NCBI GenBank assembly: GCA_026874595.1
Contig: CM049311.1
Span: 21,382,676 to 21,446,675, forward strand
From: Sipunculus nudus
Taxonomy: Eukaryota > Annelida > Sipuncula > Golfingiida > Sipunculidae
Length of the DNA stretch: 64,000 nt
Direction of reading: 5' to 3'
Part shown: piece after piece, positions 1 through 64,000 of the stretch
How positions within the stretch are numbered: the first letter of the stretch is position 1
Layout of the letters: every line of letters begins with the position of its first letter
The notes under the pieces: model-generated
What the model was told of the DNA's origin: nothing
Database searches by the model: none
The model's input: the letters and a program-made list of their open reading frames with translations, nothing else
Made by a program: the position numbers and the translations under genes

Positions 1-1000
1 CCAATAAGACACTAAACTTGTAGCAATTGCTTCAAAGAATGTAACAGTTATGAATGTCCAAAACAATTCAAAAGGCATGATCAGGTTGGAGAACTCTCAT
101 ATCAGATTTATGAACATGCAAATGTAAAAAGTGCATGTCCAATTTGTTTTAATTATCAGCTTGCTATTCAATGAGGTCAGCAGGGTAGGTAAATTGCAAA
201 ACCTAAAAGAAAAGAAATGCAGAAAGCATCACTAAGAGTCTTGTAATCAAATAAAGCCATCCTAAATCCAGAATATGAATACTAAATATAATAAAAAAAC
301 AGACCAGTGGTTTCGATATTAGGCAGCCTTGAAGTGTGACAATGGCTTTTTCATGGAAAACGGAGGTTTTCCTTAATATTTTGAAGGAACAAAGTCCTAG
401 TGACCCAATTTTCAGTATGGTAGGAGATTTTGGGGACATCTAACTGTATGCAAAATGTTGGATTCATAGTTCCAACGGTTTCAAAATGTGCCCTGTTAAC
501 GGCCGGCCGGCCGACTTATATTCAGCTGAGCTAAAAATGTTATGGCACTGTCTGTGTGGAATGGTTACAGGAGTATGAAGTAGCTCATAGAAAATGAAGG
601 TAGCTCATAGAAAATGAAAATATTTGTCTGTATTTAAACAATTTTTTTCTTCAACTTGGACAAATACTGTTGGCTTCATATTTGCAGGATTAAATGTTTG
701 CCATTTTAACTTTTCTGTGTTTCACTAGGGTTCCCTTTTCAGGATCTCACCATTATGTAACCTTCACTAGCTTTAAATCAGTTGTTATATGAAGTATTTA
801 TATCAAACATCAGATGAGTGGAATTTTTGTTATGTAGTGGCAGATAACAGAAAAGAACTTTCAGCTGTTGATGATACAGACAGTACAGGCATACACATTT
901 TATGATGAAGAAAATATATGAAACATAAATCAAATCTTGCTGAAATGTGATTAGATTGATAGCTAACCATCAGATAACTTTGAATGAGTGACCGACTTAC
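1..1000. other. Left flank, importin alpha intron 11
   Basis: Non-coding on both strands as far as can be seen. No match to the missing importin alpha C-terminus. A short GGCCGG palindromic run sits near 500. Confidence 0.6.
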
Positions 1001-1176
1001 CATAGCATTCTTCTATCATCACAGCATAAGGGTTTGTTCCACCCAGCATTTTGGCATCCTGTTCACCGAGACGTAATATATTCTCCAAGCCGTTCAGGGC
1101 CACCTGGACAATCTTACTGTCCAGCACCGTCAACAAGTCACACAAAGGAGGGATGCAGCCCTGGTCAACAAGGTAT
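1001..1176 (-). CDS. KPNA6: Importin alpha coding exon 11 (ARM9)
   Basis: Residues 415-473. [20 protein letters not shown], then [20 protein letters not shown], then [12 protein letters not shown], which matches the family's NPY..IEE.YG block. Donor TATG|GTAAGT. The following exon, which should carry the helix after YG and the acidic tail, was looked for in bases 1-1000 and is not there. Confidence 0.95.
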
Positions 1177-4100
1177 CTACGTAAACCAAAAAGACAACTC
1201 AATTTTTAGTCTATCAACCAAACAAGGTAACTGGATTGGTTACAGATAGTGTTCAGAATCAGTTGAATTTTCATGACATCAGTAACAAGTGCACTGCAAA
1301 CGTGCATAATATGCCTGTTGTGTATCTGCTGAACTCTGACCTCATAAAATATGCGTACATTTTGATGAGAAGATAATTCAGGTGAGAAACTCTAATGGTA
1401 AATATGTATAATGAGTTTCATGAAAATCCATAGGATTTTTGTTAGTCACCAAGGTGCCTCCGAAATGCGGTGACCTCTGACTTCATTAAATATGCATGGA
1501 TTTTGCTGGAAATCAAACTTAGATATTTCATTGATTAACATTTCTGAAGAGTTTTATCAAAATCATTCATATTCTTCAAAAGTTATCGCAGCGAGACCAC
1601 AAAGTAGCCTAGTGACCCTTGACCTTATTAAATATGTTTGGATGTTGCCCATAAATGAACTCAGGTGAGATTGTCTGTTGGTAAGTAGTTATGGTTAGTT
1701 TTGTGAAAATCCATCAAAGCCCCGGTAAGTTATCGCAGGGACAAGTTAACGGACGGACGGTGGGTATACCATAATACTCCTGTCATATGGCAGGCGTATA
1801 AAACTGATCAACCTCAACCAACCGACAATGGGAAATAATGGGTTATTTAGGAGTATTAACTTTCAGACCATACATAGACTGGTGCACAATCTCAACTAAT
1901 AAGTAGGCATATCTTCATTCTATAGCCTACATGTCTAGAAAGTAACTTCAGAATTCAGTTTTTTCTAGTAAATAGAGACTTTTCTCTGGTTTGTTTGCAT
2001 AATGTATATAAAAGGACATTTTCTCACCACAAAGCCTGCAATTGATTATGGCACTGCAAGATCAATCATTGGATCATTTGCATCAACCCAACCGATCATC
2101 GATTACAATCAATCACTGTTTTTTTTCAACTTTTTAATGCGTATGAAGTCCCACTTCACATATAAATGTTGCCAACTGCTGATCTTGCTTAATCCCCTAA
2201 CATAAATCATTTCCTGTGTTTAAGTGCAAATAACTCACTCTTAGAGATGCAATTTTAAAGTTGGCAGGCTTCTCCTACTAAGTATGGTAACTAACTTGTA
2301 ATTATTAATACGGCAGAAACACATTTCAACCGCAGAAATCCTAAAAACTAACATATCAAATTTAAATTAAATGTAATTTAACTGTAAATAACAGACATCA
2401 ATTTGGAGTACCCCCTTTGATTAAGATACAACATAATGAATGATACCAAGAACAAATATATGAAGATAAAATCAATTAAAACTAAAATACTTTCATAAGA
2501 AAGTAAAAGAACACTGAAATGTTTTCTTCTCTAGACATACATAAAGAATTTGGATACTTTGGTTACAAATGACACATATTAAATTTATTTTGACCTGACT
2601 AGCAGATATTTCTACCATTTCTACATACCCGGTACAGGACTATCATATTTTACCCTAGTTTCTGCGCCAATGAGGTATTCCTACCTTTCTAATCAGCCTA
2701 ATTTTTATAAACTAATGATTTTTTATGGAATATTCAACAATGCCACTCCATGGCTTGGATGGTGGTGTTAGGTAGTCTGTAGAAGTGAAGGAAATAGAGA
2801 GGACCCAAAGAAAACCATCAACCTTGGATTCACAAGAACTGAACCCAAGTTGCCAGCATGGAAGCCTAGTGTTATACCATTTTTTACCAGCTTAATTTCA
2901 TGACCTCACCTGATCTGCTCAGGTGTACCACCTGATGTGGCGTTGGTTATCGCCCACGCAGCTTCTTTCCGGGTGCGGAAGTCGGCTTTACCCAAGATAT
3001 CAATGAGGACAGGGAAGATATTGGCATCTATGACTGCTTGAATTTGCGCTCGGTTTCCAGCGGTGATGTTGGAAATCGTCCAGCAGGATTCCTTTCGTAT
3101 ACTTTCCTTCTGGCTACTCAGCAGATGCAACAAACATGGCAAAGCTGTGCAGTTCAATATCACCTGAAACCAGACAAACCATTCAATGAGGATAGTGGTC
3201 AATTTTGCGCATGATCTGAAAAACATTCATCTGAAACTGATAATTTTCCAGTTAAAATGCTCTACCAAGCTGCCACCTGCATATCCAACCAGTGACTGCC
3301 AAATTTTAGTCAAATATTTTTTTTTCTGTTTCAATTTCAAAACTTGACTCATGTTGGGGGAGCCATGATTAGGGGAAGATTGACTGGTACCCTGCACTAT
3401 AAGGACCCACTCACTGTATGAGAGCAGCAAGCTGTAACAGCAGGGGGTGCCAGTCTAGGCCGGGTATTGTTAGTTATGGCAACTGGAGAGATTGCACTGT
3501 TGACAACTTCCAGTCAGGCAATATCAGTATAATAACAGAGCTATGATCGTTTTCTGTTTCCCCCGGAATCCTGATTCTTGTTTGTGAGTACCTGGGCAAC
3601 TGATTGGGCAATATCAGTATAATAACAGAGCTATGATCGTTTTCTGTTTCCCCTGGAATCCTGATTCTTGTTTGTGAGTACCTGGGCAACTGATTGGGCA
3701 ATATCAGTATAATAACAGAGCTATGATCGTTTTCCGTTTCCCCCGGAATCCTGATTCTTGTTTGCGAGTACCTGGGCAACTGATTGGTTGCCTAAGACAG
3801 GCCCACTGTATACTTATCTGTTGGTCAATACCAGTTCTCCATATTTCATCGATACAAAATTCACTCTACCCCCCCCCCCCCCCCATTACTTCAAACAAAT
3901 TTCAGGCTCCCAAGGTCAGAGATCTTCAGATGACCTCCTGGGATTTTAACTTGGACAAGTGTTTATGATTTGTGGCCTGTTAACACATACATGGCTGACC
4001 AGACATAGGGTGACTGCTTCAGCTAAGACAACTGTCAGTTACTAAAATGAACAATTAGTTCTTTAAAAATACTGACAAGTAAATGTAATATATTTTCCCT

Positions 4101-7100
4101 ACAACAGAATAACACATGAACTATGAGACAATCCCACCTGTGTTTGTATGTCATCACCTGTGACGATGTTACCGACTGCCCTCAAGGCTGCTGAGACAAC
4201 ACTTTGACTTGTGTGCCTACAATCAAAGACAGAATCAACAGCAATGTATCAATAACAACTGCCAGTTATGGTTAAATGGGAGCTAACAGGATACCTCTTT
4301 TCATATGGTCTTTCACAAAACTATGTTCCATGACCCCCCTTTTTGCAACAACTTTTTATAAACAGAGTTAATATTTCAGAGGGACTTGGGTTTATTTATT
4401 TTTTCACTTCTGCCCGATGTCAATTTAACTCTTAGATGGAACGAAAGCAAGGCTTACTGATAACAGTGTGTATGGGTCCCCCTCTCTTTGGCATTACATT
4501 AACAAGATTGATCATAAATGTTTTTAAGGATGCAGTAAGTCATCTGGTTCAGTAAATAAATTATTGCTGTTACATATCTTTGTCCACAAGAAGGTGGTGT
4601 AATTAAATAATTAAGCACACACTGACTTATGAACTATCTTTATGCTAATAGTGCCTAATAAATATTTTAATAAAAAGTAATAACTGTCTCAAAATACAAG
4701 AGACAGTTAAGGTATCAACACAATCATCAGAAAATCATCAGAAAGTTAGACGGTCTTCAAAAATACATACAAAACAAAACAGATGTTTAATCAAACAGTT
4801 CCCATAGTCAGCTTCATATGCTAAGAGGTTAACTTTTTGTGATTTTCACTTTTTCAGTATCATGTGAGGGTTCTATTTCCATAGGTGTATTCATTATTAT
4901 ATGAATTGTTCAATATGAATACAACATCGTAAAAATATACAAAGTATACCAAAACACACTAAATGAGTGGAAATTCTTGTCCACTTCTGGCAAGTTATAA
5001 AACAGATCTCATATAATTTATGATATCAACCTTGCAACATTATACAGACATAGATAACATACATGACTTAACCTGTGTATAATAGGTTTCTTATTCATAA
5101 AGGTTTTATTTTCAAGATGATATCCCTATCGCAAATATTGCGAATTGAACTGTCCACCACAGCCCATATGCTCCACCTGTTTAACCTAATTATTATAATG
5201 AGCCCCAAAAATGCTTCTACACAGGTCTTCGTGCCCATGGTTGTGAAAGCTGTTTACAAGACAATAATGACGTCACAAACGTTGATGACGTATGATGCTG
5301 CACTGAATGAAATCATCAACTGGAATTGCTGTTCTCCACTGATAAATACATCACAGTCATTGAACTGTCTTGCAATATTTTGGATTATTTGTCTCATACA
5401 AATTAGGTGCCAGGTAAAGACATTATTATTCACTTGGGAGTTGGAGGAATCACTTTTGTAACCTATGGCCTAAAACCTCTTTTGTATAAAAAAAATATCC
5501 CGGAAAACATAACAACATGGTTACTGGTAGAGACTACACCTGTTCTGTTTTGCAGAGCTCTGCTGAATTATGCAAATTTAGTGTTTGTCAGATGATTGAC
5601 GGTTTACATTGCAACAGTCACCTGATTGGTTGCTCGTTGGTCCAATGCTTATGATTATTCATTGAATGAATATGTGATTAAGGTCACAGTGTTCATGGAT
5701 AGGTCAATTTGATTCCATTGTGAACTATAAGCCAACCACAGTATTCCCTAGCATATTGTGTTTTGTATTCAAATATACAATTCTTACAGCTTACATTAAT
5801 AATTCAACGAGTCTCCTGCAGACGCCAGAGTCAATTACAGCTTGGATTTTTTCGTTAGGGCCATCTGAGAGGTAGGAAAGGGCCCAGGAGGTGTCGGCCA
5901 GCACGTCCGCATCTGTGTGGAAGAGGAGACGTGCTAACACAGGCAGGGCCGGGCTCACCTACAAAATCAACAGTAGTTTATGGTCTGAAAAATATGAAGA
6001 AAAGATGTGCTAATAAACGCAGGGCCGGACTCACCTACAAAATCAACAGTAGTTCATGGTCTGTAAAATATAATGGAAGAAGAGATGTGCTAACACAGCA
6101 GGACAGGGCTCACCTACAGAATCAAACAATAGTACCGTAAAATCTCCACTTAAAACCACACTTCCGATTAAAACCGCACCCAGACTTCGCCGAAATTCCA
6201 GGTGAGACACCGCAAGGGGCTCAAATACTAAGAAACCCCCTTTAAAACCGCACCAACTTTCGCTACAGAATGATTTGACAAAAGACACAATCAACCTATC
6301 ATCTAGAAATGAACACGTGTAGGTTGCGACTCGGCCATTCCTGTCCGCTTTAAAATTCCTTGGGCATTTTATTCAAACACATCATAACACTTTTTTGCAG
6401 GGTCACTCAAGCATGAAGTTTGGGAAGACGTACGGGCCGGTGAACCTCTGCCTGTTTATACAGATTTTATATTCCATGCCATATTCATGTTTGCTACGGA
6501 TTTGTCATTATATTTTGGAAAAAATATTCTGCTGATCCATTTCAAGTGACTGTATATTTTAATTCCAAAAGTAATATTTTGAAATCTTAATTTTTGATGA
6601 AAATTCTATTTTTTTGGAATTACTCGGAAGATTCAAATCATTTTCATACCGGTTACTTCGGTATTATCATCGTCACATCGTATATTGACATCGCTCCATG
6701 TCACAATTTCCTGGTGCGTTTGAAAACATTGCTGGTCAACTTAACTTAATATCAAAGTAACTGAAGTTACCTTGTCGAGGTACGCATGTAAAGGAAACAT
6801 AACGCTTGAAAACGAGTGATTTTAAGGTAAAATTAAAGTGGCCAGTCGGGGTAAGCAAGTTTTTTTCCTGAAGAAAGTTTCCCTGTGGGGAGCCATTTTG
6901 TCAAGGCAGTGTTCGCGCAAGGCACGCTGGGACGAAATAGGTGGCTGTTCTGTTTACCACCCACCACGTACAGCCGTTCAAAATATTCTTAGCAGAATAC
7001 CAGGGCGTTTCAGCACATGGCGACACTCAAACTTAATTTTAAAACGATCGTCTGCCACTGTGCGACTCTTTACGAAGTCAGCTTTTTATTCATTTTACGT

Positions 7101-10100
7101 TTTAAACAAATAATCATTGCTAAATAATGCCGCAAATGGGTTTAAAGTGGGCTTTTATTTCCATTTTGCTTGACCATGCCCAACGAAGTGGGCCCCTGTG
7201 TGTTACAGCAGGGTTGTTGTAAACATATTATTTGGTGACAATTACCAAGATTTTATAACAAGTTATATATCACACGAAAACTAATCAGCAATATTTAATT
7301 TATAAATAACAAATAATCATAAATAATACATATACACAAGGCTCCAATGCATGCGAGACTGCTGCTAAGAATGGCCTTCGAAAGTTGCAATATTATCACC
7401 CACTCGCCGGCCCAAAAACAATGTCTGTCAGGAAGGTATTCAGGAAACCCTTCTAATATAAACCGCACAGTGCTTTCAGGAAATCAACCCGATTTCAAGA
7501 TTTGAATTTCTTGATTAAACCGCGGTTTTAAGTGGAGATTTTACGGTAGTTCATGATCTGTAAACATAATACACTATACCAGTAGGAAGATATACCAAGT
7601 ATGTGATGTTTGGTTGCACAATTCGGACACTCAGGGACTGCTCACAGGCGCAATAGCCCATGGGTCTGTAATATGTCAGATGAACTTCCAACAGATATTG
7701 CATCAATCCTACAGTGTGCACTGTAGGAAACATGTTATCTATCTGTCTGTCCCTCTCTTTCACACATGATTTCAAACTGTTTGAGACATTACTCATAAAA
7801 TATTTTTCATCTCAATTATTTTAATTTAGATGGGATTATGTCCCCTACTAGATGTGTTTTTTAATGATGCCGTTTGTGTTGTCTTTAGAAGCCAAGGACA
7901 AAAAGACTGATTCAGCTTAGCTGTGATGATTAAAACTTACCTTGCTGAATTCAGGAGGTGGGTTCTTGCCTCGACACAAATTTGACAAGCACCACACGGC
8001 ATTCCGCGTCATTGACAACCGTTTAGACTGGGTCAGGAGTCTAAAAGAACGGAGTAAACACATTTAAACCTGCTTAGCACTGTAAAACAGCGGGGAATTA
8101 CCAGAGATGCCAAGATAGTTAAACCTGAAAGACTGGTTTAACAAACTTGTGTATACTCTTCCAAAAAATGTTGATAATTCTGTGCATTACAAAATCTTTT
8201 TTGCTTCTATTTCTTTTGACTTAAATTATTAACATATGCATATGCTACATTACATCGTAGAGGCCAATGAAATCATAAAGAACTTTTTACAAGTTGGGTA
8301 TTTGCAGGTCTTAAATCTATGGTAGCTCCAGCCAAAAATGGCAGTATTCAGCTTGAACATAGTTCTCTTATGTCCAAATGATATGCGATTCCATTGGTGT
8401 GAAAATGGAAGCAAATTGAAGCAACACAAGTTTCATGCCAAATGTAGGATACTTGCCATCTCTGAAATGCTACAATGTTTATTATAAATGGAGCACATAA
8501 ATACTAACCAGGAAGTTAGTTAATATACACAGACCACACTAAGTCTTATACCAAACAGTTAACAAAAAATTATTAAATCATCTGTTGACATCAGCTGAAG
8601 TAAATAAATTACCATAATTGAAATAATTTTTTTTCAAAATAAGATGTTACATATTAATTTCAAGCATCCAAAATTATGATATTTTTTTGGGATTAAAATT
8701 TGGCTATACCTTAAACCCCAAGTTATATTGCAATAAAACTCTCACTCACATGTGACAACATTTATAAAAAGAGTATATGATAACACATAAAACGTGACCT
8801 CATGACAACACTCCCGAGGCAGCGGAAATCTTACGCTTCTAATGAAGCAACTGATTTTCACGCTGTCAGCTTTGACCGTTTATGATATATTTAGACACCA
8901 GATGGCGGTTCGTTGTCCGCTGAAAAACACTTGCGTATGATGTGACAAGCAGCCAACCCGATGCCAATAAACAATCACTCGACAGGCATACTGGCTCCGC
9001 CCATAGCTGCGCTTCAAGCGCTGTTTGAAGACAGTTAACGGTCGAATTTTAATTGTTCCCTATACATTCTTGCATCATCAACCGATTCGATTCTGACAGT
9101 ATGACTGTGTTAGCGTAGCCATGTATCTGCTGTCTGCAGAACTGAAACGAGCCAGCGAGGTGTGCACGCAGCCTTTGTTGTTACGTTTCGTTTGAATTAC
9201 AGCTCACTGGCTGGGCATCCTATGTGCCCAAGGCCCTAAGCAAACCACGTCTTCGGCAATTCTCTCCGAGCCTGTGGCCTGTTGACATGGTTACCGGGAT
9301 GATGAGCTGTCACTCAAAACGAAATGAAAGTGATTGGCTCTGTGCATTCCTTACTTGGCCTTGTCTTCCAGCACAAGGTCTCATCTGATTGGACAAAAAT
9401 ACAGTGCTCCCCTCTGGTGTAGCAGTTCAGGAAACGAGGTCATAACAAACAAGGCTTACCATATAGGCAGTAGGCCTATAGTTAAAGTACTGTGTAAAGG
9501 GCATACCTCATGACCAGTCCCATTTATACAAAGTACCACTGTGTTGTGCACAATGTAATACTTCAGTAACAAAGGGAAATGTTTAATAGAAACTGGGGCT
9601 TAAGAAATCCCAGCAAAACTATAGCAGTTACACACTGAATGCACAAATACATGTAAAAAGACAAAACAATTTCTGAAATAAAATTTAAATATAACAATGA
9701 GGCTTGTTGAAGTGAAAATTAGAAAAAAAGTGCACTCACTACATCATAATTTACAATAACAAATTGCACAATGCAAAACAGTGAAAGATGTAGATCTTTA
9801 ATCATGTTCAGTACCAGTCACTTTGAAATTTCACAAACATATTAGGGGTATAATGTTTCATTTGATCATTATTGATGTTTATGAAATGTAAATAGTTAAT
9901 ACATTAATACATTTAAATATTCTTATGCATTAAATATTTAATTTTGAATTGAGTGTTTTTATATCCTAAAGAAAGGTTTGGAAAATTACCACCTGCCAAA
10001 GGTAAATGATTATTCAGCTGATAACAAAATTAATGTTTCACATGGCTGAAAATAAAACATAAAAATCCCCACAATATGTACACATTTACTCACTGGACAA

Positions 10101-13100
10101 GCGGCCCTAGGATGCCTTCATTGAGTACGAAGTCTCGGCACTGGGGGCTATCCCCTGCTATGTTGCCTAAAGCCCACACCGCCTAGCAGAGAGACAGTTC
10201 AATGTGTAAGTACCATGCCACAAGATGCATTAGAATTATACCACAAGATGGCGCCATCTGCTGGACTAACCTGCGGTGTCAGATCAACTGCATGCCTGTG
10301 CCATATCCAAAACTTCCAAGAAATACAAGGAATGAAGTGAATACAAAACACTGAGGTCAAAACAAACCGGATCTGTTCTTGTAGGGAAATTGTTAATTGT
10401 AGCAAACAAGGTTATTATATACAAATTGGGCCAAATACACCCACAGGTATAGAAGTACCAATTTTTCCTCAAACATACCTGCCCCTTATTTGCATGATGT
10501 AATTAGAAACAGACTATTCGGGCTTAAGTAGCTGCAATTTGCTTGTTAAAAAAAAACAGAGAACCAATCCATGCAAGGCATCTAAAACACAGGATCAGCT
10601 ATGTGCAAAGTTTAAGATTTCATATTAGGGCTCATCTTTTCAAGTCATTCCTGCTCAATTTGAAACTCAGAGAGGGTTCAGCAAAAGTTCAAAATCTGCT
10701 GGTGCATCTTGCTTTTAACATAATTACAGGGATTGTTTTGCGTCCTTTTGATTTTGATTCTGAGGCTTCATAAAAGGATCATTTAGTATTTTGTATTACC
10801 ATTCTAGGGATCAGCTGGTATTTGTTTTACCCTTCAAAGGATATTCTGTTTTACCCTTAAGTGATCAGGTATTATTTGTTTTGCCCTTCAAGGGATCAGC
10901 TGGAATCAATATTTTTCCTAGTCTGGGTCACCAGGGACTTGTTTTGACCTCAGAGTGTGGCTAAGAAAGAAAGAACAAACAACACTGGGAGAAGCATGGT
11001 GAACATGTCATGTGACATAATACGACCCTGATAAAAGGATCATCCAGGAAAGCTTTAAGTATTGCAACTGGATGAGGCTCATCCTTGTGTGAAAAGATGT
11101 ACATTTAAAAAAAATGTACATGGGCCTCTGGTTTCCATGTATTATATTTAACTCAATTACCATATTTGAATAAACCTGGGTCAGAATTACTTACAAACCA
11201 AACATGTAGGTCACCAATTCTGGTGTGGCGTTAAATTTCAATATATATATATAAATATATATATACATATAAAATTGTAATGTAGATAATTGTTTTCAGT
11301 CATCTGTTGACAGAAATATGTGAACAGAGAAATAACATGCTCAAAAATACCAAGCTACAAAACATTTTTGAGACCAATGATTAAAAAACATGCAAGTTAA
11401 ATATACCCTGCCAGTTCATGGACAATCACCTTAGTTCAGCATGACTGATGGTCAATATAATTGGAGTGGGTAAAACTTACCCCCCCCCCCTCTTCCTACG
11501 TTCACCTGACATTCCACACACCATGCCTCTCCTTCAGCTAAACACATGCAATAAATATTAATCTTACTGCAACAGTGGAACAAGTGCCCCCTCTTGGAGC
11601 ACATAGTCGCGGCACTCTGGGCTGTCTCCAGCGATATTACCTAAAGCCCACACAGCCTACAAACACAATCAATAGTAGGTTATGAAGTCTCATAAATATT
11701 CATGCAGGTCATTAGGCATGAAGAAGTAATCCTGCAGCAAATGGTTTAGCAAACACTGATAAACAATGTAGCCATGACCATTGGAAGCATAAAGAATATT
11801 ATTTTTTTCATTTTTAAAAAATACACCTAATTAAAATTCAAATTCAATTTAAAATTTAATATGCTGCAATTTTTATTAGTTGCCATTAAGAAAAACCAAG
11901 AGAAAACAGCATTTCAGCTGCAGTCCCAGTTCCTTGTGCCACTACAGACATATGCATTTGACTTAGTCAAACACTGCATGGCTGGTCAGCAGAATGAACT
12001 CCTCTGAGACAAAGAGAAATACTTGGAAAATACAGAAAGCTGGAACATTTGGCCATGAATTCAGCTCAATTCATCTGACCCTGTGGCCTTAATTCCAATT
12101 TATTTCTTATTCATCCTTCATTTTCAATTTTATCAATTCATATAATTTCCCCTTCAATTACAATTCAATTTAGAATCTGTGAGCAAGACATGCATATCCT
12201 CTTCAACAGGAGGCTGTGTAGGGTTATTTATATTTTAGTTTTCAGGTAAGTAAGCCTGACGGGAAAATGGAATATACAACATTGAATTTCATTTTGCTGA
12301 AAATGTAGACCTTCAGTGTAACTTACAGCTCTAATATCCACATTCTAAAAGAAATATACTTAACATTCATTATTTTTTTGAAGAGTTCATATAAAGAATC
12401 ACTGCAACACTTCAAGTATTTTTTTTATTAATAAATTCTTAATTCTGTTATTTGTTACTAAATCAGCCATCCTGTGAATCCATATTTCTTTTAAAAGTTA
12501 GGGGATTTGAAACTTCTGGAAAATTGATGACAAGAGAATATATAAGTATCAACAGTACTTCATTAAATGCAGATATAACCACACAGTCAATTCCAAAAAT
12601 GTATGTGTCAGGAAAATGTTTCATTACCTGTTCTTGCACATCTTCAAATTCTGACTGTAATAATCTGACAAATATTGGCACCGCTCCTGCTTCTATCACT
12701 ATCCTCGTCTGCATTGACGTACCAGATGCTATGTTTGTCAAAGCCCATGCAGCTTCAAACTGTCAACAATATAAAAACAATACAACAGACAGTCCCCAGG
12801 AGCATGGGCAATACGTTTTGTTTTAGTTTGCTGTGTTGGAGTTCAGTGTTGCATGGAATATCAAATGAAATCAGACGACCATCTGGAAACTCTTGCAGGG
12901 AGCTCATTGTCAAAGATACTGCAGGTTTAAAATGTTCAATCATCAGAGATGTAAAAAATCTGACCTTTCACCTTAACATAAAAGACTTGAAAATTCAGTG
13001 TCAGTCATTGCTGACAGGTGCTGCCAGTGTGATGGGTAAAGTTGATTAAAATTAATTATAAACTTATGTAATTCCCATTCACACTTTTCTTATAAAATAC

Positions 13101-15774
13101 ATTAACATACCTTTCATTAAATAGACTAAAACATTTGTTCTCCATATCTGAAGATGACATTTGTGCCTATATTCAAACTGTATTGAAAAACAGCTAATAT
13201 TTCAGCCCTGGCATATTACAGAATTACTTATCCATATCTCAGTGACAGTCACTGCTGACAGGTGCTGCCAGTGTGATGGGTAAAGTCAATTAGAAAATAA
13301 TATTAAACTTATGTATGTACTATCCCTCACACTTTTCTTTTCAAATACATTAACATACATTTTATCAAACAGACTAAACCATTTAATTGGTCTCCATATC
13401 AGAAGATGAAATATGTGCCTTTATGCAACCAATATGGAAAAAAACAGCTAATATTTCAGCCCTAGCATATTACAGAATTACTGATCCATACCTCAGAACA
13501 TCTGCCACATTTCAGATTGATCTATTTCCTGTTCCATATAGCATAAACCATGTGTTAGGCTAAGCAAAAGACTAACCTGTAATGTACAGTTGGTGTCTTT
13601 CTGTAGAAACTCTGTGAAACGTGGCACAATGCCAGTCTGTATCACTTCATCTATAGGTGGATTGGGCTCTGGACAATACAAGAAACAATCAATTACATGT
13701 CTACACACACATATTCAATTTCTTTCCATAGTATCTTCAAGATAATTGCTCAAATTTGTTTAGAATCAATAACATCTTATCAGTGATTTCCATCATGCAC
13801 AACATCATGGTTTTACATTTCTATTTTTGATTTTCTCAAATCAGCCAATTCAGCTCTCATTGTACAAAATGAACTGGATCCCATTGTAAAGCTATGATTT
13901 CTTCCTGCAGATCACCAAATTTTAATATTCAATACCTCATGCACCCTTTGGAAAATGGGTTAAGTGACAATGGTAATGCTTCACTAAAAATGGGACACAG
14001 ATTCCAGTACAGGCATGCAAGTAAGAAAATTTCTATTCACTTTTAAATAAGCCTGAACTTAGGCCTTAGTAGTGGTATTTGAAAGTTTCTTATTTCTTGT
14101 ACAACTGTTATAAATTTAGTAGAAGTCTCCCCTTCTGCAGGGCTCCATAATTTCAGGGGACAATTGAATTAAAATCACTGACTGATCCTGACTGGTGTAT
14201 GCTAGCAATGACTGTTACCAATTAGTCATATTCAGACTTAAAATAGAAAATGTAGGTGCTGACCTCTAGAGAGAAGTTTCCTAAACATTTGTGTTGCTGC
14301 CAACTGCTGCTCCAGGTTATCGCTATAAAGAGCTTGTACCATTTCCTGTGTGATGATGCCCTGTGAAAGAAAGTTCAAAGGTCATATCACATTTGATTTA
14401 CTTTCAAAAACATATACAACAACGACTGCCGTGGAAATTGAGGCAATTAAAAAGGAAGCCACAAAACCCTCAAATTCCAAAGAAACCAATTTTTATTTCA
14501 CTGCAGTTGAACTTTCAGTATTTGTGGCGTCTTATGTTTAAAACAGCAAAGATGCATGATCGTGCATGTGTTTCCTGATCTTCACATGATACAGAAGGTA
14601 TGTCAGGACTCAACATTTATGGTTAACTGCTTGCCCAGGGCAAGTAAAAATGGTGGCAGGGCAACCAACAGCGGATTCCTACTTGCCCAACTGGGCAAGT
14701 GGGTGCAAAATAAACCTATATACAAGGGCCTGAATCTTGACTAATCTTAAGTTGGCCACTTTCTTTTTAAGGAGATGTGAAAACATATTTTAATACCTCT
14801 AGCTGTAATTAAATGCAAGTCTTAAATCTATGCAAATGCCAAAGAGAAATATAATTAACAAAATAATCATGTGGATCAAATTTTTGGTGGTTGTGGCCAG
14901 GATTACTGATTTTGTGGGACAAGTAAAAACCATGTAGGGCAAGTAGAAGCTAGTTGTCACTTGGTCTACCTGGCAAATATTTTCAAAAGTTAATGTCAAG
15001 CCCTGTACATGATATAAAAGATGAATATTTGATCATCTGTCACTTTTCAATCAGTCATGAAACATGACTTAAAACCAATTCCTGACACTATTATACACCA
15101 TTTGCCAGGAACTCACCCCAAATGTCAAAGCTGAGGATGTGACCAATGTGTCCTGCACGGCAGCTGCACCTTCTTCAAGTTCTTCTGCTGGGACATTCAC
15201 ATTACGCCGCTTAAAAAGCTGAAAGAAAATATCAGCTGGCATTAAACTAAGTATGTGGATTCTGTCCCTCGAACTTCAGTAGCTACCAGCTAAGAACAAT
15301 GTAACTCTCTTGATTCCAGAATTTTACTTACCTTATCAATATGCATGTTTTATATAAATACACAAATATACTGAGGAGGCAGTTTCTCCTGTCAAAAACA
15401 GCTGCAGTCAATATTGTATGTACTAGACCAGTTGTAAAATGCTCTAAAAGACCTTACAATACGTAGACAGCTAAATGGTCTAGCAAGAATGCATTAACAA
15501 CATGTGTATGATGTACCGTAATGTCTACTTGAATTCGTACAGGAAAAAATAATTATTTTTCTCAGTGTGTTAATTATTATATGTAAAATATGACAAATTA
15601 GAATATTGCAGGAGAGAAGATCACCTGAGAATCGGCGGGGGGCGATAATAGAGGATGTACGGCAACCCTCATGTTAATTATTATTTAACACTTGTTCGGG
15701 TATATATGCGAGCGCTGCTGGTGACGATAAAGATATCCATTATATCCTGTAACTGGCATTTTATAAACCAGTGC

Positions 15775-15819
<45 letters not shown>

Positions 15820-17769
15820 ATACAGGGTTTTAGCCGCGCCGCACGGGGGTAACCGGGACGGCCTGTACTGCCGGCGGGAACAAACTAAACTAAACATTTG
15901 TAACCCACAGACCGGCACAAAAGTTCATAAAGATCGTAAAAAAATCCAGCTACCGGCAATGGAACTTCAGTAATTTTTTTACCCTAAACTGTTAAATTTG
16001 TACCTCATTAGTATGTTTACAAATTTATTTGATCACGGCTATGGTGCAAAAAGAATTGACAGGAGTCACTGATCACCTTAATATTACACATCAAATAAAT
16101 TACTGGTAAACAAACAAGCAACGATCTTCGAAGGGTTTCACAGTTTGGACATGAAAGGAAAACATCATTAGCCAGAAGTCTCTCACTGCATACATCGGTG
16201 CGTAGCATCATTAGCGGTAAGAAAATAGGCTATTGTTTTGTAATAATTCATGGCAACATTTAATTCATTTATTGTATGGATTTCAGAATACGCCCTAAAA
16301 AAGCAATGGTGATTTTCTCAGGGCGTTAATGAAATTTATTCCGGTTGCCACCTGGCGGCAAGTGAACTTATTACAGCCATGAATATGTAATCTCACCATA
16401 TTTATTTATATATTTCAATAAATTAAATGTTTATTTTACCCGTTTGGTAATTCCAGTGGAAAGAAATAAATGAAAAATATATGTTTATGATATTTCTAAA
16501 CTGGGACGGGGGAATAACATAAAAGGGGGAAAAAATGTGATAGGTTTGAACCAGGGGTATAAGGCTAACATTCTCTCTGTTCATGCGCCTCTAACCAATC
16601 GGCCACAGAAGCCAATACAAGCATTTAAGTTTTTATTTGGGAGATTCCAATAAGATTCATACAGCGGGGTAAAAAAAATAAATTATTTCATGGACATTAC
16701 CGGCATTTATCAAATAAAAACTCTGGAAGACAGCGATATATCCTTTGTAGTTGCGGTTCAAAGCACTCTGACGATCTCCATTTAACCTTTGATGTCTTGC
16801 AGCACCAGGTCATGCCTGTGATCAGTGGTCCGTGCGAGGTTTGTCCCGAGTGGATTACCAGTATATGATCATCACCTTATGTGATTTTTTCCCCACTTAC
16901 AAATCCTTCTTATTCTATTATTAAGTAAACAAAATATTACCGATTAAAACACATTTTTTACCTCGAGTTCTACTGTTCAAATCACATTCATGTTGTAACA
17001 AGTCTGAAGCAAAGATGGCTCATCGGTATCAATTAAGTGACAGTTTTTCCTATTTACAAACATGAAGTCGCAAATCTGATAAAATTGTTCCGATAAATTA
17101 TCATGTTACTGCCACGCACTAGGACATAAAGATGTCTTGTTATCAGGTGAACAGCGTCGACATTTGATTTATCTCAGTATGCAAAGCCGTTTTAATCATA
17201 GCAACAATTATGGTTCATACGGACCGCCGGTGGTCACCGGCAATAGCTAATATCGGCACAGTATGTTGGTGTACGAATTCATATATGTATTATAGAAAAA
17301 TATGTTTCAGGAAATTTATAGTGTGCGAACTAATGAAGGATACGAACTAATGTAGACATTACGGTATACTGGAAATCCAGTTATTTTACAGGTAGAAGAA
17401 CAATATTGCTTTTAGACTGATAAAATCATCTCGTAAATCATTAGGATATTTTAAAAACTGACATAAAAAGGGCTTGCAATAAATGACAAATCAGTGATGA
17501 TGATTTAAATGATTGTTAAGCACCTAAAAATTAATAGAGATTTTTTCGTGGTAAAATAATTGTGTTATTCTGTAACTGTCACAGGGCTACAGTACAAGAA
17601 ATCTGTATGTTCACATTAATTTAACACTGTGTACCTGTTGTTCACGTTTTTGTTTTCGGAGCTGTATACCTTCCTCTTCTCTCCGTCTCCGCATTTCTTG
17701 CGAATCCATGCCTTTGTTTTTATAGGACTTAAGACGATGGTTGGCAGCCGGGCTCCCTGGTTCCGTCAT
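1001..17769 (-). CDS. KPNA6: Importin subunit alpha (KPNA1/5/6 type), 3' end off window
   Basis: Adaptor that binds classical NLS cargo and links it to importin beta for nuclear import. Coding exons in transcript order: 17635-17769, 15117-15218, 14264-14360, 13577-13668, 12628-12759, then 11568-11656 or 10094-10182, then 7941-8040, 5795-5958, 4138-4216, 2910-3163, 1001-1176. All have GT-AG introns and phases that join without error. About 473 residues are visible, against roughly 530-540 in the family; the acidic, CAS-binding C-terminus must lie left of base 1. Visible are the N-terminal importin-beta-binding domain ([13 protein letters not shown]-type basic clusters) and armadillo repeats with the W..N ladder (AWALTN, VWALGN, VWCLSN, SWALSY, CWTISN, AWAITN). 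The N-terminus resembles the KPNA1/5/6 clade rather than KPNA2 or KPNA3/4; which vertebrate paralogue is closest cannot be settled. Exon 6 is duplicated, the outstanding oddity. Confidence 0.95.
1272..1803 (-). repeat. Family B interspersed repeat, copy 1
   Basis: Read on the minus strand it starts at about 1803 (CATATGACAGGAGTATTATG), passes a CCGTCCGTCCG run and then shows about four diverged units of roughly 110 bp, each with a 'gataacttac ... gaaaatcc ... accaacagataatctcacctga ... catatttaataaggtca' pattern. It ends near 1272 with 'gtgcacttgtta'. The same architecture appears in plus orientation at 37085-37612. No ORF. Lies in importin alpha intron 10. Confidence 0.7.
2910..3163 (-). CDS. 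KPNA6: Importin alpha coding exon 10 (ARM6-8, minor NLS site)
   Basis: Residues 331-414. [40 protein letters not shown] and [18 protein letters not shown]: the ARM7 and ARM8 W..N pairs that form the minor NLS-binding site. Acceptor TTTCAG, donor CAG|GTGAGG, 254 nt. Confidence 0.96.
3517..3786. repeat. Tandem repeat, 3 x 90 bp
   Basis: Three near-identical 90-bp units starting GGCAATATCAGTATAATAAC at about 3517, 3607 and 3697, in importin alpha intron 9. Because 90 is a multiple of three, the minus strand stays open through all units, giving a spurious 30-residue repeat. Confidence 0.9.
3869..3884 (+). repeat. Poly(C) run, 16 nt
   Basis: Sixteen consecutive C in an AT-rich intron. Length may be unreliable in the assembly. 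Confidence 0.9.
4138..4216 (-). CDS. KPNA6: Importin alpha coding exon 9 (ARM6)
   Basis: Residues 304-330. [20 protein letters not shown] then DDIQTQ. Acceptor TTGTAG, donor CAG|GTGGGA, 79 nt; phase returns to 0. Confidence 0.94.
5140..5740 (+). repeat. Family F interspersed repeat, copy 1
   Basis: About 600 bp homologous over its length, in inverted orientation, to 39800-40400 in FIG4 intron 17. Shared landmarks are 'ccaccacagcccatatg', 'attataatgagcccc', 'gtttacaagacaataatga' and 'gaatgaataa'. It carries a perfect CRE-like TGACGTCA near 5268, which is TGACATCA in the other copy. No coding sense; class unknown. Sits in importin alpha intron 8. Confidence 0.75.
5795..5958 (-). CDS. KPNA6: Importin alpha coding exon 8 (ARM5)
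   Basis: Residues 250-303. [20 protein letters not shown] then [20 protein letters not shown]. Donor AT|GTAAGC, phase 2. The acceptor (GTAG|GTGAGC) and the first bases of this exon are repeated twice more just upstream in the intron; see the repeat at 5930-6117. Confidence 0.95.
5930..6117 (-). repeat. Tandem repeat duplicating the exon 8 splice acceptor
   Basis: Three units of about 78 bp, each holding the intron-exon junction of importin alpha exon 8. The true junction is at 5958; diverged copies of 'gcagggccgggctcacctac' end near 6038 and 6116. Each keeps the AG|GTGAGCC order on the minus strand, so each is a possible decoy acceptor. The units continue as 'aaaatcaacagtagttcatggtctg'. Confidence 0.85.
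6135..7546. mobile_element. TIR DNA transposon, about 1.4 kb, TA target site
   Basis: Perfect terminal inverted repeats of about 23 bp beginning CCGTAAAATCTCCACTTAAA, flanked by TA on both sides (6133-6134, 7547-7548). Sub-terminal 'aaaccgca' motifs recur inside. It interrupts the last unit of the tandem repeat at 5930-6117: joining the flanks at one TA restores 'caatagTAgttcatg', as in the uninterrupted units ('caacagTAgttcatg'). No transposase is recognised; a 91-codon ORF at 6838-7113 matches nothing I know. TA duplication suggests the IS630/Tc1/mariner/pogo group; non-autonomous. Confidence 0.88.
7941..8040 (-). CDS. KPNA6: Importin alpha coding exon 7 (ARM4)
   Basis: Residues 216-249. 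[14 protein letters not shown] then [21 protein letters not shown]232 and N236 continue the NLS-binding ladder. Needs two bases (CA) from exon 6a or 6b. Acceptor TTTTAG, donor AAG|GTAAGT. Confidence 0.95.
8795..9442. other. CpG-rich patch in importin alpha intron
   Basis: About 650 bp with markedly higher GC and CpG than the surrounding intron, between exon 6b and exon 7. On the minus strand it holds two CCAAT boxes (ATTGG on plus at 9333-9337 and 9388-9392) and a GC box (CTCCGCCC on plus at 8995-9002). Its ends carry an inverted TGACCTC / GAGGTCA pair, so it may instead be a transposable element. No exon with a good start is apparent. Confidence 0.4.
10094..10182 (-). CDS. KPNA6: Importin alpha exon 6b (ARM3, alternative version)
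   Basis: 89 nt, phase 0 to 2, a tandem copy of exon 6a. Encodes [20 protein letters not shown] then NEGILGPLV. Acceptor TCTGCTAG behind a good pyrimidine tract, donor CA|GTGAGT. Groove residues W, N and D are kept; changes lie at E/Q, Y/F, Q/N, A/I, V/G and L/V. No stop codon or frame damage, so it reads as functional. Confidence 0.92.
11480..11490 (+). repeat. Poly(C) run, 11 nt
   Basis: Short mononucleotide run in the intron upstream of exon 6a's donor side (between exons 6a and 6b). Confidence 0.85.
11568..11656 (-). CDS. KPNA6: Importin alpha exon 6a (ARM3, alternative version)
   Basis: 89 nt, phase 0 to 2. Encodes [20 protein letters not shown] then QEGALVPLL. Acceptor TTTGTAG, donor CA|GTAAGA. 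Contains the ARM3 W, N and D of the major NLS groove (W189, N193, D197). It shares about 70% of bases and 23 of 29 residues with exon 6b, 1.4 kb downstream in the transcript, and the reading frame allows only one of the two per mRNA. Confidence 0.93.
12628..12759 (-). CDS. KPNA6: Importin alpha coding exon 5 (ARM2, major NLS site)
   Basis: Residues 143-186. [15 protein letters not shown] carries the ARM2 tryptophan and asparagine (W147, N151) that grip the NLS backbone. Ends FEDVQEQ at a phase-0 donor (CAG|GTAATG), so either version of exon 6 can follow. Confidence 0.96.
13005..13495. repeat. Direct duplication, 2 x about 245 bp
   Basis: Two diverged tandem copies in importin alpha intron 4, starting at 'gctgacaggtgctgccagtgtgatggg' near 13008 and 13254. 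They share 'cacacttttct', 'aatacattaacatac', 'tctccatatc' and 'acagctaatatttcagccct'. No exon is included. Confidence 0.85.
13577..13668 (-). CDS. KPNA6: Importin alpha coding exon 4 (ARM1-2)
   Basis: Residues 112-142. Encodes [18 protein letters not shown] then the [12 protein letters not shown] block conserved in the family. Acceptor GTCCAG, donor CAG|GTTAGT, 92 nt; phase returns to 0. Confidence 0.95.
14264..14360 (-). CDS. KPNA6: Importin alpha coding exon 3 (first ARM helices)
   Basis: Residues 80-111. Encodes [20 protein letters not shown] and [10 protein letters not shown], the start of the armadillo domain. Acceptor TTCACAG, donor GAG|GTCAGC, 97 nt, ends in phase 1. Confidence 0.94.
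14605..15000. repeat. Family E interspersed repeat, copy 1
   Basis: Shares head and tail with 53575-53985: 'ctaatcttaagttggccactttctttt' and, near the end, 'ttactgattttgt', 'agggcaagtagaagc' and 'attttcaaaagttaatg'. Internal 'ttgcccagggcaagt' and 'cttgcccaactgggcaagt' are small palindromes. Non-coding, in importin alpha intron 2. Confidence 0.65.
15117..15218 (-). CDS. KPNA6: Importin alpha coding exon 2 (IBB end)
   Basis: Residues 46-79. Begins [10 protein letters not shown], the conserved end of the IBB, then an acidic linker (EELEEGAA). Acceptor TTTCAG, donor GGG|GTGAGT, 102 nt, phase 0 to 0. Confidence 0.95.
15779..15813. repeat. (TA)n microsatellite
   Basis: About 17 TA units inside the TIR element. 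Confidence 0.95.
16536..16611 (-). repeat. tRNA-like SINE head or tRNA pseudogene
   Basis: On the minus strand a pol III A box (TGGCCGATTGG, 16595-16605) is followed at normal distance by a B box (GGTTCAAACC, 16543-16552). The D-arm GCC/GGC pairing is visible, but the T stem and acceptor stem do not pair, so this is not a working tRNA. The start GCTTCTGTGGC is shared with 33118. Confidence 0.65.
17635..17769 (-). CDS. KPNA6: Importin alpha coding exon 1 (IBB domain)
   Basis: Residues 1-45, start [20 protein letters not shown]. The arginine-rich RRRREEEG block and the following RKQKRE are hallmarks of the importin-beta-binding domain. The ATG is the first in frame and follows a TTTAG acceptor directly, so the 5' UTR continues in an upstream exon. 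Donor CAG|GTAC, phase 0. Confidence 0.95.
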
Positions 17770-18710
17770 CTAAATTTGATAAAACAAGACGTGCATTTAA
17801 TATAAATGTAATCAGACAGTATTAGCCAAATATTTCGAGGGGAAACATCCTGAAACAGGATTCCAGCTGGAATATTTCTTTCATTAAATAAATGACCATA
17901 CACATTACACGACTCAAAGCATTAAGTTAATGGTTAACTACTTGCCTGTGGCGTTTGCTAAACTTTTGGGGGAAAGAGGTACGGAGGCTAGTTAGGTCTC
18001 CTACAAGTTTAACCAACTGAGTAAATGGATTTCACAGATCTTACCTAGATCTTATTAGGCCATTTCCTTTGTTCAAGTTATTAATTCATAATGATTTCAC
18101 CTATTTATCTTCCTTACCTCATGTGTATTTTAAATATTTATGATGAAATAATTAAAATGCAAACATATAAACACATGCTTATTGCCTAACATGCAAAAAT
18201 ACAAAAATTAAATGGAACATACTGTATCAGGAATTTCATTTTTTCTAAGGGCAAGTACTTTCAAAACACAGAGCTTAATAAAAATGAGTAAAAACTTGAG
18301 CTTTTCCTGGTTTAGACAATGATGTTTTTAACACACGTTGGATAGAGAACTATAAGAGACATTTGTTAAAATGGTATTCAATTTTTTCCCTGAATCTGAC
18401 TGTTAAAGCAAACAGAGAATCATGGTTAAGTTCTTCTGTAACATGTTCAGTGTGTGATGATGGAATTTTACCATTACATGATCGTTCTAGGTTGATTTAA
18501 ATTTCATATACCCTGAAAAAAGTCATGCTAGCGTCATCTAGACATAACCATAACCTTAAAAAATTCCCCATTCCAATTCACAGGGTTTTTAAATGTACAT
18601 AAAACAAATAAGATAATGAGATGTCCGAGAGCTCTGTCCTTTGATCTTATAAAAATAGATCGATAGATGGAACAGAAAATTATTTATCCACCAGAAATCA
18701 AATCCCAAGT

Positions 18711-18729
18711 CCCCCCCCCCCCCCCCCCC
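18711..18729 (+). repeat. Poly(C) run, 19 nt, followed by poly(A)
   Basis: Nineteen C, then ACA and about twelve A. Confidence 0.9.
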
Positions 18730-19075
18730 ACAAAAAAAAAAAAACCCTGACCATAAAGAACAACAGTACCGGTACAATCTTTTCCCTTACACCAGTAAAT
18801 GATGGCTTTGTCTATAGACGAAATTGCCATTAAATGAAAGTACGAGTTAATTAGGCAACACAACTAAGCTGGGGCCTAAGGACTACTTATGAAATACAAG
18901 TGACAAGACTCCTGATCTCGGGCCCGGTGTCTGACAGACGGTGTGAAACATCGCACCGCCATGGGCCCCAATGTGCGCACTGCGGGCCCGGAAAGAAAAA
19001 CACAGCATTCCAAACAAATATAATCAGACTTTCCTTCCATCCAAGAACCTGATAAACCTTTCACATACCTTTTAC

Positions 19076-19190
19076 CTGTGTTGTGTACCTAGTTTACAAT
19101 GAAGTCTAACTGTTTAACTGTTCAGAATAAATGGAAGCGATGTGATTTCTTCGCCGTACGAGGCAGAAATTTAACTCTTCATTGAGCATG
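19076..19190 (-). promoter_or_regulatory. KPNA6: Candidate importin alpha 5' UTR exon
   Basis: The importin ATG follows a splice acceptor directly, so a non-coding first exon must exist upstream. On the minus strand CACAACACAG|GTAAAAGG gives a good donor after 19076, with no upstream AG-rich acceptor and a GC/CpG-richer start near 19150-19220. The left border is set by the donor; the right border is a guess. Confidence 0.4.
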
Positions 19191-19200
19191 CGTTAGGGAA

Positions 19201-19209
19201 ACCGGAAGT
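19201..19209. promoter_or_regulatory. ETS/GABP-type motif ACCGGAAGT
   Basis: A perfect match to the ETS core common in TATA-less and bidirectional housekeeping promoters. It lies just upstream of the candidate importin alpha first exon and in the head-to-head gap with FIG4. Confidence 0.4.
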
Positions 19210-19796
19210 AATGATTGACATGTGCTGCGGCAGCGCAAATATAGTTTAAGATTTGTCCTGCCTGACAGGTTTAATTGGGATATAAAATGGACCCTGTATA
19301 CTTCAAACATGAAATTAAAGTGTTTAAAGCCTTCATTTGCTCAGGAACTTTGTGAACGGACCGTCTTTTGGCGTGATTTACGAACGAAGGTCAAGGTTGT
19401 TTGATGAGCCCTGCAGACCAGTTTGTTTTATTTCAATTGACCATATTTACAAATTGCATCCCATTTCAATAGATTTCAACATTTGCGAAACCACATATAT
19501 TATTGTATTTATCATACATATTCCTTTACTTTGCACATTATCAGCTTTAAATAAAGTTCATGTTTGCACACATCTGTATTGTTTATCGATAAATAAAGAA
19601 AGGATTTTTTTTCTGTTCCTTAACATGGCTAAGTAAAAGGCAATAAAAAATCACTTCGCAAACCTTGGATGTGCGAGGAATAATTTTATTTCTAATAATC
19701 ACTGTCGAAAAGTTTTAATGTGACACTTTTGGATTAACAAACTGTTTTAATATTTTAAATGTTTTTTGTTATTTTAATAATAATAAAAAATAATTA

Positions 19797-19803
19797 AAAA
19801 AAA

Positions 19804-19878
<75 letters not shown>
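19797..19878. repeat. (AAT)n-(ATT)n palindromic microsatellite
   Basis: About 11 AAT units run straight into about 14 ATT units, so the tract is a near-perfect inverted repeat able to form a long hairpin or cruciform. Confidence 0.95.
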
Positions 19879-19879
<1 letters not shown>

Positions 19880-19980
19880 AACATAGTAAAAACAATAATA
19901 ATAATCATTATCATCACAATTATATTAACCATATAGAATTAACCATAAGAAGAAGCACTTGAAGAAGAACAACAACAACT

Positions 19981-20165
19981 CTAAACATGCAATATTTTAT
20001 AATTTATAGCCCTTTTTACTAAACAGTATCGAAGTATTTTAACACACTTTTTATAAACAGTATCGAAGTCTGATAGCCCTTTTTACTAAAAAGTATAGAT
20101 TTATTATAGCCCTTTTACTAAACAGTATCGACGTATTATATAGCCCTTTTTCACTCAATAATAAA
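19981..20165. repeat. Tandem repeat, about 4 diverged units
   Basis: Four copies of 'atagcccttttactaaacagtatcg(a)' with variable spacing, bracketed by 'aaacatgca.tat' on both sides. Intergenic. Confidence 0.75.
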
Positions 20166-20454
20166 CATGCAGTATAAAAGAACAGTTTATAAAGCGCTCA
20201 GAATGTAGAAGAGTCTTACTCCAGAGCGTTCAACAAGAAAATGTTGGTAGTCTCATTTCTTTGTAAACGAATTTTCACAAATTTCTTATAACTCGTATAT
20301 ATATACACCTTTGTAGTGTTTCTGCGGTATTAAAGGCAACAAGGCACACACACACACACGTACATATATATATTCTAACCACATTCACCTGATGATCGGG
20401 TCGCATCCCGTGAAACAGACTGTTGTGAATTAACAGTGTTGTTTTTCTTCAAAG

Positions 20455-20455
<1 letters not shown>

Positions 20456-20520
<65 letters not shown>
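20456..20520. repeat. (TA)n microsatellite
   Basis: About 32 perfect TA units. Both strands stay open as poly(Tyr-Ile), which is not coding. Confidence 0.97.
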
Positions 20521-20529
<9 letters not shown>

Positions 20530-21488
20530 TAATGCACATCGACCAACACTTTTTTAAAACATGTTCAATATGTTGCACAAATGTTTCAACGGAACATATT
20601 CTAACAAATTTCGTTGATATGAAACTATTATAACAGGAGCTTTGTAAAATGTTACAATTCCTTTAAAAATTAATATAATGTTGAAGAGGCATTTATATAA
20701 ATTATAACAGTCTCTTTAACCTAATAATCATAGCTCTGTCAAAATAATGTCTGTATATGAAAGGATAATTAATCACATTCTTAAGTATTATGAGAAAAAA
20801 ATTTCATTTTTTAAATGTAACACTAAATTGAAATGAAAAAAAAACCAAACGTTTTAATAGAATATAACAGTGGAAAAAAGGAACATCCCGTAAAACATTT
20901 TGGGAAAATGTGTTTAATTATTGTAAAACATTCACTTAAATATTCAAAATGTTTATGGTAAAATGTCAAAAACATTATTATAAAATATTTTATGTGCTAA
21001 CAGGAATAAAATCATACTTATATTTATATAAGTTAAGGATAAACAAATCGATCTCCCATGCATGTATAGTTACTGTACATACTGCACTTTAATATTACAT
21101 AAATAAGCTCGATCAGTTCCAAGTTATTGCCAATCAGGGTTGTTTTTCTTAAATAACAAAGAAACTGATATCTTCAAAAACACTGGATAAAACTGGAACT
21201 TCTGTAGAAATGGGGGTTCTTCCACCTTCGATGGGAAGTAACTGGAAGAATGTGGAATTCACTGGACGTTATTATTCATTAGATAATTGTCATATCTTTA
21301 TTTGATTAAAAGTCATTTTGTTTTGTTTTAACCAATGATGAAACAAAATAAGAGTTAGAAATAAGTTCTCCAGGAACAATATCCCAATCGTTCTTGCGTA
21401 ATTTTGAGACAAATTTACAAAATGCATGCATTGGCCGCGGTGCTTGCTTTATTTTAATTAGACTTTACCTGGAATGATGATGAAACAG

Positions 21489-21489
<1 letters not shown>

Positions 21490-21566
<77 letters not shown>
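21490..21566. repeat. (AT)n microsatellite
   Basis: About 38 AT units in the importin alpha-FIG4 gap. Confidence 0.97.
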
Positions 21567-21568
<2 letters not shown>

Positions 21569-21966
21569 CCCACAATTAAGACTCACGCCAGGGCTATATG
21601 TGATTTTTATCTTTTTTTATTTTATTATGCAACATATGATTGATGAGCACATTCAAACTCCTATGATGGATTTCCATTTTTTGCCAATTACGAGGAAGGT
21701 GAAACCCCCTGTATCGATGGACCATTTATTTACGTAGAACCTGTCCGACACGCCAAAACAAATCACTCCTCCCTCTCTTCTCTTCAGTGGCAAATGACAG
21801 TAAACGATGAGGAAATTTTGTGATATTGTATATTTTATCATTCACCGAAAATGAAGCCATTCCTGTCATTGTGATCTGTGGGAAAACTGGTAGTAAGTGA
21901 TAATAATGGAATGGAGAGACATGAAATCTTTGAGCCTTGTTCACATTGATAGAAGTAGCTAGAAAG

Positions 21967-21970
<4 letters not shown>

Positions 21971-22000
<30 letters not shown>
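21971..22000. repeat. (CT)15 microsatellite
   Basis: Fifteen CT units about 0.5 kb upstream of the FIG4 start exon, possibly a GAGA-type promoter-proximal element; that role is a guess. Confidence 0.95.
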
Positions 22001-22004
<4 letters not shown>

Positions 22005-22505
22005 GTGTTTAAATACATAAATATGTTAAGGCTGTTGTGTCCACATTGTGCCAGTCACAAAGAAAAGAGGATTTTATAGTTACATGTTATTTTATATTAG
22101 GCCCATGGTGAATTATATTTTGGACTAATTAGAACAAGGAAAATTAAAATACTGTATGTGTACTTATTCTAATAGTATTAATTGGTTTATTAACAGAACG
22201 CCATTTGAAAAAATCCATAGAATTATACCTGTTAATTAAAAATTGTACACCAGCATATTTTTTGTTTATTCATATCTCAAATATATTAATATTTGGTTAC
22301 AGTCAATCGAGGTTAAAACCAAGTGCTGCTCCCATGAAAAAATGCTTCATTAGTAGTCAAAAAGAAATTTTATATATGTCAAGACCAATCATCTGTTGCA
22401 AGCATTAAATGTACTTTAAAAGCTTGCCCTATAATCTCCATCATTATTAATTCATTATAATCAAGTCCTTCTAATAAGTATTCAGTTTTTTTTCTTGTTT
22501 TGTAG

Positions 22506-22628
22506 GAAAGTTACTGCAGATCAGTTTTGAAAATACAACCAGAAACCCCTTCACATGATCACACAACTACGATGGAGTTTCCCCTTATCAGCTGTGTACA
22601 GAAAGTGGTTATCTATGAGACCAAGGCA
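22506..22628 (+). CDS. FIG4: FIG4 exon 1 (5' UTR from 22506, coding 22572-22628)
   Basis: A strong pyrimidine tract and acceptor (TTTTGTAG) end at 22505, so the visible 5' UTR is probably itself spliced to an upstream exon. ATG at 22572 opens [19 protein letters not shown] (residues 1-19), aligning with the family's SVQKLVLYET block. Donor GCA|GTAAGT. Confidence 0.9.
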
Positions 22629-25600
22629 GTAAGTATCTTGGTATTCTGTTGTTTATATAGTTTATATTGTGTACTGTACAGTGTCCATTTGAAAAGTTTT
22701 GCTTAAAACCTGTACAAATTGTCTTAACAACTGGCAATGACTAGATACAAAGGATCATTTCCAATGCATTACTTAGAAAACCAGAATATTGAAGAGCTAC
22801 ACCATCACTTATAATAGTGAGTTCTACCCAAAAGTGCCCCCCTATGTTGATTAAGGTTTAGCGACTTATCACATGATAAAGTAAACATGGATATCATGCA
22901 CACAGGCTGCTTGTTTTGTTTTTATTCACGTGTTTATAATATGTGGGGGCCTGTCAAAGTAATCACAACAAATACAACAAGGGAATCTGGTGGCAAGACA
23001 GATAAACCAGAGCTTTCAAATGCTGTTACGCAGCAAGTGATATTTCTACCTCTGTATATATGCAACCTACCACCTTAGGTTATATGTTTTTCCCTTTGTC
23101 AACATTTGTGTGTTTATAAATAAGTTGTTGATAACAAGTTAATACCTCCTTCATTTAGTCATTATTAGAACTTTTCACAACAGAATTATCCTTAGATCAT
23201 TAATATATACACAGATGTAGCAAAAAAATCACATAAATTGTTTCTCAAAAGGTATGCTTATGGGCACCTTTAATAATAATAACTATTCCAAATTCAGACA
23301 GACAAATTGTGCATTTTGGTTATTTGAAACTAAGTTGCTGTGTATAACCAATGGGAGAAATCCAACAAGCTCATTTGACCATGTTTGCAACTAGAACAGG
23401 TAACCAGTTTCTAATGCTAAACATTGAATTTTAAGAGGATGACATGGAGCTGATAACTTGGAAATTTTACTTTGATCACAATGTATAATTATCTGTCACC
23501 TAAAAGGGAAATCCAAATGAGGTTTCTTAAGGTAACCTTAAAATTAAAGTTATGAAATTCAAAAGATTTGCATTTTAATTCTTTAAAAATGTGTCTTCTA
23601 CCAGAGACTGTTCATCGTTGGATCCAACAGCACAGAGACAAAGTTCAGAGTGTTAAAGATCGATCGCACAGAACCCAAAGAGCTGCACATTACTGATGAT
23701 GGGGTAAGCAAAATGAAGATGAAGAAAAAAAAAAGACCAAAGATAAAAAGATAAAGACAATGGATAATACAGTAACGTGCTGTTTATCCGAACAACTCAG
23801 GGCACAGCCTTTTTCTTCGGATCTTCGGATAAATGATTTTGCAAGAGTCCACACTAGAATTTGCTGTTGCTGAGTACTGGGCATCATTACATACTGATAG
23901 TGAAATTAATTAAGTTAGCCCAAACAAAATTAATGGCAGCCATTGTCAGCTCGGCTGACTATAAGTCATCTGAGCTATAGTCGTGGTCCATTGTCCGTCG
24001 TCCGTCCGTCTGTCCGTCCGTCCGTGCGTCCATAGATGTGGCACGTTTTGAAACCATAAGACCTAGGAATCCAAAATTCAGCATAATGTTAGATATCCCC
24101 AAGATCTCCTACCAAGCCGAAAACTGGGTCTTTGCGACTTCGTTCCTTTGAGAAATTAAGGAAAAACCTCAATTTTTTATTAAAATCCTATTTTCACACT
24201 TCAGGACTGCCTAATATCAAAACTACTCATCTGTTTTTCCTCATATTTACCATAAATATTCCTCTATATAGTTCCTATGTACATGCCAGAAATTAAGACT
24301 GAAAAGTATAAATTCTTTAAGTTATTGGCCCAAACATAATGGACTTTGTAAAAAATCAGGAAAAATAATAACTCACTTAACATGAAAAATTTTGAAACTA
24401 GAGTCTATTTTCATAAGTATATAACTATGTTTAATTAAGATTCAATTGTTTACCAAAAATTAGATCTGAATTTTGTAAATTTTTTAAGTTATTAGCATAA
24501 AAAAAATCAGTACCTTAAATTTTGCCCAACTTTGACCATGGCACGTTTTTTTCCTGTAAGCACCATTGATTTAATTTTCACAGCATGTAAACATAAATAT
24601 TTAGTTTGTCTAAATCTGAAATTTGAAAATAAAAGCTTGAAAATTAAGCTAGTTATTGGTTTTTTTTTCTGTAGTCACTTGCTTTGATTACAGATGCAGG
24701 GTCCCACTCCAGGTCACTGGAAGTCAGCTATGCCAGGGTTTCTGATTTGTTACAGTCACTGGGGGAGATCCCCTGCTGTGACAGGTGTACAGTTATTCTC
24801 ATATCACCACCCCAATCACCCCCCCCCCCCCCCCCCCCCCGCAAACCCAACCCACCAAGTGTTATGCAGTAATTGTTATTGTTTTCACTGTATCTCCTTA
24901 ATTGTAATGCTGTTTCCACTCCGATATGCAAAAACTTTCCTTGAAAAAATAATTCAAGGTGTAATCCAGAAGATGCAATGTTGTGTAATGTAGCATTTGT
25001 AAAGAAATCAATTTTCTTTTAGATTTTAACAAATATAAATGAACCCATCAGTATGCTTAAATTATTATAAAATATGAAGCACATTATGGATAAATAAAGA
25101 CACAATTAAAAATTGTGAAATCTAAATCAAGTATTATTTTTAGATACTGTTTTGCAGATTTAAAAGATATATTTTTGTGGTAAAAAATAGATAAACATTT
25201 GTATGCATGATGTGGTGTTATCTGACAAGATTGAGATTTATGATGATACAATTGAGAATTATGAATCTACTTTGATTTTCAGGTATATATGTTAAATTGG
25301 AAATGTATAGAAATATAAACTTAAATTAGAAAATAATTGATGTGATAAAAAAATCAGGATTTAATACAAACATGTGTTCATTATTTTCCTGCCTCAGCAG
25401 AATTTGAGATCAGGCTTTGTTTGCCCTGTTTTATGTTGTTAATTAGCTATATTTCAACTGTATACATTTCATAAAAAAAATACATATATATTTAATAATA
25501 TATATTATACAAATAAATAGATTCAATTGAACAAATGTGTAAACATCTGAAATGTCAACAGTTAATCAAAAAACCAATTAATGATCATGGTTATAGTACA

Positions 25601-28600
25601 GATCATTTGTTCACAAACTGCTCACATGCTTTAGTTTCAACATTAGGAAACACATGGTCAGGTCACAAAATATTTTTTGCAACAATTTCTTGCTCATCAA
25701 TACAAACCAATCATATAAACCAACCATGGCCTTTATTACCTCTTCCTCTTACACTTTATCTCCATTAGATATTATTTTAGATTTTTACCTTCAAGGTTAA
25801 CGTCAGCTGAGCACAGTGACCCATAGGTCCCTTGTTTATACTTTTCTGTTAATTCAGGTAAGATTTCATGTGAAATACATTAAAATCTGGAAAATCAGTA
25901 TCATTTATCCCTGCTTAATTCTGTATATTTACTTGGAATATTATATCTTTCATCCAGTTTTCCAGATTTTTTTCTCATTTTCTGTCACGGATGAATGATT
26001 TATCTGGAAAGCGGGGTCAGATAAATGATGCTTTACTGTATTTCATTATTGATCCTTTACCAGACTGCGTAAGCTGGCCATGAATTTTACTCCCACAAAC
26101 CCTACTTGTGGCTCCACTGTATGCTGTCAAATATACATGTTGCACAGATATATTAGTGGCAACATTTGTGTAGATCTGATTATTGTAATTCAGTTTCCTA
26201 CGCTGTAATTATGGAATGTTATACAGAATATCTATAATCAATTGTGTTGTGTTTCACTTTGGATCAATTATGTACCAATGACACATTATATAAACTACAG
26301 TTTCCCACGTACATATTTTATAACAGCACCACTAGGGTGTTATTTTGCATTATAGGTGATCTATAGTCCTCAAGAGATCCGTCAAATCCTGTTGATGATA
26401 GATGTTGGAAATCGTCCCAAAATCCTCAGTAAAGGTCTGGCGGGATTATCGCGCACAGCCTCAGCATTTGGTATCGTGGGTGAGTCAGCCTCATTAATAT
26501 TCAAATCTTGATCATTTAAATAACTGTGCGTGATCTGAGGCCACTGGTGATTTACTGGCCTTTTTATTCACATTTGAACTTTGAACTTTCTTATAATTTT
26601 TACTATGGCAGTTTTTTCATTAAGGAGATGTTGTTTATTCTACTAAAAATTTAATCCCAGAGGTTCCAGGGTAATTGGCATTGTCATATCAAATAAAGTG
26701 TTAATTTATGCCAATGTGCTTCTTAATTTTTATCATATGTACTCCTTTACTGTATGGTTTAATTTCAAACAACAGTAACTCTTTCAAAAACATCCATGGA
26801 CTTGTAAGATTTTGAGTTTTTTTCGGTATATTAAATCATGATATATTATGTAGTTTTAAACAACGTACATGGTATATATCTGACTTGCCCTTTCTTATCA
26901 ATCGTTCTTTCACACAGGTTTTGTCCGGTTCCTCGAGGGCTACTATATCATTTTGATCACAAAACGTCGAAAGGTTGCACAAATTGGTCACCACACAATA
27001 TACAAGATAGAAGACACTGCCACAGTTTACATCCCGAATGATACTGTCCGCTACTCACATCCTGATGAACAAAAGTGAGTACCAGTCAGTACCTAACAGT
27101 ATTCAGGAAAACTCACTCACACAAAATAATAGGATCCACTTCTGGCACCTTGATGATCAAAAGTAAATAGAAGCCAGATGCATGCAGTCACTCAAGCCTT
27201 CTAATCATATTCAAGGATAACTTCGACGTAGGGTATTCAGTGAATACTATATTAATAGAATTATTTTCAGACTGATGTGTACAAGTTTCTATTATTTCAA
27301 AAAGGGGTTCTTGCCAAAATTGTTTGATAAAAATTCACTCAAAACCTCCTGTTTATAAAATTTTCCAGTCATTTCCTTGAAAATTTTCTCTGCATATTGA
27401 ATTTTAATAGCTTTATTATTTTTTAACTCTGCTCACTGTAGGTCAGCTATTTGATGTGTTTTGATATGATTATTTGAGTAATAATTACTCAATAATTAAC
27501 AAGTCTTCTGGTGTTTATAACAAGTCAGACTAATATCTGATGTAACTGCTATGCTTTATTGTATTGTTTCATTTGAATACATTTATCTACAATTCCTCTG
27601 TTTCATATTCAGGTACTTGAAACTGTTCCAGAATGTAGACCTGTCCAGCAACTTCTACTTCAGGTTTGTATACTATTCTGAACCATGTACACTATTCTGA
27701 ACCATGTACACTATTCTGAACCAGCCCATTGTTACACAGTGTTATATCAACCACCATAACTACTACAGACACACAAAGCTTCACATACTGAGCATGAGAC
27801 TTGTGCAGTTACCATTTGCAAGTTAGAAAATGTGTTACTGAGAACACTTAAATAGAGAAAATAGGCGCCTGAACCAGTATCTAAGTCACCATTATGACTG
27901 GTTCCCTGTGTGTTTGTTTTCAGATAATACCTTTTGTATGATGTGTTTGTACAGACATGTGCAGCTTGACATTTAAATTTTTATTAAACCTGTTTACAGT
28001 TAGTCTTGCTTGTGAACATAAGATAGCTATAACATAGCATATATATTTATGGGTATATTTACAATAAAATAATATGAACAGCAGTCTTGACACTTTATTG
28101 TAGTAATATTGAACAAATTGGGGATTTTGGGGGGAATTTACTGTGTTTCAGCATGATTTTCATCATTTAGTAAAATATAAATAAAATATACTTTCAGCTA
28201 CAGTTATGATCTCACTCACACCCTGCAGTACAATCTGACCCCCTCTGCCCACGTGACCTCACTTGACCTTCAGGAAAGGAGCAGCCGCGGGCCTGTGAAA
28301 AAGGAGACTGGGGACAAATCAACCCTTGCTACAGAGGCTGTGGAATCAGCTGGTGATGTATTCAAAGACATCTTTGATGAGTCTCCAATACAAAGAGAGA
28401 AGACTGTGGAACACAAAAAATCACAGAATAGAGAGAAAAAGAGAAAAGGTAACTCGAGGATGATGGATAGAATATATTGTTGAGGTTAAGGCATTGGACT
28501 TGGGAGCAGAAGGTCGGACATTGATTTGGGTTTGTAGGTCTGTCTGCCTGTCCGTCTGTCACGTTTTTGTTTCCGTGCAATAACTTTCCTAAATATCATT

Positions 28601-31600
28601 CGATTTCTTTCATATTTGGGTCAGTGATTGCTGTCATGCATACCTTTATTTTGGATTGGTTTTGGAGTGTCCTGTCTGAAAATTTATTACCATGAGCTCC
28701 AAAACAAACAAACAAATTTTCCCTTTTCTTCCCAGTTCACAACCATAATTATGACATTTGGAGACATCTTCAGGGGACAATGAAAACTAAAACACAGTCA
28801 CTATGACATGTGGAGACATCTTTAGGGGGGAAAACTAAAACATTAAGAAGACAACCAAAAGGAGGGGAAAGCGGGGGACATATATTCCACAAATTTGCTT
28901 GTTTTGTGAAATATGATATCATTGTGCTTTGTCATATACAAAATGTGAACATTTTTTTTAATCTGGTTAAAAGTAATGATTAAGGTGAAGGCTGTTAAAC
29001 TAAATGTTAAAAGTGTAAGTTTCTCCTTCATTTCTACTTATGAATATCATGATTGACTAATGCATGACTCACTATGTTAATATTAACATGATAATGTTAC
29101 TCTCATTTATTGCAGGTAAAAGAGTATACGGCACACGCTACAAACCTGTGGAAAAGTTTGTGTGGAATCGTCATCTTTTGCGACATATGGAGGGCAAAGT
29201 TCACCCTGATTGGCTGATGTATATATCACATGGTTTTATAGCACAACATAGTATCCTTACAAATGCATAAACAACTGTTTTATTTAATATAAGATATGTC
29301 ATTCAAAGAAAGGTTCATAAAGCATGAAAAACTGTTATTTCATAAAAATGTTTTGAGTTCAACATTTATGGCAGTCCACCAGCAGAGTACTGATTAAATG
29401 ACCAACCTAGTAAATAATTATTTTATATTATTTCCTAAACATGTTCTAATGTCCCTAGTTCTGTTCACATATTTAAATTTTGTTAATATGTTAATGTATC
29501 AGCTATATTCACATAAAACTTGTTCCTTAATTAACCTGACTCGTATTTTTATTACAATTTAGTCATATTTTAATCATTTTAATCTCAGACTTGTGTATAT
29601 TAATTACAGATTTTACTTTTATTATCACATTTTTATTGTATCAGTGCTTGTGAGCAGTGCTCTGGATGAGCGCTTTATTAATGTGCAGTAATAATAACAT
29701 TCATGATCGCCTCATGATTAATCCTGGTTGCTGGCTGGGACAGATCCAAGAAAAAAAAGGCATGCTTTAATCTATTGACAAAGGTCTTATCATATTTATC
29801 AAGTTTGATTATGGGGATTAATCAAAAGAAAGAAAATGGGTGACTGTCAGACAGCTATAGATGTATTTGCTAGGAAAGGTCCTGAAAATCCAAATTTATG
29901 TCCTTAAAAAACCCAAAGACTTTTAATATGAAATAAAAAATATGTTACAAGCTGTACATGGTATGAATATAACATGTTTGATTATTGGTGTTAAATGGTC
30001 TTTAACTCTATCAAGATATATGTGTATTTGGTAAACCAATTTACATAAGTTTAATTGCAAGAAGATCCAGTCATTTTGCTGGTACCCCGCTTTTTGAAGA
30101 GGGGCACCAATTGCAAGGTTAGTGTTTAACTGTATTGATTTAATATCCAGCCTTTACAACTCATAAATTCACACAAGCTATAGTTTTGTCTTTGTAAAAT
30201 TCCACCGTAGAGTGTTTCCACGGTGATGAGTACTTTTTAGAATAAGGAAAATTGGGGACATAAGTCAGATGTTTTCTCCTAATGTATTTTGCATCATATT
30301 GAAATCTTGTATTCTTATAATGAGAGTTTTCATAGTGTTAAGTACTTTCCACTTTCCAGGGAAAATATTTTTTTGGAAATATGTCAAATGTGTGGAAATT
30401 GTGGTCAAAAAGTATTTTGCATCATATTGAAATCTTGTAATGTATTGTACAGGAATATACATTGACAGATTATAATCTTCATCTAACTGATAACCAATTC
30501 TTAGGCAATGTAAGTTCAAAAAGACTGAAACAATATGTTTAAAATTAACATACACAAATTGATTGGACGCTTTTTTGACTGCTGAAGTCGCATGTATCTT
30601 GTATTTTTGTATAACTTTTACATCTTGGGTCTTATATTTTGCTCAGACTAGAGGTTCTTCTTAATATTTCCTCAGGGTTATGTGGCTAACGAAGTGGAGA
30701 CTGAACAGATTGTGAATGATGCGTCAGTGTTGCCATTTCACCGTGGTCGTTACAGTAGTTACGTACAGATCCGGGGATCCATCCCATCCTACTGGTCTCA
30801 GGACATCTCTAAAATGATCCCCAAACCACCCATAACAGGTATAGTAGTGCTGCAACTTTTTTTTAATGGAGCTGACTCTCAGTCATGCTGGGCTGTAGCA
30901 GTGCTTCTCTTTTCAAAATTTTAATCAAATTTTGCCGATCCATATTCCACAGTGCTGCCACTTGTTGCTTTCTTAATTTAAAAGTATTGTGCTTTTTGAA
31001 GAAAGACAACTTTTTACACATTTTACTTATGGTTTTTCAGGCATTAAAAATTTTGGTTATACTTTTTTGGCTGAAATCATCTTATGAAAACTACTGCATT
31101 TAAGTTAGTTAAAAATGTATTTCAGAACTTTGTGAGAGGAATAAGAGATGCTGTGTTATGTTTTATAAAAATGACATTTTACTGAGCAAAGATTTGCTGT
31201 GACCTCACCAGTGTTGAATATAATAATTGAAAATATGACATACTGAGGCCTTAAGTGCGGGTAAATGGTGGCAGCCCTTTGTGGCTCACTGCTTGGCTTG
31301 GTGGCATCACGTCTATTGGCTCATTCAAAATTACACTTAAGGACCGCGCAGGGCTGTAGCCTTCACCACAGCAACCTGTAGCTGCTAGATAAAGCTAAAA
31401 CATCTTCAGTCAGTCAGGACTTGTGTGCTATTTCTCAATACAGAACTATACACATCATATCTGAACTTTGTTCGGAAGCTTTACAATTCACTTGCATGAT
31501 AATTGTACAAAAGTTGCACAAAGCAGCATTGAGCTTTTTTCTGGTTAATGTTCTTCTTAGTAATTTTTTTTTTTACTTTTTTTTCATCAATTCAGGAAAG

Positions 31601-34600
31601 GCAGCACTGTTCTTGAATCTGTTGACAAATAATTGGAAAAAAAGTAGAGATAAAATTACAGTTTCCTGTTCCTGTTTTATTTGTAGTTGATCAGGCTGAC
31701 CCTTACCATTGTGCGGCAGGCCAGCACTTTTGTCAGGTTCTTCACCGATATGGAGCGCCCATTATTATTCTGAATCTAGTCAAAGTAAGTTTTATAAAAA
31801 ATGATTTTACTTAATAGAATGATTAGGCATTGCCAGAAGCAGCTTTGAGCATTCTTGGTCACTTTGGTAATGTCATTCTTTACTTGTTTACAGGATTGTC
31901 TTTTATTCAGGAAATAAAACTTTGATATATTTTTCTCTTCATTTTGCTGTCAAGATTGGGATTAAGAAACTTCAAACTTGTTAACACTGACCAAGACTGA
32001 GTACTATGCTCTATCAGTATAAAAAAGTGTTCCATAAAATGTTGAGTTAAGGTTAGCAGCACTCTCTCAGTGACAAAATGAATAAAATATCCAAATCTCA
32101 ACAGCCATGATTAAATTATGTAAATCTTGAGGCTGATGACCAGGACATGTAAATCTTAAGACCCATGACTGAAATATGCAAATTTTTAGAGCCATGACAG
32201 AAATATGGAAATTTTTTACCCATGACAGAAATATGCAAATTTTTAGACCCATGACTGAAATATGCAAATTTTTAGACCCATGACAGAAACATACAAATCT
32301 TAAGATCCATGAGCCAACACTTATCATGTCCCATGTTAGAGCATGTTTTATTCTGGAGCTTATAGAAAAATATCAAATACTGTCACATTTGATTTAAAAT
32401 TGAATCAGTCATTTTATGTATATTTATCTTGTCTTCAAGGTATAATGCTTTTTGTAAAATCCTAATTGATACACTAGCTGCAGGTATTCTTAACAGATGG
32501 TGCTACAAATGATGAAAAATCAAGGTAAAGTATAAGGCTTCTTTTGTTTTACTTTCTTGTTTAATTTACTTTAGGAATACTAGCCTGGATTCAGATCAGA
32601 GCATACTGGTATGAATTGAACTTGACACACTCTATCATAAATATTTTATCTTTCTTTAATGTAGAAACATGAAAAGAAACGTCAGGAAAGCATTCTCAGT
32701 GATGAACTGGTAAACAGCATCCAGTATCTGAACCAGTTTCTACCTCCACAACATAAGGTCAAGTACATAGGCTTTGACATGGCTAGGGTCAGCAAAAGAG
32801 CTGCCAACAGGTGAGACAGTAGAACCTTGTTTATGTGGTTACCATAAGGACCACAGTGTGTGGTCACTGGTCACCATCTTGGACAAATGATAGGATAAGG
32901 AAAACTGTATGACCTTTACTGTGCGGGATAATTTCTTTTTGTTTTTAGAATTCTCTTTTTATATGTTCATTTTATGGATAGCTTTGTCATTTTTCATTAT
33001 AATTTCACAAAGTTTATCCTGCACAGAAACACCTGTCTCTAGATCTGCATTTTTATCATCCACAAGTCCCTGTGAAATTTAACAAAACCAGTTAAATTAA
33101 GTAACATTAAGGTACCAGCTTCTGTGGCTCAGGGGTAGAGCAGAGAACTCAAAGCGGGGAGATTAATAGTTTGAAACTCAGCTGAAGGGGTTAAATTTCA
33201 ACAGTTGGCCCCACCAAGGGTAAGCGCTCTAGATCTGCAGGCTTAATGGGAAGGCCATGCCCAAAGGCCAAGTAAAATTCACAAAAGGAGTGCCCCTTTC
33301 AGGAGTTCCTTGGTGGTATGACTCAGCAATGGGGGCGATTTCACACCCACGGCTCTCAGGTGCAGTAGTCACCGGGCATGGCTAACACCAGGATATATAA
33401 TGAGAGAATGTGTCTGAAACCAGAATGAAATTCTGAAGATGTATATATACTAAAATAAACTAGCATTAAAAAATGGATATGGGTTCCTCCAACAAAAAAT
33501 GTAAAAATATAAGAGTAACATTCAGGTATTACACTGTCTGTATAGTTTTCAGCTTATATGCTTTTGAAACACAGCATAGTTTGTCGACCTGTGTAGACGT
33601 GAAAATCAGGACAGTTACAGAAAAAGGACCATAAACTGTTTAAGTGTTTTAGTTTGGGACAAAAAAGTATGTAAACAATGATGAATTTTGGATGTTACTT
33701 TCTCTGATGATTTTTCATGTTCTGATGAAAAAGAGTTAAAGTGTGTCTATCATCCTTTGATTTTAATTATGCTAATTTTACTTGTCAGTTTTTCTGCTTT
33801 GTTTGATTTGGTTGACTTAAAATAATAGAAATATACATACAGCACATAAAGTAAAGTATATCCTAGAGATTTTATCTGTTGGGAATTTTAAGAAAAGTGA
33901 CCATATGTGCTCAAAGTATTATAGTTAGAATGCAAGAAGTATGAGCAACATTAGCTTTAGAAAATGTCTTTTTGGTTGTAGAAAAAATTCCAATGTGTTG
34001 TTGCGGCTGGCTGAGATTGCAGAATACTGTGTGAAGTGCACGGGTTTCTTCCAAACAGGTTCATCTCTGTACTGTAATCAACTGCAGCCACACTCAAGGT
34101 ACAGTAGCTTTTATAGGTCACTAAGTGTAACTTCTGGGCTACTTGAGTCTCCACCAGTTGTCACTCATGTTCTAGTTACGTCAGCATTCACCAGTCCAAG
34201 TTATTGAGTGGTTGTAGTTTCTGACAGCTGAGCGTGTACAATGACAGGTGTAGGTTCAAATCTTACAGTGGCAGGTGTTGACCTATAGATGCTGAAATTT
34301 CGCCTTAAAATTTTATGGCGAAATCATCAGATATTCTTACTTTCTGGAATTGGGCTTGCCCCATTGTAATGGGGACATGACTATGTTATCTGCATATCCA
34401 GTCTATCCATGAAGAACTGGGGCATGACAGTGGGTATAAACCAAGTTTGCTGGCACAGGGTAACACAAGATAAAAGTAAAACATTACCGTACACTGTGTA
34501 ATAAAGTGTATATGAGTATCATTTACAATCATCCCAGACGTGAAGGCGAAAGTGGGGGATATAAATTCCTTGAATTTGCTTGTTTATTGTTGCAACAAGG

Positions 34601-37600
34601 ACTAGTAAGCAAGTAACAAGGGAATATGGAAGTAAAAATGTTAAGCCATCATAGACTTCAGTGGTGCAGCATGTCTATGATTGGGCTCAGGTTAAAGTAT
34701 ACAAGCATCCAGGCCACCAGATTTTTAGCTCAATGACTTTCGGTCATGTAGAGCTGCACTAATGAGCCTTTGTCTGTCATATCTGTGCCTTTATTTGTTT
34801 GTCCTAAAGACTGAAGTAGGGAGAAGATTGAAGTGCTGCATGAACACCCAGATTCAGCCTGGGATTTGTGCTCCATGTGCTGCTTCAGCAAACTTGAAAG
34901 AAAAGATAATAGATAAGAATTACAAAAATCAGTCTTATCAGGATAATAATATTTTGCATTTGATCATCAGAGTGAAAGAATGCCTATTAATCAGGCCTGC
35001 CATCTTGTAAAGTTGGCACACAAATTTTTCCAAAATATAAATAACATTGTTTTTCACCTGAATGGGGTACCTTTGAATTGGCAATCATTATTTACAGTAA
35101 CTCCTGCATTTGCTTATCAGCTCAATCTTTTGTTGAAATATGATTAAAGTTTACATTTAATTGAAAAGATAGATATCTTTAACTTCTAAAATCTTTCAAA
35201 GATTGAATACTAGATGGTGCTGATAAGCAAATGCGTGAGATATGGTAAATAACAATAATCTTGTTCAAAGGTACCCTATTAAATTCTTGGCAAAACCCAC
35301 ACCTATTTAATGAGGTAATAAATCACAAGACATATTAATGGTGTATTATTTACCTTGGTGATTAACTGAAGGAGTTGCTGGAACATGTCACAGGGGTAAC
35401 CATTTAGACTGCCCAAGCTCTGAGTGTACTTTGTTGTTGTTTTATGGTAACCTGACACTATTGTTGTCTTTTTCTTGTACAGGTGGCAGGGCATGCAGTG
35501 GCATGAGTGGTCACATGGTCACAAGCAGCACGGGGTTGTGCGTACTAACTGTGTAGACTGTCTAGACAGGACAAACACAGCACAGTTTGCTGTTGGCAAG
35601 TGTGCTCTAGCATTTCAGGTTTGCAAATAAGATTGATTTTACTATATGAAAGAGTCAAAGATGGGCTTAATGCTCTGATGTCACAAATATGCTGAAGGCT
35701 TAAGTAAGCCCTACCTGGGGGGGGGGGGGGGGGGGGTTAAAGGGAAAACCCCTATTACTATAAAATTCAAGTTAATCAATCAGTCTAAGAGTTTAAACAT
35801 TGTTAAAAATCCCTACAAAGAATCTAATTCAAAAAGTCATAACATTGCAGATGATTATCACAAAGTGTCAAAAAATGAAAAAGAAATATGTTTATTATGC
35901 ACTATGAAACTGTTTTTCATGTTTTCTCTTTTTATAGTAGAATAAGAAACACATGCATATAATTCATATCATCAATGTGACAAAATAGAACTTCATTGTG
36001 AAAGATATGAATACACCATCCAAGGGGAAATGTAATGTCCAAGTCATTAACAGTCACAAAAAAAGCCATATGATTTTAATTTTCAAGAAGTGTCTGAATC
36101 CTTTCATTTTCTCATGTCATTTTTCTTTGCAGTTGTATTCTTTGGGTATTATAGAGAGCCCAAGCCTGGATTTGGATACTGATTGTGTCAGGTAGTGGTT
36201 TCCTTGTATTGTTTCCCAGTGCATCTGCATATGATAAATATATTCTAAAATTATGTATATTGAAATCTTAATGCATTTATCAGAATACAAGATTTGTCTA
36301 TTAAGCCACTAACTCTACAAAATTGTAATAATTGCAAAATAGTAAATGAGTAATTTAAGCATTGGGAATATTTGGATTGTTTGACTTAATAAGATACTGT
36401 AGGGGTGAAGTAGACATCCAGTTTTCAACCATGCTAAGCAAGGCTAGTTCCACATTTCTGATCTTTATAGTGATAGCTTTATATGTAAAAGTGCTTTATT
36501 CCTATTTGTGATAGCTTTATATCTACTACCACCTAATTTGTGTTATAAATGTATTACGAATTATTACATTAGTTATGTTATACTTTTAAACAGTATAAAA
36601 TTAGTTAGTTAGTAATAAGGTTTTTGGTCACATTTGTTCCATCGTCCATGATGAAATTTCTTATTTCAAATTGTCCATCAATCTTCTGTCCATGTGAGCA
36701 TGGCATCAGCTTTTTAATGCCCATCTGCCTCATAAACAGGAAGTTTTATGGTATATACATGGTGCTATTGTCCTTCCATCTGTCTGTTGGTCCTCCGGCC
36801 TGTTAACTTTTAGTATTGAAACAATAACATACCAAGGCTTTGATGGATTTTTCACAAGACTCACCATAACTACTTACCAATAGATTATCTCACCTGAGTT
36901 TGATTCTAGAAAAAATCTTTGCAAATTTAGTGGTGCTGTGATGACAAATGAAATTTCATTAAACTTATTGTAAATATTTAGCAACAGAGTATCTCACCTG
37001 AATTAACTGCTGGGCAAAATCCATGAATAAGAAATGAGGTCAGAGGTCAAAAGACATACAACAGGCACTCTTGTGGTGCTCTTGTTATATACCCATCATA
37101 TGACGGGAGTATTATGGTATACCCACAGTCCGTCCGTCTGTCTGTTAACTTTTAGTGTCGCCGCGATAACTTACAGCGATTTTCACGAAACTCACCATAA
37201 TGACTAACCAACAGATAATCTTGCTCAAGTTCGATTATGGGCAACATTTACGCATATTTAATAAGGTCATTGGTCACTTGACTACTTTGTGGTGTCACTG
37301 CGATAACTTATAAAGAATATGAAGGATTTTGATAAAACTCATCAGAAATGTTAATCAATAAGATATCTTGCCTAAGTTTGATTTCCAGCAAAGTCCATGC
37401 ATATTTAATAAGGTCAGAAGTCACTGCACTTTGGATTAACCTTGGTGACTTACCAAAAATCCTATAGATTTTTATGAAACTCAATATACATATTTATCAA
37501 CAGAGCTTCTCACCTGCATTACCTTCTCATCAAAATTCACCCATATTCAATGAGGTCATAGGTCACCAGATACACGATGGGCGTATTATGCACGTTTGCT

Positions 37601-40600
37601 GTGCTCTTGTTTCTTATGTGATGCTCAGGACCTAGACAGTATCTTAGTATGTGTAGATGTTGTAGGATGCTTGAGGAGTTGTATGAAGACCAGGGGGACA
37701 CTCTGGCTCTGCAGTACGGGGGCTCACAGCTCGTGCACCGTGTGAAGGACTACCGTCGACTTGCTCCGTTGACCTCCAGCTCCCGTGATATTATGCAGAC
37801 TCTCTCTAGATACTACAGCAATGCTTTCTCAGGTATTGTAGTCCTCTTAGCCACTCAGAACCCACTGGTTGTAGGTCGTTACCTCTTGTTAGATGCTGGA
37901 TGGGGATAAAGTGATTTGCCCATTCCATCCACCCCTCAAGACTTAAAAATTTATTATATGATATGATTTCTCGAAAATAAAAACGGTACTCAGAACCATT
38001 TAATTGAATGATTTTCTTGTGATTTCAGAAATTATTGAAATTTTCATCAGATTTCATGATTACTTTCTTTTTATTGATTTTGAAGGTGGTATGAATAAAT
38101 GTACAGAGGTAGTGCAGTTTTGCCTTCTTTTATTTGTTTTATTTATTAAAAGTGATTGATGAACCAAAAGGTTTATAGTTTTTACTCAGATAACTTACAT
38201 ATATTTTAAAATATTGTTTTATTATCATGCAAATTAAAATGTATATGTTATATTTAATGAAATTATTAATATTAATATTATTATTATTATTATTATTATT
38301 ATTTTCATATGTAAGTTTATATGTGTGTAAATTCAGATGCTGAGAAGCAGCAGTCTATAAACCTGTTCCTGGGAGTATTTGAACCAAGTGAGGGCAGCCC
38401 TAGTATCTGGGAGCTACCGACAGACTTCTACCTGCACAATCCTAGTCTACAGTGGACCCAGAGGAATCACAGGGTCAGGTCTGTATATAATAATACTTAC
38501 CTGATTTATGTATACACTCGTATGGCTAATGCCACCATCTAGTGAAACAAGCCTAAGCAATTTTCTTCAACAGTTACTTTTGTGATATTGTATTATTTCC
38601 TATGGTTTCTTTGAGAGTGTTACAGGGAAGAACAAGCCCCTGAAATTCCAGGATTCCTTGCAGTTGTGTACAATTTTCTGGAATTACTTCACACATGAGG
38701 TGATTTACTAAAATAATGTTAAATTTCATATGTTACTTATCATACATTACGACATAATTTATGAACATTGTCAAAACCCTAAGATTTGCTGCAATTTCTC
38801 AGGAGGTCTCACATGCCATGATTGACTTATATTTCGAATGAAATCCCAAGAAACTGCAGGAAATCATAGAAAAAAGAATATAATTTACATCCACAAAAAG
38901 TGATAAAACTAAATTAATATACTTTACAAGCCCAGTGTAGAATGATTTTGTCCTCCAATTGTGACAAATTAATTTATATTTAAACACAAGTTACACCTAA
39001 TTAGCTTTCAATTATTTTGTTTTGTGAAAAATTGTTACAACTTTGTAGAGACAGATAGAGAATTGTAAAATGATAAAATGTTAAATGTGCAGTAATCTAT
39101 GAAAATAATATTAATATATTTTCATATGGATGTGATCAATTTCTAAATTTTATTTATTTGCTTTACAGCTACAGCCAGTGGTGGACAAAGGAAGTTAGAG
39201 AGAGTCTCCCTCTCCCAGCTGAGGAAGGTATGACACAATTTTTCTAATTTTGTGTAAAAAAATAAATTTTTGCTTTATCATCCTTATCAGAAACAATGAT
39301 TCAATGATTCACTGATGGGTGACATATTTAATCCTGATTCTAATTTTGACCTTGACCTGTTTTCAAGGTCATCAGCTACTTATTCCATGTTATCGCCAAG
39401 TTGCACAGGATGATGGGAGACTTCCAGCCATCACTTGGATATTGCACACCTCTCGTTTTCTTATAGTTGATAATATTCTTTGATAGTAGACCATATGTTG
39501 TAAACATGTGGCCACACAGAAAATGTTTTTATGAAAAAACTCTGTTCATGACCAAACATGAGATTTTGTAACTTTTAAAAGGATAGGTGCATTGCCTGTT
39601 GGTTGCATTGTCAATTGAATGAGGATAAATTTATGATAAGAAAGTTATGTATTAATTAAGCCGTATTATCAAATTCAGGTGTTACATGCACAAGGGAAGG
39701 AATAATCCAGAAGTCATATTCTGTCTACATGGTTTCAGAGTGATTCTCTCAGGTTCTAATGAGATATCACATTGTACCTTTAAAGTGTCTGGGTGCAGAC
39801 TTTCAACACCATAGTCAATTGACCTATCCATGAAGTCTGTGACCTAATCGCATATTCATTCAATGAATAATTATAAGCATTGGACTATTGAGCAACCTAT
39901 TAGGTGACCGTTGTCATTGTAAACTTTCAATCATCTGACAAGCATAAAATTTGCATAATTTGGCAGAGCTCTGCCAAACAGAACACGTGTAGTCTGTACC
40001 AGTACCCTTGTTGGCATCGTTTCCAAGATATTTTTTATACAAAAGAGACAGTATAAAAAGTTTTAGGCCATAGGTTGAGGGAGCCATTCCTCTGACTATG
40101 GAGGGAATAATAATGTCTTACCTGGCATGTATTTCACATGAGACATATAATCCAAAATATGGCAAAACAGTTCACAATGACTGCTATATATTCATCAATG
40201 GAGGACAGCGACTCCATACATCATTGACTTTTGTGACATCATTATTGTCTTGTAAACAGCTCTCACAAACATGGGCATTGAAGACCTTCTGTGTAGGAGG
40301 GTTTTGGGGGCTCATTATAATAATAAGGTTAAAAGGGCAATGCATATGGGCTGTGGTGGATAGGTTAATTGCATTAATCACTAGGTTACACCCATCCCAC
40401 AACATGAGATGCTGTCAGTATCTGCCTGTTGGAGGGTCCACTACATACAAAGCTCTCATAAATCACATTCCAGCTTGAAATGAGTGGATCTTTTAAACAT
40501 ATTTTTAGAGTTCAAGGGTAGTCATGATGACCGTCAGCTTCTGGTGCCTCTGAGTGCTGAGGATGAGCTGGTAGACAGTTACAGAGAGTACTACCAGCCC

Positions 40601-43600
40601 CAGGAGCTTACCAGTATGGAACAGCTCTTCAGCTTCCACATGCCTAACTCCATCAGGTATCTAGAAAAGCATTCACAGAGCACAAATCTCCACTGACACC
40701 TGGTTTCACATCCAGTTCTGTCTATAAGTTTAATCATTGTGCCATGGCTGACAGCCTTTCCTTTTACAAAATTTAAACAAAATTCTTATAATGAGAACTG
40801 TTATATATATTGCATAAACAAACAAATATAAACAGTCATTGAGACCCTGTAGATGTATTTGGTATAAATAAAAAGAATAATGAACATACATTTAAATCTC
40901 TCTTTAGAAGAGAGACATTTGATTTTCAACACATATAAAATTACAATAGTAAAAAAAAAATCACATGACCATGAAAAAAATTAATAAAAGTATTTTTCTA
41001 CGCCATATTGGTCCATTTGTTAAATTCTATCACGTCATTGGAATTTTAAAAATTTATGTCCATATATATATAAGTAAATTAAGAAGCACTGATGACATTT
41101 GTGACCTTTAGAAGTAATTATTATTGATAGTATTTATTGGCTTGCTCTGGACAAAATCATTGTTTGTTTCCATACTTTACTGAACACAAGACATTTGGTT
41201 TATCAGCTGTGGATATTAATTTCTTCTTTTTTTTAAATCACAGAGATTACATGCCAAAGTTCTCATCAAACTACAGTCCATTTGATGTGCGTGCTCGACC
41301 GGGAAGGAGGAAGGAAGAGTCCAGGTCAGTGACATCAAGTTTACCATCTTGTAAATAACCTCAAACCATGCAAAATAATCTCAAAACATATAATCTCAAA
41401 CTGTGTGAAATATCCTTGAACCATGTGAAATAATATCATACCATGTGGGTAATTTAAACCCTTCCGTATCTTTTTATTTGGGTGTCTTCTAGTAGGTCTT
41501 AAGCATCTTAAGTTCAATCATACATTGACACATAAAATTCTCCTACTTTTCACATATCTTAAATGCTTGGTACATCATATGGAAGGTTGTTGAAAATTAA
41601 CCTTGTTTGAAAATGATGTGTCAGTCCCAGGACAAGACTAGGGTTACATATTTTTCATCTGCAACAGCCATCTGCTTATGTCAAAATTGTGGATGATGAA
41701 ATAATAAAGTGAAATGATATGTAACACTGATTGCTATTGGTTTAACCAAATGAATGACAGGTGAGGGTTTATTAAAAAAAAGAGGATAGATCAAATGTGA
41801 ATACACAACTCACTGATTTTGCAATTATAATGGACTGATAGGGCCTACTTTAAGAGTGACCCCAGTCATACAGAAAACTGCACTGCAGTGTCCATCCATT
41901 CTGTTGCAACAATATTGCAGTGCACAGCTTGATATTAGGTTCTAAGTGAGGAAATACCACACAAGATTACATATGAATGTACAAAGCAAAGTGTACATGC
42001 CATATCCATGGTAACAGCCATATTTTCCATTCATATGACACGACTATTATTCACATAACTTCATGTTTGTTTGTGGTCAAAAATTAAAAAAAATATGCTT
42101 GGGGATTCACCTTTATGCTAAGTTATAACAATCTTGTTGGAAAGAACACAAAGCTATCTAACAGTTGGTCTTATTTATTTAAAATTATAGTTTTTCCTTT
42201 AAAAAAGACAAAAATATTTGTTCCTTATCAAGATTTTTAGTGCTGTTTTCAAAAGACCAGGTCATACTACTCTGACATCTTAATAAACTCTCTCCTGTCA
42301 AATTCTGGGCGAAATGCTGTTAAGAGTTGATGTTAATGTAAAGTAATGTAATAGCTTTAGTCTCCACCATCATCAAAATTTACAGTTAACTCTGTCAGGT
42401 GACATATTATTTGATTGTTGTTTATAACAGCCATGGAGAAACGTTTGAGGCCAACCCCAACATATCTGGAAAGGAATCCACGTCATCGATATTGTCTACA
42501 GGATCAGAGAGTAGTACCAGCAGTAGTGAAGGATCTGACCTTGATGGTGACATTGACATACTGCTGGAGGAGAATGAACTGCCGAGAGAAGATTCCACTC
42601 TCAGCATGGTATCCCTTAAAGTAAGTCAGTAACGGCGAAAACTGAGAATGTCTCATACACTCAGACTGAGAATGTCTTGTCTCATGAAATCAATTATTGG
42701 TTTTAAAAAAACATCAGTGTTTAGGCAAAAAAAAAAATAAAAGGTATGGTTCTCAGGCAGCACTGGTGTCAATTTTAACCCCCCCCCCCCCCCCCCCCGC
42801 ATTACAAATTCAAATTTTTATTTTCATATTTCAAGATGATAATAATCATAATATAATACAATATTGATAAGATTTCCTTTTTTATGTAGTGCTTTTACCT
42901 GTTTAGCAAAATAGTTCTGTTATTATCATGCTTTTACCTGATCATATGACACTTTTATCGAAACATACAAAATAAGGTAAAAAATAAAATATTGTCTGCC
43001 TGCACTGATTTCTGAAAAAAAGTGCCTGAGAACCATACCTTTTTTAGCTCAGCCAACTATAAGTCATCTGAGCTATAGTTGTGGTCCATTGTCCGTCGTC
43101 TGTCCTCTGTCCGTCCGTCTGTCCGCCCGTAGATCTAGCATGTTCTGAAACCGTAAGACCTAGAAATCCAAAATTCAGCATAATGTTAGACGTCCCCAAG
43201 ATCTCCTACCAAGCAGAAAACTGGGTCTTTATGACTTCGTTCCTTTGAGAAATTAAGGAAAAACCTTAATTTTTTATTAACTTCACACTTCAGGACTGCC
43301 TAATATCAAAACAACTCATCTGTTTTTCCTCATATTTATCATAAATATTCCTCTATATAGTTCTTATGTACATGCCAGAAATTAAGTCTGTAATATATAA
43401 TTTCAAAAAGTTATTGGCCCAAACATATTGCACTTTGTAAAAAATCATGAAGGAAAAATCTTTGGTTACTTTACACAAAAAGCTGTTAGAGCTAGGGACT
43501 TTTTTTCAGTAATATAACTTTAATCAATCAAAATTTAATGATATACCCAAGTAAGATCAAAATCTTTTAAATGTTTTAAAATATTAGCAAAAATATATAT

Positions 43601-46600
43601 TGGTACCTTAAATTTTGCCCAAATTTAGCTGTATTTCTTTAAATGTAAAGCTGTTTTTGACCCAAGGGCACAACTTTTCTTGAAATATTAATTCAATAAG
43701 TAATCCAAGAGATGCCACATTGTTCTGATGTAGCATTTTTAAGAAATTATTTCCTTTTAAATAATTAAACAAAATATAATTTAACCCATCAGTAGGCATA
43801 ATTTGATAATATATGAAACAAATCATGCATAAATAAAGGTGCAATTTAACATTGTGAATTCTGGAGTGTTATTTTCATATGTTTATTGCTTTGCAAATTT
43901 AAAAAATATATTTTGTGAAAAAAAAGGAATATATCTGTGTGCATAATGTGATGTTACCTGACTAAAATAAGTATAAATGTTGATGCAGTTCAGATTTGTG
44001 AATCAATTTAAATATTCAGATATATATGATATTCTGTAAATATATAGTAAAATTTATAAACATAAAAAATGACTTAACAAAAGAAAAAATAGGATCTAAT
44101 GCAAATATTTGTTCATTATTTTCCTGTCTCAGGAAAATGGAAATTAAAGTAATTTGCTTTGTTTTTCATCTCTCTGCCTGTTTTTAAATATTTAAAAATA
44201 ATTTCATTTAAATTAAATTTTATCCTGTATGTATATGCAGAGGTGCTGTAACTTCCACCAGTCCCTGTAAGCACCATTGAATTTAATTCCATATTCTGTA
44301 TTTATATCCAAAGGTGTTGTAACGCCGCCCCCCCCCCCCCCCCCCCCCCCAGTCATTGAGCCCTAGTTCCTGAGCACTGAGGATAGTATTTTTAATGCAA
44401 CTTCAAAAAATCTATGGTGACGCAGTTTAAACTGTCACAATCAGCTGAGCGCTGTGACCCATGGGTCCCTTGTTTAGCCTTATATTGATGTAGATTCTCC
44501 AAGAAGGTGTCAAAAATGAGGTACTTTGACATTCAGGTTTCATTGTATTACCATATACCTGTCCTAGACAGGATATATCATTGTGTACTCTCTGTGATAT
44601 TGTATGTTAGTCTGACTGCAAACTTTAAGTGTTGCTGCAATATCTTGCAAGGGCTTATCATGAAACTTACTATAAATCCTTACCAATTGACTATGCGTCC
44701 GAGTTTGATTCCTGGCAACATCCACCCATATTTAATGAGGTCACCAGGCCTCTATGATAGGTTGTCATGATAACTTACAAAAAATCTTATGGATTTTCAT
44801 GACAGTTAAATATTTGATAGTAGAATTTTTCACCTGTATTAAATCCACAAGCAACACAGTTTTGGTGAGGTCAAAGGTCATGAAAATTCAACAGGCATGT
44901 TATGCACTTTTAGAGGTTCATCTTTACTGTATATATTTCATTATTTACATTATCACCTGCAAATGTATTTCCTATACAGTATTACAGTATCTTGATAGGT
45001 TAATAGAGTTCAGTGCTTTATCAAGCATTAACCTCTGTATAATTGATCCTCACAGGACCTGTTTCCAACCATGAGAGACACATATGGTGTAGAGATTTTG
45101 GAACCAGCCAAACAGGATATTTCTGTGTACAAGAGGTGGGTACCAGTACACAACTTTCAATCAGTTATTTCTTAAGGATGCAAATTTGGAGTCTAGTGGC
45201 TGTTGTAGTGCTATCACTTTTGTTTGCTTATTAAAATGCAGTCTCCTTTTTAAAGCCCTAATATAGAGTTCAGTGTATTCAGGCTATTGGTTAAACAACT
45301 AAAGAAATACTTGTAGGTCTGTCAGTACATGTTTGGTTGTTAAAGTGACATAATCAACAGCAATATTATGCCTATTCTTTCACACTGTCAGTTAAGTTTT
45401 GCTTTATTCTTAAGTTTCCCAGCAAAACCATCCCAGCACATGGTCTCATTACCTCCCATACAGCTGTTTAACCTTGTCATGGTTCTGCAATGTCAGTCAA
45501 CACAGTTCACCTGTCTGTTTACCATAACAAGGCCGCCTGATCAGAGGTCCAATTATGTGCATGCGCGACAGATTCCAAACAAAGACTACTCCAGACTAGT
45601 CTGCTGGATGGATATTACGGTCAATGGGCCGAATATGAATTCATAGTAGAATCTGTCCCAACAGATCTGTACAATAGGTCCCGGGGCTGAAATGACAGGT
45701 ATCCTGTCCATGAGAAACCCACAAGCAAGATGTTTCAGCCGGGGGAACATGTATTAAATTTTTGGCCAAGTTATTCAGGGCTTCTCCTGATTGACAAGTG
45801 TTGTGGCCATGCACAGAGTTCCATGCGCTGTCTTTATGTTGATGCCTGTGATTGTGCCTGGTCCACCTTGTGTACAGGAGTAAGCCAATGGTTTCAGGGC
45901 AATATTTTGACAGGAACAAATTTATTTAAAAGAGATGACGGTATATATTTTTCATGTCAAATCAACATGCTTGATGGGGGAATAAGCCTCTTTTAATATG
46001 TATTAGATTCAGCAGATTCTATAGTAATAAACTCTCTATACATAAATCAGAATGACCATATAAATTATGGATTGGTATAATTTGGCTCCTTGAAATAAGT
46101 ATGAGCGTGATTTTAAAGGCTATATATATTATGTGTTTATTTATAGGTATGTGCAGATTGGACAGAACTCTCAAAGACAGCCATTATCTCCAGGTGCAAG
46201 TCCAAATAAAACTGCTGTGGACATGGAACTGTAAGTCTGCAGAATAACTGCATGTCAGTCATTGGTAGAATCCAACTATAATTGTTTGGTTTCAAATGTA
46301 TGATACACCTATTTGTTCAAATAAAGAATTGTTGCATGTTAATATTTGTTAACCATATCTAATCTTATATCAAGTGTGTGGAATGATGTATTATTGCAAA
46401 TTAATATGCAGGGATCACAGTTCTTTGCAACAATGTGTTCACAAAGTCAGTGATATTCAAGCTGAATACCAATAGATAGGGTAGTTGTGTTTTCAGATTA
46501 GGGGGGGGGGGGAATTGATGGCCAGTCACTGGGTAGGTGAAATCCATAGCAGTGTGATGTCACCGGGGGGGTTAAAATTGATGTGTGCGCTGCCTGAGAA

Positions 46601-47084
46601 CCAAACCTTCATTCTTTTGGTCTAGCATCAAGATTTTACACTGTTAAAAAGTTGTGAAAGAAGTCATGAAAGCGGAAATGTAAAGTATAACCACCTGAAG
46701 CGAGAAACAAAAATAGACATTTGATTATCTGATAGTTTGAAGAAATCTTTCACCCTTTTTCATTTGTTACATAATTTGAAAAAATGTGCTATAAGTTCAT
46801 ATAATGCTTAATACATCAGATAACACAATCACTTTGGTTAAACTATTTTTTACAGCTGACTGACAGTGATTCACTACAAAAAATTTACACTTTCTCTTTT
46901 TTTCTTTGACAGTTTCCAAACCAGTGTATTTCCTTTGGATAGCAGCCACCAGGTAGAGCCACCTACAGTGAGCCAGGGTGCCAGAGAGATTTATGAGACA
47001 TATGTCCACCGAGGGCAACATGGAGCCAGCGTACCATCTAATCGTAGTCTAAGGATGTACCAAAATTATATTCAGAGCAGATGA
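22572..47084 (+). CDS. FIG4: FIG4, polyphosphoinositide phosphatase (SAC domain)
   Basis: Removes the 5-phosphate of PI(3,5)P2 on endolysosomal membranes in the PIKfyve-VAC14-FIG4 complex. Twenty-three coding exons, all GT-AG: 22572-22628, 23605-23703, 26356-26479, 26918-27074, 27613-27663, 28198-28448, 29116-29250, 30016-30117, 30676-30838, 31687-31784, 32665-32810, 33982-34098, 35483-35618, 36133-36191, 37666-37832, 38337-38478, 39169-39227, 40509-40656, 41244-41324, 42431-42620, 45056-45135, 46147-46230, 46913-47084. The conceptual protein is about 938 residues (human about 907). SAC landmarks run from [19 protein letters not shown] (N-terminal) through [19 protein letters not shown] and YWSQD to the catalytic CVDCLDRT (Cys523, Arg529) and the FIG4-type C-terminus ending [10 protein letters not shown]. 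Exon 8 carries one base too many, which breaks the frame as sequenced. Confidence 0.96.
23605..23703 (+). CDS. FIG4: FIG4 coding exon 2
   Basis: Residues 20-52: [20 protein letters not shown] then [13 protein letters not shown]. One of the best conserved FIG4 blocks. Acceptor ACCAG, donor GGG|GTAAGC, 33 codons. Confidence 0.96.
23948..25837 (+). repeat. Family A interspersed repeat, copy 1
   Basis: Starts AGCTCGGCTGACTATAAGTC with a (CCGTC)n run and ends 'gtgacccataggtcccttgttt'. Extended similarity to 43046-44475 includes 'ctcctaccaagc.gaaaactgggtcttt' and 'gaacccatcagtatgc'. About 460 bp longer than copy 2, with extra sequence near 25380-25790. Confidence 0.85.
24819..24840 (+). repeat. 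Poly(C) run, 22 nt, within family A
   Basis: Twenty-two C. Copy 2 also has a C run, but at another position (44328-44350). Confidence 0.9.
26356..26479 (+). CDS. FIG4: FIG4 coding exon 3
   Basis: Residues 53-93: [35 protein letters not shown]. Acceptor ATTATAG, donor GG|GTGAGT, ends in phase 1. Confidence 0.95.
26918..27074 (+). CDS. FIG4: FIG4 coding exon 4
   Basis: Residues 94-145: [20 protein letters not shown] then IYKIED and [16 protein letters not shown], core N-terminal SAC fold. Acceptor CACACAG, donor AA|GTGAGT. Confidence 0.96.
27613..27663 (+). CDS. FIG4: FIG4 coding exon 5
   Basis: Residues 146-162: [16 protein letters not shown], matching the family's [18 protein letters not shown]. 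51 nt, acceptor ATTCAG, donor CAG|GTTTGT. Confidence 0.95.
27669..27724. repeat. Short tandem repeat, 3 x about 19 bp
   Basis: Three copies of 'actattctgaaccatgtac' starting six bases after the exon 5 donor. Confidence 0.9.
28198..28448 (+). CDS. FIG4: FIG4 coding exon 6 (with lineage-specific linker)
   Basis: Residues 163-246. Starts [15 protein letters not shown], then about 65 residues rich in K, E and S ([22 protein letters not shown]) where vertebrate FIG4 has an unrelated loop. The frame is held and the donor AAAAG|GTAACT is good. Confidence 0.9.
28485..28690 (+). repeat. SINE-like repeat fragment
   Basis: Starts with 'tgaggttaaggcattggacttggga', tRNA-like in spacing, and continues with 'ctgtccgtctgtcacgtttttgtttccgtgcaataact', a (GTCC)-containing head seen in other repeats here. 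In FIG4 intron 6. Confidence 0.4.
28741..28840. repeat. Tandem duplication, about 2 x 60 bp
   Basis: Two copies of 'tatgacat.tggagacatctt.agggg' with 'aaaactaaaaca' between and after, in FIG4 intron 6. Confidence 0.7.
29116..29250 (+). CDS. FIG4: FIG4 coding exon 7
   Basis: Residues 247-291: [20 protein letters not shown] then [19 protein letters not shown], matching YVWN..LL and DWLLYI.HGF of the family. Donor CATA|GTATCC is weak but phase and homology agree. Confidence 0.9.
30016..30117 (+). CDS. FIG4: FIG4 coding exon 8, with +1 frameshift
   Basis: Residues 292-325. First frame: [20 protein letters not shown] then AGT; after one extra C the next frame gives [10 protein letters not shown]. 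Both halves match the continuous family block YGRPVY..LIARRS..FAGTRFLKRG. Acceptor ATCAAG (poor tract), donor AAG|GTTAGT. Neighbouring exon phases require 101 nt; 102 are present, and the surplus is one C in the run CCCC at 30085-30088. Either an assembly error or a disabling allele. Confidence 0.88.
30284..30440. repeat. Direct repeat pair in FIG4 intron 8
   Basis: 'tattttgcatcatattgaaatcttgta' occurs at about 30286 and again at about 30413, so the two copies are about 127 bp apart. Confidence 0.8.
30676..30838 (+). CDS. FIG4: FIG4 coding exon 9
   Basis: Residues 326-379: [55 protein letters not shown] and RGSIP.YWSQD are SAC signature segments. Acceptor CCTCAG, donor ACAG|GTATAG. Confidence 0.97.
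31687..31784 (+). CDS. FIG4: FIG4 coding exon 10
   Basis: Residues 380-412: [20 protein letters not shown] then [13 protein letters not shown]. Acceptor TTTGTAG, donor AAA|GTAAGT. Confidence 0.96.
32098..32312. repeat. Minisatellite, about 6 units of 34 bp
   Basis: Units of 'gacccatgacagaaatatgcaaattttta', diverging toward the left end. Three of the best units contain ATGCAAAT, the POU/Oct octamer. In FIG4 intron 10. Confidence 0.85.
32665..32810 (+). CDS. FIG4: FIG4 coding exon 11
   Basis: Residues 413-460: [49 protein letters not shown] is strongly conserved. Acceptor AATGTAG, donor CAG|GTGAGA. Confidence 0.96.
33118..33430 (+). repeat. tRNA-derived SINE
   Basis: Head GCTTCTGTGGCTCAGGGGTA has an A-box pattern; a B-box-like 'agtttgaaactc' follows at 33168-33179. 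The body is about 230 bp with no coding sense. The head starts with the same bases as the tRNA-like unit at 16536-16611. In FIG4 intron 11. Confidence 0.6.
33982..34098 (+). CDS. FIG4: FIG4 coding exon 12
   Basis: Residues 461-499: [20 protein letters not shown] then [19 protein letters not shown]. Aligns with NVL.RL..IAE..VKKTGFF. Acceptor GTTGTAG, donor AAG|GTACAG. Confidence 0.94.
35483..35618 (+). CDS. FIG4: FIG4 coding exon 13 (catalytic CX5R)
   Basis: Residues 500-545: [18 protein letters not shown], then VGKCALAFQ. The catalytic cysteine codon is at 35550-35552 and the P-loop arginine at 35568-35570, an intact SAC phosphatase C-X5-R-T motif. Acceptor GTACAG, donor CAG|GTTTGC. Confidence 0.98.
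35717..35736 (+). repeat. Poly(G) run, 20 nt
   Basis: Twenty G about 100 bp after the catalytic exon's donor. Confidence 0.9.
36133..36191 (+). CDS. FIG4: FIG4 coding exon 14
   Basis: Residues 546-564: [19 protein letters not shown], aligning with LYSLGLI..P.L.FDTDAVR. 59 nt, acceptor TTTGCAG, donor CAG|GTAGTG. Confidence 0.95.
36756..37084 (+). repeat. Family B repeat, truncated copy
   Basis: Diverged units with 'ttttcacaagactcaccataac', 'caatagattatctcacctgag' and 'gtggtgctcttgtta' at the end. The next, fuller copy follows immediately. Confidence 0.6.
37085..37612 (+). repeat. Family B interspersed repeat, copy 2
   Basis: Starts 'acccatcatatgacgggagtattatg', then CCGTCCGTCTGTCTG, then about four units of roughly 110 bp. 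Ends 'gatgggcgtattatgcacgtttgctgtgctcttgttt'. Inverted relative to 1272-1803. Ends just before FIG4 exon 15. Confidence 0.75.
37666..37832 (+). CDS. FIG4: FIG4 coding exon 15
   Basis: Residues 565-620: [20 protein letters not shown] then [14 protein letters not shown] and [14 protein letters not shown], near-identical to the family. Acceptor TTGTAG, donor CAG|GTATTG. Confidence 0.97.
38337..38478 (+). CDS. FIG4: FIG4 coding exon 16
   Basis: Residues 621-667: [32 protein letters not shown]. Acceptor AATTCAG, right after an ATT microsatellite; donor CAG|GTCTGT. Confidence 0.96.
39169..39227 (+). CDS. FIG4: FIG4 coding exon 17
   Basis: Residues 668-687: [20 protein letters not shown], matching the SYTYWW...LPLP segment. 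Acceptor TTTACAG, donor GAAG|GTATGA. Confidence 0.94.
39800..40400 (-). repeat. Family F interspersed repeat, copy 2
   Basis: Reverse-complement homologue of 5140-5740. Shared landmarks on plus here: 'gacctatccatgaa', 'attcattcaatgaataat', 'gcagagctctgcc', 'tcttgtaaacagctctcacaa' and 'tcattataataataagg'. Ends about 110 bp before FIG4 exon 18. Confidence 0.75.
40509..40656 (+). CDS. FIG4: FIG4 coding exon 18
   Basis: Residues 688-736: [49 protein letters not shown] corresponds to the FFRPYELSS region of vertebrates. Acceptor TTTTAG, donor CAG|GTATCT. Confidence 0.93.
41244..41324 (+). CDS. FIG4: FIG4 coding exon 19
   Basis: Residues 737-763: [32 protein letters not shown]...SPF.VR matches the family. 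Acceptor TCACAG, donor CAG|GTCAGT. Confidence 0.94.
42431..42620 (+). CDS. FIG4: FIG4 coding exon 20 (Ser/Glu-rich linker)
   Basis: Residues 764-827: serine- and acid-rich ([20 protein letters not shown]), the poorly conserved disordered linker found at this place in FIG4. Donor AAA|GTAAGT, phase 0. Confidence 0.88.
42741..43041. mobile_element. MITE (family G), TIR AAGGTATGGTTCTCAGGCA
   Basis: About 300 bp with perfect 19-bp inverted ends (42741-42759, 43023-43041) and a 20-nt poly(C) run inside. Non-coding. An inverted relative lies at 52917-53159 and a fragment at 46496-46605. It abuts the family A repeat starting at 43046. In FIG4 intron 20. Confidence 0.85.
42779..42798 (+). repeat. Poly(C) run, 20 nt, within MITE
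   Basis: Twenty C inside the family G element. Confidence 0.9.
43046..44475 (+). repeat. Family A interspersed repeat, copy 2
   Basis: Starts AGCTCAGCCAACTATAAGTC, followed by (CCGTC)-rich sequence, and ends 'gtgacccatgggtcccttgttt'. Homologous end to end with 23948-25837 in the same orientation. Only short ORFs. Carries a 23-nt poly(C) run near its 3' end. In FIG4 intron 20. Confidence 0.85.
44328..44350 (+). repeat. Poly(C) run, 23 nt, within family A
   Basis: Twenty-three C near the 3' end of the family A copy. Confidence 0.9.
44600..44918 (+). repeat. Family B repeat, truncated copy
   Basis: Contains 'gaaacttactataaatcc', 'cgagtttgattcctggcaac', 'catatttaatgaggtcac' and 'aacaggcatgttatgcac', the family B unit pattern, without the head. 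Confidence 0.55.
45056..45135 (+). CDS. FIG4: FIG4 coding exon 21
   Basis: Residues 828-853: [20 protein letters not shown] then DISVYK. Aligns with PMKELYGI and the DFSIYSRF segment. Acceptor CTCACAG, donor AAGAG|GTGGGT. Confidence 0.93.
46147..46230 (+). CDS. FIG4: FIG4 coding exon 22
   Basis: Residues 854-881: [29 protein letters not shown], equivalent to RFVQLGQ in vertebrates. Acceptor TTTATAG, donor CT|GTAAGT. Confidence 0.92.
46496..46605. repeat. Family G MITE fragment with poly(G)
   Basis: A 12-nt G run (46501-46512), then 'gttaaaattgatgtgtgcgctgcctgagaaccaaacctt', the right end of family G. The left end is missing. Confidence 0.6.
46913..47084 (+). CDS. FIG4: FIG4 coding exon 23 (C-terminus)
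   Basis: Residues 882-938: [33 protein letters not shown] and the terminal [12 protein letters not shown], then TGA at 47082-47084. Vertebrate FIG4 likewise ends in a MY..YI..R motif. Acceptor TTTGACAG behind a long T tract. Confidence 0.95.
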
Positions 47085-47496
47085 TTATGTTTTTCATAAT
47101 TTAGTCTGAATTACATTGTTATATTATATATTGTGATGTATGCATTTACACACATATATGAAGATACTCTGATCAAATTAGAGAAATCAGCATTCTGACA
47201 GTGTAAAGAAGACAAGAGACTCCTGTAGGTCAGGTCAATGTATTACCATGTGGATTTGTTATGTGATGGTAGCACTGTGCCCTGAACAGACCAGGAACTC
47301 ATTTGGTTTACTGGTTTAGACATGGAGGACAGAATTTAGATATGACTTATATCTATCAAAACATGTTGCTTTTATTCTTTTCTGAAGATTTTGTGCTGAC
47401 AAACTACTGACATGCTTATAGTGAAATAATGATACACATGTGTATTTCTGTGGCTGATATCACTGTCAGTGACTACAAAAGTGCTGACAGCTGTTT

Positions 47497-47502
47497 AATA
47501 AA
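47497..47502 (+). terminator. FIG4: Candidate FIG4 poly(A) signal AATAAA
   Basis: First AATAAA after the stop, about 410 nt downstream. Further AATAAA motifs occur later, so which one is used is unknown. Confidence 0.45.
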
Positions 47503-50500
47503 TCACACTAGCTTGTTTTTTGTTGAAAGAGAAATCAGAGAATTTTTTCTACCAGGAAATCATTTTTTGTGTGATATTGATATTAATAATATTTTAAGGC
47601 AAATGTGTAATATGATAATGTAATGAGATTTAAATATATTTGTCTGAACTTATTACCATTCCAGATTATATATTCCACATTATTACATAAGATGTGTGCA
47701 TGTCTGTTTATCTAGTAATAGGTTCCTGAAAGGATAAACCTGTGAAGATGAAACATGTTTGTGTTCAGACTGAGACCCTTGTGAATTATAAAACTTTGCC
47801 TGAAACCTTCATGCCCCCCAAAAAATCAGCTTATGGTGCAGTTCAGTTTGGTGCTGAAAGCATTCTCAGATAAGTTAAAAATTGCAAACAATTTTGTTAA
47901 AAAATTGGTCATCCTGATTTGTCTAGAAAATTTGATGATTATAGCTTTAGTAGTACCAGTATCTTGCTTTGAGATATGCATTTATGGTGTGCTTATGGCT
48001 AAGCACATTTACATCTTGAGACCACACTTGTATGTAAAGCTATTACAAAAACCAAGACTCAGTCTCCAGTCATACACAAAAGAAAAATTACTGGTAATAA
48101 AAATATTGTCTTGTCTGATACATAATGTTTGATGATATATATTCTCTGTGACTTGTGTAAAAGTAATAACTGATAATGGTAATCTATGTTCTCTTCACTC
48201 ATGAAATGACAAATCAGGATTCACAGATCTGTTGAGCAAGAACAGTGGTAAAGTTATGATAAATCAGTTTAGTCCACTTGTACAGAATTTAAAGGCAAAT
48301 TACTCATTATAATGTGAATTTTTTGTTTATCATATGAGAATCTCTGAAAACATCCAGTATACCTCATTGTGTCAGAGCCCAAGAAACTGCCAGAAAACTT
48401 TGGACACATTTAAGGATGTATGTTTATGATTTGGATCAAAGCATGGTATTCAGCTTGTAGGACATGCTAAAGGTTTTACTGGTACCTTTGGTTTTGATGT
48501 AAGAGTTTCCAGTATGATTCCTTGAATAATGCTTATCAACATTCTTGCTCATTGAAGAAGCTATTTCAAGGAAAAATCTGAAACCACAGGGTTTAGATAC
48601 ACAAGATGTTACATGGATTTCTGGGGTACGGTACGTGTATGTTGATTAGCCAATACTGCCATATATAGTGATATATAATGACTGCCATATTTCGGTTGTG
48701 TTTAAGTCCAGTAAAGCCTCAGAATCAAGGATTAGGAAAAGATTTTGCTGTCCCTGAGAGGTGCCTATATTTTTGAGACATTATAGTCTGTTCCCCCGGT
48801 AGGTGTCCATTGAAATTTAGCTATAATTCTCTCAAACTAATTATTATCGCACAGTTCAGCCCTAAAACTGATGAGGGAGCTAAGGCGTAATATGAGATGT
48901 AAAACTACATAACAAAAACCAACATTTATATTTTGCAACCTTCTTCTGAATCTTTTGGCCAAGTGACATGGCTTCATACATGGGTTTAGCAGCCTCACTT
49001 TGACAAAAACATTTTTTAAAATATTTATGACACTCAGCTACCAATCAGCAGGGTTTAAATGTAGCTGTTTGAGCATGTGACCAGTGACCTTGACCATACC
49101 AGATTAGATGAGATGTTGAAAAAAATACTGTTTTCTCAGATATTGATTTTAATGAATTACAAAAGTATTTTACAACGTATGGTTTTGGTTTCATTCTAGT
49201 TTATAAGGCCTATGCCTCATTCCTCCATTGCAACTTACTTTCTGGATCTAATCTGTAAGTTTAAAAAAGGTTTACAAATTTCAATGGGCACCCCATCGTG
49301 GAACAGTCTATAGTAACAGACGTGCAAACTTGAGATATGGGTGACCGCCTCAAGCGCGTGCCGCAGTTAATTATCTGTTTCAGATGGTTTCAATGCATGA
49401 ATTTTGGTTTGTTGCACATGTACATAATAATATCCCAACTTATATGTAATGGTGAAATATGTAATACTGGATGAGTGAAAAAAAAAGGATTCTAAGAGAA
49501 TAACATATAATGATTAATAAAAATATGAATAAAAATTGTCATAAAAAATTTATAGTAGTCATATTTATTTCATGAATATCTTTGTATATTTGTAATAATC
49601 TGCAGTGTAATCGTTCCTTGTCTGAGAAGAACTGTGATCAGAGATTTTAAAAATTTAATTTTCCAAGCAAAACATCCATGGAAAGTGGATGATCAGAGGT
49701 ATAGATACCAGAAAAGTTTAATTCCTGGTAATCTTGCTTAGAGACAGGTACTGGTTTGTTGATCAGTCAGCAATAACAAATACATTAACAGGGTTTGCAT
49801 ATCTTGGCACAACTTAATTGAGGTTTAATAGGCATAGTAAATTTTAATGTATCAATGGCACTTGGTAATTATTTTTTCATTACCATGCTTGGGAGATTGA
49901 CAAATGGTGATGGAATGAATGGACCTGCCAGGCAGTTAATAAGATCAATGTCTGTGACTGAAAGATGTAAAATAAGACTTGATCCCAAGCCTCAATAGAT
50001 GTAACAGTGTGTGCAATTTTGGTGCTGGCTCATGAGTGTGATGTAACAAATAATCATGGAAAAAATAAATGGGAATGATAAGACTTTCTTCAGCAGTAGA
50101 AAAAATTTCAACATTAACTGGCACCAAATGAACAAGGTTGAACTCTATTTGAGATATATACCTGCAGTATTTGAAGTATCAGATTTCTCAGTTTTCAATT
50201 TCTGAAAATCATGCTCCTATATGGTGCATTTGATAACTTATTTTTGCTGATGCACAAGTTGGTTACTGATATTCAGTTCCCAACACAGATGGAAAGATGT
50301 GCAACACACATTAATGCTGTATATGTTAAAAGTATTTAAAAATAAAAAGGTATATATTTCACAGCCTTGTGGTTCTTTGGAATTATATGGATGAGTTTAT
50401 GGTGCAACTTCATACTGCAGTTGGTTATATATATTTGTGACATTTAACAATATATCTTTTTTTTTGTGTTTGTTTAGCAAGGGTTCCTATTTTGCCATCT

Positions 50501-50571
50501 CAAAATAACCATATGCTGAGAGAATTACATTAATAGCATTAATAGCAGTTGAACTATCTACCATCTATCTA

Positions 50572-50929
50572 TCTATATATACTACTAAAATTGGCCGGTC
50601 TTCTTTGTCCCAGCAAACCCGCATAAACTGGCCATGATGGTAGGCCAGTTTTGCCATCGGTGTCAGTCAGATGCCATAACTTAAAGAATGCACATCAATT
50701 TAGCCCTTCATCCTGCACACAAATTCCGAGCAGCATTGCATCACAGGTCTGGCGCACAACATCACACCGCCTGCCATTGCTGGCCTTCAACTTGGCCCAT
50801 TACCACAAAGACATAAATAATTGGTTCTGTATCAACCACCAGATGTCTCTACCCTATGGGTATGGGGACATGCTATGCGGCAGTATACCCTTCCTCTGCA
50901 ACAGGACCCAACAGGTCCCCATTTTCTAG
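50572..50929 (+). mobile_element. Non-autonomous Helitron, 358 bp
   Basis: Begins TCTATATATACTACTAAAAT right after an A, and ends CTAG followed by T: the 5'-TC...CTRR-3' layout of Helitrons inserted at A|T without target duplication. A small hairpin (GGACC-caaca-GGTCC, 50904-50918) sits eight bases before the CTAG. No Rep/helicase coding sequence, so non-autonomous. Confidence 0.75.
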
Positions 50930-51506
50930 TTAATGTATATAAATGTCTGCTTGGTTGTGCTTGGAGGGTGTATAAGTTTCTTTCTCATAATTTTAAACCT
51001 CAGGAATATTGTGAATATTGAAACGCTTGCAAATTTTAAGCCAATTATAACATATTACATGCTGAATTCACTTTAGTAGCCCAAATAGTTATGACTGTAT
51101 CACTGTATAGGTCTAAAGTACAGGCTATAGTAAAGACTAGGTTCTTCACAGCCTGTAGCATCTGCAAATGACTGCAGTGTATTTTCAAGTACAGAGGTAC
51201 CACTGAGAGGATTCAGCCCCAGTATTATTGTAAGTAGCAAATTTTTTACTCATGCACTAAATAGGTCTTACCGGACTCCAGTACCATAATAGCACTCAAG
51301 GACCCCTTTTTTGGATGCCACCACTAATACTGGGAAACAAGATGAGAGTAACTGCTTAAGAGACATACTCGAACATTCCATGAAATCATGAGAAAACTGC
51401 AGAAGTCACAATATTGCTAATAATGCAGCTAGTGTATACTGGCTACTCCAATTAATTATAGACAAAAAAATTGTTCAATAACAAAACCATTTTTTTATAT
51501 ACAGCC

Positions 51507-51512
51507 TTTATT
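51507..51512 (-). terminator. SYF2: Distal SYF2 poly(A) signal candidate
   Basis: AATAAA on the minus strand about 840 nt past the SYF2 stop. Confidence 0.35.
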
Positions 51513-52246
51513 ACAACAATACAATATATGTACAATATATATATTATTTTGTGGACTGTCTGAACATAAAATTTCACAAAACAAGTGATATTCAAACCTG
51601 AGTGGAAATGCTATTAATGGTACTGTAGGTAATCCTGTATGTAACCGCACTCTTCAGTGTTAACCCTTTTACTACCAATGTACAAAACCTAATGGCAGAG
51701 TATCACACTGCTGCCATAATACCCACTTCCGAGGAACCAAATTTAAATTCACTTAATTAGTCAAATCTCATTACTGACATATAAAACTAAGCATTCAGTT
51801 AAACATATTAATTTAAAATGTACCCACTTTTAACTACTGTCTTTTCTCCCCACCCCTCCCACCCATACAAAAGCGCACTGACTTAGTGGCTCAATTTTAC
51901 AAAGTTCATATATCTAGCTGATTAGTTAAAATGTGGTCTGATTCTGTGTGTAGAACAGATACTGTTATGCCAGCTAAACTATCTCAAGTTTTCCTGATCT
52001 CTGCAGGAGTGTGCGTGACTGAATATTATGATGTTATGTATAAACTGGCTCCTTTTTTAATGTGGTACAGTATAGAAAAATCTGGTCCACTTCAGCTCAC
52101 TAAAATTTACTTTGATTAAATGTATGGTGAAACCTGCCCTAAAGACCTAATCAGTTTTGTGACCACCTAAAAATAAAGACCACTTGTTCATGGTACTGAT
52201 ATTTTTTTGGCTCTTTCCATAAGAACTCGCTAAGATGAACCTCAAT

Positions 52247-52252
52247 TTATTA
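52247..52252 (-). terminator. SYF2: Proximal SYF2 poly(A) signal candidate
   Basis: AATAAA on the minus strand about 100 nt past the SYF2 stop, a normal distance for a short 3' UTR. Confidence 0.5.
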
Positions 52253-52350
52253 AGGTTTCGTTGGTGGTAACTAATTTAAGGTTTTACTGTATTACAAAAT
52301 CATTATTTACAAAAAAGTTCATCCATTAAAATACGGTCCTGTAATATCCA

Positions 52351-63982
<11,632 letters not shown>

Positions 63983-64000
63983 CTCGATTTCGTTATTTTG

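Follow-up and report, generated by a model that had tools for sequence, protein, structure and literature searches.

An importin alpha gene of Sipunculus nudus with two selected copies of exon 6 that are probably mutually exclusive

In the analysed window, a minus-strand gene for importin alpha, the receptor for protein import into the nucleus, contains two neighbouring copies of its sixth coding exon, denoted 6a and 6b, which are very probably an ancient mutually exclusive pair whose wrong combinations would be cleared by a frameshift and nonsense-mediated decay (NMD), as in vertebrate U2AF1. The window is a stretch of 64,000 nucleotides of the Sipunculus nudus assembly (G000:C6:21382676-21446675; genome of 1.43 Gb in 153 contigs), and the positions given below are counted from its first base. 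The gene, its exon structure, the selection acting on both copies, and the frame logic of the pair are regarded as firm readings of the DNA.

Gene structure and frame logic of the exon pair

The predicted protein combines an IBB domain with eight scored Arm stretches and an atypical Arm_3 repeat, and the IBB, Arm, and Arm_3 domains are likewise present in KPNA1, KPNA5, and KPNA6. The gene is assigned to the alpha1 class (KPNA1/5/6 type), because human importin alpha-7 was its top match in the PDB with 798.8 bits, followed by alpha-5 and alpha-1 chains. All 12 coding exons and the alternative copy of exon 6 were assembled, where exons 1 to 11 are inside the window. All coding introns are GT-AG, and the reading frame extends from ATG to TGA. 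The exons are as follows.

Exon 1: 17635..17769, minus strand; start codon and importin-beta-binding domain
Exon 2: 15117..15218, minus strand
Exon 3: 14264..14360, minus strand
Exon 4: 13577..13668, minus strand
Exon 5: 12628..12759, minus strand; ends in phase 0 (EQ) and can join 6a or 6b
Exon 6a: 11568..11656, minus strand; 89 nt, phase 0 to 2, 29 residues
Exon 6b: 10094..10182, minus strand; 89 nt, phase 0 to 2, 29 residues
Exon 7: 7941..8040, minus strand; finishes the split codon (CA plus A, Gln) after 6a or 6b
Exon 8: 5795..5958, minus strand
Exon 9: 4138..4216, minus strand
Exon 10: 2910..3163, minus strand
Exon 11: 1001..1176, minus strand
Exon 12: L030 5170-5357, past window base 1 (left edge); stop codon

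The sequence-only reading that preceded this analysis had described two 89-nt minus-strand exons about 1.4 kb apart with intact splice sites, both able to join the same neighbours, and the assembled gene agrees with this description. The copies are at 11656-11568 (6a) and 10182-10094 (6b) with a spacing of 1,385 nt; the acceptors are tttgtag (6a) and ctgctag (6b), the donors are gtaaga (6a) and gtgagt (6b), and each copy can be joined to exon 5 in phase 0 and to exon 7 in phase 2, where the split codon is CAA both times. The coding sequence containing either 6a or 6b is 1,608 nt long and encodes 535 residues with no internal stop.

It had also been claimed that the use of both copies, or of neither, shifts the frame. 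In the assembled coding sequence, a stop appears at codon 221 when both copies are included and at codon 192 when neither is, which is the sixth codon past the wrong join in each case. Only transcripts with a single copy give the full-length protein, because of the frame itself. The premature stops are 846 nt (both copies) and 755 nt (neither) upstream of the last exon junction, and the usual threshold for NMD is 50 nt before that junction; the stops predicted for these transcripts are therefore far beyond the usual 50-nt rule. NMD would remove the mRNAs with both copies or neither, and protein would then be produced from the single-copy mRNAs alone, because the wrong combinations are removed. 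The two exons are homologous neighbours in the same phase, their splice sites are intact, the frame is broken when both or neither copy is used, and coding constraint is found on 6a and on 6b. The mutually exclusive layout proposed earlier thus holds under the test of the frame.

The stop at codon 221, located far upstream of the last junction, would also suit a different role, in which one copy is mainly a regulated poison exon whose inclusion beside the other leads to decay and thereby sets the level of importin alpha. However, the frame is open with either copy alone, and a poison exon would have no reason to keep its amino-acid identity at saturated synonymous divergence, as described in the next section; this explanation is considered highly improbable. 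A truly exclusive pair could nevertheless have such a poison-exon role as a secondary function.

Tandem repeats were observed in other parts of the same gene. The acceptor of exon 8 and its first 41 nt are inside a 76-nt tandem repeat at 5918-6133 of the minus strand (2.7 copies, 83% matches), and because the acceptor and start belong to this repeat, two decoy copies of the start of exon 8 are located upstream of it. The decoy starts and the real start all read AG followed directly by GTGAG, that is, joined 3' and 5' splice-site-like sequence. Further intronic tandem repeats are at 12995-13496 (254 nt in 2 copies, 84% matches) and 3517-3787 (90 nt in 3 copies, 97% matches).

Age of the duplication and the residues that differ

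The two copies agree at 62 of 89 nucleotides. The 29 codons comprise 8 that are the same in both copies, 15 with synonymous differences, and 6 that encode different residues, so that 23 of the 29 residues agree, as had been counted before. By the Nei-Gojobori method, differences occupy 18.5 of 21.5 synonymous sites, a saturated level, compared with 8.5 of 65.5 nonsynonymous sites (pN 0.13), and 11 of the 14 fourfold sites shared by the two copies differ. The lower 95% bound on the synonymous distance is 1.4 when all synonymous sites are used (18 of 21 in this calculation) and 0.8 with the fourfold sites, where these estimates rest on few sites because the pair is only 29 codons long.

Neutral evolution was simulated with one copy drifting, using 4,000 runs per distance. 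Six or fewer residue changes occurred with frequencies of 0.006, 0.0005, 0, and 0 at branch lengths of 0.3, 0.4, 0.5, and 0.65, respectively, and a stop was acquired in 52 to 66% of the simulations. When the neutral half-share of the synonymous distance between 6a and 6b is taken as 0.4 or more per site, such conservation is reached in at most 0.05% of runs, and a stop is present in over half of the copies. A neutrally drifting copy would almost never resemble the observed pair.

Compared with human KPNA1 and KPNA6, 6a differs at 7 and 7 residues, and 6b at 8 and 7, respectively. Neither copy is the decayed one, because both are about equally distant from the human proteins. In PDB searches, the two 72-residue exon contexts scored 157.5 and 158.2 bits against human alpha-7, and the score of 6a was somewhat above that of 6b against plant alphas. 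The earlier claim of long purifying selection on both copies is borne out by the saturated synonymous sites, the 23 retained residues, and these near-equal distances. The same data bear on the explanation that a single copy is in use and that its partner is a leftover of tandem duplication which splicing now passes over. The gene region readily undergoes tandem duplication, as the arrays at 3517-3787, 5918-6133, and 12995-13496 indicate, and a relic could have arisen here. However, the synonymous sites are saturated and yet 23 of 29 residues are kept, there is no stop or indel, the splice sites are intact in both copies, and the two are nearly equidistant from KPNA1 and KPNA6; a relic is thus very unlikely.

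P13, E22, and G23 are common to 6a and 6b and missing from human KPNA1 and KPNA6. Together with the near-equal distances to the human proteins, this fits an old duplication within this animal's own lineage, for which the comparison of four sequences gives only a hint.

The substitutions are unevenly placed within the exon. Positions 1 to 13 are identical in the two copies, including W3, N7, and D11, which from their spacing are presumably Trp184, Asn188, and Asp192 in the IMP-alpha numbering of a receptor described elsewhere. In that receptor, these three residues contact the NLS positions P3 and P2 (PMC3858281). The ARM3 contact residues W, N, and D of the major site are therefore present and invariant in both copies, and both isoforms would bind classical NLSs, because the contact residues for P2 and P3 are identical. 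The six changes, E14Q, Y18F, Q21N, A24I, V26G, and L29V, are all within the last 16 residues, downstream of the NLS-contact residues, an arrangement with a chance of about 0.017. From the helix assignment, these last 16 residues are taken to be the start of ARM4. The difference between the isoforms should be located in the packing or the outer face of ARM4, and the six substitutions would tune this packing or surface and, in turn, the preference for cargo or partners.

Origin of the pair and choice of one copy

A genome-wide protein search with the peptide of the joined 6a and exon 7 had six matches at E<=0.001, of which three are in this gene (exon 7, 6a, and 6b) and the other three at other places. 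Used as a DNA query, 6b matched only itself (one candidate scored). Chance resemblance between 6a and 6b is judged to be excluded. An assembly duplication was also considered and is ruled out, as a single contig carries both copies, 27 of their 89 bases are different, and the matches listed include the gene just once. Nor did a set of 21 matches contain a retrocopy from which a spliced form could be read, as none of them was a long, continuous, high-identity match to alpha1.

Two other importin alpha genes were found, at 8.26 Mb of contig C6 and at 10.07 Mb of contig C9, which are labelled by resemblance as alpha2-like (L027) and alpha3-like (L028, L029), respectively. The segment is single in both of them, without an intron at the position between exons 5 and 6, and a search over 10 kb and 20 kb of sequence revealed no further ARM3 exon. 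A divergent armadillo-repeat gene with weak resemblance to importin alpha was observed at G000:C7:17220500-17229500 (L031). Scans with exon 10 and with a four-row alignment of ARM3 and exon 7, made against bacterial, archaeal, and viral collections, found no relative. The sequence-only reading had spoken of a mollusc; a mollusc haemocyanin domain used as a marker had no match in the genome, although no positive control responded either.

The assembly also includes bacterial contigs (C60, C61, C62, C66, C72, C74, C75, C89, and C123; L033-L043), whose source could be symbionts or contamination. Eight contigs carry genes for haem-copper oxidase subunit I with closely similar scores, with two copies 2.04 Mb apart on C89; seven oxidase loci are 94-99% identical in DNA to the first, with 37-40% GC. 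A 112-kb contig of another bacterium carries an oxidase gene of the cbb3 type. When the assembly was searched for bacterial 16S rRNA, no more than two matches appeared, both weak and located on C18 and C4 (5 candidates scored).

That the two exons exclude each other in the RNA is a prediction, as are the regulator and any effect on cargo. Steric exclusion is unsupported, where the intron of 1,385 nt between the copies is too long. Incompatibility of U2 and U12 sites is likewise unsupported: judged against the U12 consensus, no minor-class sites are present, the donors being gtaaga and gtgagt, with AG acceptors in both copies. A distant branch point was rejected as well, as the AG-exclusion zones of 30 nt (6a) and 73 nt (6b) compare with 15 to 69 nt in the nine other internal exons; that of 6b exceeds the others slightly but is not unusual.

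Exclusivity might instead be achieved by competing RNA structures of the introns, with docking and selector sites, in place of a protein factor plus NMD. The intron 7 site 9243-9231 can pair with the start sequence that 6a and 6b have in common (−25.9 and −23.5 kcal/mol), as can the bases beside it with further parts of each exon. The top stem, within intron 6, has an energy of −31.1 kcal/mol, compared with −28.5 kcal/mol as the mean of the best shuffled stems. However, the energies of the intron-intron stems are inside the range of 16 dinucleotide shuffles, the extreme of which is −32.1 kcal/mol, and the intron 7 site belongs to an interspersed repeat that matches 40 other places in the genome, so that it is not an old conserved docking site. 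Exclusion by RNA structure is not supported and is considered very unlikely. The repeat itself is a GC-richer block at 8850-9480 of intron 7 (47% compared with 35% for the window), with 41 matches genome-wide including itself, the others of 90-94% identity (2,864 first-look candidates). No significant shared element was found near the exons in the intronic flanks of 6a and 6b; the comparison gave one low P of 0.037 (300 shuffles), which belongs to an AT-rich match far downstream. With the stems inside the shuffled range and no significant shared element near the exons, the frameshift is the only exclusion mechanism that the analysis revealed.

With 6a and 6b read as an exclusive pair, a candidate for its regulation was observed beside 6a. 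Two copies of TGCATG, the DNA form of the Rbfox motif UGCAUG, are in its flanks.

TGCATG: 11701..11706, minus strand; starts 50 nt upstream of 6a; candidate Rbfox site
TGCATG: 11545..11550, minus strand; starts 18 nt downstream of 6a; candidate Rbfox site

Among 11 internal exons, 6a is the only one with UGCAUG within 100 nt, and it has the motif in both flanks. The motif occurred on both sides with a frequency of 0.004 in 5,000 shuffles, which is an optimistic P because the motif was picked after looking. For this reason, the arrangement is taken as a hint that points to Rbfox control. A tissue-specific factor of the Rbfox type may choose 6a through the flanking UGCAUG sites, with 6b used otherwise, a weaker proposal than the clearing by NMD.

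Relation to known exon pairs and meaning

The nearest parallel is vertebrate U2AF1, which also has tandem exons of equal length in a core gene and wrong combinations that run into stops. Its exons Ab and 3 are tandem 67-nt exons that differ by seven residues; inclusion of both, or of neither, introduces stops, and NMD lowers the level of such transcripts (PMC5224494). U2AF1 is a gene of another kind in another phylum, and in the same source the expression of both of its isoforms is shown, whereas the importin alpha pair is known from DNA sequence alone; a regulatory stem-loop is described there for U2AF1, whereas none was found for importin alpha.

Tandem duplicated exon substitution events concern about 1.1% of human and fly genes and are enriched in membrane and muscle terms, according to a survey (PMC9741552). 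As in tropomyosin, actinin, and the voltage-gated channels of that survey, homologous exons would be swapped here, with changes that are mostly conservative and functional residues that are kept. The words importin and KPNA are absent from the main text of that survey and from the main text of a human survey (PMC5740500). A 2007 review of mouse and fly importin alpha transcripts mentions no swapped ARM exon in the passages and the part of its table that were consulted, but the table lists the lengths of the proteins, which would stay the same after a swap of equal-length exons (PMC2652405). A Chlamydomonas paper on importins and alternative splicing was considered as a precedent and set aside, as it concerns an exportin exon skip (PMC7534427). 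The earlier statement that no such pair was known for importin alpha is consistent with the full-text literature, in which none was recognised among the matches listed; most subscription journals and database annotations are outside this scope.

The cargo choice of importin alpha is usually attributed to the paralogue that a cell expresses. As a tentative and rather doubtful extension, a deep invertebrate lineage may have diversified a single alpha1-class receptor by an Rbfox-type, tissue-specific swap of an exon bordering the major NLS site, and vertebrates by gene duplication (KPNA1, KPNA5, and KPNA6). If the old, selected swap beside the major NLS groove holds, one gene would provide two receptors through splicing, and a core transport gene would join a class of splicing events that is enriched in membrane and muscle proteins. 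A natural pair of isoforms, six residues apart, would allow the contribution of ARM4 to cargo choice to be tested.
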